Assembly (NCBI RefSeq): GCF_003797765.1
Contig: NZ_RKMB01000006.1
Coordinates: 1-64,000, forward strand
Direction: 5' to 3'
Source of the DNA: Ramlibacter sp. WS9
GTDB lineage: Bacteria; Pseudomonadota; Gammaproteobacteria; Burkholderiales; Burkholderiaceae_C
DNA length: 64,000 nt
Both the position numbers and the translations under genes were made by a program. The notes beneath the pieces were generated by a model. The model had not been told where the DNA came from, did not search any database, and saw only the letters and a program-made list of their open reading frames with translations. Shown one piece after another: positions 1-64,000 of the stretch; within the stretch, counting starts at the first letter, position 1, and the number at the start of each line of letters is the position of its first letter.

Positions 1-2
1 CC

Positions 3-689
3 ACGGCCCCCGAAGGCGTGGCCCATCCCCGCACCATCCGCAGCTTCGTGCGGCGCGCGGGCCGAACGACGACCGGCCAGGCCAAGGCGTTCACCGAACT
101 CGGCCCGCAGTTCCTGCTGCCCTACCAGCCGCAGCCACTGGACTTCGCGCAGGCTTTCGGTCGGCAGGCGCCCACCATCCTGGAGATCGGCTTCGGCATG
201 GGCGAGGCCACAGCGCACATCGCGGGCGTGATGCCGGAGGTGAACTTCCTCTGCTGCGAAGTGCATGAGCCCGGCGTGGGCGCACTGCTCAAGCGCATCG
301 GCGAGAACGGCCTGACCAACATCCGCATCGTCGCGCACGACGCGGTGGAAGTGCTGGAGCACATGCTGCCCGAAGGCAGCCTGGCGGGCGTCCACGTGTT
401 CTTCCCCGACCCGTGGCACAAGCTGCGGCACAACAAGCGCCGGCTGATCCAGCCGCCGCTGGTCGCGCGTCTCGCCTCGCGGCTGCAGACGGGCGGCTAC
501 ATCCATTGCGCCACCGATTGGGAGCCGTACGCGCAGCAGATGCTGGAAGTGCTGTCAGCGGAAACCAGCTTGGCGAATACCGCCGAGGCGTATGCCGAAC
601 GGCCGCACTACCGGCCGCTGACCAAGTTCGAAAACCGTGGCCTCAAGCTGGGCCACGGTGTCTGGGACCTGGTGTTCAGGAAGAAGTGA
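3..689 (+). CDS. trmB: tRNA (guanine-N7-)-methyltransferase, 5' end cut by window
   Basis: SAM-dependent enzyme that makes m7G46 in the tRNA variable loop in the cytoplasm. The Rossmann SAM loop EIGFGMG lies near residues 56-62, counted from the GTG at 18, and the family signature FFPDPWHK near 128-135. It ends in the usual [17 protein letters not shown] region. The frame stays open to the left edge (codons for TAPEG precede the GTG), and the family is normally about 230-240 residues. The true start is therefore probably outside the window, with the GTG at 18 as the fallback. The 3' end overlaps the convergent transglutaminase-like gene by 14 bases. The identification is firm. Confidence 0.95.
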
Positions 690-1776
690 CTTCGCGGGCC
701 GTGATCTGGTATTTGAAGTCGTCCGGCGCGTAGGAGTCGAAGCGGCCCTCGGCGTTCTCGCCGGCGGGGTACATGAAGAACCCGAGCTTCGGTCCCTTGG
801 AATGCGGCAGCGCCACATCGTGCGCGGTGTTCCACGCCACCCAGTTGCCCTCCCAGCCGCCGAACAGCGCGCGGTTCACCGGCGCCACCACCGGGTGCTG
901 CGTGGTCTTGAGCCACTCGGACGTTTCCAGCCGCATCACCTTGGCCACGTCGGCCGGGTCCATCGCCACCCAGCCATGGGCCTGCAGGAAGACTTCGGCG
1001 CGGCAGTGCTGCGCGCCCTTCAGGCTGGCCGGGTTGCCGCTCAGTTCCTTGTAGCCGAACGCGGACGGCGCCAGGCGCAGGCCGTAGACGTCGCGCGCCG
1101 GGATGCCGACCGAACGGCACAGGCCCACGAACAGCGCGTTGAGGTCCGCGCACTTGCCACCCAGGTTGCCGGTCTCGAGCATGGTCTTGATGTCGCCTTC
1201 ACCGCAGCCGCGCACCTTGGGTTCGCGATACGTGTTGGCAACCACCCAGTCGTACAGGCGCCGAGCCTTCTCTTCGTCGCTCTTCGCCCCGCGGGTGGCC
1301 GCCAGCGCCGTGGTGCGGACGATGCCGTCGGTGGGCAACAGCTTCGTCGGGCGGGTCCAGTATTTCAAGGAGTCGGCGTCTTCGCTTGCCTGGCTGCGCT
1401 GCGTCCAGTCGGCGACGCGGCTGCGCGTCTGCACCCGGCTGGTGAGTTCCACCACCGGCCTGGCTTCCGTGCCCGCGAACTCCACGAAGAGCATGCGGGC
1501 GCCATCATGCGTATCACTGGCCAGCTGCGCGCGGCCGTTGCTGGTGTAGCCGCTTTCCAGGGAGCGCTGCCACTCGCTGTTGACCGAAGGGATGGGCAGC
1601 CACAAGCGCGTGGCGCCGCGCGGCTCCAGCACTTCGACGCGCGTCGTCACCTCGAACGTGCGCCACGCGCCCGGCCGGGGCTCGAAACTGCGTTGCTGGG
1701 CCTGGCCGGAGAGCGGCCAGGCCAGGGCCGTGGCGGCCGCGGCGGAGGTCTGGAGGAAATGGCGTCGTGAGGTCAT
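676..1776 (-). CDS. exported transglutaminase-like cysteine protein
   Basis: A 366-residue protein with a Tat-type leader ([20 protein letters not shown], twin Arg at 4-5) and cleavage probably after Ala-Gln-Ala near residue 26, so it is periplasmic. A transglutaminase-like fold follows: the Cys box [11 protein letters not shown] (Cys about 205) with GIPAR just after, His in AQHCRAEVF (about 257) and Asp in AMDPADV (about 273). All three catalytic positions are present. Family members act as peptidases, amidases or cross-linkers; the substrate cannot be told from sequence. It converges on trmB with a 14-base overlap and sits upstream of a TlpA-like gene on the same strand. The family call is strong and the role unknown. 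Confidence 0.8.
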
Positions 1777-1816
1777 CGGAATGGGCGCAAGGGGCGAAAA
1801 GCTTTCGATTATCGCG

Positions 1817-2338
1817 CTAGGACCAAAGACCCTCGACCAGTCGGCCGGCCTCCTGGCCGGTCCAGTCCATTTCTCCGGTGACGCGCCAGCGCGGCCGGCC
1901 GTCGGCGCCCACTAGCACCGTGGTGGGGAATATCTTGACCTCCCAGCGACGGGCGATATCGCCTGCCGGGTCGAGCAGCACCGGCAGCTTCAGCCCCGTC
2001 CGGGCTGCGAATCGCCCTGCAGGCCCCGGCGCTTCCTTGAAGTTCACGGCCAGCACCACCAGCCGGTCGTCCCCGTAGAAGTCGGCCAGTTGCTGCAGCG
2101 TGGGCATCTCGGCCCGGCAGGGTTCGCACCAGCTCGCCCAGAAATTGAGCACGACAGCACGGCCTTTCAACGCCGGCAGGCTCCATGCCCGTCCATTCAG
2201 GTCGGGCGCTTCCAGAGGGGGCGCCGGCTTTTTGGCGGACCAGGCCTGCACTTGACCGGCGAACGCCGGAAGGGCATGCGAAGCGCACCAGACCGCCGCG
2301 AGGCGTAAGTATGTCCTGCGCCCATGCCCAACTTGCAT
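1817..2338 (-). CDS. TlpA/ResA-like thioredoxin-fold protein
   Basis: Redoxin-fold protein, probably exported to the periplasm. Its active site is WASWCEPCR (Cys pair near residues 69-72), followed by the cis-Pro loop KIFPTTVL. The ATG at 2338 gives MQVGHGRRTYLRLAAVWCAS, a short basic and hydrophobic leader, and 173 residues; a longer frame reaches 2416 but the added residues look unlike protein. Such proteins reduce disulfides in cytochrome c maturation or in other exported thiol proteins. It lies 40 bases upstream of the exported transglutaminase-like gene on the same strand, which uses a catalytic Cys, so a shared redox role is plausible but unproven. Confidence 0.82.
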   Translation of the reverse strand: MQVGHGRRTYLRLAAVWCASHALPAFAGQVQAWSAKKPAPPLEAPDLNGRAWSLPALKGRAVVLNFWASWCEPCRAEMPTLQQLADFYGDDRLVVLAVNFKEAPGPAGRFAARTGLKLPVLLDPAGDIARRWEVKIFPTTVLVGADGRPRWRVTGEMDWTGQEAGRLVEGLWS

Positions 2339-2436
2339 ACCTTTCGCTTCATGTCGCTCCATCCCCCAATTGTGGGGGTGCGCCGCGTGGGGTATCGTCA
2401 GGCACAGCATTTGCAACGTTGCGGAGAGGAGCAGTC

Positions 2437-3585
2437 ATGAACACCCAACGAAGAACAATCCTGGGCTCGGCCATCGCGTTCGGCCTGGCCGGATCGGGCC
2501 TGGCGGGTAATGCCTGGGGCCAGGCCAAGCCCGGCGTGCGCAAGTTCGTCCTGGGCCAGTCCGTGCCGCTGACGGGCGCGGCCAGCGAGATCGGCCTGGC
2601 CTTCGCCGCCGGCGCCAAGCTCTACGTCGACGCCTTCAACGCGCGCAAGAACAGCCCCGGCTACAGCCTCGAGTTGCGGCAACTCGATGACGGCTATACC
2701 CCGGCCAAGGCCGCGGCCAACGCTACCAAGCTGCTGGCGGACGGCGCCGATGTGCTGTTCGGCTTCGTGGGCACGGCCAGCAGCGACGCGGGCGCGGGCG
2801 TGGCGGAGAAAGACGGCGCGTTGTTCTTCGCGCCCTTCGCCGCCTCCGACACGCTGCGCGATGCCAAGCACACCAACGTCTTCCACGTGCGCCCCAGCAT
2901 GGCGGATGAGGCCTTCAAGATGGTGCGCCATTGCGCGACGCTGGGCCAGACCCGCATCGCCGTGCTGGCCGAAGACGACGCGATGGGCCGTGCCGGGCTG
3001 GCTGCGGTGACGCAGGCGCTCGCCGAGCAGAAGCTGGCGCCGCTCGTGGGTTCGGCCTTCGTGCCGGTCAACAGCGACAAGGTCGATGCCGCCGTCGCCG
3101 CGCTCTCCAAGGGCAACCCCCAAGCCATCATCCAGGTCTCGCTGTTCAATTCCACCGCCGCCTTCATCCGCAAGATGCGCAAGACCGGTTATGCCGGGTC
3201 GTTCCTCAACTTTTCAGTGGTCGGGATCGACCCGTTGTTCACCGCACTGGGCAAGGAGATCGGTGGCGTGGTGGTGTCGCAGGTGGTGCCCTCCCCGCGC
3301 AGCTCGGCCACGCCCATCGTCAAGGAATACCTGGCCGCCATCGACAATTCTGACCAGACGCCTTCCTATGAGAGCCTGGAGGGCTTCATCGCTGCCAAGA
3401 CCCTGGCAGAGGCCATTCGCCGTGCCGGCAAAGGCACCGACAAGGCCGGCCTGCAAAAAGCCATGACGTCGATGACCGACTACGACGTCGGCGGTTTCCG
3501 CATCAACCTGCGTGCCGGCATCCGCGACTCCGTCCGCGCGATCGACCTGGTGACGATCACGCCGGACGGGAAGATCGTTCGGTAG
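2437..3585 (+). CDS. ABC transporter substrate-binding protein, branched-chain amino acid type
   Basis: A 382-residue periplasmic binding protein of the Leu/Ile/Val type I fold (Peripla_BP_6). The start is the ATG at 2437, behind GAGAGGAGCAG; the N-terminus MNTQRRTILGSAIAFGLAGS is a Tat-like or Sec leader with cleavage near AWGQA. Typical blocks follow: GQSVPLTGAASEIG at the start of the mature domain, the repeated YTPAKAAANATKLL helix, and SYESLEGFIAAKTLAEAI near the C-terminus. No permease or ATPase gene is adjacent, so it is an orphan binding component that probably feeds a system elsewhere. The ligand is unknown; homologues bind amino acids, amides or aromatic acids. Confidence 0.85.
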   Translation: MNTQRRTILGSAIAFGLAGSGLAGNAWGQAKPGVRKFVLGQSVPLTGAASEIGLAFAAGAKLYVDAFNARKNSPGYSLELRQLDDGYTPAKAAANATKLLADGADVLFGFVGTASSDAGAGVAEKDGALFFAPFAASDTLRDAKHTNVFHVRPSMADEAFKMVRHCATLGQTRIAVLAEDDAMGRAGLAAVTQALAEQKLAPLVGSAFVPVNSDKVDAAVAALSKGNPQAIIQVSLFNSTAAFIRKMRKTGYAGSFLNFSVVGIDPLFTALGKEIGGVVVSQVVPSPRSSATPIVKEYLAAIDNSDQTPSYESLEGFIAAKTLAEAIRRAGKGTDKAGLQKAMTSMTDYDVGGFRINLRAGIRDSVRAIDLVTITPDGKIVR

Positions 3586-3601
3586 ACAAGGAGAAAACGC
3601 G

Positions 3602-3618
3602 GTAGGACTTCGTCCTAC
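3602..3618. terminator. hairpin between convergent genes
   Basis: GTAGGAC and GTCCTAC form a perfect 7-bp stem around a TTC loop, 17 bases after the binding-protein stop and 31 bases before the alaS stop. There is no clear T-run on either side, so it is a likely bidirectional structure rather than a textbook terminator. A direct repeat of GTCCTTGGGCGC follows at 3624-3652. Confidence 0.5.
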
Positions 3619-3648
3619 TCGCGTCCTTGGGCGCCGTCCTTGGGCGCG

Positions 3649-6303
3649 CTAAGCGCGTTCCGCCACCCAGCCCTGCACAGATTGCAGCGCGCCAGCCAGC
3701 TTGCTCGGATCGGTGCCGCCGGCCATGGCCATGTCGGGCTTGCCGCCGCCCTTGCCGCCCACCTGCTGGGCGACGAAGTTCACCAGGTCGCCGGCCTTGA
3801 CCTTGCCCATGCTGTCGGCGGTGACGCCGGCTGCGATCTGCACCTTGCCGCCTTCGACCGCCGCCAGCACGATGGCCGCCGTCTTGAGCTTGTCCTTGAG
3901 CTTGTCCATGGTGTCGCGCAAGGTCTTGGCGTCGGCGCCGTCGAGGCGCGCTGCCAGCACCTTGATACCCTTGACATCCACGGCCTGCGACATGAGCTCA
4001 TCGCCCTGCGACGAAGCCAGCTTGCCCTTGAGCGCGGCGACTTCCTTCTCCAGCGCGCGCACCTGGTCCAGCACCTGCGTCAGGCGGCCTTGCACTTCGG
4101 CAGGCGGCGCCTTGAGCGTGCCGGCGACGCCATTCACGGTGGACTCCAGCTGCTGCAGATACGCAAGCGCGTTGGCCCCCGTCACCGCCTCGATACGGCG
4201 GATGCCGGCGGCCACGCCGCCTTCGCTCACGACCTTGAAAAGCCCGATGTCACCCGTGCGCTGCACATGCGTGCCGCCGCACAGCTCGCGCGAAGAGCCG
4301 ATGTCCAGCACCCGCACGCTGTCGCCGTACTTCTCGCCGAACAGCATCATGGCGCCGGTCGCCTTGGCCGCCTCGATCTCCATCACGCGCGCCAAGGTCT
4401 GCTGGTTGGCCAGGATTTCCGCGTTCACGCGTTTTTCGATCTCGCGGATCTCGGCGTCGCTCACGGCGTGGTTGTGCGTGAAGTCGAAGCGCGTCTTGTC
4501 GGCGTCGACCAGCGAGCCCTTCTGCTGCACGTGGTCGCCCAGCACTTCGCGCAATGCCTTGTGCATCAGGTGGGTGACGCTGTGGTTGCGCATGGTGGCG
4601 TGGCGCACGTCCATGTTGACCTTGGCGGTGACGGCGTCGCCGACCTTGAGCGAGCCCGAGGCCAGCGTGCCGTGGTGACCGAACACGTCGCCCTTGATCT
4701 TCTGCGTGTCGTCGACAACAAATCTTGCTCCCTCGCCCCTCTGGGGAGAGGGCTGGGGTGAGGGGCTCTCGACCACGCCCTGGTCGCCGACCTGGCCGCC
4801 CGACTCGGCGTAGAACGGCGTGGTGTCCAGCACCACGATGCCGGCCTGCCCGGCCTTCAGTTCATTCACCGCCACGCCTTCGGCGTATAGGGCCACGACC
4901 TTGGCCGGCTCTTCCAGCTTCTCGTAGCCGGTGAAGATGTTGCTGATGCCCGCGTATTCCAGCGCGCGATCCATCTTGAACTTGCCGGCCGCGCGGCCCG
5001 CGGCCTTCTGCTTTTCCATCGCGGCGTTGAACCCCGCTTCGTCCACCGTCACGCCGCGCTCGCGGCAGACGTCGGCCGACAGGTCCAGCGGGAAGCCGTA
5101 GGTGTCGTGCAGCTTGAAGGCGACGTCGCCCGGCAGCACGGTCTTGCCGCCGGCCAATGCGGCGTCGAGGATTTCCATCCCGTTTTCCAGCGTCTCGAAG
5201 AAGCGCTCTTCCTCGGCCTTCAGCGTGTCGACGATCTTCTTCTCGCTCGCCTTGAGGCTGGGATACGCATCGCCCATCAGGCGCACCAGGTCGGGCACCA
5301 GCTTATGGAAGAACGGCGTCTTCTTGCCCAGCTTGTAGCCGTGGCGGATGCCGCGGCGGATGATGCGGCGCTGCACGTAGCCGCGGCCTTCGTTGCTCGG
5401 GATCACGCCGTCGCTCACCAGGAACGAGGTGGCTCGCACGTGGTCGGCAATCACGCGCAGCGACGGGTTCAACAGGTCCTTCTCGCCGGTCTCGCGTGCG
5501 GCGGCCTTGATCAGCGCGTCGAAAATGTCGATCTCGTAGTTGCTGTGCACGTGCTGCAGGATGGCGGCGAGACGCTCCAGGCCCATGCCGGTGTCCACGC
5601 ACGGTGCGGGCAGGTTCTTCACGCTGCCGTCGGGCTGCATGTCGAACTGCATGAACACGTGGTTCCAGATCTCGATGTAGCGGTCGCCGTCCTGCTCGGG
5701 CGAGCCGGGCGGGCCGCCGGCGATGTGCGGGCCATGGTCATAGAAGATTTCCGAGCACGGGCCGCACGGGCCGGTGTCGGCCATCATCCAGAAGTTGTCT
5801 GAGGCGTACTTCGCGCCCTTGTTGTCGCCGATGCGCACCACGCGCTCGGGCGGCAGGCCGATCTCTTTCGTCCAGATGTCGTAGGCCTCGTCGTCGTCGA
5901 TGTAGACCGTGGCCCAGAGCTTGTCGGCCGGCAGCTTGTAGACCTGCGTCAGCAGCTCCCAGCCCCACTTCAGCGAATCGCGCTTGAAGTAGTCGCCGAA
6001 GCTCCAGTTGCCCAGCATCTCGAAAAAGGTGTGGTGCCGCGCCGTGTAGCCCACGTTCTCCAGGTCGTTGTGCTTGCCGCCGGCGCGCAGGCAGGCCTGC
6101 ACCGAGGCCGCACGCACGTAGGGGCGCTTGTCGGTGCCCAGGAACACGTCCTTGAACTGAACCATCCCGGAGTTGGTGAACATCAGCGTCGGGTCGTTAC
6201 CTGGCACCAGCGGGCTGGAGGCCACCACCGTGTGGCCCTTGGAGGCGAAGAAGTCCAGGAAGGTCTTGCGGATGTCGGCGACGGTGAATTTGGGGGTGCT
6301 CAT
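3649..6303 (-). CDS. alaS: alanyl-tRNA synthetase
   Basis: Charges tRNA-Ala; cytoplasmic and essential. The 884 residues compare with about 875 in E. coli. The class II catalytic core is at the N-terminus ([12 protein letters not shown], then [13 protein letters not shown], with [21 protein letters not shown] of motif 2). The editing domain has the metal-binding [16 protein letters not shown] and [13 protein letters not shown] blocks near residues 578-670, and the C-Ala domain ends with [15 protein letters not shown]. Oddly, about 14 extra residues ([14 protein letters not shown], near 513-527) sit between VGDQGVV and FVVDDTQK at the start of the editing barrel. They are encoded by a palindromic repeat and are listed separately. 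The frame stays open through the insert, so the protein should be full length. Confidence 0.97.
4726..4766. repeat. SPxQPSPxxGEG-type palindromic repeat inside alaS
   Basis: On the minus strand this is a C-rich arm, CTCACCCCAGCCCTCTCCCC, then AGAGGGGCGAGGG, so CCCTCTCCCC can pair with GGGGCGAGGG. Intergenic repeats of this form are widespread in proteobacterial genomes. Here it is read in frame and adds [14 protein letters not shown] to AlaRS. The related copy at 31107-31147 is in the same orientation and frame relative to its host gene. Confidence 0.8.
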
Positions 6304-6375
6304 CTTGTGCTTTGTGGAACGCGCGCGACCCGAATGGCGCGGCGCACGTAAATGCCTGATTCAGCTGAACCTTCG

Positions 6376-6381
6376 ATTATA
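6376..6381 (-). promoter_or_regulatory. -10 element of alaS
   Basis: On the minus strand the sequence is TATAAT, a perfect sigma-70 -10 hexamer, 73 bases upstream of the alaS ATG. The -35 is not convincing. Confidence 0.5.
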
Positions 6382-6467
6382 AGTTTGGGGCCATACCCTG
6401 CCCTGCGCTGGTTCGGCGGCCCCAGCCGCAGCCGCCAGCTGATCGCTGCAACATCCGGCTGCGATTG

Positions 6468-6496
6468 TTGAAATATCCGCCCTCATTGCCTACAAA
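6468..6496 (+). promoter_or_regulatory. candidate sigma-70 promoter for the DUF1059 gene
   Basis: TTGAAA at 6468 and TACAAA at 6491 are separated by exactly 17 bases, close to consensus, and lie 73 bases upstream of the small gene's ATG. Nothing else is visible in the rest of the 265-base gap after alaS. Confidence 0.5.
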
Positions 6497-6568
6497 TGAA
6501 TGGGAATGGGCAGCGTCCGCGCCGCCCATCCTCACGCACATCCCCGCGCGGACTCACAAGGAGCTGTC

Positions 6569-6796
6569 ATGGCACGCCAATACATTGATTGCCGCGAATT
6601 CCCGAGCGAAACGAACTGCAGCGTCGCTATCGCCGCCGACAACGAGCGCGAGCTGGTGAATGCCGCTGTCCAGCACGCGGTGGCGGTACACGGCCACACC
6701 GACACACCCGAGTTCCGCAGCCAGATCGCCTCTGCCATCAAGCAGGGGACGCCGCCCGTGGAAGCCCCCGTTCAGCAGGCGGCGGCCGCCGGCTGA
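6569..6796 (+). CDS. DUF1059 family small protein
   Basis: A 75-residue cytoplasmic protein starting MARQYIDCREFPSETNCSVA, with AHPRADSQGA-like upstream codons rejected because ACAAGGAGCTGTC gives a good ribosome site for the ATG at 6569. It matches the DUF1059 pattern: a short strand with a DCRE motif and paired Cys (C8, C17), then ADNERELVNAAVQHAVAVHGH and a helical end with EFRSQIASAIKQGT. The Ala/Pro-rich tail is low complexity. The family's function is not established. The gene stands alone, ending two bases from the stop of the convergent MocR gene. Confidence 0.8.
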   Translation: MARQYIDCREFPSETNCSVAIAADNERELVNAAVQHAVAVHGHTDTPEFRSQIASAIKQGTPPVEAPVQQAAAAG

Positions 6797-6797
6797 A

Positions 6798-8210
6798 TCA
6801 GCACGTGCCAGGCCCAGCGCGATTGAGCGATTCACCCTGCAGGAACGAGAACACCGCCCCGTCCGTGCAGTACGCGACGTTGAAGCGCAGCCAGGGCCCG
6901 GGCGCCAGGTCGGTTGAGAACAGGTGGCCCGGCCCCATCATGATGTCGTGCTCAGCCGCCTTGTACGAAAGCTCCGCGGCGCTGGGCACGGCCGGGTGTT
7001 TGGCCCACAGGAACATCCCGGCCTTGGGCTCGCAAAACAGCTCGAAACCCAGCTCCAGCAGCCCGTGTGCGGTCGATTGATGCGCCTGCGCCAGCCGCTC
7101 CCGCACGCTCTTGATGTGTTTGCGCCAGCGGCCGTCGATCAGCGCGCCATAGGCGAGGCGCTCGGTGAACTCGGATGAAGTGAGGCCCGACAGCATCTTC
7201 ATCTGCGCCAGGTCTTCCAGCAGGTCGGCCTGGGCCGCCATGTAGCCCACGCGGATGTTGGGTGAGATGGTCTTCGAAAAGCTGCTGATGTAGACCACCC
7301 GCTGCAGCTGGTCCAGGCTGGCCAGCGAGGGCCGCGGCTCCGGGTCCAGGTCCACATAGATGTCGTTCTCGACGATCACGAAGTCGTATTTCTCGGCCAA
7401 CTGCAGCACGCGATGCAGGTGCGACAGTTGCGCGGTGGATGCCGTGGGGCTTTGCAGCCGGGGATGCGTGAAGAACACCTTGGGCCGGTGCTCCTTGATG
7501 CGCGCTTCGAGCACGTCCAGGTCCCAGCCCTGCGGCGTGCGCGGCGCGCCGATCAGCCGCGCGCGCAGGAAGCGCAGCGACGACAGCAGGTTCGCGTAGC
7601 CCGGCTCGTCCACCAGAACGGCATCGCCCGCGCGCACCAGGCGCCGTGCCGCCAGGTCCAGCGCCTGGCTGGAGCCCTGCGTCAGCAGGACTTGCTCGGC
7701 GGTGGTGACGACCTCCTGCTCCGCCAGCAGGTCGCGCACCAGCTGGCGCAGTGGCGGGTAGCCCTTGGGCTCGCCGTAACCGCCCAGGTCGATCTCTTCG
7801 GCGGCCAGGGTGCGCAGGCTCTTTTTCAAGCCCTCCGCGAAGAGCCACTCGTTGGGCAGCCAGCCGCAGCCCGGCTTGCTGCGCAGCGCGCGGTTCTCGA
7901 AGATGCGCCGCATGTACCACATCGAATCGAAGGTGTAGTTACCGCGCGTGCTGGTCTGCGCCAGCGCGCCGGTGGCGCGGCTGCGCACGAAGAAACCGGA
8001 ATGCGGACGCGAGGCGAAGAAACCGAGCGCGACCAGGCGGTCATACGCGTCGACCACCGTGTACACGCTGACTTCGTGCGAATGCGCGAACTGCCGGATC
8101 GAAGGCAGCTTGGTTCCCGCACGCAACTGCCCCTCTTCGATCATCCGGCGGAAGCCGTCGACGATCTGCGACACCAGCGGTGTCGGCAATTGGCTGTCGA
8201 GGGCAAACAT
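6798..8210 (-). CDS. MocR/GabR-type transcriptional regulator (GntR-HTH plus aminotransferase fold)
   Basis: 470 residues. Residues 1-80 form a GntR winged helix (LVSQIVDGFRRMIEEGQLRAGTKLPSIRQFA), and about 110-460 a class I aminotransferase-like domain with the PLP-lysine motif SSFSKTISPNIRVGY (Lys about 314) and the VDEPGYANLL and NDIYVDLD blocks. In this family the domain binds PLP and an effector amino acid instead of catalysing. It is transcribed away from the gabT-type gene across 158 bases holding a direct repeat, so it is the likely regulator of the transaminase-transporter operon. GabR (GABA) is the closest functional analogue; PdxR or TauR-like function cannot be excluded. Confidence 0.88.
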   Translation of the reverse strand: MFALDSQLPTPLVSQIVDGFRRMIEEGQLRAGTKLPSIRQFAHSHEVSVYTVVDAYDRLVALGFFASRPHSGFFVRSRATGALAQTSTRGNYTFDSMWYMRRIFENRALRSKPGCGWLPNEWLFAEGLKKSLRTLAAEEIDLGGYGEPKGYPPLRQLVRDLLAEQEVVTTAEQVLLTQGSSQALDLAARRLVRAGDAVLVDEPGYANLLSSLRFLRARLIGAPRTPQGWDLDVLEARIKEHRPKVFFTHPRLQSPTASTAQLSHLHRVLQLAEKYDFVIVENDIYVDLDPEPRPSLASLDQLQRVVYISSFSKTISPNIRVGYMAAQADLLEDLAQMKMLSGLTSSEFTERLAYGALIDGRWRKHIKSVRERLAQAHQSTAHGLLELGFELFCEPKAGMFLWAKHPAVPSAAELSYKAAEHDIMMGPGHLFSTDLAPGPWLRFNVAYCTDGAVFSFLQGESLNRAGPGTC

Positions 8211-8244
8211 CGGTGCGGGCTCTTAAGGGTTTGTGTGTACTGGT

Positions 8245-8267
8245 TGCATCGCCTGCACAGTGCATCG
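8245..8267. promoter_or_regulatory. direct repeat, candidate MocR operator
   Basis: TGCATCG occurs at 8245-8251 and again at 8261-8267, spaced 16 bp start to start, in the intergenic region between the divergent regulator and gabT-type genes. GabR and PdxR-type regulators are known to bind direct repeats. A TATATGTT stretch just downstream (8286-8293) may be a -10. Confidence 0.4.
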
Positions 8268-8368
8268 GCTGTAGCGGCCCATCTGTATATGTTAGCCGCG
8301 CACCTTCGTTCCTACAGTGCTGGCAACCCGGACAGGAAAGGCCTGACCGGAAAAGCAAGAGGAATGCC

Positions 8369-9664
8369 ATGCAACGAGAGATTCATCTGACCAACGCCGC
8401 CCTGCTGGCGCGCCGCCAGGCCGCCGTGCCGCGCGGCGTCGGCCACGCCCATGCGATCTTCGCCGCCCGGGCGGAGAACGCCGAGGTGTTCGACGTCGAG
8501 GGTCGCCGCTACATCGACTTCGCCGGCGGCATCGCCGTGGTCAACACCGGCCACCGCCACCCGGCCGTGATCGCGGCCGTGAAGGACCAGCTGGACCGCT
8601 ACACGCACACGGCCTTCCAGGTCCTGCCCTACGAGCCCTATGTGGAACTGGCCGAGAAGCTGAACGCGATGGCGCCCGGCGACTTTGCGAAGAAGACCGT
8701 GTTCCTCACCACCGGTGCCGAAGCGATCGAGAACGCGATCAAGATCGCGCGCGCCTACACGGGCCGGCCGGGCGTGATCGCCTTCGGCGGCGGCTACCAC
8801 GGCCGCACGCTGCTGACGCTGGGCCTGACGGGCAAGGTGGCGCCGTACAAGACCGGCTTCGGCCCCTTCCCCGCCGACATCTTCCACGCCGTGTTTCCGG
8901 ATGCCGCGCGCGGCGTCAGCGTGAACGACGCGATGGCGTCGATCGCCGCGATCTTCCGCAACGACATCGAGGCCGAGCGCGTCGCCGCCATCATCCTGGA
9001 ACCGGTGCAAGGCGAAGGCGGCTTCAACGTCGCGCCGCCCGAGCTGATGCGCAAGCTGCGTGAGCTGTGCGACACGCACGGCATCCTGCTCATCGCCGAC
9101 GAAATCCAGAGCGGCGCAGGCCGCACCGGCACCTGGTTCGCGATGGAGCAAATGGGTGTAGCGGCGGACCTCACGACCATCGCCAAGTCCATGGCCGGCG
9201 GCTTTCCCATCTCCGCGGTGATCGGCCGCGCCGAGGTGATGGATGCGCCCGGCCCAGGCGGGTTGGGCGGCACGTACGCGGGCAGCCCGGTGGGTTGCGC
9301 GGCGGGACTCGCGGTGCTGGAAGTGTTCGAGAAAGAAAACCTGCTGCAGCGCGCGCGCCAGATCGGTGAACGCCTGGGGTCCGGCCTGGCGACGCTGGCC
9401 CAGCGCCACACCTGCATCGCCACGGTGCGCGGGCTGGGTGCGATGGTGGCCTTCGAGTTGTCGCACGGCGGTGACCTGCACAAGCCCGACGCGGACCTGG
9501 CCAAGCGCGTGGCTGCGGAGGCGGCCCGGCGCGGCCTCATCCTGCTGACCTGCGGCACCTGGGGCAACGTGATCCGCATCCTGGTGCCGCTCACGGCCAG
9601 CGACGCGCTGGTGGACGAGGGCCTGGGCATCCTCGCCGAATCGCTCAACGCCTGCACCGCCTGA
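8369..9664 (+). CDS. gabT: 4-aminobutyrate-type (omega-amino acid) transaminase
   Basis: PLP-dependent class III aminotransferase of 431 residues that moves an omega-amino group to 2-oxoglutarate. The ATG at 8369 follows AAGAGGA and starts MQREIHLTNAALLARRQAAV. Family marks are FDVEGRRYIDFAGGIAVVNTGH, FLTTGAEAIENAIKIAR, AFGGGYHGRT, LIADEIQSGAGRTG and the PLP lysine in TTIAKSMAGGFP (Lys about 273). This is the GabT/PuuE subgroup. It opens a transporter operon that ends with succinate-semialdehyde dehydrogenase, so the pathway omega-amino acid to semialdehyde to succinate is complete within the cluster. The exact substrate (GABA or a relative) is inferred. Confidence 0.9.
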   Translation: MQREIHLTNAALLARRQAAVPRGVGHAHAIFAARAENAEVFDVEGRRYIDFAGGIAVVNTGHRHPAVIAAVKDQLDRYTHTAFQVLPYEPYVELAEKLNAMAPGDFAKKTVFLTTGAEAIENAIKIARAYTGRPGVIAFGGGYHGRTLLTLGLTGKVAPYKTGFGPFPADIFHAVFPDAARGVSVNDAMASIAAIFRNDIEAERVAAIILEPVQGEGGFNVAPPELMRKLRELCDTHGILLIADEIQSGAGRTGTWFAMEQMGVAADLTTIAKSMAGGFPISAVIGRAEVMDAPGPGGLGGTYAGSPVGCAAGLAVLEVFEKENLLQRARQIGERLGSGLATLAQRHTCIATVRGLGAMVAFELSHGGDLHKPDADLAKRVAAEAARRGLILLTCGTWGNVIRILVPLTASDALVDEGLGILAESLNACTA

Positions 9665-9672
9665 GGCCCGCC

Positions 9673-10836
9673 ATGCAGGAAGCAACCCTGGCTTCGGCCG
9701 AATCGGCTCCGCGAGAGACGGCGCCGCGCGAACACGCCTCGCGCAGCCCCTCTTTGAAACTCCTTCAGCCGCCGCTGGTGAGCTTCAGCGACGTCAACAA
9801 GACCTACGACGGCGAGACGCTGGTCGTGCGCGACCTCAACCTCGACATCCGGCGCGGCGAATTCCTCACGCTGCTCGGCCCCTCGGGCTCGGGCAAGACG
9901 ACGACGCTGATGATGCTGGCCGGCTTCGAAACGCCCACTACCGGCGAGATCAGCCTGGCCGGCACGCCCATCACCCGCACGCCGCCGCACAAGCGCAACT
10001 TCGGCATGGTGTTCCAGAACTACGCGCTCTTCCCGCACATGACGGTGGAAGAGAACGTGGCCTACCCCTTGAGCGTGCGCGGCATGAAGCGCGCGGACCA
10101 GCGGATCAAGGTCGCCACCGCGCTGGACATGGTGCAGTTGGGCGCACTCGGCTCGCGTTACCCATCCCAGCTCTCCGGCGGCCAGCAGCAGCGCGTGGCC
10201 CTGGCGCGCGCGCTGGTGTTCGAACCGCAGCTGGTGCTGATGGACGAGCCGCTAGGCGCGCTCGACAAGCAGTTGCGCGAGCACATGCAGATCGAGCTGA
10301 AGGAGCTGCACCGGCGCCTGGGCGTGAGCTTCGTCTACGTGACGCATGACCAATCCGAAGCGCTGACCATGTCGGACCGCGTCGCCGTGTTCAACGACGG
10401 CACGGTGCAGCAGGTCGACCGCGTCGACCGCCTGTACGAAACGCCGGCCAACCGCTTCGTCGCGGGCTTCGTCGGGGATACGACGGTGCTGGACGGCGTG
10501 GTGTACGGCAGTTCGGGCTCGTCCTGCGTGGTGAGTCTGGCCAACGGCGCTCGCGTGACCGGCGTCAACGTCAACGGCGCGCGCTCCGGCGACCACGTGC
10601 GCTGCTGCATCCGGCCCGAGCGGCTGGAGCTGACGGGCGTGCTGAACCAGGCCAACACCTTCGAGGCCACGGTCGCCGACGTCATTTACTTCGGCGACCA
10701 CCTGAGGCTGCGCTGCGCGGTGCCGGGCCAACCTGATGCCACCGTGAAGCTGCCGCTGGGCAGCCATGAAGTCCCCTCGCGCGGCGACGCCATCTTCATC
10801 TATGCGGCCGAAGAGCACCTTCGCGTCTATCTGTAG
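9673..10836 (+). CDS. polyamine-type ABC transporter ATPase
   Basis: A 387-residue PotA-like import ATPase on the inner side of the membrane. Walker [10 protein letters not shown] is near residues 71-79, the Q-loop at [11 protein letters not shown], the signature LSGGQQQR near 167-174, Walker [13 protein letters not shown] near 190 and the switch His in [11 protein letters not shown]-terminal TOBE-like beta domain (about 270-387) carries [10 protein letters not shown]. An unusual 35-residue tail rich in Glu, Ala and Arg precedes the first strand. It starts eight bases after the gabT stop, so it is co-transcribed and probably translationally coupled. Permeases and binding proteins follow. Confidence 0.92.
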
Positions 10837-10861
10837 TCCCCTTTCAACCCCGGAGAAAACC

Positions 10862-11893
10862 ATGAACTTCAAACCCCTCGCCCTCGCCGCCTTCGCGGCC
10901 ATCGTGCTGCCCGCAGCCGCGCAGACGCAGCTCACGGTCGTGAACTTCGGCGGCGCCAACGGCGCGGCGCAGAAGAAGGCCTTCGTCGAGCCTTTCGAGA
11001 AGTCCGGCGCGGCCAAGATCGTCAGCGTCGAATACAACGGCGAGCAGGCCAAGATCAAGGCGATGGTCGAGTCGCGCAAGGTGGTGTGGGACGTGGTCGA
11101 AGTCGAAAGCCCGGACATCGCCCGCGGCTGCGACGAAGGCCTGTTCGAGAAGCTGGACTGGTCCAAGGTCGGCGCCAAGGCCGACTTCCAGCCGGCCGCC
11201 GTGCACGAGTGCGGCATCGGCGTGTTCGTGTGGTCCACGGTGCTGGCCTACAACGCCGACAAGCTCAAGGATGCGCCCAACGGATGGGCCGACTTCTGGG
11301 ACGTGAAGCGCTTCCCGGGCAAGCGCGGCATGCGCAAGGGTGCGCACTACAACCTGGAATTCGCACTGATGGCCGATGGCGTGAAGACCGCCGACGTGTA
11401 CAAGGTGCTGGCGACGAAAGAAGGCGCTGACCGGGCTTTCCGCAAACTGACCGAGCTGCGCCCACACATCCAGTGGTGGGAAGCCGGCGCGCAGCCGCCG
11501 CAGTTCCTGGTGGCCGGCGACGTGGTGATGACCACCGCGTACAACGGCCGCATCGATGCCGCGCAGCGCGAAGGCCGTAACCTGAAGATCAGCTGGGGCG
11601 GCGGCATCTATGACCTCGACTACTGGGTCATCCCGAAGGGCACGCCGAACAAGGACCTGGCGACCCGCTTCATCGCGCTGGCTTCCTCGCCCGACGCGCA
11701 GGCCGAGTATGCGCGCCACATCTCCTACGGGCCCGTCAACAACAAGGCCCTGGCCAAGCTCTCGCCCACGGTGTTGTCGCAGCTTCCGACATCCACGGCC
11801 AACGCGAAGGACGCCGTGCAGCTGGACATCAAGTTCTGGGCCGACCAAGGCGAAGCCCTCGAAAAGCGCTTCGCCTCCTGGGCCGCTCAATAA
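10862..11893 (+). CDS. PotD-like periplasmic binding protein, copy 1
   Basis: A 343-residue type II periplasmic binding protein with a Sec leader (MNFKPLALAAFAAIVLPAAA, cleavage near AQT). The mature protein begins QLTVVNFGGANGAAQKKAF, the usual first strand of spermidine/putrescine-class proteins. Later blocks are WDVVEVESPDI, CGIGVFVWSTVLAYN, WADFWDVKRFPGKRGM and YDLDYWVIPKGTPN. A clear CGGAGAAAACC ribosome site precedes the ATG. It is about half identical by eye to the second copy at 14726-15802, with the same block order, so the operon carries two paralogous receptors for one permease set. Confidence 0.9.
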   Translation: MNFKPLALAAFAAIVLPAAAQTQLTVVNFGGANGAAQKKAFVEPFEKSGAAKIVSVEYNGEQAKIKAMVESRKVVWDVVEVESPDIARGCDEGLFEKLDWSKVGAKADFQPAAVHECGIGVFVWSTVLAYNADKLKDAPNGWADFWDVKRFPGKRGMRKGAHYNLEFALMADGVKTADVYKVLATKEGADRAFRKLTELRPHIQWWEAGAQPPQFLVAGDVVMTTAYNGRIDAAQREGRNLKISWGGGIYDLDYWVIPKGTPNKDLATRFIALASSPDAQAEYARHISYGPVNNKALAKLSPTVLSQLPTSTANAKDAVQLDIKFWADQGEALEKRFASWAAQ

Positions 11894-11911
11894 GCACAAG
11901 GCCGCCAACCG

Positions 11912-12292
11912 ATGCGCACCGACACCACCGCCACCGTTGAATCGGCGATCCAGCGCTACTTCGATCTGATGTACGACTGCGAAGTCGGCAGATTCGACGA
12001 GGTCTTTCATCCGACCGCGCAACTCCACGGCGTCATGGCGGGCGCACTGACCGTGTGGCCGGCCGCGGCCTACCGTGAAATCCTGGCCCAGCGCCGCTCC
12101 CCCAAGGAGCTCCAGGCGCGCCGCCAGGAGGAGGTTCTCCTGCTGGATACCGTCGGCGAAGACCAGGCGCTGGCAAAGGTGCGCGTCCGCATCAACGAGA
12201 AGCTGTTCGTCGATCACCTCTGCTTCTTGCGGGTGGAAGGCTGCTGGCGCATCACTTCAAAGACGTTTCATCTGGAGCAGGAGGCGGCATGA
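11912..12292 (+). CDS. NTF2-like (SnoaL/lumazine-binding type) small protein
   Basis: 126 residues with a cone-shaped alpha+beta NTF2-like pattern: an N-terminal helix (ESAIQRYFDLMYDCEVGRF), then FHPTAQLHGVMAGALTVWPA, a helix YREILAQRRSPKELQAR, and strands ending VEGCWRITSKTFHLE. There is no signal peptide, so it is probably cytoplasmic. Proteins of this fold are hydrolases, isomerases or ligand carriers, and no catalytic residues can be assigned. It lies between the first binding protein and the permeases and overlaps the following cupin gene by four bases (ATGA), so it belongs to the operon; a role in processing the imported compound is only inferred. Confidence 0.7.
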   Translation: MRTDTTATVESAIQRYFDLMYDCEVGRFDEVFHPTAQLHGVMAGALTVWPAAAYREILAQRRSPKELQARRQEEVLLLDTVGEDQALAKVRVRINEKLFVDHLCFLRVEGCWRITSKTFHLEQEAA

Positions 12293-12570
12293 GCACGACG
12301 GCCGATTCGATCTCTCACTTCGAAAGTGCGCGGGTGATCGTCACGGAATGGCGCCTTCCCCCGGGCGCCGAGACCGGGCATCACGTCCATTCCCGCGACT
12401 ATGTCGTTGTGCCTTTGACGGACGGCACCTTGCGCATGCACGACGGGCAAGGTGCCACCGACGTGCCGCTTTGCGCCGGTGCGGCCTGCGCCCGGCCGGC
12501 CGGCGTCGCCCACAACGTCACCAACCCCACGCACAGCGAGTTCCGGTTCGTGGAAATCGAACTCAAGTGA
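12289..12570 (+). CDS. small cupin-domain protein
   Basis: 93 residues forming one cupin barrel. Motif 1 is seen as ETGHHVHSRDYVVVPLTDG (two His and Asp/Tyr in the metal-site pattern) and motif 2 as CARPAGVAHNVTNPTHSEF (one His). A divalent-metal site is likely. The start overlaps the NTF2-like stop by four bases, so the two are translationally coupled. Small cupins of this kind serve as isomerases, dioxygenases or sensors; the sequence does not decide. Its place inside the transaminase-transporter operon suggests it acts on, or senses, the same substrate. Confidence 0.75.
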   Translation: MSTTADSISHFESARVIVTEWRLPPGAETGHHVHSRDYVVVPLTDGTLRMHDGQGATDVPLCAGAACARPAGVAHNVTNPTHSEFRFVEIELK

Positions 12571-12613
12571 CCGCACGGCGTTCTACCGACCACCCATTGC
12601 CCATGTCCTCCAG

Positions 12614-13867
12614 ATGACCACCGCAACAATCAACCAGCCCGCGATGGCGCCATCCGCCCTGGCCGCTGCCCTGGCGGCACGAAGCCGGGCGCTCCAGCTC
12701 AAGGCTGCCGCCCTGACACTGCCGCTGCTCCTGTTCCTTCTCTTCACTCTGCTCGTTCCCATCGGCGCACTGCTGGTGCGCGCGGTGCAGAACCCCGAGG
12801 TGGTCAATGCGTTGCCGCGCACAGCCCAGGTGTTGGATAGCTGGGACGGCCGTGCCCTGCCGCAGCCTGCGGCTTTCGCCGCGTTGGCCACCGACCTCGG
12901 CTCACTGGCCGACAGCGCGGACGCCGGCGCCGTGTCGCGCCGTCTGAACCGCGACGCACCGGGTGCGCGCTCGCTGGTCATGGCGACGTTCCGCGCGCTG
13001 CCGCTGGGAACGGATCTTTCGCCCGATGAGGTGCAGCGCAAGATGCTGGCCCTGGACCCGCGCTGGGGCGAGCTGCCGTACTGGCACGCCATCGCCAACA
13101 ACAGCTCGCGCTGGACGCCTAACTACCTGCTGGCCGCGGTCGACCTGCGGCGCGGAGCCAACGGCGCGGTGGAGGCCATGCCACCCGATGAACGGGTCTT
13201 CGGCCGCATCCTGGCGCGCACCTTCGGCATCAGCGCCGTGGTGACGCTGATCTGCCTGTTGCTCGCCTATCCGCTGGCCTGGTGGCTGTCCACCCTGTCC
13301 GCGCGCCGCGCCAATGTGTTGATGATCCTGGTGCTGGTGCCGTTCTGGACATCGATCCTGGTGCGCGTCGCGGCCTGGGTCGTGCTGCTGCAGCGTGAAG
13401 GCCTGGTCAACAAGGCGTTGCTGTCGCTGAACCTCGTGGGCGAGCCGCTCGCGCTCCTGTTCAACCGCACAGGTGTCGTCATCGCCATGGTCCACATCCT
13501 GCTGCCTTTCATGATCCTGCCGCTGTACAGCGTGATGAAGTCGGTACCGCCCACCTACCTGCGCGCCGCGGTGTCCTTGGGCAGCTCGCCCATCGCGGCG
13601 TTCTTCCGCATCTACGTGCCGCAGACGCTGCCCGGCGTCGGCGCGGGCGGGCTGCTGGTGTTCATCCTGTCCATCGGCTACTACGTCACGCCGGCCTTGC
13701 TGGGTGGGGCCGGCGACCAGATGCTGAGCTACTACATCGCGCAGTACACCAACGTCGACGTGAACTGGGGCATGGCCTGCGCGCTGGGTGCGCTTCTGCT
13801 CGCCGCAACGCTGGTGCTGTACGCGGTGTACCGCCGCATGGCCAAGACCGAACTGAGCCTGGGTTGA
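12614..13867 (+). CDS. ABC transporter permease, PotB-like, with large periplasmic insert
   Basis: A 417-residue inner-membrane permease. A hydrophobic segment near residues 40-60 is followed by about 140 mostly hydrophilic residues (about 62-200) before the second membrane segment, far longer than the first loop of PotB. The rest is standard: five more membrane segments and the ATPase-coupling EAA loop (YLRAAVSLGSSPIAAFFRIY, near 315-335). The ATG at 12614 was chosen because upstream codons overlap the cupin gene. It is followed directly by the second permease. The extra loop may dock one of the two binding proteins; this is inference. Confidence 0.88.
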   Translation: MTTATINQPAMAPSALAAALAARSRALQLKAAALTLPLLLFLLFTLLVPIGALLVRAVQNPEVVNALPRTAQVLDSWDGRALPQPAAFAALATDLGSLADSADAGAVSRRLNRDAPGARSLVMATFRALPLGTDLSPDEVQRKMLALDPRWGELPYWHAIANNSSRWTPNYLLAAVDLRRGANGAVEAMPPDERVFGRILARTFGISAVVTLICLLLAYPLAWWLSTLSARRANVLMILVLVPFWTSILVRVAAWVVLLQREGLVNKALLSLNLVGEPLALLFNRTGVVIAMVHILLPFMILPLYSVMKSVPPTYLRAAVSLGSSPIAAFFRIYVPQTLPGVGAGGLLVFILSIGYYVTPALLGGAGDQMLSYYIAQYTNVDVNWGMACALGALLLAATLVLYAVYRRMAKTELSLG

Positions 13868-13872
13868 ACCGC

Positions 13873-14703
13873 ATGAACTTCCTCTCGACCATCAAACCCG
13901 CCTTCCCCGCCTACGCCACCGCCTGGGACAAGCTGGGCTGGTGGGCGGTGCGCGCGCTGTGCGTGTTCGTGCTGATCTACCTGCTGGTACCCATCCTTGC
14001 GATCATTCCGCTGTCGTTCTCCAGCAGTTCCTTCCTGGCCTACCCCATGCCCGGCTGGTCGCTGCAGTGGTACCACAACCTGTTCACGTCGGCCGAGTGG
14101 ATGCGCGCGGCGAAGAACAGCTTCATCGTCGCACCCGCCGCGACGCTAATCGCGACCGTGCTGGGAACGGCCGCCGCCGTGGGCCTGGCGCGCGGCAACT
14201 TTCCCGGCAAGGGCCTGGTGATGGCGCTGTTGATCGCGCCCATGGTGGTGCCGGTGGTGGTGGTCGCCGTAGCCTGCTACCTCTTCTTCGCACGCCTGGG
14301 CCTCGCCGACAGCTACACCGGCCTGATCGTCGTGCACGCCGCTCTCGGTGCGCCTTTCGTCGTCACCACCGTGCTGGCGACGCTGCAAGGCTTCAACCAC
14401 AACCTGGTCCGCGCCTCGCTCAGCCTGGGCGCGGGGCCGCTGCGAACCTTCTTCAAGGTCACACTGCCGGTGATCGCACCCGGTGTCATCTCGGGCGCGC
14501 TGTTCGCGTTCGCCACTTCGTTCGACGAGGTGGTGGTGACGCTGTTCATCGCCGGACCCGAGCAGTCCACGTTGCCGCGCCAGATGTTCACCGGGATCCG
14601 CGAGAACATCAACCCGACCATCGCCGCCGCGGCCACGCTGCTGATCCTGTTCACCACGGCCTTGATGCTGGTGCTGGAATGGCTGCGCGGGCGGCGCCGT
14701 TGA
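13873..14703 (+). CDS. ABC transporter permease, PotC-like
   Basis: A 276-residue inner-membrane permease with six predicted membrane segments and an EAA loop (ASLSLGAGPLRTFFKVTLPV) that contacts the PotA-like ATPase. A conserved FATSFDEVVVTLFIAGPEQ segment follows, typical of PotC. The ATG at 13873 is preferred over the TTG at 13864, which overlaps the stop of the upstream permease. It partners the 12614-13867 permease to make the heterodimeric channel. Identification is secure; the ligand is unknown. Confidence 0.9.
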   Translation: MNFLSTIKPAFPAYATAWDKLGWWAVRALCVFVLIYLLVPILAIIPLSFSSSSFLAYPMPGWSLQWYHNLFTSAEWMRAAKNSFIVAPAATLIATVLGTAAAVGLARGNFPGKGLVMALLIAPMVVPVVVVAVACYLFFARLGLADSYTGLIVVHAALGAPFVVTTVLATLQGFNHNLVRASLSLGAGPLRTFFKVTLPVIAPGVISGALFAFATSFDEVVVTLFIAGPEQSTLPRQMFTGIRENINPTIAAAATLLILFTTALMLVLEWLRGRRR

Positions 14704-14725
14704 CCCCAACAAGCAGGAGACAAGC

Positions 14726-15802
14726 ATGAAGTTGAATCACGTGTTCGTCGTCGCGGCCGCCGCCGCCGCACTGTCGGCCGCGGCCCAGCAGCCGCTCACC
14801 GTCGCCAACTTCGGGGGCGCCAACGGCAAGGCGCAGGAAGTGGCGTTCCTGGCGCCTTTCACCCGCTCCACCGGCATCCCCGCGCGCGGCGTCGAATACA
14901 CGGGCGACATGGCGGCGCTGCGCGCCATGGTGAAGGAGCGCAAGATCGAATGGGATGTGGTCGAGGTGGAGTCGGCCGACCTCAAGCCCGGCTGCGATGC
15001 GGGGCTGTTCGAGCGCGTCGAGCGCTCCAGCTTGTCGCAGGCCGGCATGCTGCTGCCGGGGACCGTCCAGGAATGCGGCGTCGGCGCCTTCGTCTGGTCG
15101 ACCGTCATGGCCTATGACACCACCCGCTTCAAGGAGCCGCCGCGCAACTGGAAAGACTTCTGGGACGTGCAGCGCTTCCCGGGCAAGCGAGGCCTGCGCA
15201 AGGGCGCGCGCTACAACCTGGAGATCGCGCTGATGGCCGATGGCGTGCCCCGCTACGAGGTCTACGCCGCGCTCGCCACCGAAGCCGGCATCAAGCGCGC
15301 GCTGACCAAGCTCGAAGCGCTCAAGCCGCACATCGTGTGGTGGGAGTCCGGCTCGCAGCCGCCAAAACGCCTTGCCGCAGGCGAAACCAGCATGTCCACT
15401 GCATTCAACGGCCGCATCGCGGCGGCCAACCGCGATGGCGTCGTGCCGCTGGGCATCGCGTGGAGCGACGCAATCTATGAACTGGACTATTGGGCCATCG
15501 TCAAGGGCTCGCCGCGGCGCGAACAGGCCAGGGCGTTCATCAACTTCGCGACGTCCGAGGAAGCGCAACTGGCCTTCTCCCGCGAAATCCCCTACGGCCC
15601 CACGCACATGAACGCAATCATGCGCTACGACACCGGACGTGCCCGGCCGGCCGTGGGCGCGCACGTGGCCGACCTGTCCATGGCCAGCAGCGACCTGCCC
15701 TCAGCGCCGGGCAACATGCGGCGCGCACTGGCCTTCAATGCCGGCTTCTGGACGACGCACGGCACCGCGCTGGAAAGCCGCTTCGCCCAACGGATGAATT
15801 GA
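14726..15802 (+). CDS. PotD-like periplasmic binding protein, copy 2
   Basis: 358 residues with a Sec leader (MKLNHVFVVAAAAAALSAAA, cleavage near AQQ). It is a paralogue of the binding protein at 10862-11893, with matching blocks in the same order: LTVANFGGANGKAQEVAF, WDVVEVESADLKPGCDAGLF, CGVGAFVWSTVMAYD, WKDFWDVQRFPGKRGL and YELDYWAIVKGSPR. The copy-2 C-terminus is longer. An AGCAGGAGACAAGC site precedes the ATG. Having two receptors flanking one permease pair suggests two related ligands or two affinities. Confidence 0.9.
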   Translation: MKLNHVFVVAAAAAALSAAAQQPLTVANFGGANGKAQEVAFLAPFTRSTGIPARGVEYTGDMAALRAMVKERKIEWDVVEVESADLKPGCDAGLFERVERSSLSQAGMLLPGTVQECGVGAFVWSTVMAYDTTRFKEPPRNWKDFWDVQRFPGKRGLRKGARYNLEIALMADGVPRYEVYAALATEAGIKRALTKLEALKPHIVWWESGSQPPKRLAAGETSMSTAFNGRIAAANRDGVVPLGIAWSDAIYELDYWAIVKGSPRREQARAFINFATSEEAQLAFSREIPYGPTHMNAIMRYDTGRARPAVGAHVADLSMASSDLPSAPGNMRRALAFNAGFWTTHGTALESRFAQRMN

Positions 15803-15841
15803 CCGCGACCTGGCGTCGCTTTGCACCCTGGAGATGTACCC

Positions 15842-17320
15842 GTGAACATGAAAACTTCGCCCCTTGCCCTGCTCAAGGACCCCACCCTTTTCAAGACAGA
15901 CGCGCTGATCAATGGCGAGTGGCTCAGTGGCGCAACACGGTTCGACGTGCACGACCCCAGCAGCGGGACGAAACTTGCCGACGTCGCCAACCTGGGTTCA
16001 CCGGACGCGCAAGCGGCCATCGCCGCCGCCAACGCCGCCTGGCCGGCCTGGCGCAACAAGACCGGCAAGGAGCGCAGCATCATCCTGCGCAAGTGGTTCG
16101 ACCTGCTGATGGCCAACCAGGAAGACCTGGGCCGCATCATGACCGCCGAGCAAGGCAAGCCTTTCGCCGAAGCGAAGGGTGAGGTGGCCTACGGCGCGAG
16201 CTTCGTCGAGTGGTTTGCCGAAGAGGCCAAGCGCGTCAATGGCGAAACGCTGCCTCCCGTCGACAACAACCGCAGGCTGATGGTGATCCGCCAGCCGATC
16301 GGCGTGTGCGCGGCCATCACGCCGTGGAACTTCCCGCTGGCGATGATCACGCGCAAGGTGGCGCCCGCGCTCGCGGCCGGCTGCCCCGTCGTGATCAAGC
16401 CCGCCGAGCTGACGCCGCTGACCGCACTGGCCGCCGCCGAGCTGGCGATCCGTGCCGGCATTCCGGCCGGCGTGCTCAATGTGCTCACCGCCGACGGCGC
16501 CAACAGCATTGCCGTCGGCAAGGTGTTCTGCGCCAGCGACGTCGTGCGCCACATCAGCTTCACCGGCTCCACCGAGGTCGGCCGCATCCTGATGGCGCAG
16601 AGCGCGCCCACTGTCAAGAAGCTCAGCCTGGAGCTGGGCGGCAACGCGCCCTTCATCGTGTTCGAGGACGCGGACATCGACTCCGCCGTCGAAGGCGCCA
16701 TCGCCAGCAAGTACCGCAACGCCGGCCAGACCTGCGTCTGCACCAATCGCTTCTATGTGCAGGAAGCGGTGTACGAGCAGTTCGTGCAGAAGCTTGCGGC
16801 CAAGGTCCAGGCGTTCAAGGTGGGCAACGGATTCGAAGACGGCGTCGTGCAAGGTCCCTTGATCGAGGACGCAGCCGTGGACAAGGTCCAACGCCACGTC
16901 GACGACGCCCTGGCCAAGGGCGGCAAGGTGGTGGTGGGCGGCAAGAAGCTGCAGGGCCGGTTCTTCGAGCCGACGGTAATCGCCGATGCGACGGGCGACA
17001 TGCTCTGCGCGCGGGAAGAAACCTTCGGCCCGCTGGCGCCCGTCTTCAAGTTCAAGACCGAGCAGGAAGCGATTGACGCCGCGAACAACACCGAGTTCGG
17101 CCTGGCCAGCTACTTCTACAGCCGCGACGTCGGCCGCATCTTCCGCGTGGGCGAGGCACTGGAGTACGGCATGGTCGGCATCAACACCGGCCTCATCTCC
17201 ATCGAGCACGTGCCATTCGGCGGCGTGAAGCAGTCGGGCCTGGGGCGCGAAGGCTCGCGCCACGGCATGGACGAGTACCTCGAGATGAAGTACATGTGCC
17301 TGGGCGACGTGCTCAAGTAG
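15842..17320 (+). CDS. gabD: succinate-semialdehyde dehydrogenase (NAD(P)+)
   Basis: A 492-residue aldehyde dehydrogenase that oxidises succinate semialdehyde, or a close semialdehyde, to the acid; cytoplasmic tetramer. It has the cofactor motif ITPWNFPLAMITRKVAPALAA, catalytic Glu in LELGGNAPF (about 267) and catalytic Cys in NAGQTCVC (about 298), with the C-terminal FGGVKQSGLGREGSRHG block typical of GabD. The GTG at 15842 sits eight bases after GGAG; the ATG at 15848 is the alternative. It closes the operon begun by the gabT-type gene and supplies the second catabolic step. Confidence 0.92.
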   Translation: MNMKTSPLALLKDPTLFKTDALINGEWLSGATRFDVHDPSSGTKLADVANLGSPDAQAAIAAANAAWPAWRNKTGKERSIILRKWFDLLMANQEDLGRIMTAEQGKPFAEAKGEVAYGASFVEWFAEEAKRVNGETLPPVDNNRRLMVIRQPIGVCAAITPWNFPLAMITRKVAPALAAGCPVVIKPAELTPLTALAAAELAIRAGIPAGVLNVLTADGANSIAVGKVFCASDVVRHISFTGSTEVGRILMAQSAPTVKKLSLELGGNAPFIVFEDADIDSAVEGAIASKYRNAGQTCVCTNRFYVQEAVYEQFVQKLAAKVQAFKVGNGFEDGVVQGPLIEDAAVDKVQRHVDDALAKGGKVVVGGKKLQGRFFEPTVIADATGDMLCAREETFGPLAPVFKFKTEQEAIDAANNTEFGLASYFYSRDVGRIFRVGEALEYGMVGINTGLISIEHVPFGGVKQSGLGREGSRHGMDEYLEMKYMCLGDVLK

Positions 17321-17323
17321 CGG

Positions 17324-17352
17324 TTCGAGAGGCGAGCCGGTCCGGCTAGAAT
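17324..17352 (+). promoter_or_regulatory. promoter of tRNA-Gly
   Basis: TTCGAG at 17324 and TAGAAT at 17347 are spaced 17 bases, ending 10 bases before the tRNA. The spacer contains the perfect hairpin AGCCGG-T-CCGGCT (17335-17347), which may also end the gabD transcript. Confidence 0.5.
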
Positions 17353-17362
17353 CGGGCCTGAC

Positions 17363-17436
17363 GCGGGTGTAGTTCAATGGTAGAACGGCAGCTTCCCAAG
17401 CTTTAGACGTGGGTTCGATTCCCATCACCCGCTCCA
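17363..17436 (+). tRNA. tRNA-Gly (anticodon CCC), CCA encoded
   Basis: A full cloverleaf is readable: acceptor GCGGGTG pairs with CACCCGC, the D arm is GTTC/GAAC, the anticodon loop TTCCCAA gives CCC, and the T arm is GTGGG-TTCGATT-CCCAT (one G-T pair). Discriminator T is followed by an encoded CCA. The anticodon stem is imperfect at its outer end (C-T opposition), which is unusual. No second copy of the 3' end is found within the window, so there is no evidence that it was used as an attachment site. Confidence 0.95.
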
Positions 17437-17577
17437 AATAAGCTTTGGGCGAGATCCTCAAGGAGATGGTGGGGAAATCACAGCCCGGCGACAACACCGG
17501 GGCCCCACATCAAGAACACTCCCGTCCCGCAGCGCGCAGGCTACCTGCACGGCCTTGCGCAACCTGACCTCACGCTG

Positions 17578-19326
17578 GTGCTGCGCATTGCGCGTCCCGC
17601 CCGATGGGACGCCGCCAAGCTCGATGGCTGGCTCGCCCGTTCGTTCGGCGTCGAACCCGGGCCTGTCCCCATTGCCCCGGAAGACGATGAGGCGCACGCC
17701 CTCATGCGTGCATTTACCTGGCGTGCCCTCCACCTGGGCACCGCACTGCTGCGTGCGGTGAAGATTCCCGCGCTTGCGCCTTGCCGCATCCTCGCCATCG
17801 CGGGTGGGCCGAACATCTTCGAAGTCCGGTTCGCGGCCCCCCGCATCGACCGGTTGAGCCCCGAAGTGCCGGGCCGCGAGGCGGCAGAGCACAAGGCCCA
17901 CGAATTCGCATTCGGCAATGCCGTGCGGACGCTCCACGGAATGTGTGCCCTCGAGGAGGCGCCCCAGGCCACCGCACACGCGCACGACGAGCTGCAGCAG
18001 TCCTTCGTCAAGACCTTGGATGCGATGGTTCAAGGTGGTGGGTCGACGGTACCGCTGCTGCAGGCAGCGTTCAGCCTGGACATCCCCTTCCGCCACCTGA
18101 GCGCAGGCGTCTTCCAGCTGGGATGGGGCAGCGCGGCGCGGCGTGTCGATCGCGGCGCCATCCAGTTCGACTCGGCGATCGGCGCGCGCATGGGTCAGGA
18201 CAAGGCCGTCTCCGTGGCCTTGATGCGCGATGCGGGCCTGCCGGTGCCGGCGCAGGAGCGCGTGCCGCCGGGCGATGACGGAACGCAAGCCGCTCGGCGC
18301 CTGGGCTGGCCCGTCGTGGTCAAGCCGGCCGACCGCGACCGCGGTGAAGGCGTCACGGTGGACATCGTGAATGACGCCAGGCTGGCCAGCGCGATCGCGC
18401 AAGCGTCGAAGTTTTCGCGCCGCGTGCTGATGGAGCGCCAGGTGACGGGTGTGTGCCACCGCGTCGTGGTCGCCGCGAACGAAGTGCTGCTGGTGTCCAA
18501 GCGCCTTCCCAAGCTGGTCCGGGGCGATGGCGTGCATTCGGTCGCGCAGCTGGTGGCCCGCGCCAACGAAGAGGAAATGGCGAAACCGCCATGGACGCGC
18601 CTGAAGCCCTTTCCCCTGGATGAAGTCGCGCTGGCCTGCCTGGCCCAGTCGGGCCTCTCGCCCTCGTCGGTCCCGCCGGAGGGCCACCCCGCGCCGCTGC
18701 GCCGCATCCAATCGTCAGCCGAAGGCGGCGTGGTCGAGGATTGGACCGACCGCATCCATCCGGACAACGTCGAGATCGCACTGAAGGCCGCCCGCCTGTT
18801 CGGCTTTGCCATCGCCGGCATCGACATCATTTCGCAGGACATCAGCCGCCCATGGCACGAGAACGGGGCCGTCCTGAACGAGGTGAACTATTCGTCGCTG
18901 CTGCCCAGCCGGTTGTCGGCCCACGTGCTGCCGATCCTTCTGCGCAAGTTTTTTGCGGCAGACGGCCGTATTCCGGTCGACCTCGTGATGGGCGGCCCCG
19001 AAGCGGCGGCGGAGGGGCTGCGGCTGCGGGCCGCCCACGCCGAAGCGGGGCTGCGCTGCTGCATGGCCGGCCATGAACGCGTGGTCGCGGCCGATGGCAA
19101 GGAAATGCCGGTCGCGGCACAGGGCCTGTTCGGGCGCACGCTGGCATTGCTGCTCGACCCGGACGTGGACGCGCTGGTGCTCGTCGTGCAGACGGACGAG
19201 TTGCTGCGCACCGGGTTGCCGGTAGACCGCATCAACCGCGTCGTGGAAACCGCGGACGCTGCGGGGGCTCCGTGGCTGGGCGGAATGCGCGAATTGATTG
19301 GGCGCTATCGCACCGAAGCCATGTAG
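17578..19326 (+). CDS. cyanophycin-synthetase-like ATP-grasp ligase without Mur-ligase domain
   Basis: 582 residues from the GTG at 17578. The N-terminal part resembles the N-domain of CphA (VPLLQAAFSLDIPFRHLSAG then VFQLGWGSAARRVDRG, about 158-193). The ATP-grasp fold follows: QDKAVSVALMRDAGLPVP, lysine loop GWPVVVKPADRDRGEGV (243-259), HRVVVAANEVL (294-304) and the metal-binding GIDIISQDIS (414-423) and LNEVNYSSLL (433-442). CphA then carries a Mur-ligase half that adds Arg; here only about 120 residues follow, with no Mur P-loop. It should therefore form one type of acyl phosphate-derived amide bond. It converges, with a 22-base overlap, on the HExxH gene and its Lys-rich peptide, a likely substrate. 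The frame reads open upstream of the GTG with protein-like codons from 17509, so the start is uncertain. Confidence 0.8.
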   Translation: MLRIARPARWDAAKLDGWLARSFGVEPGPVPIAPEDDEAHALMRAFTWRALHLGTALLRAVKIPALAPCRILAIAGGPNIFEVRFAAPRIDRLSPEVPGREAAEHKAHEFAFGNAVRTLHGMCALEEAPQATAHAHDELQQSFVKTLDAMVQGGGSTVPLLQAAFSLDIPFRHLSAGVFQLGWGSAARRVDRGAIQFDSAIGARMGQDKAVSVALMRDAGLPVPAQERVPPGDDGTQAARRLGWPVVVKPADRDRGEGVTVDIVNDARLASAIAQASKFSRRVLMERQVTGVCHRVVVAANEVLLVSKRLPKLVRGDGVHSVAQLVARANEEEMAKPPWTRLKPFPLDEVALACLAQSGLSPSSVPPEGHPAPLRRIQSSAEGGVVEDWTDRIHPDNVEIALKAARLFGFAIAGIDIISQDISRPWHENGAVLNEVNYSSLLPSRLSAHVLPILLRKFFAADGRIPVDLVMGGPEAAAEGLRLRAAHAEAGLRCCMAGHERVVAADGKEMPVAAQGLFGRTLALLLDPDVDALVLVVQTDELLRTGLPVDRINRVVETADAAGAPWLGGMRELIGRYRTEAM

Positions 19327-20234
19327 CTGGCCGCGGCCCGCATGACCGATGCACCCGTCGGCGTGAGGCGGCCATGCTCGGCGACCACGCCGTGCCCAGA
19401 CCAGAAGTTGACCGCATCGCTCTTGCGCGCCGCTTCGGCCCTGCGCTGCGCCTCATCGTCCAGCTGCCCGCTTTCCAGCAGGTGCGACATCGCCCAGTGC
19501 ATGCGCGCCGAGACGAACGTCGCGTGGAAAATGCCATCCATGGGCCGCTCGTCGACACGAAGGGGCGAGCGGTACAGCTCGTCGTCCTCGTTCTCCACCA
19601 GCGCCTCGTCTGCCGCGCAGGCATAGAGAAGGAGGTGCGCGCTCTCGTGCGCCATGACCTCGACCATCGTCACTTCGTCGGGGTGGGAGGTCGCGTTCAG
19701 GAACAGCCCGCCCCAAAGCATGTAGCCCGAGCCGCCGTCGAACTGGTATTTTGCTTTCGGGTCGCCAACGACCAGGATGACGTCGCTGACCAGCGCGTCG
19801 AATTCGGCGGCCAGGCCCGGTACAGCCCGTTCCATCAGTGCGAAGCTGCGCAGCAGTCGCTCACCATAGGCCGACGCCAAATCGGGCGAGGGCGGCGCGA
19901 TGAGGAAGCTGATGTTCGGGTCGGAGTCGAGCTGGCGGGCATAGAGCGCCAGGTGGCGCACGTGCGCGGACGCGTCGAGCGGCAGCACACGCCAGCGGCC
20001 GGCCAGCGGCACTTCCCGCAGGAGCTCTTCGAGCTTCGCCTGTGCCAGCCCGGCGTCGTCACCCTCGACCAGGGCAAGCACGAGCTCACTGTAGATGCCG
20101 AACGTCGAGGCTGGATACCGGGCGCCGGCACGCATGCGCGCCGCCATGGCGGCGAGCGATGCATCGTCGAAGGGAATCTGCCCGCGGACCTGGTCGCCGA
20201 TGTGGACAAGACTGTCGGCCAGCGACAGCCGCAT
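19305..20234 (-). CDS. HExxH-type putative peptide-modification enzyme
   Basis: 309 residues. The metal site is VMAHESAHLLLY (HESAH at 196-200), followed about 25 residues later by RVDERPMDGIFHATFV, the second conserved block of the family annotated as HExxH-motif putative peptide-modification proteins; to my knowledge some members are now described as 2-oxoglutarate-dependent peptide beta-hydroxylases. These enzymes are found with RiPP precursors. The N-terminal 190 residues are helical and may bind the leader. There is no signal peptide. The ATG at 20234 has no Shine-Dalgarno; the frame runs back 20 codons (through LVAFSFAPDGARARTLDAR) to the stop of the upstream peptide gene in the same frame, so coupling or a CTG start at 20291 is possible. 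A plain metallopeptidase role remains an alternative. Confidence 0.72.
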   Translation of the reverse strand: MRLSLADSLVHIGDQVRGQIPFDDASLAAMAARMRAGARYPASTFGIYSELVLALVEGDDAGLAQAKLEELLREVPLAGRWRVLPLDASAHVRHLALYARQLDSDPNISFLIAPPSPDLASAYGERLLRSFALMERAVPGLAAEFDALVSDVILVVGDPKAKYQFDGGSGYMLWGGLFLNATSHPDEVTMVEVMAHESAHLLLYACAADEALVENEDDELYRSPLRVDERPMDGIFHATFVSARMHWAMSHLLESGQLDDEAQRRAEAARKSDAVNFWSGHGVVAEHGRLTPTGASVMRAAASYMASVR

Positions 20235-20294
20235 GCGCGCATCGAGCGTGCGGGCCCGGGCGCCGTCGGGCGCGAAAGAAAAAGCGACCAGGGC

Positions 20295-20474
20295 TCAGCC
20301 GGACTTCACGCCGGATTTGGTGCCCAGTTTGGTACCGACCTTTCCGGCAACCTTGCCGCCCACCTTGGGGCCGGCCTTCGTGCCGGAGATACGGGCCACG
20401 GGCGTCTCGACGCGCTTGTCCGCGAGGATCTTGAAGCCATAAAGACGGGACAGGTCGAGCTGGATGAACGGCAT
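20295..20474 (-). CDS. 59-residue Lys/Gly-repeat peptide, candidate modified-peptide precursor
   Basis: I know no family for this peptide. Residues 1-31 (starting MPFIQLDLSRLYGFKILADK and ending VARISG) look like a leader: amphipathic, with hydrophobic residues spaced as in a recognition helix or strand. Residues 32-59 are seven consecutive tetrads of the form xKxG, beginning TKAG and ending VKSG, with Ala replacing Gly only in the third. There is no signal peptide. The ATG at 20474 was chosen because it begins the sensible sequence; its ribosome site is weak. The HExxH gene follows in the same frame and strand, and the ATP-grasp ligase gene converges on it. The regular Lys spacing suggests side-chain or backbone modification at each repeat. 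The reading frame is real with good confidence; its function is inferred. Confidence 0.7.
   Translation of the reverse strand: MPFIQLDLSRLYGFKILADKRVETPVARISGTKAGPKVGGKVAGKVGTKLGTKSGVKSG
20298..20381 (-). repeat. seven-unit 12-bp tandem repeat encoding xKxG
   Basis: The 84 bases code for seven tetrapeptides with Lys in position 2 and Gly (once Ala) in position 4. Codons vary between units (AAG and AAA for Lys; GGC and GGT for Gly), and positions 1 and 3 differ, so the protein pattern is kept while the DNA has drifted. That argues for selection on the peptide rather than recent slippage. Confidence 0.85.
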
Positions 20475-20589
20475 GGTAAGTCTTTGTCTTGAAAGCGGAT
20501 TCGCGATCCTATCAGGGAACATGGACGCTGCAAACCGGGCACGGCCGTCGTCGGATGGGAAGACAGAGCATATATTCGCAACCCAGACC

Positions 20590-22173
20590 ATGAACGTCAT
20601 TGCCCCACTTCACCGCGGCATCCTGCATCCGCTGGCCACCGCCCTGCTGCTCGCGGCAAGCGTGGCCCAGGCCCAGACGTTGCCGGCACCGGCCACTGTC
20701 GTCGAGTCGTCGGTCGAACAATCGCAGCGTGCGATGGCTGCGGGCAAAGCGACGGCGCAGTCGCTGACACAAACCAGCCTTGCGCGCATCCGGCATCTCG
20801 ATCGCTCGGGCCCGGCCCTGCACGCCGTGTTGGAGACGAATCCCGACGCGTTGCCGATCGCGCGCCAGCTGGACGCCGAGCGCAGATCCGGGCGCGTGCG
20901 CGGCCCGCTGCACGGGATCCCGGTTCTCTTGAAGGACAACATCGACACCGGCGACCGCATGCAGACCTCGGCCGGCTCACTCGCTCTCACCGGAGCGCCA
21001 GCACCGCGGGATGCGTTCATCGTCAAGCGGCTGCGTGCAGCCGGCGCGGTGATCATCGGCAAGACCAACCTTTCGGAGTGGGCGAACATCCGCTCGAGCA
21101 AGTCGAGCAGCGGCTGGAGCGCCCGCGGTGGCCAGACCAGGAACCCGTACGCATTGGCGCGCAATCCCTGCGGTTCGAGTTCGGGAACGGGTGCGGCCAT
21201 CGCCGCCAGCTTCGCGGTGGTCGGGATCGGCACGGAAACAGACGGTTCCATCGTGTGCCCCAGCAGTGCGGCCGGGCTGGTGGGCCTGAAGCCCACCGTG
21301 GGCCTGGTGAGCCGCAGCGGCATCATCCCCATCTCGCGTTCGCAGGACACCGCCGGGCCGATGACTCGGAGCGTGGCCGACGCCGCCGCAGTGCTCACCG
21401 CGATCGCGGGCACCGACCCTGAGGACCCGGCCACCCGGGCCGCGCAAGGACACGTCGAAGCGGACTACCGCGCGTTTCTCAAGGCGGATGGGTTGAAGGG
21501 CGCGCGCATCGGCGTCGCGCGCAAGAAGGTGACGGGCTACAGCGTCCAAACCGACAGGCTGTTCGAACAGGCCATCGCCGACTTGAAACGCCTGGGCGCC
21601 GAGATCGTCGACCCGGCGGATTTCGGCAGCTTGGGCGACTACGACGACGACGAGTTGGAAGTGCTGCTGTACGAATTGAAGGCGGACTTGAATGCTTACC
21701 TGGCGAAGCGCACCGGTGTGCCCGTGCGGACGCTCGCCGACGTCATTGCCTTCAACGAAAAGCACAAGGGCCGCGAGATGCCGTGGTTCGGGCAGGACTT
21801 GTTCGAGAAGGCGCAGGCCAAGGGGCCGCTCACGGAAGAGGCTTACCTGAAGGCGGCCGAGAAGTCGCGGCGGCTGGCGCGTGCAGGCATCGACGACGTA
21901 CTGGCACAGCACCGGCTCGACGCGATCGTTGCGCCCACCGGCTCACCGGCGTGGCTCACCGATCACGTGAACGGCGACTCGTTCCAGGGCTCGAGTTCGT
22001 CGCCTGCGGCGGTGGCCGGCTATCCCAGCATCACCGTGCCGATGGGGTTGGCGATGGGGCTGCCAGTCGGCATGTCGTTCGTGGGGACGGCGTGGTCCGA
22101 GGGCAAGCTGTTGCGGCTGGCGTATGCGTATGAGCAGGGGACGCGGCATCGGCGGGCGCCCCGGCTGAGATAG
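20590..22173 (+). CDS. exported amidase-signature family hydrolase
   Basis: 527 residues with a Sec leader (hydrophobic core LHPLATALLLAASVAQAQ, cleavage after AQA near residue 28). The amidase-signature Ser-cisSer-Lys triad is present: Lys in VLLKDNIDTGD, cis-Ser in CGSSSGTGAAIAASF, and nucleophile Ser in GIGTETDGSIVCPSSA. It hydrolyses an amide bond in the periplasm; homologues act on small amides or peptide amides and the substrate is unknown. It is divergent from the Lys-rich peptide gene, separated by 115 bases. A TATATT at 20571-20576 could be its -10. A functional link with the peptide system is possible but not shown. Confidence 0.85.
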   Translation: MNVIAPLHRGILHPLATALLLAASVAQAQTLPAPATVVESSVEQSQRAMAAGKATAQSLTQTSLARIRHLDRSGPALHAVLETNPDALPIARQLDAERRSGRVRGPLHGIPVLLKDNIDTGDRMQTSAGSLALTGAPAPRDAFIVKRLRAAGAVIIGKTNLSEWANIRSSKSSSGWSARGGQTRNPYALARNPCGSSSGTGAAIAASFAVVGIGTETDGSIVCPSSAAGLVGLKPTVGLVSRSGIIPISRSQDTAGPMTRSVADAAAVLTAIAGTDPEDPATRAAQGHVEADYRAFLKADGLKGARIGVARKKVTGYSVQTDRLFEQAIADLKRLGAEIVDPADFGSLGDYDDDELEVLLYELKADLNAYLAKRTGVPVRTLADVIAFNEKHKGREMPWFGQDLFEKAQAKGPLTEEAYLKAAEKSRRLARAGIDDVLAQHRLDAIVAPTGSPAWLTDHVNGDSFQGSSSSPAAVAGYPSITVPMGLAMGLPVGMSFVGTAWSEGKLLRLAYAYEQGTRHRRAPRLR

Positions 22174-22176
22174 CCG

Positions 22177-22632
22177 TCATGTGGGACGGCGCTCACCGGT
22201 CAAGACTTTCAACCCGCTCAATTTGGAGAAGTCACGATCATGCGTCACCAATGCGACGGCCCCTATCTCGAGCGCAGTGGCGGCCAGGAGAGCATCCGGA
22301 AGGCGCAGGCCGGTGGAAGCCCTCAAGCGCGCGGCGGTGACCGAAATTTCTGCCGTCACAGGCATGAGGTCGAACGAACCGAGCGCCCTCTCGTAGCGCT
22401 TGGCCAGCGCGTCCAATCCTTGTTTCAGCGGACCGACAAGGACTTCGGCGAGGCTGATCGTGGAAACAGCGATCTGAAGCCGGCCGCTTTCGGCCGCCTC
22501 GAACAAACCGTCGAAGAGAGGAGCGAAGGTCGGGTGGTCTTCGAGGATGTAGATCAACGGCGCTGTATCGACAACGACCAAATCGCCATCGTCGAGGCCT
22601 GCCCACAGGGCTGAGGATTTTCGCGAGGCCAT
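22177..22632 (-). CDS. PIN-domain toxin (VapC-like)
   Basis: A 151-residue PIN-fold ribonuclease toxin. The four acidic metal ligands are visible: Asp in VVVDTAPLIY, Glu in SLAEVLVGP, Asp in LRLPDALLAATA and Asp in THDRDFSKL. Members cut tRNA or rRNA when released from the antitoxin. It lies six bases after the antitoxin gene and ends four bases from the amidase stop (convergent). The N-terminus starts MASRKSSALWAG, slightly longer than usual. Called VapC-like on fold and partner; the target is unknown. Confidence 0.85.
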   Translation of the reverse strand: MASRKSSALWAGLDDGDLVVVDTAPLIYILEDHPTFAPLFDGLFEAAESGRLQIAVSTISLAEVLVGPLKQGLDALAKRYERALGSFDLMPVTAEISVTAARLRASTGLRLPDALLAATALEIGAVALVTHDRDFSKLSGLKVLTGERRPT

Positions 22633-22638
22633 GACCCG

Positions 22639-22890
22639 CTACTTCGTCCATTCCTCGCGCAGGTCTGCGATTTTCTGTGCGGGAGACTTGCCCCACAGTC
22701 CCTTGCCAGTACCCCGCAATGCCAGGAACGACTGCTTGCGACGCGACTTGAGCAGCAATTCCGGCCCCACGATGGCCGCGTACGGCTTGCCGTGCTTGGT
22801 CAGCAGGCTGCCCATGCCGCTGTGCGCCGATTCCGCAAGTTGAGGCAGTTGCTTGCGAGCCTGTTCCAAACCGATAGTGCGAGTTGCCAT
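22639..22890 (-). CDS. Phd/YefM-family antitoxin
   Basis: 83 residues. The Phd/YefM DNA-binding fold is seen in TIGLEQARKQLPQLAESAHS followed by LLTKHGKPYAAIVGPELLL. The C-terminal tail, which in the family wraps the toxin, is basic then acidic (LREEWTK). It is first in the pair with the PIN toxin, as usual. A TGTACA double site overlapping a perfect TATAAT lies 12-32 bases upstream, fitting autoregulation. Confidence 0.85.
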   Translation of the reverse strand: MATRTIGLEQARKQLPQLAESAHSGMGSLLTKHGKPYAAIVGPELLLKSRRKQSFLALRGTGKGLWGKSPAQKIADLREEWTK

Positions 22891-22902
22891 GAATTTCCGA
22901 TC

Positions 22903-22922
22903 TGTACAGTCTGTACATTATA
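22903..22922 (-). promoter_or_regulatory. autoregulated promoter of the Phd/PIN pair
   Basis: Two TGTACA hexamers (22903-22908 and 22912-22917), each itself palindromic and spaced three bases, abut a perfect TATAAT (minus strand, 22917-22922). An antitoxin bound here would cover the -10, the standard arrangement for toxin-antitoxin operons. Confidence 0.6.
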
Positions 22923-22930
22923 GATCGAAC

Positions 22931-23536
22931 TCACTCCCATAAACCGAGCTGTTCGCCACCCTGCCCGCTCGGCGCCGGCGGCCCGAGCTCCCTTCCCGGC
23001 GTGACGCCGAAGCGCTCCACGACTTCGTAGCGTGCCGGCTTGGCCTGCGGATACAGCACCGACCAGACCAGCACGACCTCGTCGACCCGCCAGCGGATAG
23101 GCTGCACCGCCTCGGGCGGTCTGGCCTGGGCCGCGTTGCGCGCCAGGGTCACGTGGGCTTTGAAAGTGTTGTGCACAACGGGCAGTCCAGCCTGCGACAC
23201 GGCTTCCGCCACGCGCCCTTGCAGCGCCTGCAACCCATCGTGGTCCGCGGGCCTCAACACCGCGACGTGGTTACGCCAGACTTCCGGGACGCGCAACTCC
23301 AGCTCCAGCGGCGTGACAACGACTTCGCGCAACGCCTTGCGCAAGCGCTGCTCGGGCGCCAAACCAACCTCACCGAGGAAACAGAGCGTGAGGTGATAGC
23401 ACCCGAATCGTGTGGGCTTTGCCTGTTCGGGCCATTCCCATTGGCGGCAGTGGCGCTGGATGGCAGCCTGCAGTTGGCGATCGGGCATGAGGCCGATGAA
23501 GAGGCGGTGCGGCGTGGGGATCGCGCTCGTGGCCAT
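22931..23536 (-). CDS. thpR: RNA 2',3'-cyclic phosphodiesterase (2'-5' RNA ligase family)
   Basis: A 201-residue 2H-phosphoesterase. The two catalytic HxTx motifs are HLTLCFLG (near 48) and HVTLAR (near 130), with the N-terminal RLFIGLMPD block. It opens cyclic phosphates or makes 2'-5' links in RNA. The ATG at 23536 overlaps the dnaE2 stop by one base (TGATG), so it is translationally coupled to the damage-inducible polymerase; a TTG at 23539 is a less likely start. The link suggests DNA-damage induction of an RNA-repair activity, though many thpR genes simply travel with neighbours. Confidence 0.9.
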   Translation of the reverse strand: MATSAIPTPHRLFIGLMPDRQLQAAIQRHCRQWEWPEQAKPTRFGCYHLTLCFLGEVGLAPEQRLRKALREVVVTPLELELRVPEVWRNHVAVLRPADHDGLQALQGRVAEAVSQAGLPVVHNTFKAHVTLARNAAQARPPEAVQPIRWRVDEVVLVWSVLYPQAKPARYEVVERFGVTPGRELGPPAPSGQGGEQLGLWE

Positions 23537-26500
23537 CAATGAAAGTCCCGGCTTTTGCTGCTCTGCTGGCCCAGGCGGCCGAGCAGCGGGGTCAGGTCTT
23601 TCATCCGCTCGGCGACCAGGTGCCGCACCTCGCCGCCGCTGTCCTCATCGCGCTGCCATTTGCCCCACACGGCGAGCAGGCGCGAGCGCAACAGCGCTTC
23701 GCGCTGCTTCTCGCGCACATGCCGCCACACGATCACGTTCACCGGGCCTGTCTCGTCTTCCAGGGTGACGAAGATCGTACCGTTGGCCGTCTGCGGCTGC
23801 TGGCGCACGGTGACGATGCCGCAGGCCGCGACGCGCTGTCCGCTGGGCAAGTGGTGCAACTCTTTTGCATTGAGCAGTTTCATGCGCGAAAGGCGCGGCC
23901 GCAATAGCGCCAGCGGATGGCGGCGCAAGGTCAGGCCCATGGAGGCGTAGTCGAAGACGATCTCCTCGCCTTCGGCCGCGGGAGGCAGGCTCAACGCCTC
24001 TTCGTTGACAGGCGCGCCTTGCAGCAGGGCCGGCGCGCGCCGCTGGGCGGCCGCGTCCCACACCTGCTGGCGGCGATGGCCCGAAAGTGACATCAGCGCG
24101 TCTCCCGCCGCCAGGGCGTTGATGTCTTTCATGTCCAGCTCGGCTCGTATCGCCATGTCTTCGGTGCTGGTGAAAGCAGCTTGCTCGCGAGCCGCGACGA
24201 CGCGCTGGCCCCCTGCTTCGCTCAGGCTGCCGATCATGCGCAGGCCGAGGCGGACGGCGGGGCGGGAAGAATTGGAATCTGACCCCAATTTGCAGTCCCA
24301 GTCGCTGTGGGAAACGTCGGGCGGAAGTACTTGCACGCCATGGCGGTCCGCATCCTGGATCAGCTGCGAGGGCGAGTAGAAACCCATGGGCTGGGAGTTG
24401 AGCATGGCAGCCAGGAAGCATTCGGGTTCGTGGCATTTGAGCCAGCTGCTCGAATAGGCCAGCAGCGCGAAGCTGTAGGCGTGGCTTTCGGGGAAGCCGT
24501 AGTCGCCGAAGCCTTCGATCTGCTTGAAGATGCGATGGGCGAATTCCTCGGAGTAGCCCTTGCCCAGCATGCCGCCGACCAGCCTGCGCTGGTATTTGTC
24601 GACGCCGCCTTTGCGCTTCCACGCGGCCATGGCGCGGCGCAGCCCATCGGCCTCCGAGGCGCTGAAGCCGGCGGCGATCATCGAAATCTCCATCACCTGC
24701 TCCTGGAAGATGGGGATGCCCAGCGTGCGCTCCAATGCCTTCTTGAGGCGCGGCTCCTGGCCGGGAAGCTCCTGGGAAGAGCGCTCGTACTCGATCGTCT
24801 TTTTCTGCGCCACGCGCTCGCGCGCCTTCAGGTACGGGTGCACCATGCCGCCCGAGATCGGCCCGGGCCGCACGATGGCCACTTCCACCACCAGGTCGTA
24901 GAACACCTTGGGCTTCAGGCGCGGCAGCATCGACATCTGGGCCCGGCTTTCGATCTGGAACACGCCCACGGTGTCGGCTTTGCGGATCATTTCGTAGGTT
25001 GCCGGATCTTCCGAGGGGATGTCGTAACGGGTGAACGGCACGCCGCGCCGCTGGCTCACGAAGTCCAGGCAGCGCCGGATGGCAGTGAGCATGCCCAGCG
25101 CCAGCACGTCGACCTTCATCAGCCCCATGTCCTCCAGGTCGTCCTTGTCCCACTGGATGACGGAACGGTCCTTCATGGACGCGTTTTCCACCGGCACCAG
25201 GCTCGTGAGCCGGGTCTGCGTGAGCACGAAGCCGCCCACGTGCTGGCTCAGGTGGCGCGGAAACCCCATGAGGTCCTCGGTGAGCTCCAGCCACAAGCGG
25301 GCGTTTTGCTCGCTGATTTCAACGCCCGTGGCCTGCGCCAGTTCACCCAGGCGGCCGGTGGCCAGCTCATCGTCGAACCAATGATGGTCCTTGGCGAAGG
25401 CGTCGATCAGCGGTTCGGCGACGTCCAGGGCCTTGCCCACATCGCGGATAGCGCTGCGGGTTCGGTAGCAGATGACCACCGCGGCAATCGCGGCACGCTC
25501 GCGCCCGTACTTGTCGTAGATGTACTGGATGACCTCTTCACGCCGCTCGTGCTCGAAGTCCACATCGATGTCGGGTGGCTCGTTGCGGCGGTCGATGCTG
25601 ATGAAGCGCTCGAGCAGCGGGTTGGAATGTTCGGGGTCGGCCGCCGTGATGCCCAGGCAATAGCACACGACCGAGTTGGCCGCCGAACCGCGGCCCTGGC
25701 AGAGAATTTCCTTGCTCTCGGCGAACCGCACGATGTCGTGCACCGTGAGGAAGAACATTTCATAGTTGCACTGGCGGATCAGGGCCAGTTCCTTGGCCAG
25801 GTAGCGTTTGATCTTGAACGGCGTGGCCTTTCCCGCATAGCGCCGGCGCATGCCTTGCAGGACAAGATCCCGCAACCCCTGCGTCGGCGTCATGCCCGCG
25901 GGCACGGTTTCCTGCGGGTAGTCGTATTGGATGGAGGTCAGGTCGAAATTGCAGCGCGCCGCCACTTCCACCGTGGCGGCCAGCAGTTCGGGCGGATAGA
26001 TTTCGGCCAGGCGCTTGCGCTGGCGCAGGTGCCGCTCGGCATTGGCCTGCAGCTCGAACCCGCATTGCGCTACCGGCTTGCCCACGCGCACGGCCGTGAT
26101 CACGTCATGCAGGCGTTTGCGCGAGCGCACGTGCATGTGCACATCGCCGGCGGCCACCAGGGAGACGCCGCATCGCTCGCCGGCCTTCTGCAGCGTAGCC
26201 AGCCAGAGATCGTCGTCGAGCTGGTGCAGCAGCTCCACCGCCAGCCACACACGGGAGCCGAGAAGTCCCACCGCCTTCGCGAGGCTGGTGCAAATCTCTT
26301 CCGGGCCGGCAGCGGCGTTGCGCTTGGGCACGTAAAGGATTTCGCAGCCGGCCAGCTGGCTGAAATCGCTGGCATCCCAGCCCACGCGGTATTCGCCCTT
26401 GGGCGCCGTCATCCGCGCGGCGGTGATGAACTCGCACAGGCCACCCCAGCCTTCCATGTCGCGCGCGATGGCGACCAGGCGGCAATCGCCCATGTCGAAT

Positions 26501-26838
26501 TCGCTGCCAAATAACAGCTTGAAATCACGCAAACGCTGCTGGCTGGGATGCTGCGCTTCGAGCCTCTCGATAAATGCCTTGTACTCCTTCAGCCCCGACC
26601 AGGCCCGCACCACCCCGGCGACCGAACATTCGTCGGTGATGGCCAGGGCGGCATAGCCCAGGTCGTAGGCGCGGCGCACCAATTCCTGCACATGCGAAGC
26701 CCCGCGCTGGAAGCTGAAATTGCTGAGGCAATGCAGCTCCGCATAACCGGGCAGCAAGTCAGGGCCTTCCCCCAGCACGGGAGGCACGTCGCGCTCCTCG
26801 TTGAGGAACGGGCCGGATTTGACATGGTATTCAGGCAT
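23536..26838 (-). CDS. dnaE2: error-prone DNA polymerase DnaE2 (ImuC)
   Basis: A 1100-residue C-family polymerase used for mutagenic lesion bypass with ImuA and ImuB. The PHP domain is at the N-terminus (YAELHCLSNFSFQRGASHV, about 31-49), and the catalytic palm includes the PDIDVDFEHERREEVIQYIY acidic pair (near 430). The fingers/helix-hairpin region (FPESHAYSFALLAYSSSWLK) follows, then an OB domain (GTIFVTLEDETGPVNVIVW) near 1040. DnaE2 lacks the tau-binding tail, as here. Unusually, about eight residues near 849-858 (LGSDSNSS) come from a palindromic repeat and disturb the expected DWDC...PAVRLG junction. The gene overlaps imuB by eight bases. It is SOS-regulated through the LexA box at 28863. 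Confidence 0.95.
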   Translation of the reverse strand: MPEYHVKSGPFLNEERDVPPVLGEGPDLLPGYAELHCLSNFSFQRGASHVQELVRRAYDLGYAALAITDECSVAGVVRAWSGLKEYKAFIERLEAQHPSQQRLRDFKLLFGSEFDMGDCRLVAIARDMEGWGGLCEFITAARMTAPKGEYRVGWDASDFSQLAGCEILYVPKRNAAAGPEEICTSLAKAVGLLGSRVWLAVELLHQLDDDLWLATLQKAGERCGVSLVAAGDVHMHVRSRKRLHDVITAVRVGKPVAQCGFELQANAERHLRQRKRLAEIYPPELLAATVEVAARCNFDLTSIQYDYPQETVPAGMTPTQGLRDLVLQGMRRRYAGKATPFKIKRYLAKELALIRQCNYEMFFLTVHDIVRFAESKEILCQGRGSAANSVVCYCLGITAADPEHSNPLLERFISIDRRNEPPDIDVDFEHERREEVIQYIYDKYGRERAAIAAVVICYRTRSAIRDVGKALDVAEPLIDAFAKDHHWFDDELATGRLGELAQATGVEISEQNARLWLELTEDLMGFPRHLSQHVGGFVLTQTRLTSLVPVENASMKDRSVIQWDKDDLEDMGLMKVDVLALGMLTAIRRCLDFVSQRRGVPFTRYDIPSEDPATYEMIRKADTVGVFQIESRAQMSMLPRLKPKVFYDLVVEVAIVRPGPISGGMVHPYLKARERVAQKKTIEYERSSQELPGQEPRLKKALERTLGIPIFQEQVMEISMIAAGFSASEADGLRRAMAAWKRKGGVDKYQRRLVGGMLGKGYSEEFAHRIFKQIEGFGDYGFPESHAYSFALLAYSSSWLKCHEPECFLAAMLNSQPMGFYSPSQLIQDADRHGVQVLPPDVSHSDWDCKLGSDSNSSRPAVRLGLRMIGSLSEAGGQRVVAAREQAAFTSTEDMAIRAELDMKDINALAAGDALMSLSGHRRQQVWDAAAQRRAPALLQGAPVNEEALSLPPAAEGEEIVFDYASMGLTLRRHPLALLRPRLSRMKLLNAKELHHLPSGQRVAACGIVTVRQQPQTANGTIFVTLEDETGPVNVIVWRHVREKQREALLRSRLLAVWGKWQRDEDSGGEVRHLVAERMKDLTPLLGRLGQQSSKSRDFH
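24270..24291. repeat. GGAATCTGACCCC-type repeat inside dnaE2
   Basis: AATTGG-AATCTGACC-CCAATT: 6-bp inverted arms around the core GGAATCTGACCCC. It is read in frame as LGSDSN. The same core lies at the gcvT stop (54937-54958). From memory this motif recurs across beta- and gamma-proteobacterial genomes, often near REP-associated transposases; that should be checked. Confidence 0.7.
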
Positions 26839-28120
26839 ACAGGCCCTGCAGATACCAGCGGAACTCCTGGGCCCGCTCCAGCCCCCGCGCCAGTTGCGCC
26901 GGCCGCTCGCGATAGATCCACACCAGCCCCGCTTCTTCGCTGCGCGCGATGAAGTAGTCGCGCAGCGCCGGCTTGCCGCCTTCCCACCAGCCGGTTTCGA
27001 CGCGGTACAGCCGCGTCAGGCGGCGCAAGGGGCCGCAGTAATGGGGAACGCTGTTGTGGACTTCGAGTGGCAAAGGCCGAGGCAGGAGCCAAGGGGGATA
27101 GAGAGAGTCTGTCATTGCGGGCTTGACCCGCAATCCATCTCCACGCGCCGGCACCCAACACTGCATCCGCTCCGGCCGATGATCCGCGCACGCCTGCGCC
27201 ACCACCACATTCCCCTCCCCCAGCCGCACACTGAGCCGCTCCACCAATTGATGCAGCCTCTCGCCCTTGACGTTGTCTTCCGGCAGCAGGCTCTTGTCGG
27301 CGCCGCCCCAGGGCATGGTTTCGATCGAGCGCAGGCGCAGGTGATTGGCCGGTGCCGACAGCGTTGCACGCGACAGGTGTTCGCCGACCAGTCGCCTCAA
27401 ATGCGAGATGTCCTGCGTGGGCTGCGCGGTGCGCACCGTCAACTGCTCGTGGCTGGGCAGGCGCACGCCGTTCAGGCGCCGCAGGTCCAGCGTCCACTCC
27501 AGCTCCAGCGCCAGCACGCCGCGATGACGCGCCTGCAGCCACACCTGCAATTGTGTGAGCAGACGCTGCGCGCTCCACATCAGCTCGGGTGCGGTGGTGG
27601 CCAGCGACACCAGTTCGAACTTCATGTCGAACTCCTCGGGCAATTGCAGCCACGGGTAGCGCTCGGGCCGCTCGCCATAAGCCGCGTCGAGGGCGTCCAG
27701 TAAGGCGGCGCCGAAGCGCCGCGCCACGCCGGCACGCGGCAAGGCCCGCAGCTCACCCCAGGTGCGGCAGCCGGTGCGTTCCAGCGTGGGCACGTGCTCG
27801 CGGGCGGCGGTGAGCAGTTCCAACGGCAGGTCTTGCGGCGGCCGGGCCGGCGCCGTCTCACCGCGCAGCTTCTGGCGCAGCAGGGCCAGGGCCGTGAGCG
27901 AGGTGGCGCCCTGCGCCCACTGCGGGGCAGTCAGCGGCTCACATTCCTTGAGCAGCAGGCGCAGCAGGCGCTTGCGTCCGCCCCAGAGCTTTTCCGATGC
28001 GGACACTTCGAGCAGCAGTGCCTCATCCACCGGCGCCACGCGCGGCGTGAACTGCAACGCGCGCCAGCCCCAGGCGGTACGCTCGTCTTCATTCGAGGGC
28101 AGCAGCGCGATCCAGTACAT
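26831..28120 (-). CDS. imuB: ImuB, catalytically inactive Y-family polymerase-like protein
   Basis: A 429-residue scaffold of the ImuA-ImuB-DnaE2 mutasome. The ATG at 28120 (MYWIALLPSNEDERTAWGW) is the standard ImuB start; longer frames are shadows. The Y-family fold is recognisable (VDEALLLEVSASEKLWGGRK, then LPRAGVARRFGAALLDALDAAYG), but the catalytic acidic residues of true Y polymerases are absent, as is normal for ImuB. It overlaps imuA by 32 bases upstream and dnaE2 by eight downstream. Residues about 327-338 (RGDGLRVKPAMTD) come from an in-frame palindromic repeat and are not expected in the family. Confidence 0.93.
   Translation of the reverse strand: MYWIALLPSNEDERTAWGWRALQFTPRVAPVDEALLLEVSASEKLWGGRKRLLRLLLKECEPLTAPQWAQGATSLTALALLRQKLRGETAPARPPQDLPLELLTAAREHVPTLERTGCRTWGELRALPRAGVARRFGAALLDALDAAYGERPERYPWLQLPEEFDMKFELVSLATTAPELMWSAQRLLTQLQVWLQARHRGVLALELEWTLDLRRLNGVRLPSHEQLTVRTAQPTQDISHLRRLVGEHLSRATLSAPANHLRLRSIETMPWGGADKSLLPEDNVKGERLHQLVERLSVRLGEGNVVVAQACADHRPERMQCWVPARGDGLRVKPAMTDSLYPPWLLPRPLPLEVHNSVPHYCGPLRRLTRLYRVETGWWEGGKPALRDYFIARSEEAGLVWIYRERPAQLARGLERAQEFRWYLQGLYA
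27108..27140. repeat. GTCATnnCGGnCTTGAnCCG-type palindromic repeat inside imuB
   Basis: TTGCGGG and CCCGCAA pair around CTTGA within TGTCATTGCGGGCTTGACCC and the following bases. It is the same family as 55354-55381 (TCCCGGA/TCCGGGA) and the outer arm at 50170. In imuB it reads in frame as GLRVKPAMTD. These repeats are normally intergenic. Confidence 0.75.
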
Positions 28121-28841
28121 GCGATCTCCTGGGCAAAGTAACGACCGGCGAAACGGCCGGCGCGGGCGCAGGTGCGGCGCGTCCCTTGCGCGCATCCAGA
28201 AGCGCTGCCACGCGCGCGGCATGGGCCGGCAATGACAGCGGCATCTCCAGCGGCGGGCCGCGGCGCTTCAGGATGTGCAGCTGCAGCGCGTCGATGCCCT
28301 CGGCCAGCAACCGCAGCCGCGCCGGCGATGCGTCGTGGCGCGCATCCACCCCGCGAAAGACGAACAGCAGCTTGTCGTGCTGCTGCGCCGCCATGTGCAG
28401 GCGCCGCAGCTCGGCGCTCTTGGCCTGCGGCAGCCACGCCAGCACGGCCGCCACGTCGGCGCAGCGCAAGGCCTGCTCGGTGGCCCACAACCGCGGTGCG
28501 GGCTTGTCGGCCTTGACGCACAGCAGGCGCTCGCCCGGCAAGCCCTGGGCCGCGAGGCTGGGGCCGAACGGTTCAAACGGTGCGCTCACCAGCACCACCG
28601 GCCCGACTTGCTTGACGATGGCTTGGGCCAAGCCCGGCAACAGCAGTTGCCAGACATGCGGGCCGGCGCGCTCTTGCAGCACTTCCACCATGCTGCCCAC
28701 CGGCCAGCCGCCGCCGGGCAATTGCGCATCGAGAGTGGCATGGCCCGTGGGCACAACCACTTCTTCGGCTCGCGCCAGCTCGGGCACCCGCCACACATTG
28801 GGGAGGGAAGCGGGTTCTATGAGGCGCAGGCGGGCAGTCAC
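28089..28841 (-). CDS. imuA: ImuA, RecA-like translesion-synthesis protein
   Basis: A 250-residue mutasome component. It has a shortened RecA-like ATPase core: GHATLDAQLPGGGWPVGSMVEVL, then LLLPGLAQAIVKQ and LVSAPFEPFGPSLAAQGL. The C-terminus is basic and proline-rich. The GTG at 28841 is chosen because the LexA box lies only 22 bases upstream; the long open frame above (to 29060) would place the box inside the gene and reads unlike protein. It is first in imuA-imuB-dnaE2-thpR. Confidence 0.9.
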   Translation of the reverse strand: MTARLRLIEPASLPNVWRVPELARAEEVVVPTGHATLDAQLPGGGWPVGSMVEVLQERAGPHVWQLLLPGLAQAIVKQVGPVVLVSAPFEPFGPSLAAQGLPGERLLCVKADKPAPRLWATEQALRCADVAAVLAWLPQAKSAELRRLHMAAQQHDKLLFVFRGVDARHDASPARLRLLAEGIDALQLHILKRRGPPLEMPLSLPAHAARVAALLDARKGRAAPAPAPAVSPVVTLPRRSHVLDRAAALE

Positions 28842-28862
28842 GGGGAAATTTGGGCTAGGATG

Positions 28863-28878
28863 CTGTTTCTTTATACAG
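28863..28878 (-). promoter_or_regulatory. LexA (SOS) box of imuA operon
   Basis: CTGTTTCTTTATACAG matches the CTGT-N8-ACAG LexA consensus exactly at both ends, 22 bases before the imuA start. This places imuA-imuB-dnaE2-thpR in the SOS regulon, as in other bacteria with this cassette. Confidence 0.88.
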
Positions 28879-28933
28879 TCTTTTCCAGCTCCCCGGAAGC
28901 CGTCGTTTGGTTTAAACGCCGTCCAAAACCGAG

Positions 28934-28950
28934 AGTCCCAATTTGGGACT
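28934..28950. promoter_or_regulatory. perfect palindrome, candidate HigA operator
   Basis: AGTCCCAATTTGGGACT is a 17-bp perfect inverted repeat (8-bp arms, one-base centre) ending seven bases before the higB ATG. Placement directly at the start of a toxin-antitoxin operon fits HigA autorepression. Confidence 0.6.
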
Positions 28951-28957
28951 AAAATCC

Positions 28958-29260
28958 ATGCGTGTGATCGCCTTGAAAAACATCCGCGACTTCTGTGAGC
29001 GCCATCCCCCGGCATCTGAAGCATTGAAGGCTTGGACCGAGGAAGCGCGCACTGCGTCATGGAAAACCCCGCAAGACATCAAGAATCGCTACAGCAGCGC
29101 CAGCTTCCTGCGCGGCAATCGCGTGGTGTTCAACATCAAGGGCAATGAGTACCGCCTCATCGTCGCCGTGGCCTATCGGTTCGAAGCGGTCTACATCAAA
29201 TTCATCGGCACCCACGCGCAATACGACGCCGTGGATGCGGAAACCATCGAAATGGAGTGA
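28958..29260 (+). CDS. higB: HigB-family toxin
   Basis: 100 residues of the HigB_toxin/RelE-like mRNA interferase family: RVIALKNIRDFCERHPPASE, the helix WTEEARTASWKTPQDIKNRY, and strands NRVVFNIKGNEYRLIVAVAY then YIKFIGTHAQYDAVDA, with the terminal Tyr/His motif. It cuts mRNA at the ribosome. Toxin first and antitoxin second is the HigBA order. It begins 80 bases after the LexA box of the divergent imuA gene. The start at 28958 gives the canonical N-terminus. Confidence 0.9.
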   Translation: MRVIALKNIRDFCERHPPASEALKAWTEEARTASWKTPQDIKNRYSSASFLRGNRVVFNIKGNEYRLIVAVAYRFEAVYIKFIGTHAQYDAVDAETIEME

Positions 29261-29264
29261 CCGC

Positions 29265-29627
29265 ATGGACATCCGCCCCATCCACACCGACGCCGATTAC
29301 CGGGCGGCGCTCAAGGCCGCCTCCGCCTATTTCGACAACGAGCCCGAGCCGGGCACTGAAGACGCGGACCGCTTCGAAATACTGATCACTCTGATCCAGG
29401 CCTGGGAAAGCAAACACTTCCCGCTGGAAATGCCCGACCCGATCGAAGCGATCAAATTCCGGATGGAACAGTCGGGCCTGGCGATAAAGGATCTCGAACC
29501 CATGATCGGCCGGCCCAATCGCGTCTATGAAGTGCTCAACAAAAAGCGCCCGCTGACGCTGGCCATGATTCGCCGCCTTCATCGCGGCTTGGGTATCCCG
29601 GCCGAAGTGCTGGTTGCCGAAACCTGA
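29265..29627 (+). CDS. higA: HigA-family antitoxin (XRE HTH)
   Basis: 120 residues. The N-terminal acidic part (MDIRPIHTDADYRAALKAAS) binds toxin. The C-terminal HTH, FRMEQSGLAIKDLEPMIGRP then NRVYEVLNKKRPLTLAMIRR, binds the operator. It begins four bases after the higB stop. It ends six bases before the 3-methyladenine glycosylase gene, so all three may share a transcript. Confidence 0.9.
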   Translation: MDIRPIHTDADYRAALKAASAYFDNEPEPGTEDADRFEILITLIQAWESKHFPLEMPDPIEAIKFRMEQSGLAIKDLEPMIGRPNRVYEVLNKKRPLTLAMIRRLHRGLGIPAEVLVAET

Positions 29628-29633
29628 TCATCG

Positions 29634-30200
29634 ATGGGCAGGAAATTGACACCCAACGACTTCCGCGGCGATTCCCACGAAGTCGCCTCCACGCTCATCG
29701 GTGCCACCTTGCTCATCGACGGCGTCGGCGGCCGCATCGTCGAAACCGAGGCCTACGACCGCGAGGACGCGGCCTCGCACAGCTTCTCCGGCCCCACGCC
29801 GCGCAACGAGGTGATGTTCGGCCCGCCGGGCCGGGCCTATGTGTATCGCTCCTACGGCATTCACTGGTGCCTGAATTTCGTCTGCAACGACGAAGGCCAT
29901 GGCGCCGGGGTGCTGATCCGCGCGATCGAGCCCACGCACGGCATCGACCTGATGCGCGCGCGCCGCGGCCTGGATGATGTGCGACTCCTGTGCTCGGGGC
30001 CCGGCCGGGTCGGCCAGGCGCTGGGCATCACGCGCGAGCTCAACGGCTGCCGGCTCGACCGCAAGCCCTTCCAGGTGCTGGCGGCGCCCGAAGCGGTGCC
30101 TGTGGTGACGGGCCCGCGCATCGGCATCACCAAGGCGATGCACGTGCCGTGGCGCTTCGGACTCGCCGGCTCGCGCTTCGTCAGCCGCAGATTCTGCTAG
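29634..30200 (+). CDS. 3-methyladenine DNA glycosylase (AAG/MPG type)
   Basis: A 188-residue base-excision repair enzyme that removes alkylated purines. The AAG fold is recognised by [35 protein letters not shown] (catalytic Glu), [20 protein letters not shown] (intercalating Tyr) and [12 protein letters not shown]. The length is normal. It follows higA by six bases with a short GATCATCG spacer and no own promoter, so it is probably expressed with higBA. It converges on the dehydrogenase operon with a four-base gap. Confidence 0.92.
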
Positions 30201-30204
30201 GAAC

Positions 30205-31458
30205 TCAGCCCGCGTCGATGAACAGCGTGGCCGGATATTCCAGCAAGCCCCGTAGCGCCTGCACGAACTCGGCCGCCACCTGGCCGTCCACCACCCGGTG
30301 GTCGAACGACGACGACAGGTTCATCATCTGGCGCGCCACCACGGCGCCGCCGCGCATCACCGGGCGCAACACCATGCGATTGACGCCCACGATCGCCACT
30401 TCCGGGTGATTGATGATGGGCGTGGAGACGATGCCGCCCAGCGCGCCCAGGCTGGTGATGGTGATGGTCGAACCGGACAGGTCTTCGCGCGTCGCCTTGC
30501 CGCTGCGCGCGCCCTCGGCCACGCGGGCCAGCTCGGTGGCGCTTTCCCACAGATCGAGGTCCTGCGCGTGGTGGACCACGGGCACCAGCAGCCCGGCCTC
30601 GGTCTGTGTGGCGATGCCCAGATGCACCGCGCCATGGCGCTTGAGCACACCGGCCGTGTCGTCGAAATGCGCGTTGAGCTGCGGGAAGTCGCGCAGCGCC
30701 ACCACCACGGCGCGCATCAGGAAGGGCAGCAGCGTCAGGCGCTGCCGGTCCTTCTTCGCGTTCAGGCGCGCGCGCAGGGCTTCGACTTCGGTCACGTCCA
30801 CTTCCTCGACATAGGTGAAGTGGGGGATGTGGCGCTTGGACTCCTGCATCTTCTGCGCGATCTTGCGACGCATGCCGATGACGGGGATGTTCTCGATGTC
30901 ACCCGGGCCCAGGCTCTTCATGGCGCTGGCGCGCTTGGGCTGCGGGATTCGCGCCGCGCCGGCGGCTGCGCCATCCAGGTCGGCGTGCGTGATGCGGCCG
31001 GCCGTGCCGCTGCCAGGGACCTGCGCCAGGTCGACGCCGAGTTCCCACGCGCGGCGGCGCACCGACGGCGATGCGATGGGCTTGTCTTCGGGGGCGCGCG
31101 GGGCTTCGCTCCTTCCCCCTGCGGGGGAAGGTTGGGATGGGGACACCGATGAGCGCGATGGCGATGGCGCAACCGCCACGGGCGCAGGCTTGGCAGCCTC
31201 GCTCGCCTTGCCCGCCCCTTCCACCTCGATCCGTATCAACTCCGAGCCCACCGCCATCAATTGCCCGATCTCGCCCCCCAGCGCCAGCACCTTGCCGCGC
31301 ACCGGCGACGGGATCTCCACCGTGGCCTTGTCGGTCATCACGTCGGCCAGGCCCTGGTCTTCGACAATGTCGTCGCCGGGCTCCACGTGCCAGGCTACGA
31401 GTTCGACCTCCGCGATGCCTTCGCCGATGTCGGGGATCTTGATGACGTGAATGCCCAA
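30205..31458 (-). CDS. bkdB: branched-chain 2-oxoacid dehydrogenase E2 (dihydrolipoamide acyltransferase)
   Basis: 417 residues. The lipoyl domain (1-75) carries Lys in VMTDKATVEIPSP. A peripheral-subunit-binding domain lies near 136-172 (SPSVRRRAWELGVDLAQVPG), and the catalytic domain runs from about 195 to the end with SSSFDHRVVDGQVAAEF (His and Asp of the active site). It makes acyl-CoA from the E1-bound acyl group in the cytoplasmic complex. The linker between lipoyl and binding domains (about 104-118, VSPSQPSPAGGRSEA) comes from a palindromic repeat. It follows E1beta by one base. No E3 (lipoamide dehydrogenase) gene is adjacent. A pyruvate or acetoin complex is less likely given the E1 sequence type. 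Confidence 0.88.
   Translation of the reverse strand: MGIHVIKIPDIGEGIAEVELVAWHVEPGDDIVEDQGLADVMTDKATVEIPSPVRGKVLALGGEIGQLMAVGSELIRIEVEGAGKASEAAKPAPVAVAPSPSRSSVSPSQPSPAGGRSEAPRAPEDKPIASPSVRRRAWELGVDLAQVPGSGTAGRITHADLDGAAAGAARIPQPKRASAMKSLGPGDIENIPVIGMRRKIAQKMQESKRHIPHFTYVEEVDVTEVEALRARLNAKKDRQRLTLLPFLMRAVVVALRDFPQLNAHFDDTAGVLKRHGAVHLGIATQTEAGLLVPVVHHAQDLDLWESATELARVAEGARSGKATREDLSGSTITITSLGALGGIVSTPIINHPEVAIVGVNRMVLRPVMRGGAVVARQMMNLSSSFDHRVVDGQVAAEFVQALRGLLEYPATLFIDAG
31107..31147. repeat. SPxQPSPxxG-type palindromic repeat inside the E2 gene
   Basis: On the minus strand: CCATCCCAACCTTCCCCC-GC-AGGGGGAAGG, so CCTTCCCCC pairs with GGGGGAAGG. Same family, orientation and reading frame as the alaS insert. 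It lies in the Pro/Ala-rich linker, where an insert is easily tolerated. Confidence 0.8.
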
Positions 31459-31459
31459 A

Positions 31460-33861
<2,402 letters not shown>

Positions 33862-33889
33862 CTAGCATGGGCCAACCCTGCTCGACCCC

Positions 33890-34633
33890 ATGTTGATGCC
33901 GCCCGCCGAGCGCGAACGATCCGACCCCAGCCGCTGGCTCGGTGACGCGCCGATGCTCAACCTGCGCGACGACAAGCTGCGGCTGCGAGTCACGACCGTC
34001 ACCCAGTTCAGCCGGACCGAGGCGGACAAGCTGCGAAGCATCTGTGCCTACGTCGCATCCATCCCGTTCAACGTCCCCGCTTTCGCAGCCAGCCGGGTGA
34101 CGCGGGTGACGCTTGCGCACCGCCATGCGGTTGGCTGGTACAGCAAAGCGGCGCTGTTCCAGGCCATGCTTCGCGCGGCAGGCCTTCCGGCGCGCGTGCG
34201 GATGATCCGGGTGGGCAACGACATGTTCCGGGGCCTGGCCACAACGCGGCAGGTGTTCGTGCTGCCCGTGGTCGAGGTGTGGACGCACGGCAAATGGGTC
34301 GTGACGGACAACTACGTCTACGATCCGCGTTACCTGGCCGCCGCGCGCGAAGCACTGGAGCGGCGCGGATGGCGGTCGGGCTTCGGCATCCACCTGGAAG
34401 GACAGGATCGCTGGAACGGCACCGACGACGCGCTGATCATGATCGCGCCGGATCCCGCGCTCGGCAGCATCGCCCAGCAGTTCCCCGGCGTCTACGACGA
34501 CCCGCAGGAATTCGCCTTGCAGCTGAAGCGGATGTCGCTGCTGCGATGGATCACGATGCTCGCGCGCAACCGCATCATGTCGATCCGCATGAACCGGCAG
34601 GTGCGCCGGCTGCGCAGCGAGGCAGGCAGCTGA
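33890..34633 (+). CDS. transglutaminase-like protein lacking the catalytic Cys and His
   Basis: 247 residues without a signal peptide. The transglutaminase-core pattern is visible around HRHAVGWYSKAALFQAMLRAAGLPARVRMIRVG (read in two pieces: GWYSKAALFQ and AMLRAAGLPARVRM), and the second strand pair is PVVEVWTHGKWVVTDNYVYD. The position of the usual Cys is Tyr/Ser, and the expected His before the Trp block is Leu or Pro; only the late Asp is kept. It therefore looks like a non-catalytic or changed-function member. It is monocistronic, divergent from bkdA1, with no clear promoter. The family call is moderate. Confidence 0.6.
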   Translation: MLMPPAERERSDPSRWLGDAPMLNLRDDKLRLRVTTVTQFSRTEADKLRSICAYVASIPFNVPAFAASRVTRVTLAHRHAVGWYSKAALFQAMLRAAGLPARVRMIRVGNDMFRGLATTRQVFVLPVVEVWTHGKWVVTDNYVYDPRYLAAAREALERRGWRSGFGIHLEGQDRWNGTDDALIMIAPDPALGSIAQQFPGVYDDPQEFALQLKRMSLLRWITMLARNRIMSIRMNRQVRRLRSEAGS

Positions 34634-34734
34634 AGAAGCGCTTCCGGATACGCCGATTCGCACCAAGATGTATTTCATGTTTCGGTTTGCGTACCGATGA
34701 ACCACTTCCACAGTCGCGGCGTAGCATCTTGCGG

Positions 34735-34995
34735 ATGGAAAGAATCAGCGGACCTTACAAGGGCTACTACATCGCCGCGTACACAGTGGGTAGCGGCCCG
34801 AACTTCGTGGGCTACGCCAAGATCTGCGCCCATGAACCCGAGAACGTCTGGAACGCGCAGACGGACGAGAAGCTCGCCAGCGCCACGGGCTATCGCGACG
34901 AGCAGGAGGCGCTGGTCGCCGCGGAAAAGAAGGCTCGGCAGGAGATCGCCGACATCGTCGGCGATCCGGTCACGGTTCCGGGCGCCCTCAACTGA
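34735..34995 (+). CDS. conserved-looking small protein of unknown function
   Basis: 86 residues: MERISGPYKGYYIAAYTVGS, then VGYAKICAHEPENVWNAQTD and an Ala/Glu-rich helix (DEQEALVAAEKKARQEIADI). The start at 34735 lies behind CTTGCGG. The fold looks like a short beta-sheet followed by one long helix. I do not recognise a named family. Third-position GC is as high as in its neighbours, supporting real coding. Confidence 0.6.
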   Translation: MERISGPYKGYYIAAYTVGSGPNFVGYAKICAHEPENVWNAQTDEKLASATGYRDEQEALVAAEKKARQEIADIVGDPVTVPGALN

Positions 34996-35013
34996 GCTGC
35001 GTGAGCTGCGTCC

Positions 35014-35547
35014 TCAGCGGCGCGGCGCCGGGCCTGCGCCCATCATCCGCGTGGCTGCCGCAGGGTCCGCGCCCCGGTCCACCAACTCGACAATCGCGCC
35101 ATCGGGTGCCCGATATTCGGTGATCACCGTGTCGCGGCCCGTCGGCCCTTGCGCCAGCGCCGTGGCTTCGGCCGGCAACACGGTCACGCCGGGCGCCATC
35201 CGTACGTTGGCGGGTTGCACCAGCGCGATGCCACCGGCGAGTTGCGTGTGCGGCATGCGCATGGCCTTGGCGGTCTGGACATTGGTCAACAGCGGCGTTC
35301 CGCCCGCCACCGCCGGCGCCTTCGGTGCCACGAACGATTCGCAAGCGGCGCCCGCTTCGAAAACCATGCTGGCGCCCGGAAAGCGCGGTGCCAGTGCCTG
35401 GTGAAGCGGCAGGCTCATGTCGACGGGCGGGTTTTCGCCCTGATAGACGACACGATTGGACTGGTCATAGACCGTATAGCAGGCCATGGCCTGCAGGGAT
35501 GCCGTCGCCAGCAGCGAACAGAACAGGATGCGGCTGAGGTGTTTCAC
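35014..35547 (-). CDS. exported protein of unknown function
   Basis: 177 residues with a clear Sec leader: the GTG at 35547 follows CGGAGGCTCATC (a strong ribosome site), giving KHLSRILFCSLLATASLQAM and cleavage near AMA, which leaves a mature N-terminal Cys-Tyr. The mature part starts CYTVYDQSNRVVYQGENPP, a short WD-like beta segment, then Ala/Pro-rich sequence with YRAPDGAIVELVDRGAD. It is likely a periplasmic or surface protein. The family is not recognised. Confidence 0.65.
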   Translation of the reverse strand: MKHLSRILFCSLLATASLQAMACYTVYDQSNRVVYQGENPPVDMSLPLHQALAPRFPGASMVFEAGAACESFVAPKAPAVAGGTPLLTNVQTAKAMRMPHTQLAGGIALVQPANVRMAPGVTVLPAEATALAQGPTGRDTVITEYRAPDGAIVELVDRGADPAAATRMMGAGPAPRR

Positions 35548-35667
35548 GATGAGCCTCCGAAAGCGTGCGCGCAGGGGTGCGCGCTGATGTTCGAATGCTG
35601 GGCCCACAGCCCGGCCGCGTTTGAAGGCCCGCGCACCTTTCGCCTGTCAGCGGATGTCCCCCGGGGA

Positions 35668-37050
35668 CTATTCGTCCCAGCGAGGCGGGTGGCTGCCCGG
35701 CGGCATCGATGCGCGTTCCCAACGCGCCGGGGTGCGCGCCAGTTGGGCACTGTGGCGAAACCCCGCCAGTTCGCCCCAGCCCGACGGAGACTTCTCCACA
35801 TAGGGCGAGCGATCAGGTTTGACTGCCGCCGGCCCGCCGTCCACGGGGCCCAGCCCGCGCAGCCATTGGCCGGTTTGCGCGAGCGCCACCTGCACGTGCC
35901 AACTGCCACCTTCGCGTTGCTGCCGATGCAGCGCCGCCGCCGCGCCCATCGCGATCAGGTAGCCAGTGGCCTCGTCCAGGATCTGCATGGGCAGCGCGCG
36001 GGGCTGCCCATCCCCCGCGCCTACTCCCTCGGCGTGGTTGAACCCCATGGCCGTCTGCACCAGCGAATCGAACCCGCGCCGGTCGGCCCACGGGCCGGCA
36101 CTGCCATAGGCCGACAGAGACACATAGACAATGCCCGGGCGGCGCGCCGCGACGTCCAGCGGGCCGTAACCAAGCGCATTCAGTCCGCCGGGCCGGTACC
36201 CCTGGACGAACACATGGGCCTGATCCAGCAAGCCATCCATCGCCGCTTGGCCCTCGGGCGTGCGGAGGTCGGCGTGTGCAGAGCGCTTGCCCCGGCTTGT
36301 GTCGGCAACCGCTTCGATATTCGGCAGATGCGGCGCGTTGACCAGCATCACGTCGGCGCCATACGCAGCCAGCGCCCTGCCACCCACCGGGCCGGCGAGG
36401 ATGCGCGTGAGCTCCACTACCTTGACGCCTTCGAGCGGACGCTGCCACAGCTCGAGCTTCGGCAACTGGAGCGGAGCCGCGTCTCCGATGCGCTCGATCG
36501 CGAGCAAAGGCTGCCCGGCGACCGCTAGCCCTTGCTCAGTCGCATCCCATTGTTTGAAGGTGCGCAACGCGGTCGCGACGAGGCCGGCTTCGGCCGCCGC
36601 AGTTTCGAACTCGACGGCACGCCATGCCAGCATGGCCCTTTCGGCGTCGGCGCGATCTGCCTGGGTCGGGTCCAGGCCCAGCAGGCGCAATGCGCCATCG
36701 CGGTGGTGCGCAAAGTTGGTATGGATGCGCACCCAGCCGTCGGCGCAACGGTACAGCCCGGAGAATTTGTCCCACGCTTCGGGGGTATGCGCGTCGATGC
36801 TGAACCAGGCCGTGCATTCGAGAGCGGCATGCGTCATGTCGACGCAGACCCGCTGTCGCGGTACGCCGCGCAGGTGACCGAGCTCGCAAGCCGCCAGCGC
36901 CGCGGCGGCGATGGACGCCTGCGCGGCCGTGCCTACGGCGAAGGAAGAAGGAAAGACCGGGTCATGCCCGGTCAGTTTGGCGAAACCCAATGCCTCGCCC
37001 GGCAGCCCGGCAAGCTGCCAGAGGCCGGCGAGCGCATCGGCTGGGTTCAA
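35668..37050 (-). CDS. class III CoA-transferase (CaiB/BaiF family)
   Basis: A 460-residue CoA-transferase moving CoA between acids through a glutamyl/aspartyl anhydride. The family core begins [21 protein letters not shown] (read in two parts), with [29 protein letters not shown] and [20 protein letters not shown]. Unlike ordinary members, about 250 residues precede this block and form a second, reordered half. The TTG at 37050 overlaps the stop of the upstream CoA-transferase beta gene (TTGA), so it is the likely start; a longer open frame upstream is antisense-like. Role: activating an organic acid in the same pathway as the neighbouring 3-oxoacid CoA-transferase. Confidence 0.8.
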
Positions 37051-37682
37051 TTCAACTTGGCGCCCGTCTTCGACTGCAGGAACTCTTGCGTCACGCCAGG
37101 CGCGAGCTCGACGACCTTCAGGCCCTGCGGCGTCACGTCCATCACGGCCAGGTCGGTGATGATGCGATCGACGACGCCCACGCCCGTCAGCGGCAGCGTG
37201 CACTTCTCGAGGATCTTCAGGTCCTCGGTTCCGTCCTTCTTCTTCGCAACGTGCTCCATCAGCACGATCACGCGCTTGACGCCGGCCACCAGGTCCATCG
37301 CGCCGCCCATGCCCTTGACCATCTTGCCGGGGATCATCCAGTTGGCCAGGTCGCCGTGCTCGCTCACCTGCATCGCGCCCAGGATCGACAGGTTGATCTT
37401 GCCGCCGCGGATCATCGCAAAGCTGTCGTGGCTGCCGAAGATCGACGAGCCCTTGATGGTGGTGACGGTCTGCTTGCCGGCGTTGATCAGGTCGGCGTCG
37501 ACCTGGTCCTCGGTCGGGAACGGGCCGATGCCCAGCATGCCGTTCTCGGACTGCAGCCACACTTCCTTGTCGCCGGTGAAGTTGGCGACGAGCGTGGGGA
37601 TGCCGATGCCGAGGTTCACGTAGAAGCCGTCTTCGAGTTCTTGCGCCGCGCGCGCGGCCATCTGGTCTTGGGTCCAAGGCAT
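37047..37682 (-). CDS. scoB: 3-oxoacid CoA-transferase, beta subunit
   Basis: A 211-residue family I CoA-transferase subunit. Catalytic Glu is in [11 protein letters not shown], and [20 protein letters not shown] is typical of ScoB/PcaJ/AtoA. The ATG at 37682 ([16 protein letters not shown]) follows the alpha subunit stop by one base. Together with 37684-38391 it transfers CoA from succinyl-CoA to a 3-oxoacid. Acetoacetate (ScoAB) and 3-oxoadipate (PcaIJ) versions are hard to separate; no other pca genes are adjacent here. Confidence 0.92.
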
Positions 37683-37683
37683 G

Positions 37684-38391
37684 TCAGGCTCCTGCTTTCT
37701 CGGTGATCGTTCTTTTCTCAATGCGCTTCTCGGGGTTCGCGTTGAGCACGATGCGGTGCACGTAGATGCCCGGCAGGTGGATGTCGTCGGGGGCCAGTTC
37801 GCCCACTTCGACGATCTTCTCCACTTCGACGATGCAGACCTTGCCCGCCATCGCGGCGGCGGGGTTGAAGTTGCGTGCCGTAAGGTTGAATCGAAGGTTG
37901 CCGGACTTGTCGGCGACGGCTGCCTTGACCAGCGAGACGTCGGGCACCAGCGAGCGCTCCATCACGTAGGTCTCACCATCGAACTCACGCAGTTCCTTGC
38001 CTTCGGCAACGATGGTGCCCACACCCGTCTTGGTAAAGAACGCGGGGATGCCGGCGCCGCCGGCGCGCAGCTTCTCGGCCAGCGTGCCTTGCGGCGTGAA
38101 TTCCAGTTCCAGCTCGTTGGCCAAGTACTGGCGCTCGAACTCCTTGTTCTCGCCGACGTACGACGAGATCATCTTCTTGATCTGGCGCGTCTCCAGCAGC
38201 TTGCCCAGGCCGAAGCCGTCGACGCCCGCATTGTTGGAAATGACGGTGAGGTTCTTGGTGCCGCTGGCCTTCAGCGCCTCGATCAGCGCCTCGGGGATGC
38301 CGCAGAGGCCGAAGCCGCCGACGGCCAGCAATTGGCCGTCCTGGACCACGCCCTGGAGCGCGGCGGCGGCGGAAGGAAAGAGCTTGTTCAC
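37684..38391 (-). CDS. scoA: 3-oxoacid CoA-transferase, alpha subunit
   Basis: 235 residues: [16 protein letters not shown] (the CoA-binding Gly-rich loop), [31 protein letters not shown] and [18 protein letters not shown]. The GTG at 38391 follows TCAGGAGACTTTTC, a strong ribosome site; longer upstream frames overlap the divergent regulator and are rejected. First gene of scoA-scoB-CoA-transferase III. A near-perfect palindrome that could bind the PAS-LuxR regulator lies 55-76 bases upstream. Confidence 0.92.
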
Positions 38392-38445
38392 GAAAAGTCT
38401 CCTGATAGAAACCCGAAGTGGCACACCGGGGATTGCCGCTACGAT

Positions 38446-38467
38446 ACTACCTAATGAGTTACGTAGT
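38446..38467. promoter_or_regulatory. palindrome between scoA and the LuxR gene, candidate operator
   Basis: ACTACCTAA and TTACGTAGT are inverted arms (8 of 9 positions pair) around TGAG. The site is midway in a 96-bp divergent region, as expected for a dimeric LuxR-type protein controlling both directions. Confidence 0.5.
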
Positions 38468-38487
38468 TCTTCGTAAAGGTTACCCCG

Positions 38488-39033
38488 ATGGACGTTGACT
38501 ACCGCCTTGCCTTCAACATGGCGCCGGTGGGCCTGTGCCTGTCGCGCAACCGTGCCATTGTGGACTGCAACCAGCAGCTGTGCGACATGTTCGGCTCGTC
38601 GCGCGAGCTGCTGATCGGCCAGTCGTTCCAGGTGCTGTACCCCAGTGCCGACGAATACGAGCGGCTGGGCGCACGCATGGCGCCCATCCTCAATGCCAAG
38701 GGCCACTACGCCGACGACCGCATCATGAAGCGCGCCAGCGGCGAGGTGTTCTGGTGCCACGTCACCGGGCGCGCATTGAACCGGGACGCGCCGCACGAGT
38801 CGGGCATCTGGGCGTTCGAAGACCTGAGCTCGCAGCGCCCGGTCAAGGCCGAGCTGACGGCGCGCGAGCGCGAGGTGGCCGCGCGCCTGCTCGACGGCAT
38901 GACATCCAAGGAAATCGGCAAGGCGCTCCTGATCAGCCACCGCACGGTCGAGATCTACCGCGCGCGGTTGATGCGCAAGTACAAAGCCAGCACCACGGCC
39001 GACCTCGTCCACAAGCTGATGGCCGGAGCCTGA
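38488..39033 (+). CDS. PAS-LuxR short transcriptional regulator
   Basis: 181 residues: an N-terminal PAS domain (YRLAFNMAPVGLCLSRNRAI, VDCNQQLCDMFGSSRELLIG, then VFWCHVTGRALNR) senses a ligand, and the C-terminal LuxR helix-turn-helix is LTAREREVAARLLDGMTSKE followed by GKALLISHRTVEIYRARLMR. There is no receiver Asp. It is divergent from scoA and likely controls the CoA-transferase operon and itself. The ligand is probably an organic acid or its CoA ester (inference). Confidence 0.88.
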   Translation: MDVDYRLAFNMAPVGLCLSRNRAIVDCNQQLCDMFGSSRELLIGQSFQVLYPSADEYERLGARMAPILNAKGHYADDRIMKRASGEVFWCHVTGRALNRDAPHESGIWAFEDLSSQRPVKAELTAREREVAARLLDGMTSKEIGKALLISHRTVEIYRARLMRKYKASTTADLVHKLMAGA

Positions 39034-39065
39034 TCGCTCAACACAACAATCGAGGAAAGACCTGC

Positions 39066-40217
39066 ATGGCCCATAAGAAGTCCACCATCAACCTGCCTTC
39101 GATGACGCCCGGCAGCGCACGGCACATCACGGTGCATCGCTTCGGCAAGGCAGGCGCGAGGCCCAAGGCGTATCTCCAGGCGGCAATCCACGCCAACGAA
39201 TTGCCCGGCGCGATGGCGCTGCACCACCTCATGCCGATGCTGGCGGATGCCGACAAGCGCGGGCTGATCAAGGGCGAGGTCATCGTCGTGCCCACGGTCA
39301 ATCCCATCGGGCTCTCGCAGCTCTCAGGCAACAACCATTTGGGTCGCTACGATTTCCTGGGCCTGGGCAACTTCAACCGCAACTGGCTCGATCTGTCGGG
39401 CGCGGTCGCGGAAAGTGTCGGCGCAGAGCTGGGCGGGGATGCGCAAGCCAACGTGTCGTTGGTGCGGGGCGCGGCGCTCAAAGCGCTGGCGGCGATGAAG
39501 CCGCAGAACGAACTGCAGACCCTGCGGGTCGAGATCATGAAGCTGTCGGTGGACGCGGACGTGGTGCTCGACCTGCACTGCGACCAGGACGCGGTGCTGC
39601 ATCTCTTCACGTCCGTGCGCGACCTCGGCGGCCCGATGGAAGCGCTGGCCGGCGACCTGCGCGCCGCGGCCACGATGTACAACGAGCCTTACCCGGAGGC
39701 GCTGACGTTCTCCGGCGTCAATGGCGCCCTGTGGGCGCGCCTGGCCGACCGCTACCCGCAAGCCTCGATCCCGCAGGCGTGTCTGTCGGCCACGGTGGAA
39801 TACCGGGGCCAGCACGACGTGAGCCATGAGCTGGGCGAGTCGGACGCGGCCAACCTGTATCGCTTCCTGGTCCGCCGCGGCATCGTCGGCGGCCGCGCGG
39901 GCAAATTGCCCGCATTGAAAGCCGAACCCATGCCGATCGGAGGCATGGACGTCGGCTACTCCCCGGCCACCGGCATCCTCGTGTACCACGTGCCCAAGGG
40001 CGCGTGGGTCAAGAAGGGCACGGCCGTGTGCGAAGTGATCGACCCGTCCGATGCGCGCGGCGCAAAGGCACGCAAGCAGATCGTCGCGCGCACCGACGGG
40101 ATCCTGTTTTCTGGCAAACAGAACGGGCGCCTGGCCTGGCCCGGCGCCGTGGTGTTCCGCATCGCGGGGCCCAAGCACCTTGCACACCGCAAAGGCATGA
40201 GCGGATTGGACGACTGA
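39066..40217 (+). CDS. succinylglutamate desuccinylase/aspartoacylase family protein
   Basis: A 383-residue zinc carboxypeptidase-like amidohydrolase. Zinc ligands: AIHANELPGA (His-x-x-Glu) and VVLDLHCDQDAV (His); catalytic Glu probably in SATVEYRGQHDV. A C-terminal biotin/lipoyl-like strand domain (GILVYHVPKGAWVKKGTAVC) follows the catalytic core, as in the AstE-like subgroup. It removes an acyl group from an amino acid. It begins 32 bases after the PAS-LuxR stop, so the same promoter may serve both. Confidence 0.85.
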   Translation: MAHKKSTINLPSMTPGSARHITVHRFGKAGARPKAYLQAAIHANELPGAMALHHLMPMLADADKRGLIKGEVIVVPTVNPIGLSQLSGNNHLGRYDFLGLGNFNRNWLDLSGAVAESVGAELGGDAQANVSLVRGAALKALAAMKPQNELQTLRVEIMKLSVDADVVLDLHCDQDAVLHLFTSVRDLGGPMEALAGDLRAAATMYNEPYPEALTFSGVNGALWARLADRYPQASIPQACLSATVEYRGQHDVSHELGESDAANLYRFLVRRGIVGGRAGKLPALKAEPMPIGGMDVGYSPATGILVYHVPKGAWVKKGTAVCEVIDPSDARGAKARKQIVARTDGILFSGKQNGRLAWPGAVVFRIAGPKHLAHRKGMSGLDD

Positions 40218-40232
40218 CGATTGCCTTCCTCT

Positions 40233-40281
40233 GCCTCGCGGCAAAGCTGTGCATGGGCGGGCTGCGGCGCTGCCGCGAGGC
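40233..40281. terminator. 11-bp-stem hairpin between convergent genes
   Basis: GCCTCGCGGCA (40233-40243) pairs perfectly with TGCCGCGAGGC (40271-40281) across a 27-base loop, between the stops of the aspartoacylase-like and PcaC-like genes. There is no T-run; probably a bidirectional terminator. Confidence 0.55.
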
Positions 40282-40295
40282 GCATCGAACGCAAC

Positions 40296-40676
40296 TCAAG
40301 CCGCCTCGATCACTTCCGCCGCAGACCGGAACGCATCCACCGCCGCCGGGAACCCGCAGTACACACTGGCATGCAGGAAGATCTCCTGCAGTTCCTCGCG
40401 CGTCACGCCGTTGTTGAGGGCGCCGCGCACGTGAATCTTCAATTCATGCATGCGGCCCAGTGCGACCAGCATGCTCACCGTGACGATGCTGCGCGTGCGC
40501 AAATCGATGCCATCGCGCTGCCAGGTGTTGCCCCACGCATGGCGCGTGACAAGCTCTTGCAGCGGCGCGGTGAATTCGGTCGCGCGGTCGAGTGCGCCTT
40601 GAACGTAGTCGTCGCCGAGTACGGCGCGGCGGGTGGCCAAGCCGGCCTGCAGTTCGGGGTCCTGCGGAAGTTGCAT
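40296..40676 (-). CDS. carboxymuconolactone decarboxylase family protein (PcaC-like)
   Basis: A 126-residue all-helical CMD fold: TRHAWGNTWQRDGIDLRTRS, VSMLVALGRMHELKIHVRGA, and NNGVTREELQEIFLHASVYCGFP. There is no CxxC, so it is decarboxylase-like rather than AhpD-like. True PcaC (4-carboxymuconolactone decarboxylase) is about this size with the same pattern. The ATG at 40676 gives MQLPQDPELQAGL. The role in protocatechuate degradation is plausible, but the other pca genes of that pathway are not next to it. Confidence 0.82.
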   Translation of the reverse strand: MQLPQDPELQAGLATRRAVLGDDYVQGALDRATEFTAPLQELVTRHAWGNTWQRDGIDLRTRSIVTVSMLVALGRMHELKIHVRGALNNGVTREELQEIFLHASVYCGFPAAVDAFRSAAEVIEAA

Positions 40677-40729
40677 GCGTGTTCTCCTTGAATACGCGCA
40701 GCATAATCGCCAACACAAGGAGACCGCGC

Positions 40730-41302
40730 ATGGACCGCTACCCCGCCCCCGAGATCAAGGACCTGCCCGAGGACATCCAGGCTCGCATCCTCGAAGTGCA
40801 GGACAAGGCCGGCTTCGTGCCCAACGTGTTCCTGGGCCTGGCTCGCCGCCCGGCCGAATGGCGCGCGTTTTTCGCATACCACGACGCGCTGATGCTGAAG
40901 GAAGAAGGCTCTCTCACCAAGGGTGACCGCGAGATGATCGTCACCGCAACGAGCGCGGCGAACAACTGCCTCTACTGCGTGGTGGCACACGGCGCAATCT
41001 TGCGCATCTATGAGAAAAAGCCGCTGGTCGCCGACCAGGTGGCGGTGAACTACCGCAAGGCCGACATCACGCCGCGCCAGCGGGCCATGCTCGACTTCGC
41101 GATGAAGGTCTGCCTGCGCTCGCACGAAGTCGACGATGCGGACTTCGAGGCGCTCCACCCGTTCGGCTTCACCGACGAGGACATCTGGGACATCGCCGCC
41201 ATCACCGCGTTCTTCGGCATGTCGAACCGGCTGGCGAGCTTCTCCAACATGCAGCCCAACCGGGAGTTCTACCTGATGGGCCGTGTGCCCAAGCAGCGGT
41301 AG
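40730..41302 (+). CDS. AhpD-like peroxidase-related protein
   Basis: 190 residues. An alkylhydroperoxidase-type core carries NNCLYCVVAHGAIL (Cys-x-x-Cys plus His) with the helical KGDREMIVTATSAA before it. The C-terminal half has HPFGFTDEDIWDIAAITAFF, typical of the uncharacterised peroxidase-related family. Cys reacts with peroxides using thioredoxin-like reduction. It is divergent from the PcaC-like gene, with 53 bases between the starts. Confidence 0.85.
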   Translation: MDRYPAPEIKDLPEDIQARILEVQDKAGFVPNVFLGLARRPAEWRAFFAYHDALMLKEEGSLTKGDREMIVTATSAANNCLYCVVAHGAILRIYEKKPLVADQVAVNYRKADITPRQRAMLDFAMKVCLRSHEVDDADFEALHPFGFTDEDIWDIAAITAFFGMSNRLASFSNMQPNREFYLMGRVPKQR

Positions 41303-41317
41303 AACGTCCGGTGGTGC

Positions 41318-43870
41318 TCAGATCGTGATGCCGATCTTCAAGGCCAGGTAGCGCTCCAGCACTGCCATTTCATCGGCAGACGGCGCACCTCGGCCGGTGA
41401 TGGTCGAATAGATGCTGCCGCCGAAGCCGGCACGCGGCTGACCGTTCAGAAAGCCCCAGCCCAGCAGCATCTGGTCATTGGGTGACGGGGAGGTGGCAAA
41501 CGTCGCCGCCGTACGCCCCGAGATTTGCGCATTGATCCGCAGCTGCTGCGCAGTGCCGGTCGAGACCATGGAGAACACCGCGGGGGTGTTGGCGACCAGG
41601 GGGCTTGTGCCCGTCAACACGACCGTGGTACTGGCTGAATCGATCCACTTCGCCTGTGGCCGGCTGTTCACGAAAGCCAGTTCCGAGATGACGGCGGCGT
41701 TCGCGTTCGAGGCCTGGAACACGATGCCGCTGTTGGCGGAGCCCGGCACGCTCACCGCCGCGATGGCGAAGTGCGGATCGTTGACTTCGTACAAGACGCG
41801 GTTGCGTGGTTTGGGCTGCACGCCTGCGGAGGGGACGGTCTTGCGGCACCAGAACCCGTGCGTATTGGCTGCACTGTGGTCAGAGCGCTTTCTTCCGCCG
41901 CCCGTGCGCATGACGGGAGGGACCATCGTGCCCATGGAGCTGCTCTCGGCATTCGTCCAGTTCACCATCTCCATCGCGTTGCCGGGACTGGAGCCGTAAC
42001 CGGAGTCCGAAATCGCACGCACGACCTGGCCGTCGGCAGCCGGAACACCCAGCATGTAATCGGTATGCCCGTCGGCCAACTCCCACTTGCAAGCCGAATA
42101 CTTCGCCATGATCGCCATGGCGGCGTCCGTGACGCTGGTCGCCGCGTAGGCCACCGGGTCGGACAGCGAGAAGACCTTGCGCGGCGGCGGGACGTTCGGC
42201 CCGTCGCCGGTGTACGTCAGGGTGGCCACGCGATTGCGGCCCGGCGTGAACGTGAACGTGTCCTGTCCATTCGGCCCTGCGGGAATCACCAACGCTGTCT
42301 TGCTCAAGATGCCGCCATTGCTGGAGCTGACGTTCAGCGTGACTGGCGCGCCGAGGTTGCCTCGCGCATAGACGGTGATCGTGACCGACCCGTCGCCGCC
42401 GCCCCCGGCCCAGCCCGGGCCATCGTCGAAGATCGTTGCCTGCGAACGCGCAGCCGACCACTTCATCGGGCCCGACATTGCGGGCTCCAGCGTCTTGTTC
42501 TGGTGCCAGCCGGGCATGTGGTGGATGCCCTTGTTGCGGTATGTCCAATGGTTGCCGCCGCCCCAGCTGTAGATTTCGACGCCATTGCGGCCCGCATAGT
42601 CGACCAGCCGCTTGAAGGCCTCTTCCCAGCGGGGGTCGTCCAGCGGCATGCCGGTTTCGGTCAGCGCGAGTTTGCTCCCACCATGGGCCTTGGCCCAATC
42701 GACCGCGGGACGAAGCCGGTCGACGCCTGTGTCCAGGTTGATCGGCACGGTGCCCACGCCTGCGCTGGAGTTGCGCGCCGCTTCGAGGTCGAAGTCGAGC
42801 CCGTCGCCGTTGTTGAAGGCATCGAGATAGGCACGAACTTCATAAATGATGTTGACGCCGGGGAGCGGAAACCCAGGATTGTGGGTCCCGAGCGTCCAGG
42901 CTGACGACCGGTCGTTGCCGCCAACGTAGATCGGGTTGACGGGATCGATGCCGCGGATCGCATCGACCGCAGCGCGCGCGAACGCAGGCCATATCGTCAA
43001 GTCCTGGCCGCGTCCGTCGATCGATTCCACGACCTGCCCGGGCCTGGGCATGTTGAACGGCTCATTCATCAGGCCATAACCACCGAAACCGGGGTGGGCC
43101 TTCCATCGCGCCGCGATCCTCGACATGAAGTCGCTGTAATTGGCCCGCGTCAGTGTCGCCCCCGCCGCCAGCGCAAAGATGCGCGTGCGCACTTGGCGGC
43201 TGTCGTCGGTGTAGGGGTGGAACACAGGGTTGGTGAACTTCGCCAGCCCGATCACCGAACCATCCGCCTGGAAGACGAAATCGTCGTAACGGCAGCTGTT
43301 GTGCACATCGATGATGCACTTGATGCCGGCAGCGGCATGTGCGTCGAGCACGCCCGTGATGTATGAAGCGTAGCCCTCATGGAAGTTGCCGGGATTGCCG
43401 AGGGCGGTGCTGGTCGCCGTGTTTGCCGCCGTATCGTGCAGCATCGGCTGCAACCGCTCCCAACGGATCGGCAGGCGAGACTTCGTATAGCCATTGGCGG
43501 CCAGCCACGCAACGTCGGCACGACGGGGCAAGGTGTATTCGATGTTGGACTGCGCGCGCCCATCCAGGCGAACACTCACACCCGGATACTCCAGGCTGAG
43601 GAGATTGGTGCCGATGGCGAGCGGCGCGACGACCGGCGGCGCGGGCGTTGGTGCAGGCGATGGCGTGGGCGCAGGCGTGGGACCGGAATTGGGATCCGTC
43701 GGAGGAGTCGGCGCTGGGGCCGACCCCGGTGCTGGTGCTGGTGCTGGTGCTGGTGCTGGTGCGGGCGTAACGCCCGTGGCACTGTCGCCGCCCCCGCCAC
43801 CCCCACCACACGCGGTCATGGCTGCTGCCGCAGCCGAAACTGCTACTTTGGAAAACTCTCGACGCCGCAT
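41318..43870 (-). CDS. exported glycoside hydrolase (GH5-like) with Ig-like and LamG-like regions
   Basis: 850 residues from the ATG at 43870. A Tat-type leader (RRREFSKV, then AVSAAAAAMTAC) ends at a lipobox-like Cys followed by seven Gly, so it is probably an exported lipoprotein. An (AP)n and PT-rich linker (about 30-80) leads to a (beta/alpha)8 cellulase-type domain: acid/base Glu in GLMNEPFNMP (about 269) and nucleophile Glu in LALTETGMPLDD (about 405). A beta-sandwich segment near 490-560 and a LamG/concanavalin-like C-terminal part end with EMAVLERYLALKIGITI. It hydrolyses a beta-glycan outside the cytoplasm; the sugar is unknown. No other polysaccharide genes are adjacent. Confidence 0.8.
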   Translation of the reverse strand: MRRREFSKVAVSAAAAAMTACGGGGGGGDSATGVTPAPAPAPAPAPAPGSAPAPTPPTDPNSGPTPAPTPSPAPTPAPPVVAPLAIGTNLLSLEYPGVSVRLDGRAQSNIEYTLPRRADVAWLAANGYTKSRLPIRWERLQPMLHDTAANTATSTALGNPGNFHEGYASYITGVLDAHAAAGIKCIIDVHNSCRYDDFVFQADGSVIGLAKFTNPVFHPYTDDSRQVRTRIFALAAGATLTRANYSDFMSRIAARWKAHPGFGGYGLMNEPFNMPRPGQVVESIDGRGQDLTIWPAFARAAVDAIRGIDPVNPIYVGGNDRSSAWTLGTHNPGFPLPGVNIIYEVRAYLDAFNNGDGLDFDLEAARNSSAGVGTVPINLDTGVDRLRPAVDWAKAHGGSKLALTETGMPLDDPRWEEAFKRLVDYAGRNGVEIYSWGGGNHWTYRNKGIHHMPGWHQNKTLEPAMSGPMKWSAARSQATIFDDGPGWAGGGGDGSVTITVYARGNLGAPVTLNVSSSNGGILSKTALVIPAGPNGQDTFTFTPGRNRVATLTYTGDGPNVPPPRKVFSLSDPVAYAATSVTDAAMAIMAKYSACKWELADGHTDYMLGVPAADGQVVRAISDSGYGSSPGNAMEMVNWTNAESSSMGTMVPPVMRTGGGRKRSDHSAANTHGFWCRKTVPSAGVQPKPRNRVLYEVNDPHFAIAAVSVPGSANSGIVFQASNANAAVISELAFVNSRPQAKWIDSASTTVVLTGTSPLVANTPAVFSMVSTGTAQQLRINAQISGRTAATFATSPSPNDQMLLGWGFLNGQPRAGFGGSIYSTITGRGAPSADEMAVLERYLALKIGITI
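43728..43762. repeat. GGTGCT tandem repeat coding an Ala-Pro linker
   Basis: Almost six perfect copies of the hexamer GGTGCT (minus strand AGCACC, coding Ala-Pro) lie in the linker of the GH5-like lipoprotein. A likely slippage site that can change linker length. Confidence 0.8.
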
Positions 43871-44303
43871 CAATACCTCAACATGCCTGGCCGCAACCCC
43901 CCACGGGCGCAATCGCCGGTCTCAGCATGAAGCGGACACGCCTGAATCACACTACCTGCGGCGACTATAACCGCGAGCTGGTAGGGAGTTGTTTCTAGAC
44001 TTCGGCTTCATCGGTGATGCGGGCGCCGTCCGCACACCCCGTCTTCGCCCCAGTTGAGCACCGCCGCTCGTCAATCCGGGGATGCAAATCGCCCCGAAAA
44101 AAGTTACCTGCGTACTCGCGCGGACGATAAGAGTTGCAAAAAAACACTGTCTGAAAATACAGGCGTCCGCTGGCCTGGACACCGGCAGCGTTTGACCGCC
44201 TCGAGCAGCTGGACCATACTGCCCCCGCTCGGTCCTCTTCGTGGGCCGCGCATTCCGGGACGCAGACGGCATCAGCCGCCCGTTCCATCAGGGAGGAGGA
44301 AAG
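43871..44303. other. 433-bp non-coding stretch between divergent genes
   Basis: No supported gene. It holds the upstream regions of the GH5-like lipoprotein (leftward) and the multicopper oxidase (rightward). A TATAGT at about 43964-43969 on the minus strand is a possible -10 for the lipoprotein. Short open frames here carry no family pattern. Confidence 0.5.
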
Positions 44304-46340
44304 ATGAAGATCGCATCTCGTGGTGCGCGTGCGGGCATGCCTGCGGCGCTTTCCCTGCTGGTGGCATTCGGCGGCAACGCCGCCCTGGCGCAATCCGAAA
44401 CGCAGCAGGTGGTGGACAACCCGCCGCTCCTGCAACTCAAGCGCAAGGCGCCGCAAGCCCTGCTCAAGGCGGCGCCCCCGGGGACGCCGGCACCTGAATC
44501 CCGCGAAGCCTCGCTCGACCTGAACGTGGTCTACACCAGCGGCCAGCTGTGGAACCCGGCCGAGCGCCGGTTCGACGCCGTGAAGCTGCGCAGCTACCAG
44601 GGCACGAGCATCAACCCGAAGACGCCCTTCATCTCGCCGATGCTCGACATCAAGCCCGGCGACACCATCCGCGTCGCGCTGAACAACAAGCTGCCGGCCG
44701 ACCCCACCTGCACCGCCACGGGCGGCAACGTGAATGTGCCGCACTGCTTCAACGGCACCAACCTGCACACGCACGGCCTGTGGGTCAACCCCGCCGGCAA
44801 CGGCGACAACGTGCTGATCTCGATCAACCCGGGCGTGAGCTTCGAGTACGAGTACAACGTGCCGTCCGACCACCCGTCGGGCACCTTCTGGTACCACACC
44901 CACCTGCACGGCTCCACCGCGCTGCAGGTGTCCAGCGGCATGGCCGGCGCGCTCATCATCCGCGGCAAGCGGCCGCCGGTGAAGGGCGCCGACGGCAAGA
45001 TCGCGGGCGGCGACATCGACACCCTGCTCAAGCCCACGCGCGCCCAGCCGTTCAAGGAACGCGTGGTGGTGATGCAGCAGATCCAATACGCCTGCCGCGA
45101 CGCCAAGGGTGCCATCAAGACCAACCCGGACAAGACTTACCGCTGCGACCCGGGCGACGTCGGCGCCATCGAGGGCACCAACGGCGGCACCACCGGCTAC
45201 GACCTCTTCGGGCCTGGCGACTGGGCGGCGTCGGGGCGCTACACCAGCATCAACGGCCGTGTGCTGCCCACGTTCAAGGGCGTGAGCACCGGGCAGGTTG
45301 AGCGCTGGCGCGTCATCCACGGCGGGGTGCGCGATTCGATCAACCTGCAGTTCCGCAAACTCAAGCCCAATGCGCGCTCGCTCGACGGCCTGCGCGCCGC
45401 CGACAACACGGCCTTCATCGCGGACAACTGCACCGGCGAACCGCTGCCTCAACACCTGGTCGCGGCCGACGGCCTGACATTGGCCGCCGCCATGAAGACC
45501 ACCGAAACCGTGTTCCAGCCCGCCTACCGCTGGGACGCGCTGATGGTGTTCCCGCAGGCCGGTAAGTACTGCGTGATCGACGCCGACGCGCCGGCCTCCG
45601 CCAACGTGGACCAGGCCGCGCCGTCGCGCCAGTTGCTCGGCCTGGTCGAGGTGGCGCCGGGCCGTCCGGTGCCGGCCAACGTCACCGGCTACCTCACCGC
45701 GCAACTGGCCGCCGCGGCCGCCGTCAACATGCCGGGCAACGTTCGCGACGCGGTGGTGAGCGACTTGCGTAGCGGCCTGAAGCTCAGCGGCTTCGTGCCC
45801 CACCCGACCATCGCGCAGAGCGAGGTCACCGGCACGCAAACGCTGGCGTTCAACATCGTGCCCAGCAACCCCACTACGCCCGCGCAGTTCCAGGTGGACG
45901 GCAAATCATTCCAGCCGAATCGCGTGGATCGCGTGCTCAAGCTCCACGGCGTCGACGAATGGACGCTCACTTCCGACTTCGTGAGCCACCCGTTCCACAT
46001 CCACGTCAATCCCTTCCAGGTGGTAAAGATCCTCGACCCGAAAGGCAAGGACGTGAGCGGGCCGGACGCCATCGACGATGCCGACGGAACCATCGACACG
46101 CAATACCGCGGCCTGAAAGGCGTGTGGAAAGACACGCTCTGGGTCAAGAACATCGCGACGCCGGCTGGCGCGCCGGGCGGCCGCTACACCGTGGTCGTGC
46201 GCACGCGCTACCAGCGCTACATCGGCGACTACGTCCTGCACTGCCACATCCTGGACCATGAAGACCAGGGAATGATGCAGCTGATCCGCGTGTCGCTGCC
46301 CGACGGGACCGGCGGCACGAGCAAGGGGCATCACCACTGA
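44304..46340 (+). CDS. multicopper oxidase
   Basis: A 678-residue periplasmic copper oxidase with a Sec leader (MKIASRGARAGMPAALSLLV, cleavage near ALAQS). All four copper-binding segments are present: NLHTHGLW, WYHTHLHGS, HPFHIHVNPF and HCHILDHEDQGMM, with the Cys of HCH joining the type 1 and trinuclear sites and Met completing type 1. A large insertion near residues 230-320 separates the first and second domains. The C-terminus ends in HHH. It oxidises a phenolic or metal substrate with O2. GGAGGAGGAAAG precedes the ATG. Confidence 0.93.
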   Translation: MKIASRGARAGMPAALSLLVAFGGNAALAQSETQQVVDNPPLLQLKRKAPQALLKAAPPGTPAPESREASLDLNVVYTSGQLWNPAERRFDAVKLRSYQGTSINPKTPFISPMLDIKPGDTIRVALNNKLPADPTCTATGGNVNVPHCFNGTNLHTHGLWVNPAGNGDNVLISINPGVSFEYEYNVPSDHPSGTFWYHTHLHGSTALQVSSGMAGALIIRGKRPPVKGADGKIAGGDIDTLLKPTRAQPFKERVVVMQQIQYACRDAKGAIKTNPDKTYRCDPGDVGAIEGTNGGTTGYDLFGPGDWAASGRYTSINGRVLPTFKGVSTGQVERWRVIHGGVRDSINLQFRKLKPNARSLDGLRAADNTAFIADNCTGEPLPQHLVAADGLTLAAAMKTTETVFQPAYRWDALMVFPQAGKYCVIDADAPASANVDQAAPSRQLLGLVEVAPGRPVPANVTGYLTAQLAAAAAVNMPGNVRDAVVSDLRSGLKLSGFVPHPTIAQSEVTGTQTLAFNIVPSNPTTPAQFQVDGKSFQPNRVDRVLKLHGVDEWTLTSDFVSHPFHIHVNPFQVVKILDPKGKDVSGPDAIDDADGTIDTQYRGLKGVWKDTLWVKNIATPAGAPGGRYTVVVRTRYQRYIGDYVLHCHILDHEDQGMMQLIRVSLPDGTGGTSKGHHH

Positions 46341-46379
46341 GCCAGGCCGCTTCGTCAAAGTCAGCCGGAAGAAAAACCC

Positions 46380-47108
46380 ATGACCGCAACTCCGCAATTC
46401 CCGCGCACACTGCGCATCGGCATCCTCGTCTTCAACGACTTCGAGCCGCTGGACGTTTGGGGCTTCGTCGAGGCCTTTTCCATCTCGCGTTTCATCGGCA
46501 CCGGCTACGGCAGCCCGCCGCCCTTCCCTTTCGAGACGGTGCTCATCTCCAACGAAGTCAAGGGCTCGTCCTCCGGCGCGCAGCCGGCGCCGGTGAAGAG
46601 CATGAACGGCCCGCGCGTGGCGCCGGACCTCTTTCGCGATGAAGCGTTGAGCCAGCCGCTCGACGTATTGATGATCCCCGGCGGCGAGGGCGTGGGCGAC
46701 TTGCTGGGAGACGCGGCGTCGCTCGACGCGCTGATGGCCTGGGTGCTCGCAATGGACAAGCACGCCGCCCTGATGACGTCCGTGTGCACCGGCGCGGCCA
46801 TCCTCGCGAAGTCGGGCGTGCTCGACGGGCGCCCGGCCGCGACGAATCACCAGGCGTTCGGCTGGGTCGCCGGCTTCGGCCCTGGCGTGCTGTGGGACAA
46901 CGTCTCTCGCTGGGTGGACGCAGGGCGCTACGTCACTTCGGCCGGTGTGTCCGCCGGCACCGACATGGCGTGGCATCTCGTGTCGCGGCTCGCCGGCCGC
47001 GCCGTGGCGGAGCAGGCCGCGCTGGCGGCGGAATACGACTGGCATCGCGATCCAGAGCAGCCGATCTTCTATCCGCAGCAGGCCGCGGTGCCGTCGACTT
47101 CGGGGTAG
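46380..47108 (+). CDS. DJ-1/PfpI family protein
   Basis: A 242-residue class I glutamine-amidotransferase-like fold. IGILVFNDFEPLDVWG leads, then the nucleophile elbow TSVCTGAAILAKSG (Cys about 137) and the SAGVSAGTDMAWHLVSRLAG block. This variant resembles isonitrile-hydratase or AraC-associated DJ-1 proteins rather than PfpI proteases. It has no DNA-binding domain. It begins 39 bases after the multicopper oxidase. Function is unresolved (glyoxalase, hydratase or chaperone in relatives). Confidence 0.82.
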   Translation: MTATPQFPRTLRIGILVFNDFEPLDVWGFVEAFSISRFIGTGYGSPPPFPFETVLISNEVKGSSSGAQPAPVKSMNGPRVAPDLFRDEALSQPLDVLMIPGGEGVGDLLGDAASLDALMAWVLAMDKHAALMTSVCTGAAILAKSGVLDGRPAATNHQAFGWVAGFGPGVLWDNVSRWVDAGRYVTSAGVSAGTDMAWHLVSRLAGRAVAEQAALAAEYDWHRDPEQPIFYPQQAAVPSTSG

Positions 47109-47110
47109 CG

Positions 47111-47530
47111 CTATTCCAGGTGCGGCCGAAGCCAATCGGGCAGCGGCCGCGACTTCTGCGCCTTGAAGTCCACCCACACCGTGGTGGCACCTCCCGCCGC
47201 GTAGATGACACCGGGGTTGTCCGGGCGCTCCATCGTGGCCCAGCTCTCGAAGCTGCTGCCCTTGGGGTCGCTCGCGTACATCTTCAGCAGCACGTCGCCG
47301 GGGTATTCGAGCTGACGGTAGAAACTGCAGAAGGCATTGACAATCACCATGCCTTCGCCCTCCGGCGAAGGCTGGCAGCCAATCGAGCCAAGCCAGTCGA
47401 TGCGGCCTGTTTCGAGGTAGCGGAAGTACGTCGTGTTGTTGACGTGGCCCATCGCGTCCATGTCACCCCAACGGATGGGGATGCTCATCTCGTAGACCAG
47501 CTTCTTTTTCTCCGGCAACTCGATGCGCAT
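47111..47530 (-). CDS. acyl-CoA thioesterase (hotdog fold)
   Basis: A 139-residue hotdog-fold thioesterase of the YbgC/4-hydroxybenzoyl-CoA type: IPIRWGDMDAMGHVNNTTYF carries the catalytic Asp, followed by RYLETGRIDWL. The ATG at 47530 follows the SDR stop by five bases, so they form an operon. It releases CoA from a short acyl- or aryl-CoA. A longer frame upstream is antisense to the SDR and was rejected. Confidence 0.88.
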   Translation of the reverse strand: MRIELPEKKKLVYEMSIPIRWGDMDAMGHVNNTTYFRYLETGRIDWLGSIGCQPSPEGEGMVIVNAFCSFYRQLEYPGDVLLKMYASDPKGSSFESWATMERPDNPGVIYAAGGATTVWVDFKAQKSRPLPDWLRPHLE

Positions 47531-47535
47531 GCGCG

Positions 47536-48318
47536 TCAGGCCCCGAAGCCGTCGTCGGCCGCGATGACGGCGCCGTTGATGAAGTGGCTCTGGCTCGACG
47601 CGAGCAGCACGATCAGCGCATCCAGGTCTTCGGGCGAACCCACACGCTTTCGCGGCAGCATCTGCATGAGCTTTTGCCCCTGCTCGGTCGACCAGTGATG
47701 ATGGTTGATCTCGGTGTCGATGTAGCCCGGGCAGATGGCGTTGGTGTTGATCTCGAAGCGGCCCCACTCCAGCGCCATCGCCTTCGTCATCTGCACCACC
47801 GCCGCCTTGCTCATGCAGTAGGCGCCGATCTGCGGCAGCACCTTCAGCCCCGCCATGGAAGCGATGTTGATGATGCGGCCGCCCGTGTAGGTGCCCGGCG
47901 CCGCGCCGCGCGCGCGTGCCAGCATGCGCTTGCCCACTTCCTGCGCGACGAAGAAGGCGCCCTTGACGTTGGTGTCGAAGATGAAGTCGTAGTCTTCCTC
48001 GGTCACGTCCTGCAGGCGCTGCGTGGTGCTCACGCCCGAGTTGTTGACCAGGATGTCGATGGAGCCCACCTCGGTCTCCGCGTGCGCAACCGCCGACTTG
48101 ATGCTGGCCAGGGACGTGACGTCCAGCGGCGTCACGTGCGCGTCGCCGCCTTCGGCCTCGATCTGCGCGCGCAGGTCCTTCAGTTTCTCCACGCGGCGGC
48201 TGGCCAGCACGACGGCCGCGCCCGCGCGCGCCAGCGTTTTTGCGAACTGGGCGCCCAGCCCGCTCGAAGCGCCCGTCACGAAGGCGACGCGGCCCGATAG
48301 GTCGATGCTGTAACTCAC
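47536..48318 (-). CDS. short-chain dehydrogenase/reductase
   Basis: A 260-residue SDR. The NAD(P) loop is FVTGASSGLGAQF, the NNSG block ILVNNSGVST, catalytic Ser in INIASMAG, and YCMSKAA is the Tyr-x-x-x-Lys; SRR after the second strand favours NADP. It probably acts as a 3-oxoacyl or alcohol dehydrogenase with the thioesterase behind it. It is divergent from ETF-QO, with 141 bases between. Confidence 0.9.
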   Translation of the reverse strand: MSYSIDLSGRVAFVTGASSGLGAQFAKTLARAGAAVVLASRRVEKLKDLRAQIEAEGGDAHVTPLDVTSLASIKSAVAHAETEVGSIDILVNNSGVSTTQRLQDVTEEDYDFIFDTNVKGAFFVAQEVGKRMLARARGAAPGTYTGGRIINIASMAGLKVLPQIGAYCMSKAAVVQMTKAMALEWGRFEINTNAICPGYIDTEINHHHWSTEQGQKLMQMLPRKRVGSPEDLDALIVLLASSQSHFINGAVIAADDGFGA

Positions 48319-48459
48319 GAGAGTCTCCTGCCTAAAATAGTGGCTTCAGAAATAAGCACGGCCGTTCGATTCTGTTCCAGCGCGCAATAGAATCAAGTCC
48401 CATCTGCGACGCCGTCCGGTCGCACGCCGTTCGTCAAAACCATTATCACGGAACCTCCC

Positions 48460-50157
48460 ATGACCCACGAAGAAATACTGGCGCAGTACGGGCCGCGCGA
48501 AGCGATGGAATACGACGTGGTCGTCGTAGGCGGCGGCCCCGGCGGCCTGGCCACGGCCATCCGGCTCAAACAGCTGGCAGCTGAGCACGGCAAGGATGTC
48601 TCGGTCGTCGTTCTCGAAAAGGGTTCGGAGCCCGGCGCGCACATCCTGTCGGGTGCCATCATGGACCCGCGCGCGCTGTCCGAACTCATCCCCAATTGGA
48701 AAGAGCTGGGCGCACCGCTGAACCAGCCGGTGACGGACGACGCGATGATGTTCCTGGGCGAGCGGTCGGCCTTCCGCACACCCAACTTCCTCCTGCCGCA
48801 GTGCTTCCAGAATCACGGCAACTACATCGTCAGCCTGGGCAACGTGACGCGCTGGCTGGCGCAGCAGGCCGAGGGCCTGGGCGTTGAGATCTTCCCGGGC
48901 TTTGCCGCCGCGGAAGTTCTCTACAACGACAACGGTTCGGTCAAGGGCGTGGCCACCGGCAACATGGGCGTGGGCAAGGACGGCGAGCCGACGGAGAGCT
49001 TCCAGCTCGGCATGGAGCTGCACGCGAAGTACACCATCTTCGCCGAAGGCTCGCGCGGGCACCTGGGCAAGCAGCTCATCAGCAGGTTCAAGCTCGACGA
49101 AGGCAAGGATCCGCAGACCTACGGCCTGGGCGTGAAGGAACTGTGGGAGATCGACCCGAAGCGCCACCAGCCCGGCTTCGTGATGCACACCGCCGGCTGG
49201 CCGATGGACAACGACACCTACGGCGGCGCCTTCCTGTACCACATGGAAAACAACCAGGTGGTGCTGGGCTTCATCACCGGCCTGGACTACTCCAATCCGT
49301 ACCTCAGCCCGTTCGAGGAATTCCAGCGCTGGAAGACGCATCCCAACATCCGCTGGTACCTGGAAGGCGACGAGAGCCAGGGCATCAAGCCGGCGAAGCG
49401 CGTTTCCTACGGCGCACGTGCGATCACCGCCGGCGGCCTGCTGAGCCTGCCCAAGACGGTGTTCCCGGGTGGCGCACTGGTGGGTTGCGACGCCGGCTAC
49501 CTCAACGTGAGCCGCATCAAGGGCAGCCACGCCGCGATCAAGACCGGCATGCTGGCGGCGCAGGCCGCGTATGACGCTATCACCCACGGCCGCCAGCATG
49601 ACGAACTCTCCGCCTACCCGGCCGCGTTCGAGAAGTCGTGGCTGCACGAAGAGCTGAACAAGTCGCGCAATTTCAAGGCCTGGTTCAAGAAGGGCCTGTG
49701 GACGGCGACGCTGATGAACGGCATCGAGCAGTTCGCGCTGGGCGGCCGCATGCCCTGGACCTTGCGCCGCGACAAGCCCGATCACGCCTATCTCAAGCCC
49801 GCCGCGGAGTGCAAGCCCATCGTCTATCCCAAGCCGGACGGCAAGCTCACGTTCGATCGCCTGTCGTCGGTGTTCATCTCCAACACCAACCACGCCGAAG
49901 ACCAGCCCGCGCACCTCACGTTGAAAGATAACTCGATCCCGGTGCAGGTCAACCTCGCAAAATTCGCCGGGCCGGAGAGCCGCTACTGCCCGGCCGGCGT
50001 CTACGAGTTCGTCAAGAACGAGGACAACACCGACCGCCTGCAGATCAACGCGCAGAACTGCGTGCACTGCAAGACCTGCGACATCAAGGACCCGACGCAG
50101 AACATCGTATGGGTCACGCCCGAAGGCGGCGGCGGGCCGAACTACGTGAACATGTAG
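48460..50157 (+). CDS. electron-transfer flavoprotein:ubiquinone oxidoreductase
   Basis: 565 residues (ETF-QO). It passes electrons from acyl-CoA and amino-acid dehydrogenases, through ETF, to ubiquinone at the inner membrane. The FAD loop is DVVVVGGGPGGLATAIRLKQ; DAGYLNVSRIKGSHAAIKTG is the second flavin block; the C-terminal [4Fe-4S] ligands are CPAGVYEF and CVHCKTCDIKDP. Length is normal. It serves the branched-chain and other acyl-CoA pathways seen in this window. Confidence 0.95.
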   Translation: MTHEEILAQYGPREAMEYDVVVVGGGPGGLATAIRLKQLAAEHGKDVSVVVLEKGSEPGAHILSGAIMDPRALSELIPNWKELGAPLNQPVTDDAMMFLGERSAFRTPNFLLPQCFQNHGNYIVSLGNVTRWLAQQAEGLGVEIFPGFAAAEVLYNDNGSVKGVATGNMGVGKDGEPTESFQLGMELHAKYTIFAEGSRGHLGKQLISRFKLDEGKDPQTYGLGVKELWEIDPKRHQPGFVMHTAGWPMDNDTYGGAFLYHMENNQVVLGFITGLDYSNPYLSPFEEFQRWKTHPNIRWYLEGDESQGIKPAKRVSYGARAITAGGLLSLPKTVFPGGALVGCDAGYLNVSRIKGSHAAIKTGMLAAQAAYDAITHGRQHDELSAYPAAFEKSWLHEELNKSRNFKAWFKKGLWTATLMNGIEQFALGGRMPWTLRRDKPDHAYLKPAAECKPIVYPKPDGKLTFDRLSSVFISNTNHAEDQPAHLTLKDNSIPVQVNLAKFAGPESRYCPAGVYEFVKNEDNTDRLQINAQNCVHCKTCDIKDPTQNIVWVTPEGGGGPNYVNM

Positions 50158-50223
50158 CGTCGGCGAGTGTCATGCCGGACTTGATCCGAGCATCCATGAC
50201 TTTCGATCTTCCTCGCGTCGCGT

Positions 50224-50444
50224 CAGGCGGTACCCGGCAGGGCCTCACACTGTGGCGGTCGACGCTTCGCGCCGACTTCGCTGAGATTCTTGGCCCGGAG
50301 CCGGCGCCGTACAACTCACAGATCGCCTAAGGCCGATCTGTTCGGACAAGTCCGGCGAGTCAGTCAACGAAGCGCGCAAGCGCGCCCGGCCCCGGTCCAA
50401 GAATCTCAGCCACCACAAAGATCGGCCCTGCCGGGCACCGCCTG
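50224..50444 (+). repeat. TIR-bounded element, copy A (221 bp)
   Basis: Begins CAGGCGGTACCCGGCAGGGC and ends with its complement GCCCTGCCGGGCACCGCCTG (one G-T-type change). Inside is a second pair, TGAGATTCTTGG/CCAAGAATCTCA, so it is a stacked hairpin. Small size and terminal inverted repeats suggest a MITE-like element or a structured RNA. Confidence 0.8.
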
Positions 50445-50545
50445 ACGCGACATCCAACGTGTGGGCGGGCGTTGCATTGGAAACCCTCACTCGATCGAGA
50501 CTCGTCGGCGCGTGATCATCGCGCGCCAACAATCTCCCAGAGCGG

Positions 50546-50771
50546 CAGGCGGTGCCCGGCAAGGGCGATCTGTGTGAACGGCTGGGATTTCCGGCCTGGG
50601 GCCGGAGCGCGCCTTGGCGCGCCTCGTCAACTGACTCGCCGGACCTGTTTGAGCAGATCGGCCCTAGGCGATCTGCGAGTTGTACGGCGCCGGCCTCAGG
50701 CCGGAAATCCCAGCGAAGTCGGCGCGACAGCGACGACCGCCACACCGTGAGCCCTTGCCGGGCACCGCCTG
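50546..50771 (-). repeat. TIR-bounded element, copy B (226 bp), inverted
   Basis: Same element as copy A in the opposite orientation. Ends are CAGGCGGTGCCCGGCAAGGG and its complement; the inner arms are GGGATTTCCGGCCT and AGGCCGGAAATCCC. Compensating differences between copies keep both inner stems paired (the inner arms changed on both sides together). Confidence 0.8.
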
Positions 50772-50907
50772 CCGCGACGCGAGGTGCAACGAAAGACATG
50801 GGCGCCGGACCAAGTCCAGCACGACAGCCCTTCTTCCGCGCAGACGCCTTTGCCGCGCCGCGCGATTGCGCTATAACGGGCTCTTCCAAGAGGAGAGGTC
50901 CGCCCGC

Positions 50908-52218
50908 GTGCCTGCCGCCCGCATCTATCAGCGCAAATGGCTGCTGGTCAAGCTGCCGCTGGCCTGCCTCGCGGTGGCCGCCATGGCTTCGCTGTGGGTG
51001 ACCTGGCTGCCGCTGCCGCCTTCCGACATCACCATCAGTTCCGGCCAGCCCGAAGGCGTCTACCACGCATATGCGCAGCGCTATGCGCAAGCGTTCGAGC
51101 AGCACGGCGTGGCCTTGCGCGTGGTCCCGTCGGACGGCGCGGAGATGAACCTGCAGCGCCTGCGCGGGTCCGCGGCGCCGCAAGCGGACCTGGCCTTCGT
51201 ACAGGGCGGCATGGGCTCTGCCGCAGTGGATCGCGCGGCCCGCTTGGAAACGCTGGCGCGTGTCGACACCGAACCGCTGTGGATCTTCTCCCGCGTGCCG
51301 GGCCTGGATTCGCTGGAGCAGCTGCAGGGCCTGCGCGTCTCGCTCGGTCCGCAAGCCAGCGGCACGCGCAAACTCGCAACGCTGCTGCTCGAACAGGTGC
51401 GCCTCTCACCCAAGGATTTGGTGGACTCGCAGCTGACGGGGATGGCGAGCGTGCGCGCACTTGCCCAGGGAAACCTCGACGCCGTGATTGTGGTGTCGAG
51501 CCCGCGGTCGGCCGCCGTGAAGGCCATGATGCAGACGCCGGGCGTGAGCCTGGTGCAGTTGCGCCGCAGCGCCGCGTTGACCGAGCGCCTGCCGTACCTC
51601 CAGCTGCGGTTGCTGCCGCAAGGCGGACTCGACCCCACGGCACGATTGCCGGCGCGCGACTCCGCGCTGCTGGTCACGACATCGAGCCTGGTCGCGCGGG
51701 CCGATCTGCACCCCGCGCTGCAGCGGCTGGCGGCGGAGGTGGCGCGCGACGTCCACGGCGCCGCGGGCCCGTTCCACCGCGCCGGCGAGTTCCCGAACCT
51801 GAGGCGCATCGAGTTTCCTGCCGCGGAAGAAGCGCGCCAAACGCTGATCCATGGGCGGCCGTGGCTGGAGCAACAACTACCGTTCTGGGCGGCGCAGATC
51901 GCGATACGCCTGCTGGTGATCTGCCTGCCGGTCGCGCTGGCAGCCTACTGGCTGGCGCGGGCCATCCCCGCTTATCTGCGCTGGCTGGTGGAAAGCCGCG
52001 TGGCCCGCTGGTATGGCGAGCTGAAATTCATCGAACACGACCTCTCGCGCGAAAGCATGACGGGGCTGGACGTGAGCAAGTACCTGCGGCGGCTGGGCGA
52101 CATCGAACAACGCATGGCGGCTTTCGCCGCGCCCGGCTACCTGATGCCGCGCTGGTTCACGCTGCGCCAGCACATCGGCTTCGTGCGTTCGCGCCTCGTG
52201 CGCATGCGAGGACGCTAG
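50908..52218 (+). CDS. membrane-anchored TAXI-family binding protein, copy 1
   Basis: 436 residues from the GTG at 50908, behind AGAGGAGAGG. A membrane segment near 15-35 (LPLACLAVAAMASLWVTWLP) is followed by a TAXI/NMT1-like periplasmic domain (ITISSGQPEGVYHAYAQRYA, about 40-320). A second membrane segment (IAIRLLVICLPVALAAYWLA, about 330-350) precedes a 90-residue helical cytoplasmic tail (RWYGELKFIEHDLS ... LRQHIGFVRSRLVRMRGR). This is not a free TRAP binding protein and no TRAP permease is adjacent; the layout is that of a receptor. The next gene is a paralogue. Confidence 0.78.
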   Translation: MPAARIYQRKWLLVKLPLACLAVAAMASLWVTWLPLPPSDITISSGQPEGVYHAYAQRYAQAFEQHGVALRVVPSDGAEMNLQRLRGSAAPQADLAFVQGGMGSAAVDRAARLETLARVDTEPLWIFSRVPGLDSLEQLQGLRVSLGPQASGTRKLATLLLEQVRLSPKDLVDSQLTGMASVRALAQGNLDAVIVVSSPRSAAVKAMMQTPGVSLVQLRRSAALTERLPYLQLRLLPQGGLDPTARLPARDSALLVTTSSLVARADLHPALQRLAAEVARDVHGAAGPFHRAGEFPNLRRIEFPAAEEARQTLIHGRPWLEQQLPFWAAQIAIRLLVICLPVALAAYWLARAIPAYLRWLVESRVARWYGELKFIEHDLSRESMTGLDVSKYLRRLGDIEQRMAAFAAPGYLMPRWFTLRQHIGFVRSRLVRMRGR

Positions 52219-53520
52219 ATGCTGCTGCTCTACCGCCAGCGCTGGGGCCTGTGCTACCTGCCGATACTGGCGCTCACGGCGTTTGCCATTCTCGCCGCGG
52301 CGCGTTGGGTGCTTCCGCTGCCGCCGCGCAATGTGGTCATCGCCGCGGGAGTGTTCCAGGGCGGCTTCGCGCAAATGGCCGAGCGCTACCGCGACGAGCT
52401 CGAGCGTCGCGGCATCCGTGTGGACATCGCCACATCGTCGGCCGGCGCGTCGGGGCCGCTGCAGCGCCTGGCCACGGCCGGTGATCTTTCGCAAGCGGGC
52501 TTCGCCCACGGGCTGCTCGCCGAACGCGGGCCCGAAGCGCCCGTCCATGCGCTGGCCGTCATCGGCAAGCAGCCGGTCTGGGTGTTCACGCACCACGCGG
52601 GCGTGACCAGCCTGTCCATGCTGCGGGGCATGAAAATCGCCGCCGGCCCGCCGGGCAGCGCGACGCGCGAAGTGGCCCTGATGCTGCTCGCGCAAGCGCA
52701 GGTGCGCGAGAGCGACGTCACGTGGGACTTGCAGCACCAGGGCCTGGCGGCAGCCACGGAACTGCTGGAACGCCGCGCCGACGCGATGATCACCATCGGC
52801 AGCGGCGACGCGCCCAGCGTGCGTTTGCTCAGCCGCTCGGCCGGCATCTCCATGCTCGGCATCGAGCGTGCCGACGCCCTCGCGGCGCGCGAACCGCGCC
52901 TGCGCCCTTTCGTGCTCCCGCAGGGTGCGATCGAGCTGCGCGGCGACGTGCCGGCTCGAGACCTCACCTTGCTCTACACCGGGACGCACCTGCTGGCGCG
53001 GGACGGCATGCACCCCGCGCTGCAGCGCGCCTTCCTGGATTCGGCGACCGAGATCCACGCGGTGCCCACGTTCCTGCAGCGCCAGAACGAATACCCGGAC
53101 TGGCAGGCCGACTTTCCGCTGTCGCCCGTGGCGCAGCGCTATGCGCTGGGCCAGCGGCCATGGATCGAGTGGCTGCTGCCCTACTGGTGGGCGCAGCTGG
53201 CCGAACTGCTGCTGTACGGGGTGCTGCCGATCATGCTGCTGGCCGGCGCCGCATTGCTGTGGATCCCGCGCCTCTTCAGCCTGCGCGTGGACGCGGTGCT
53301 GTCGCACTACTACGGCGAGCTCAACTTCCTCGAGAACGACCTCGAGGCGGTCGCCACGGAAAATCCGATCCGCATGAAGAACCTGCTGGGCAAGCTGGAC
53401 CAGATGGAGCACGAGGTCACGTCGCTGGATCTGCCGGACCGATTCGCGGACCGCTGGTACACCCTGCGCGAGCACCTGGCAGCGGCGCGCGAGCGGCTGC
53501 TGAAGCTGCGCGCGCGCTGA
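52219..53520 (+). CDS. membrane-anchored TAXI-family binding protein, copy 2
   Basis: 433 residues starting directly after the stop of copy 1. Same layout: N-terminal membrane segment (LPILALTAFAILAAARWVLP), TAXI domain beginning NVVIAAGVFQGGFAQMAERY, second membrane segment (LLLYGVLPIMLLAGAALLWI) and a tail with YYGELNFLENDLEAVATENP and LREHLAAARERLLKLR. The shared YGEL..E.DL tail motif shows the two arose by duplication. They may form a heterodimer. Signal output is unknown. Confidence 0.78.
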   Translation: MLLLYRQRWGLCYLPILALTAFAILAAARWVLPLPPRNVVIAAGVFQGGFAQMAERYRDELERRGIRVDIATSSAGASGPLQRLATAGDLSQAGFAHGLLAERGPEAPVHALAVIGKQPVWVFTHHAGVTSLSMLRGMKIAAGPPGSATREVALMLLAQAQVRESDVTWDLQHQGLAAATELLERRADAMITIGSGDAPSVRLLSRSAGISMLGIERADALAAREPRLRPFVLPQGAIELRGDVPARDLTLLYTGTHLLARDGMHPALQRAFLDSATEIHAVPTFLQRQNEYPDWQADFPLSPVAQRYALGQRPWIEWLLPYWWAQLAELLLYGVLPIMLLAGAALLWIPRLFSLRVDAVLSHYYGELNFLENDLEAVATENPIRMKNLLGKLDQMEHEVTSLDLPDRFADRWYTLREHLAAARERLLKLRAR

Positions 53521-53523
53521 CGT

Positions 53524-53529
53524 TACAAT
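53524..53529 (+). promoter_or_regulatory. -10 of the glycine-cleavage transcript
   Basis: TACAAT, a near-consensus -10, nine bases before the first riboswitch helix and only three bases after the TAXI stop. No good -35 is seen within the coding end of the upstream gene. Confidence 0.45.
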
Positions 53530-53532
53530 CCG

Positions 53533-53728
53533 CCGGGTCAGGAGAGAGTTCCCCAGCGGAACCGCCGAAGGCGCAGGCAGCAGCCGAACGCTCAGGCACA
53601 AAGGACTGACACAGCGTCTCCATCGCGGGGCGCTTCCTTGCTGGAGAGAGGCTTCAGGCAGTTTGAAGCCCACCGAAGGAGCAAACCCGCGTAACGGGTG
53701 AATCTCTCAGGTAAAGCGGACAGCAGGG
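53533..53728 (+). promoter_or_regulatory. tandem glycine riboswitch
   Basis: Two consecutive glycine aptamers. The first (53533-53612) has GGAGAGAG, GCCGAAGGCGCA and CTCAGGCACAAAGGACTGAC. The second (about 638-728) has GGAGAGAGGC, CACCGAAGGAGCAA and TCTCTCAGGTAAAGCGGACA. The order and the short linker match the known cooperative glycine riboswitch that turns on gcvT operons when glycine is high. Confidence 0.93.
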
Positions 53729-53733
53729 GCCGC

Positions 53734-53774
53734 CCATGGTGTGTACCATGGTTCCCGGCTCGCCGCGGCGAGCC
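53734..53774 (+). promoter_or_regulatory. hairpins after the riboswitch, likely expression platform
   Basis: CCATGGT-GTGT-ACCATGG (53734-53751) and the perfect GGCTCGCC-GC-GGCGAGCC (53757-53774) lie between aptamer 2 and the gcvT ribosome site. Neither has a T-run, so control may be at translation initiation or through an alternative fold. Confidence 0.5.
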
Positions 53775-53801
53775 TTGAAAAGCCGCCCCTGGAGAGCCGA
53801 T

Positions 53802-54938
53802 TTGTCCACCACCGAAGAACAGCAACTCCTCCACACGCCGCTGCACGCGCTGCACCTCGAGCTGGGCGCCCGCATGGTGCCTTTCGCCGGCTACTCGATG
53901 CCGGTCCAGTATCCCGCCGGCCTCATGGCCGAACATCACCACACACGGCAATCTGCCGGCCTGTTCGACGTCTCTCACATGGGGCAGCTGAGCCTGTCGG
54001 GGCCTGACGCCGCCGCCGCGTTCGAAACCCTGATGCCCGTTGACGTGATCGGCCTGGCCGTGAACAAGCAGCGCTACGGCCTGCTGCTCACCGACGAAGG
54101 CACGATCATCGACGACCTGATGTTCGTCAACCGGGGCGACAACATTTTCGTCATCGTCAACGGTGCGTGCAAGGCCGGAGACATCGCGCACATCCAGCAG
54201 CGCATCGGTTCGCGCTGTGTTGTGACCCCAATGCCTGAGCGTGGGTTGCTGGCGCTGCAAGGCCCCAAGGCGGTCGAGGCGTTGAAGCGGCTGGTGCCGG
54301 GCGTGGAAAAACTGGTGTTCATGACCGGCAGCCGATTCGAATGGCAAGGCGTGGAACTCTTCATCACCCGCAGCGGCTACACCGGCGAAGACGGCTTCGA
54401 AATCTCGGTGCACGAATCGCGGGCCGACGCATTGGCCCGAGCCCTTCTGGCCGAACCCGAAGTCAAGCCCATCGGCCTCGGCGCGCGCAACTCTCTGCGC
54501 CTGGAAGCGGGCCTGTGTTTGTACGGCAACGACATCGACACCACGACCACGCCGGTGGAGGCAGGCCTCAACTGGGCCATGCAGAAGGTGCGCCGTACCG
54601 GCGGCGAACGCGCGGGCGGCTTCCCGGGTTCAGGCAAGGTGCTGGGCCAGCTGGACGGCACCACTGTGCCGCTTGTCCGCAAGCGCGTCGGCTTGGTGGC
54701 ACTGGAGCGCGTTCCGGTTCGCGACCACACCGAGCTGCAGGACGGGAACGGCCAGCGCATCGGCGAAGTCACCAGCGGTTTGCTGGGCCCGAGCGCCGAC
54801 AAGCCCGTGGCCATGGGCTACGTGGCGCCTGAATTCGCAGCGCTTGGCACGCGCATGCAGGCCATCGTGCGCGGCAAAGCGGTGCCCATGGAAGTGAGCG
54901 CCATGCCCTTCGTGCCCAACCGCTACTGGCGCGGTTAA
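53802..54938 (+). CDS. gcvT: glycine cleavage system T protein (aminomethyltransferase)
   Basis: 378 residues. It moves the methylene group from the H-protein arm to tetrahydrofolate. The family pattern is clear: HTPLHALHLELGARMVPFAG, AGLFDVSHMGQL, RSGYTGEDGFEI (folate-binding Asp) and the GLGARNSLRLEAGLCLYG block. The TTG at 53802 is chosen because GGAGAG lies five bases upstream and the downstream sequence begins STTEEQQLLHTPL; a longer frame runs into the riboswitch. First gene of gcvTHP. Confidence 0.95.
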   Translation: MSTTEEQQLLHTPLHALHLELGARMVPFAGYSMPVQYPAGLMAEHHHTRQSAGLFDVSHMGQLSLSGPDAAAAFETLMPVDVIGLAVNKQRYGLLLTDEGTIIDDLMFVNRGDNIFVIVNGACKAGDIAHIQQRIGSRCVVTPMPERGLLALQGPKAVEALKRLVPGVEKLVFMTGSRFEWQGVELFITRSGYTGEDGFEISVHESRADALARALLAEPEVKPIGLGARNSLRLEAGLCLYGNDIDTTTTPVEAGLNWAMQKVRRTGGERAGGFPGSGKVLGQLDGTTVPLVRKRVGLVALERVPVRDHTELQDGNGQRIGEVTSGLLGPSADKPVAMGYVAPEFAALGTRMQAIVRGKAVPMEVSAMPFVPNRYWRG

Positions 54939-54958
54939 TTGGAATCTGACCCCGATTT
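54937..54958. repeat. GGAATCTGACCCC-type repeat at the gcvT stop
   Basis: TTAATTGGAATCTGACCCCG: the core is identical to that in dnaE2. The gcvT stop TAA overlaps its left end, so the repeat may have supplied or moved the stop. Confidence 0.7.
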
Positions 54959-54971
54959 TTAGGAGAAGCAA

Positions 54972-55346
54972 ATGACCGTCAAATACACGAATGAACACGA
55001 GTGGATCCAGCTCGAGGACCACGAGGCCGCGGTCGTCGGCATCACGCTGCACGCGCAGGACGCGCTGGGCGACGTGGTGTTCGTCGAGCTGCCGGAAGTC
55101 GGCCGTGTGTACAGCCAGGGCGAGGTCGCGGGGGTGGTGGAGTCGGTCAAAGCCGCCGCCGACATCTACATGCCGATCAATGGCGAAGTGGTGGAAGTGA
55201 ACGAAGAGCTGCGCGCCAACCCCGCGCTCGCGAACAGCGACCCGATGGGCAACGGCTGGTTCTTCAAGATCCTGATCGCCGACATGGCCCAGTTCGACGT
55301 GCTGATGGACGAGCCGTCCTATGCCAAGTTTTTGAAGAGCATTTGA
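54972..55346 (+). CDS. gcvH: glycine cleavage system H protein
   Basis: A 124-residue lipoyl carrier. The lipoylated Lys is in [37 protein letters not shown] and the C-terminal [20 protein letters not shown] are canonical. A TAGGAGAAGCAA ribosome site precedes the ATG and is partly made of the bases right after the GGAATCTGACCCC repeat. Confidence 0.97.
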
Positions 55347-55353
55347 TTTTTCT

Positions 55354-55381
55354 GTCATCCCGGACTTGATCCGGGATCCAT
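55354..55381. repeat. GTCATCCCGGACTTGATCCGGG palindromic repeat (shortened here)
   Basis: TCCCGGA-CTTGA-TCCGGGA hairpin between gcvH and gcvP, same family as in imuB and at 50170. It sits within an operon, so it is transcribed and could attenuate or stabilise the message. Confidence 0.8.
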
Positions 55382-55395
55382 GCGAGAGTACCCCC

Positions 55396-58287
<2,892 letters not shown>

Positions 58288-58299
58288 TCCGCCAGCGAT

Positions 58300-59049
58300 T
58301 TGGAACTCGTTGTCATCGTCATCGCCGGCGCCGCCCTCGCCGGCTTCGTCCAGGGCCTTTCGGGTTTCGGCTTCGGGCTCACCGCCATGTCGCTGTGGGC
58401 CTGGACCCTGGAGCCGCAACTCGCGGCGGCACTGTCGGTGTTCGGCGGGCTGACGGGCCAAGTGATCCAGGCCGTCACGGTGCGGCGCGGATTCAACCTG
58501 CCGCGCCTCCTGCCGTTCGTCGCGGGCGGGCTGTGCGGCTTGCCGTTGGGCATCTACATTCTGCCGCGGCTGGACGTGCCGCTGTTCAAGGGTTTGCTGG
58601 GCGTGCTGCTGGTCGTGATCTGCCCGCTAATGTTCTTCGCGGCGCGGCTGCCTCGCATCACGCATGGCGGCCGCTTCGCCGATGGCGCGGCAGGGATGGC
58701 CGGCGGCGTGATGGGCGGCCTCGGCGGCTTCACCGGCGTCGTCCCCACGCTCTGGTGCACGCTTCGCGGTTTCGACAAGGACGTGGCGCGCGCGGTCATC
58801 CAGAACTTCAACCTGTCGATGCTGACCATCACTTTCGCGACGTACCTTATCACCGGCATCGCGACGCGAGAGATGCTGCCCCTCTTCGCCATCGTCGCCC
58901 CGGCGATGCTCATCCCTTCGCTGCTGGGCGCCCGCCTTTATGTGGGCATCAGCGACATCACGTTCCGCAAGGTCGTGCTGGGCCTGCTCACCCTCTCCGG
59001 CGTCGCGATGCTGGCGGCAGTCGCACCGGTGCTCATCAACAGACTCTGA
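58300..59049 (+). CDS. TauE/SafE family sulfite-exporter-like permease
   Basis: 249 residues with about eight membrane segments and two half-repeats with the signature GFVQGLSGFGFGLTAMSLW (first half) and GGVMGGLGGFTGVVPTLWC (second). TTG start at 58300, 13 bases after gcvP. TauE-family transporters export small anions such as sulfoacetate or sulfite; the substrate here is unknown. Co-transcription with gcvP is likely by spacing. Confidence 0.85.
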   Translation: MELVVIVIAGAALAGFVQGLSGFGFGLTAMSLWAWTLEPQLAAALSVFGGLTGQVIQAVTVRRGFNLPRLLPFVAGGLCGLPLGIYILPRLDVPLFKGLLGVLLVVICPLMFFAARLPRITHGGRFADGAAGMAGGVMGGLGGFTGVVPTLWCTLRGFDKDVARAVIQNFNLSMLTITFATYLITGIATREMLPLFAIVAPAMLIPSLLGARLYVGISDITFRKVVLGLLTLSGVAMLAAVAPVLINRL

Positions 59050-59195
59050 CACGCGCCGCGCCAGTCTTCAGCCCGGCGGGGCGGCCGTTGTGCCCGGTAT
59101 GAAAAACGCGCCGATCCGCCCCCGGCCGGGCCGCGCCGAGGTAAAGTCGTGCGATCATGGCCGCCTGCCGCTGCGCCGGCGCAAGGAGACTGGAG

Positions 59196-59582
59196 TTGGC
59201 CCTCAAAGCGTATGTCGTCGAAGACAACGTCTCGATTCGCGAAAGCCTGGTGGAGGCATTGGCGGAACTCGCCGGCATCGTCACCAGCGGCGTCGCGGGC
59301 AACGAGAAGGCAGCGGTCGCGTGGTTGACCAACCCCGACAACGAGTGGGACGTCGCGATCGTCGATCTGGTCCTCGAGCCGGGCGGAAGCGGCTTCGGTG
59401 TACTCAACGCGCTGAAGAACCGCAAGCCCCATCAGAAGATGGTGGTGCTCACCGGCACCGCCAATCCCAATGTGCGCCGCCAGTGCGAAGCACTCGGCGG
59501 TGACGGCGTGTTCGACAAATCCATCGAGACCGATGCACTGATGGACTACTGCCTGCGGCTCGCGCAGGATGTGCGAAAATAG
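59196..59582 (+). CDS. single-domain response regulator (CheY-like)
   Basis: 128 residues. The receiver has the acidic pair in VVEDN, phospho-acceptor Asp in VAIVDLVLEPGG (about 51) and Lys in GVFDKSIETD. The TTG at 59196 lies seven bases after AAGGAG; the ATG at 59157 precedes the ribosome site and is rejected. No output domain, so it signals by protein contact. Partner kinase unknown; the next regulator and the hybrid kinase near the right edge are candidates. Confidence 0.85.
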   Translation: MALKAYVVEDNVSIRESLVEALAELAGIVTSGVAGNEKAAVAWLTNPDNEWDVAIVDLVLEPGGSGFGVLNALKNRKPHQKMVVLTGTANPNVRRQCEALGGDGVFDKSIETDALMDYCLRLAQDVRK

Positions 59583-59681
59583 GCCTAACGCCGTGGCCCC
59601 TCGATGGGCCCGGCGGAGTTGTGCTCGTACAGGGAGAGTCCGGACAATGCGCCGGAGGCAACGCGCTTTCGTTTAGGCCCG

Positions 59682-60131
59682 ATGATGAATCACGCCGCCA
59701 TCCTTGTGGTGGATGACAATCCCGACCACCTTGAACTGACCGTGATGGCGCTTGGCGACTGTTGCGATCCCAAGGACATTGCCACGGCAACCGACGGCGT
59801 GGAGGCGCTCGACTACCTGTTCGGCCGCGGCGCCTACGCCGCCCGCGACACGAGCCAGCAGCCCCGTTTGATCATCCTGGACATGAAACTCGTGCGCCTG
59901 CATGGGCTCGACGTTCTCAAGGCCGTGCGGGTCGACCCGCGCACCGCGACCGTCCCGGTGGTGATGCACTCCTCGTCCACGGAAAAAGGCGACATTGCCG
60001 CCTGCTACGCCAACGGCGCCAACAGCTACGTTCGCAAGGCGACCGACTACGACGAGCTGCGCCGCAAGATGCGGCAGGTGCACGACTTCTGGATGACGGT
60101 CAACGAGCGGTACCGCCCTCCGGGCGGCTAG
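59682..60131 (+). CDS. response regulator (Rcp1-like receiver only)
   Basis: 149 residues. ILVVDDNPDHLELT (acidic pair), LIILDMKLVRLHG (phospho-Asp about 71), and VVMHSSSTEKGD then NSYVRKATDYDEL (Lys). The C-terminal YxxxF-like helix HDFWMTVNERYRPP is typical of Rcp1, the partner of phytochrome-like kinases. The ATG at 59682 is used. It lies 99 bases after the previous regulator. Confidence 0.88.
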   Translation: MMNHAAILVVDDNPDHLELTVMALGDCCDPKDIATATDGVEALDYLFGRGAYAARDTSQQPRLIILDMKLVRLHGLDVLKAVRVDPRTATVPVVMHSSSTEKGDIAACYANGANSYVRKATDYDELRRKMRQVHDFWMTVNERYRPPGG

Positions 60132-60143
60132 GCGCCAGGCGGT

Positions 60144-60803
60144 TCAGGCTTCCGCCGCGATCTGCCGCAACGCCTGTTCGAACACCTCGGGCGGCTGGCC
60201 GCCCTGGATCAGATGACGGTCGTTGATGATCACCGCCGGCACGGCGTGGATGCCGCTCTGCTGGTAGAACTGCTCGCGCTCGCGCACCTCTTGCGCATAC
60301 TCGTCGCCCGCCAGAATCTCCTTGGCCCGCGCAGCGTCCAAGCCGGCATCGGCGGTCGCCTGAACCAGTACGTCGTGATCCGCGGGGCTGCGGCCCTGCG
60401 TGAAGTACGCGCCCAAAAGCGCCTTCTTCAGCGCGCGCTGGCGATCGGCGTCCTGCAACCCCGCCCAGTGCAGCAGCCGGTGCGCATCAAAGGTGTTGTA
60501 GATGCGGCCGCGTCCTTCCCGGCGGAAGTCGAAGCCCACCGCAGCGCCGCGCTCACGAATCGCGTCACGCGCGGCTTGCTGCTGCTCGGGCGTCGAGCGG
60601 TACTTTTGCGTGAGGTGTTCCGTGATGTCCTGGCCGCCCGCCGGCATGGCCGGGTTCAACTCGAACGGCTGGAAATGCAGCTCAGGTTTCACTTCGCCAT
60701 CGAGGCGTTCGATGGCCCGCTCCAGCGAAGCCAGGCCGATCGCGCACCAAGGGCACGAGACGTCGGAAACGAAATCGATCTTCAGGGGTTTCATGAAAGC
60801 CAT
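60144..60803 (-). CDS. DsbA-family oxidoreductase (FrnE-like)
   Basis: 219 residues. A thioredoxin fold with helical insertion; active site VSCPWCAIG (CPWC, about 17-20) and cis-Pro in GIHAVPAVIIND. No signal peptide, so cytoplasmic, as in FrnE. It acts as a thiol-disulfide isomerase or glutathione-dependent isomerase. It converges on the Rcp1-like gene with 12 bases between stops. An internal ATG (MKPLKIDF) at 60794 is an alternative start. Confidence 0.88.
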   Translation of the reverse strand: MAFMKPLKIDFVSDVSCPWCAIGLASLERAIERLDGEVKPELHFQPFELNPAMPAGGQDITEHLTQKYRSTPEQQQAARDAIRERGAAVGFDFRREGRGRIYNTFDAHRLLHWAGLQDADRQRALKKALLGAYFTQGRSPADHDVLVQATADAGLDAARAKEILAGDEYAQEVREREQFYQQSGIHAVPAVIINDRHLIQGGQPPEVFEQALRQIAAEA

Positions 60804-60847
60804 GCTAGTGGCTTTTCATTGCCCTTGCAGGCGTCGATGGATCGGGT

Positions 60848-61615
60848 CTACACGCTGCGGATGAATCCGGCCACCAGCGCGGCGAACTCGGCCGACTTTT
60901 CCACGGCGCTCAAGTGCGAGGCGTCGATGGTTGCGAGTTCGGCGCCCGAGATGGCCCGGCAAATCGCCTCGGACATCGCCATCGGCGTCGCCTCGTCTCG
61001 CAGGCCGCCGATCACCAGCGCCGGGCACGCGATGCGAGGGTTGGTGCCGGTGAACTCGATGCGCGACACGGCGTCGCATGCCGAGGCATAGGCCTTCGGG
61101 TCCGTCGCTTGCAGCACGCCACGCAACTGCGCCACACGCTTCGCGCCCTCGGGATCATTCCGGAACTCCGGCGTGAACCAGCGCTGGATGGCGCCATCGG
61201 CGATGGCGGCCATCCCCTGGCTCAGCACGGTGTCGATCCGCGCGCGCCACATGCCGCGGGCGGCATCGTCGTAATAGCTCGATGAGTTGACCACGACGAT
61301 GCTGGCGATCATCTCCGGGTGCCGCACCGCGATCTGCTGGGCCACCATCCCGCCCATCGACAGGCCGACGAAATGCACCGGCCCATCCACTTGCTCCGCG
61401 ATAAGGGCTGCCGCGTCGTCGGCCATGTCTTCGATGCTGCAGGGACCGGGCACGATTTCGGATGTGCCGTGTCCGCGGTGGTCGTAGCAAAGCACGGTGT
61501 AGCCGGGTGCGAGCTGCGCGGCGGTCTCGTCCCACATCGTCAGGTCGCAGCCCAGCGCATGGCTGAGGACGATCGTGGGCCCGCGCCCCTGTTGGATGAA
61601 GTTCAGCTTTGGCAT
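60848..61615 (-). CDS. pcaD: 3-oxoadipate enol-lactonase
   Basis: A 255-residue alpha/beta hydrolase. Nucleophile elbow VGLSMGGMVAQ (Ser), LVIGGLRDEATPM (Asp) and IDASHLSAVEKS (His) give a full triad. The N-terminal LSHALGCDLTMWDETAAQLA and YDHRGHGTSE match PcaD. It opens the enol-lactone of the beta-ketoadipate pathway. The pathway's CoA-transferase-type genes are at 37-38 kb, so the pathway is not clustered. A plain esterase is the main alternative. Confidence 0.82.
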   Translation of the reverse strand: MPKLNFIQQGRGPTIVLSHALGCDLTMWDETAAQLAPGYTVLCYDHRGHGTSEIVPGPCSIEDMADDAAALIAEQVDGPVHFVGLSMGGMVAQQIAVRHPEMIASIVVVNSSSYYDDAARGMWRARIDTVLSQGMAAIADGAIQRWFTPEFRNDPEGAKRVAQLRGVLQATDPKAYASACDAVSRIEFTGTNPRIACPALVIGGLRDEATPMAMSEAICRAISGAELATIDASHLSAVEKSAEFAALVAGFIRSV

Positions 61616-61638
61616 CGTCTTTTTCTCCCTGGAGGTTC

Positions 61639-61704
61639 TCAGGCCACCTTTGGCGGCAGCAGGCCCTTCTCGCGAATCTCGATCAGGTTGCCGGCCAGCG
61701 ACAT
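61639..61704 (-). other. 22-codon open remnant between pcaD and the aldo/keto reductase
   Basis: MSLAGNLIEIREKGLLPPKV plus Ala, ending in TGA, 23 bases before the pcaD start. The frame continues upstream for about nine protein-like codons inside the aldo/keto reductase end. It looks like the C-terminal tail of a lost gene; a free micro-protein is less likely, as no ribosome site is visible. Confidence 0.3.
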
Positions 61705-61717
61705 GGCGACCAAACTG

Positions 61718-62743
61718 TCAGACGTGACCCAGAACCGGGTGCGGCTCGTAGGGTGCTTCCAGCTTCGCGACTTCATCCTGGCTGAGCTGCACGTCGATGG
61801 CTGCCGCGGCCTGGTCAAGCTGGTAGGTCTTGCTGGCGCCGACGATGGGCGCTGTGACGCCTTTGTGCATCAGCCAGGCATACGCGAGGGTGGCATTGCT
61901 CACGCCCTTCTGCGCGGCCAGCGCCGAGAGGGCCTCGACCACCTTGAAATCACTATCGCGGTAGTAGTAGTTCTGGGCGATGTCGTCGGTCTTGGCGCGG
62001 CTGGTCTCGCCCGCATCCTTGTCACCTGCCTTGCGGTTGCCGGCCAGGAAGCCCCGCGCCAGCGGGCTCCATGGGATGAGCGCAACGCCCTGGTCCCGGC
62101 ACAGCGGGATCATCTCGCGCTCCTCCTCGCGGTAAGCGAGGTTGTAGTGGTTCTGCATGCTCGCGAACGGCGTCCATCCGTTGCTGCGGGCGATCTGCTG
62201 CATCTTGGCGAACTGCCACGCATACATGCTGCTCGCGCCGAGGTAGCGCACCTTGCCGGCCTTCACCACGTCGTGCAGCGCTTCCATGATCTCCTCCATC
62301 GACGTCTCCTGGTCGAGGCGGTGGATCTGGTACAGGTCGATGTAGTCGGTGCCCAGGCGCTTCAGGCTGGCGTCGACGGCATGGAAGATGCGCTTTCGGG
62401 ACAGCCCATCCATGTTGGGCCGCCGGTCGGGTTTGGCAGCGGCGCTCGCGCCGCCCTTGAACCCCAGGTCGACGGGGTAGTAAACCTTGGTCGCGAGCAC
62501 CACCTCTTCGCGTTTGCAGAATTCGCGCAGGAACTTGCCGGTGAGCACTTCGCATTCGCCGCCGGAGTACATGTCGGCCGTGTCGAAGAAGTTGATGCCC
62601 AGCTCGACCGCGTGCTTCACGACCGGGCGGGACGCTTCCTCATCCATGACCCACGGCCGCCATTGCGGCGTGCCATACGTCATCATGCCCAGGCAGATGC
62701 GGGAAACTTTCAGGCCGGTGCTGCCCAGTCGGGTGTATCGCAA
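61718..62743 (-). CDS. aldo/keto reductase
   Basis: A 341-residue (beta/alpha)8 NADP reductase. The motif FDTADMYSGGECEVL holds catalytic Asp and Tyr, Lys is in VLATKVYYPVD and His in YQIHRLDQETSMEEIM. The C-terminal VIVGASKTYQLD-like PIVGASKTYQLDQAAAAIDV binds NADP phosphate. It belongs to the YajO/Gcy-type group. Substrate unknown. It is upstream of pcaD on the same strand, but 102 bases separate them. Confidence 0.9.
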   Translation of the reverse strand: MRYTRLGSTGLKVSRICLGMMTYGTPQWRPWVMDEEASRPVVKHAVELGINFFDTADMYSGGECEVLTGKFLREFCKREEVVLATKVYYPVDLGFKGGASAAAKPDRRPNMDGLSRKRIFHAVDASLKRLGTDYIDLYQIHRLDQETSMEEIMEALHDVVKAGKVRYLGASSMYAWQFAKMQQIARSNGWTPFASMQNHYNLAYREEEREMIPLCRDQGVALIPWSPLARGFLAGNRKAGDKDAGETSRAKTDDIAQNYYYRDSDFKVVEALSALAAQKGVSNATLAYAWLMHKGVTAPIVGASKTYQLDQAAAAIDVQLSQDEVAKLEAPYEPHPVLGHV

Positions 62744-62807
62744 GTTCGTTCTCCTCGAAGACCAGCAGGCACTTTACGGCCTTCGGGGAACCTGTGCGCG
62801 CCGGGGG

Positions 62808-62990
62808 TCAACCGGCGTTCGGCAGCTGGCTCAGGTATCTCCGCACTTCCTGCACCTGGTGGCCCGCGTGATGCACGGCTTCGCGCAGTTGGGCCGGGTC
62901 CACGCCGAAGATCCGGCACCAATACGCCACGTCCATCTGCTGCGTCAGGTCGATGAATTGGGCGGTCGCGGTTGAGGAAGTTTCTTCCAT
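62808..62990 (-). CDS. DUF3606 family small protein
   Basis: 60 residues: QFIDLTQQMDVAYWCRIFGV, then DPAQLREAVHHAGHQVQEVR and YLSQ. The DUF3606 pattern (W-x-x-x-F-G-V-x-x-x-x-L) is clear. The ATG at 62990 follows GGAGCCCTCC. Function unknown; members are small and often stress-induced. It lies 38 bases after the hybrid kinase, on the same strand. Confidence 0.8.
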   Translation of the reverse strand: MEETSSTATAQFIDLTQQMDVAYWCRIFGVDPAQLREAVHHAGHQVQEVRRYLSQLPNAG

Positions 62991-63028
62991 GGAGGGCTCC
63001 TGTTGGGTTGCCTGTTTCTGATCGCGGA

Positions 63029-64000
63029 TCACCTGCGCAAGTTCCTCGACAGTTCCTGCAGCCGGGCCGGATCGACCGGCTTGGTCCAGTGATCGTCGAA
63101 GCCCGCTTCGGCGGCGCGCTGCTTGTCCTCGTGCTGGCCCCAGCCCGTGAGCGCCACCAGCCACGGCTGCCGCACCCCTGTCAGGCCCCGCACGCGCCGG
63201 GCTACCTCGTATCCGCTGATGTCCGGCAGGCCGATGTCCAGCAGCACAACGTCGGGCCGGAAGACTGGCACGCGCGCGAGCGCGCCCAGCCCGTCGCGCG
63301 ACAAGGCCACCTCGTTGCCCAGCATGCGCAGCAGCTCGGCCAGCGTTTCAGCCGCGTCCCGGTTGTCGTCGACGACGAGGATGCGGCGCGCGGACTGTCC
63401 GGCCGGAACGGGCCACGTTGTGTCGTCCTCGGGTTTCGCATCGCTTGCCGCCTGGGGTGTGCGCGGCAGCCAGACCACGAACTCGCTGCCTTTGCCCAAT
63501 CCTTCGCTGTGGGCCTCGACCCGCCCGCCGTGCAGCCGCACCAAGCCCTCCACCAGCGACAGGCCGATGCCCAGCCCGCCGTGGTGGCGCTGCGCCGGAT
63601 GGGTGACCTGCGTGAAGAGCGCGAATATCTTGACGAGCATGTCGCGCGGAATGCCCGCGCCGTTGTCGCGCACGCGCACCGTGAAGTGATCCGGCGCGGC
63701 TTGCATGATCACGTCGATGTTGCCCCCCGGCCTTGTATAGCGGGCAGCGTTGTTCAGCAGATTGGAAAACACCTGGGCCAGGCGCAGGGGATCGGCCTCC
63801 AGGTCTGTCGGCTCGTCCGGGAAACTGACGGAAAGCCTGTGCTGGCACGCCTCGATGTGCGGACGGCTCGTCTCGATGGCGCTGCTGATGATGCTCACCA
63901 GGTTGGTCGGCTGCCGCCGCAGCTCGATCTTGCCCGTGCTGATGCGCGAGACGTCGAGCAGGTCGTCCACCAGCCGGGTGAGCTGCGCCACCTGCCGCTC
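63029..64000 (-). CDS. hybrid sensor histidine kinase/response regulator, 5' part outside window
   Basis: The window holds the last 323 residues. The end of the dimerisation helix (QLTRLVDDLLDVSRISTGKI) is present, with the phospho-His just outside. ATP-binding boxes follow: LLNNAARYT (N), DNGAGIP (G1) and GGLGIGLSL (G2). A C-terminal receiver has LVVDDNRDAAETL, phospho-Asp in VLLDIGLPDISG and Lys in WTKPVDPARL. The receiver probably accepts phosphate from its own kinase. The sensor domain is not in view. The frame is open to the edge. Confidence 0.92.
   Translation of the reverse strand, partial: ERQVAQLTRLVDDLLDVSRISTGKIELRRQPTNLVSIISSAIETSRPHIEACQHRLSVSFPDEPTDLEADPLRLAQVFSNLLNNAARYTRPGGNIDVIMQAAPDHFTVRVRDNGAGIPRDMLVKIFALFTQVTHPAQRHHGGLGIGLSLVEGLVRLHGGRVEAHSEGLGKGSEFVVWLPRTPQAASDAKPEDDTTWPVPAGQSARRILVVDDNRDAAETLAELLRMLGNEVALSRDGLGALARVPVFRPDVVLLDIGLPDISGYEVARRVRGLTGVRQPWLVALTGWGQHEDKQRAAEAGFDDHWTKPVDPARLQELSRNLRR

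Follow-up and report, generated by a model that had tools for sequence, protein, structure and literature searches.

An apparently dedicated RiPP-type cassette of a lysine-repeat peptide, an aKG-HExxH-type hydroxylase and a cyanophycin synthetase-like ligase

At one spot in the genome of Ramlibacter sp. WS9, genes for a small lysine-rich peptide, an HExxH protein and a ligase resembling cyanophycin synthetase (CphA) lie side by side, which raises the question of whether they form one pathway and what the ligase does in it. Within the window, the whole 64,000-nucleotide stretch of DNA analysed, re-reading of the open reading frames confirms the layout given in a preliminary description, which placed a CphA-like ATP-grasp on the plus strand and an HExxH protein and a 59-residue peptide on the minus strand, with a 22-base overlap of the convergent stops of the ligase and HExxH genes. 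The features are as follows.

17407–19326, plus strand: open reading frame for the CphA-like ATP-grasp ligase ('Cph' type), in which protein conservation sets in at about 17539
18331–18351, plus strand: phosphate-binding loop of the ligase, DRDRGEG, with Arg at the position of CphA1 His267 and Glu at that of Arg269
19305–19326, no strand assigned: convergent 3'-end overlap of the ligase and HExxH genes, 22 bp; the same overlap is also present in L006/L008 and L009
19305–20234, minus strand: aKG-HExxH-type peptide hydroxylase, 309 aa, assigned by profile, alignment and fold
19635–19649, minus strand: metal-binding motif HESAH; all 28 aligned members keep HExxH
20285–20301, minus strand: weak terminator-like hairpin with a T-rich tail between the peptide and HExxH genes, from a sequence scan
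20295–20474, minus strand: open reading frame of the 59-aa precursor peptide, counted with its stop
20424–20474, minus strand: precursor leader MPFIQLDLSRLYGFKIL with the conserved motif xLDxxKLxGFKI, from precursor comparison
20298–20423, minus strand: precursor core ADKRVETPVARISGTKAGPKVGGKVAGKVGTKLGTKSGVKSG with KxG repeats, from precursor comparison

Terminator-like hairpin sites number three in the region, against 1.7 expected by chance. The clean ligase start previously placed at 17466 was an error: the ATG at that position belongs to another reading frame, with a stop at 17567. Open from 17407, the ligase frame has its first ATG, GTG or TTG at GTG 17578, downstream of a conserved N-terminal motif, GYLHGLAQP, encoded at 17539–17565, which would be explained by a start codon outside the standard set or by an indel in the assembly; given that it has no clean start codon, the window ligase gene could be damaged. 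The segment 17407–17436 overlaps a tRNA-Gly gene and very probably lies outside the ligase protein.

Searches led by the HExxH protein yield 35 distinct loci including the window (L048 was dropped as a repeat of L016, with the same peptide), and the trio is spread across many distantly related bacteria. Whether the genes are kept together in relatives had been set beforehand as a test: a ligase gene is present in 34 of the 35 loci, and the remaining one is truncated at the end of its contig; the peptide lies just upstream of the HExxH gene and on the same strand in 32, the three misses falling at contig ends; and 32 loci hold all three genes. Their order varies, with convergent, same-direction and divergent arrangements. 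Caenimonas sp. SL110 has the same three genes with the same 22-bp overlap, at 60/69/51% identity. This conserved three-gene linkage bears out, at the level of sequence, the proposal of a dedicated recurring RiPP-type cassette, and we consider it very likely that the trio is self-contained and dedicated.

The precursors combine a leader, xLDxxKLxGFKI, with a core of K[IV]G repeats, so that, as in RiPP systems, a small precursor with a conserved leader and a variable repeat core adjoins putative modifying enzymes. No family in NCBIfam or Pfam matches the window peptide. Leave-one-out trials retrieved the omitted peptide every time, 21 of 21 (E-value of 1.8e-7 or better), and the same peptide search of 33 control loci (212 kb) gave no matches. 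The signature K[IVLM]G occurs in 35 of the 36 precursor sequences; glycine, which ranks second in regularity within the repeat, occupies position +2 of 142 of the 236 core lysines.

Assignment of the HExxH protein is well founded. The window protein scores 101 bits against TIGR04267.2 ('aKG-HExxH-type peptide beta-hydroxylase'; cut-off 40, compared for this protein alone), and TIGR04267 matches all 28 aligned members, with E-values up to 0.001. Downstream of HExxH is the motif SPxRxDxRPxxGxxHAxFV, most positions of which are invariant or near-invariant in the 28 rows and align with ChlH; its residues presumably bind iron and aKG. The predicted structure (pLDDT 95) matches ChlH (PDB 8s5f) with a Foldseek E-value of 1.6e-10. 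Owing to this membership in the aKG-dependent peptide hydroxylases, the hydroxylation put forward in the preliminary description has good grounds, and the iron enzyme probably hydroxylates the lysine-glycine repeat peptide. The model gives the protein a helical N-terminus, and inspection of the secondary-structure line by eye revealed no typical RiPP recognition element there. The alignment and tree omit L035 and L036, in which the HExxH gene is cut or decayed and which are kept in the counts; serving as outgroup is a distant HExxH protein of genome G079 (35% over 134 residues). That protein adjoins YcaO/SagD- and ThiF-like genes, not a lysine-repeat cassette.

The cassette shares its TIGR04267 family, the ChlH fold and an adjoining precursor with the known aKG-HExxH RiPP systems (ChlH, BpmH, PflC/PosC and PesO). 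As far as the accounts of those systems describe them, their partners are a fused radical SAM domain, an MNIO-nitroreductase, or an MNIO together with an asparagine-synthetase-like enzyme, whereas the present oxygenase is paired with a ligase, of either of two types, and the KxG-repeat precursor family matches no known family searched.

The first ligase type, found in 13 of the 35 loci, has the overall fold of CphA (Foldseek E-value of 1.9e-37 to CphA1), and the window member matches cyanophycin synthetase at 6.1e-73, yet it falls far below the NCBIfam CphA cut-offs (246 versus 877 bits and 210 versus 850). CphA itself activates the carboxylate at the C-terminal end of its chain. With CphA1 and CphA2 the cassette enzyme shares the ATP-grasp G domain, and its ATP/Mg residues, Arg309 and Arg323 are kept in all ten aligned CphA-like ligases and in L051. 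It differs from CphA1 in having Arg in place of the catalytic His267 (10 of 10), Glu at Arg269, and, in all ten and in L051, substitutions at the aspartate-binding positions: Asn394 is Ser, Thr or Ala, Ser396 is Ala, Glu or Asp, and Arg458 is a gap or another residue, never Arg. The Mur-ligase P-loop, GTNGKT, is absent from ten of ten, in agreement with the earlier statement that the enzyme has no working Mur half. CphA2 likewise has no working Mur half, and in the comparison with CphA2 sequence and fold match 7ta5 and 8fxh/8fxi. Left out of the ten-ligase alignment were L013 (cut), L049 (in two frames) and L051, the only other full-length CphA-like ligase; all three were checked later, and what each shows agrees with the ten. 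Roles of CphA1 residues, including that of Arg309 in binding the C-terminal carboxylate, follow excerpts of PMC9427784. In contrast to cyanophycin synthetases, the cassette ligase is encoded with a ribosomal peptide.

The second type, present in 21 of the 35 loci, is shorter and is a probable ATP-grasp enzyme. Its putative Mg-binding residues D238, E250 and N252 are invariant in 25 of 25 members, and it carries the C-terminal GRaDf...YEINTNP signature of the D-Ala-D-Ala ligase group, to whose C-terminus the match is weak (E-value of 0.0012; with Pfam, five of 25 members, best 0.034), whereas outside that end no significant sequence match turned up in PDB, Pfam or NCBIfam. Profile–profile comparison found no similarity between the short and CphA-like ligases, and homology of the two is therefore not claimed. 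No locus of the 35 holds both within the DNA stretch examined for it, and the HExxH tree requires two or more switches of ligase type. A reverse search from the short ligase in 398 genomes gave four matches, three of them with the peptide and HExxH genes; L057 has a short ligase without HExxH, and in L024 the short ligase lies about 5.5 kb away. Judged by this distribution, the two ligases are interchangeable in the cassette.

Apart from the cassette genes and frames opposite HExxH, no neighbour cluster spanning more than five loci, and hence no dedicated protease or exporter, was seen among ORFs of at least 120 aa in the window and 29 loci, several of them truncated. A cluster in eight loci is the frame opposite HExxH, and a cluster identified by eye, from L009, as ABC-transporter ATPases was rejected as a cassette part, occurring in only five loci and mostly several kilobases off. 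A seemingly shared gene in L020, L026 and L034 lies mostly opposite the short ligase; neither of the two members scanned had a match above the cut-off, and it is taken as an antisense artefact. A plasmid collection held no DNA near-match of the region, and PADLOC gave no matches for five proteins, which lends no support to a known defence system.

By sequence, then, the HExxH oxygenase forms its own subfamily, with the precursor just upstream and one of two mutually exclusive ligases nearby. In the proposed mechanism, the leader would recruit both enzymes, the oxygenase would hydroxylate residues within the K-[IV]-G repeats, and the ligase with ATP would activate a carboxylate from outside the peptide side chains and join it, one repeat after another, to the amines of the lysine side chains. 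Lysine is favoured as the modification site because K[IVLM]G is nearly universal, whereas neither the C-termini nor the acidic residues show conservation. As no cassette-specific exporter or protease was seen, the modified peptide may work inside the cell or leave via general export. That the ligase acts on the peptide is likely; lysine acylation as its chemistry is a tentative assignment, somewhat short of an even chance, and for the whole explanation, comprising a dedicated cassette, repeat hydroxylation and lysine side-chain acylation, we would put the chances at about even.

Since CphA activates a C-terminal carboxylate and Arg309 is kept, extension of the C-terminus would fit equally: the ligase would phosphorylate the carboxylate of the peptide and add at least one amino acid, like CphA1 and RimK, and the oxygenase would hydroxylate the core or the added residues. 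Conservation of Arg309 and Arg323 and the CphA fold agree with this; the precursor C-termini, however, vary widely among the 36 sequences, in 35 of which K[IVLM]G is kept, and the residues for the incoming amino acid are lost, which makes such extension rather unlikely. Cross-linking, also raised in the preliminary description, is weakened where it would join side chains as in graspetides. An ATP-grasp ligase beside a small RiPP precursor is best known from graspetides (in the portion of PMC8939145 consulted) such as the microviridin type, and the lysine-rich cores would suit rings in which the ligase joins lysine amines to core Asp or Glu side chains. Unlike those of graspetides, the cores contain no conserved acidic residue and the partner is an oxygenase: Asp and Glu number 0–6 per core, 54 of the 97 sit no more than 12 residues from the leader, in eight of the 36 precursors no acidic residue follows residue 25, and the precursor of L016, from Methylohalomonas lacus, contains none anywhere. 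If the L016 precursor is correctly called, such rings are excluded there, and they were rejected on this ground as the general chemistry; we regard macrocyclisation of this kind as very improbable. Among the best 25 of 46 NCBIfam matches of the window ligase, and among the matches listed for two short ligases, there is no microviridin-type ATP-grasp model.

Excerpts on the aKG-HExxH enzymes PflC and PosC describe cutting of the backbone at ARMD to leave an amide (PMC12636437), and oxidative cleavage at the K-x-G repeats, yielding short amidated lysine peptides then capped by the ligase, would suit the regularity of the glycine. It is nonetheless quite unlikely: other family members, in the parts of PMC13060819 that treat them, hydroxylate side chains (His, Asp, Phe, Gln and Pro), and an ARMD-like motif was not noticed in these precursors. 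Close relatives of the CphA-like ligase also occur without HExxH (G652, G000:C125 and an AMP-binding fusion in L009); they carry the residue signature of the cassette ligases and adjoin an AMP-binding enzyme or a 2OG-Fe(II) oxygenase, as expected if the peptide and HExxH protein were one RiPP system and the ligase acted on a small molecule. Retention of a ligase in 34 of the 35 loci, in varying orders and with two types alternating, argues against unrelated neighbours, and we hold this to be most unlikely.

Under lysine acylation, the cassette could define a new RiPP class in which a ligase of either type branches the peptide by loading an external acid, perhaps an amino acid, onto lysine side chains along the whole core through isopeptide bonds. 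The HExxH enzyme would hydroxylate the repeats or whatever has been added to them, and the product would be a templated cousin of cyanophycin and possibly a multidentate metal binder; this is conceivable, if on balance doubtful, and β-hydroxyaspartate as an example of the added group for metal binding is pure speculation.

No description of a pathway joining a lysine-repeat peptide, HExxH protein and ligase was found in the open-licence literature, and the trio has the look of a novel type of system for chemically modifying a ribosomally made peptide. For such a RiPP-type pathway it provides a precursor family, a leader motif and a pair of ligases that can stand in for each other. Should the ligase acylate lysines, it would offer a new route to branched peptides from a genetic template and a useful biocatalyst, and would show the recruitment of a cyanophycin synthetase-like enzyme to ribosomal peptides. 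The swapping of one ligase type for the other amounts to a natural experiment, from which their common reaction may be pinned down.

Three genes confined to 17.4–20.5 kb of the window form the cassette: a KxG-repeat precursor peptide, an aKG-HExxH oxygenase (HExxH) and a CphA-like ATP-grasp ligase. Contig C147, of which the window covers the first 64 kb, belongs to a draft genome of 6.98 Mb.

17363–17436, plus strand: tRNA-Gly (CCC), immediately preceding the ligase gene
ending at 19326, plus strand: CphA-like ATP-grasp, best curated relative cyanophycin synthetase
3' end at 19305, minus strand: HExxH protein of 309 residues, matching TIGR04267
60 bases upstream of the HExxH gene, minus strand: precursor peptide of 59 residues
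19305–19326: 22-base overlap of the convergent ligase and HExxH genes

The window sequence confirms the three-gene layout and the overlap reported in the preliminary description; the ligase start placed there at 17466 has to be abandoned, as this position falls in a different reading frame from the ligase. Conserved N-terminal residues are already in frame at 17539, ahead of the first standard start codon, GTG 17578, so any ligase start is provisional. The cassette may have entered beside the tRNA-Gly gene. On the minus strand at higher coordinates are, by eye, a small-gene pair resembling a PIN-domain toxin and antitoxin (22177–22890) and a 1100-aa ORF resembling the error-prone polymerase DnaE2 (23536–26838).

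The three-part cassette is genuine and recurring. Caenimonas sp. SL110, of the same genus group, has the identical layout and 22-bp overlap. The two HExxH proteins were aligned and used to scan the species-genome collection through two short peptide patterns, which reach fairly close relatives only; this gave 29 loci. With profiles built here, a CphA-like ligase was found in 10 of these, a ‘short ligase’ in 18 and neither in one (L035, its HExxH gene cut by a contig end); the two types never occurred together within the stretch examined. The peptide profile matched in 26 loci at E 1e-3 and in 27 at 1e-2, the two loci without a match (L025 and L035) both lying at contig ends. An independent HExxH search of 369 class-level genomes returned seven loci in six genomes: the window, one repeat of the Methylohalomonas lacus locus and five new loci, all with a ligase (two CphA-like, three short), and with the peptide found in three by profile and in L053 by eye, L052 being cut by a contig end. 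The preliminary description had staked its proposal on the genes being kept together in relatives, and they are: among 35 distinct HExxH-led loci, 34 have a ligase (13 CphA-like, 21 short, none both) and 32 the peptide (31 by profile, one by eye). Both cassette types occur in genome G525, at the separate loci L049 and L050, with the CphA-like ligase of L049 split over two reading frames. A reverse search with the short ligase in 398 phylum-level genomes gave four matches, three with HExxH and peptide and one (L057) without.

Ligase orientation relative to HExxH varies (convergent, same-direction upstream or downstream, divergent), and in L024 the ligase is ~5.5 kb away. The peptide, where found, is upstream of HExxH on the same strand, the exception being the second peptide of L029, downstream; ‘down’ labels for L021 and L030 are an effect of a long open frame overlapping their peptides. 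Two precursor genes each are present in L014, L026, L029 and L031, as in multi-substrate RiPP clusters. A Thiobacillus MAG (L036, 4037–6451) has a decaying cassette, in which the ligase is full-length but the peptide is shortened and just the end of HExxH is left. Neighbouring ORFs of at least 120 aa included no exporter or protease specific to the cassette. Distribution is rare and patchy, with HExxH carried by 2 of 59 same-genus genomes and the peptide by 2 of 399 genomes at family level; the carriers include metagenome bins, which may be mislabelled.

The window peptide is without any family match. Across 36 precursor sequences the leader follows the consensus x[IV]xLDx[ST][KR]LxG[FY][KR][IL], from which some rows deviate, and K[IVLM]G occurs in all except that of L032. 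Glycine follows at +2 for 142 of the 236 core lysines and precedes at −2 for 149, and another lysine stands at +4 for 105; the core is therefore a K-x-G-x repeat. C-termini are variable and acidic residues lack conservation; more than half of those in the core (54 of 97) fall no more than 12 residues from the leader, and the M. lacus precursor has no Asp or Glu. Precursors look alike whichever ligase type accompanies them, with 4.4 KxG per peptide beside CphA-like ligases (12 sequences) versus 3.7 beside short ligases (24). Because the profiles were built from the same loci, a leave-one-out trial was run, in which rebuilt profiles recovered 21 of 21 peptides as best match of their own locus (E 1.8e-7 or better); 33 control loci (212 kb, some overlapping, from CphA1, orphan-ligase and L057 loci) gave no match.

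Assignment of the HExxH protein to a peptide-modification family is upheld by its match to TIGR04267, ‘aKG-HExxH-type peptide beta-hydroxylase’ (101 bits, cut-off 40), which matches all 28 aligned members, and by its fold. The AlphaFold2 model (pLDDT 95.2) resembles the HExxH domain of the aKG-dependent oxygenase ChlH (8s5f; E 1.6e-10, TM 0.62), and the sequence profile again finds 8s5f (2e-8), with 22nu/22ob (6e-6), 22ob being titled SjiH. PMC12636437 and PMC13060819 describe hydroxylation of His, Asp, Phe, Gln and Pro by such enzymes, with backbone cleavage possible. A distant HExxH protein in L007 (G079:C65) is lined up with YcaO genes of SagD type and ThiF-like genes, a different RiPP-type cluster.

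The window ligase (model pLDDT 80.8) matches cyanophycin synthetase at 6.1e-73, scoring 246 bits where the cut-off is 877, and the G domain of that enzyme is indicated by profile (7wac, 4e-71) and by fold (7wae, 1.9e-37). It is CphA-like without a working Mur half. TeCphA1 residues, taken from PMC9427784, were mapped onto ten CphA-like ligases. All ten retain Lys220, Lys261, Arg309, Arg323, Glu450 and Asn452; unlike CphA1, all ten have Arg for His267, held in that text to stabilise the acyl phosphate, and Glu for Arg269, and they lack Asn394, Ser396 and Arg458, given there as binders of the incoming aspartate. The Mur P-loop is likewise absent from all ten. Given these kept and lost residues, the ligase is expected to retain ATP-dependent activation of a carboxylate, without CphA1-style aspartate addition. 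L051 and pieces of L049 and L013 match this pattern as far as they reach; at the L049 frame break, position 261 is Asn in one piece and Lys in the other.

The signature is not exclusive to cassettes, as three orphan relatives share it. The CphA-like subfamily (support 100/99) contains three non-cassette members on one side branch (95/90). One, in the window's own genome (G000:C125, L088, ~5507–8931), overlaps the end of a neighbour gene that by eye is AMP-binding and acid-activating; another is fused to an AMP-binding domain (L009:11518–14718), ~0.7 kb from the L009 cassette ligase. These two, with their AMP-binding partner, look like a second, different pathway. The third (L091, G652:C11, 7616–10267) lies beside a 2OG-Fe(II) oxygenase (PF13640, 1e-12) in another hydroxylase–ligase pairing, where the profile found no KxG peptide. 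Two more distant copies in the window's genome (C66, C169) retain Asn394. Four matches exceeded 560 bits in a 299-genome search, two of them in cassettes (window, G836).

The ligase would most likely bring an outside carboxylate to lysine, since the repeat common to precursors of both ligase types is lysine-centred, precursor C-termini are variable, and at least one precursor does without side-chain carboxylates. Retention of Arg309 makes extension of the peptide at its C terminus the main rival.

The short ligase (~318 residues; 33–73% identical to the first sequence in an alignment of 25) is a probable ATP-grasp: its invariant GR.D...E.N.NP lines up with the C terminus of D-Ala-D-Ala ligases (E 0.0012). 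Other family matches were all below significance, and a comparison by hhalign with the CphA-like group gave no similarity. On the HExxH tree (37 rows, several long; 15 of 34 inner branches open), ligase type changed at least twice even when only well-supported branches are trusted. One type has thus replaced the other more than once, which argues for equal function of the two.

No recognisable description of HExxH paired with an ATP-grasp or cyanophycin synthetase in RiPPs was found among the open-licence papers listed, and a word search of the graspetide survey PMC8939145 returned neither cyanophycin nor HExxH. The cassette makes a good candidate new RiPP class.
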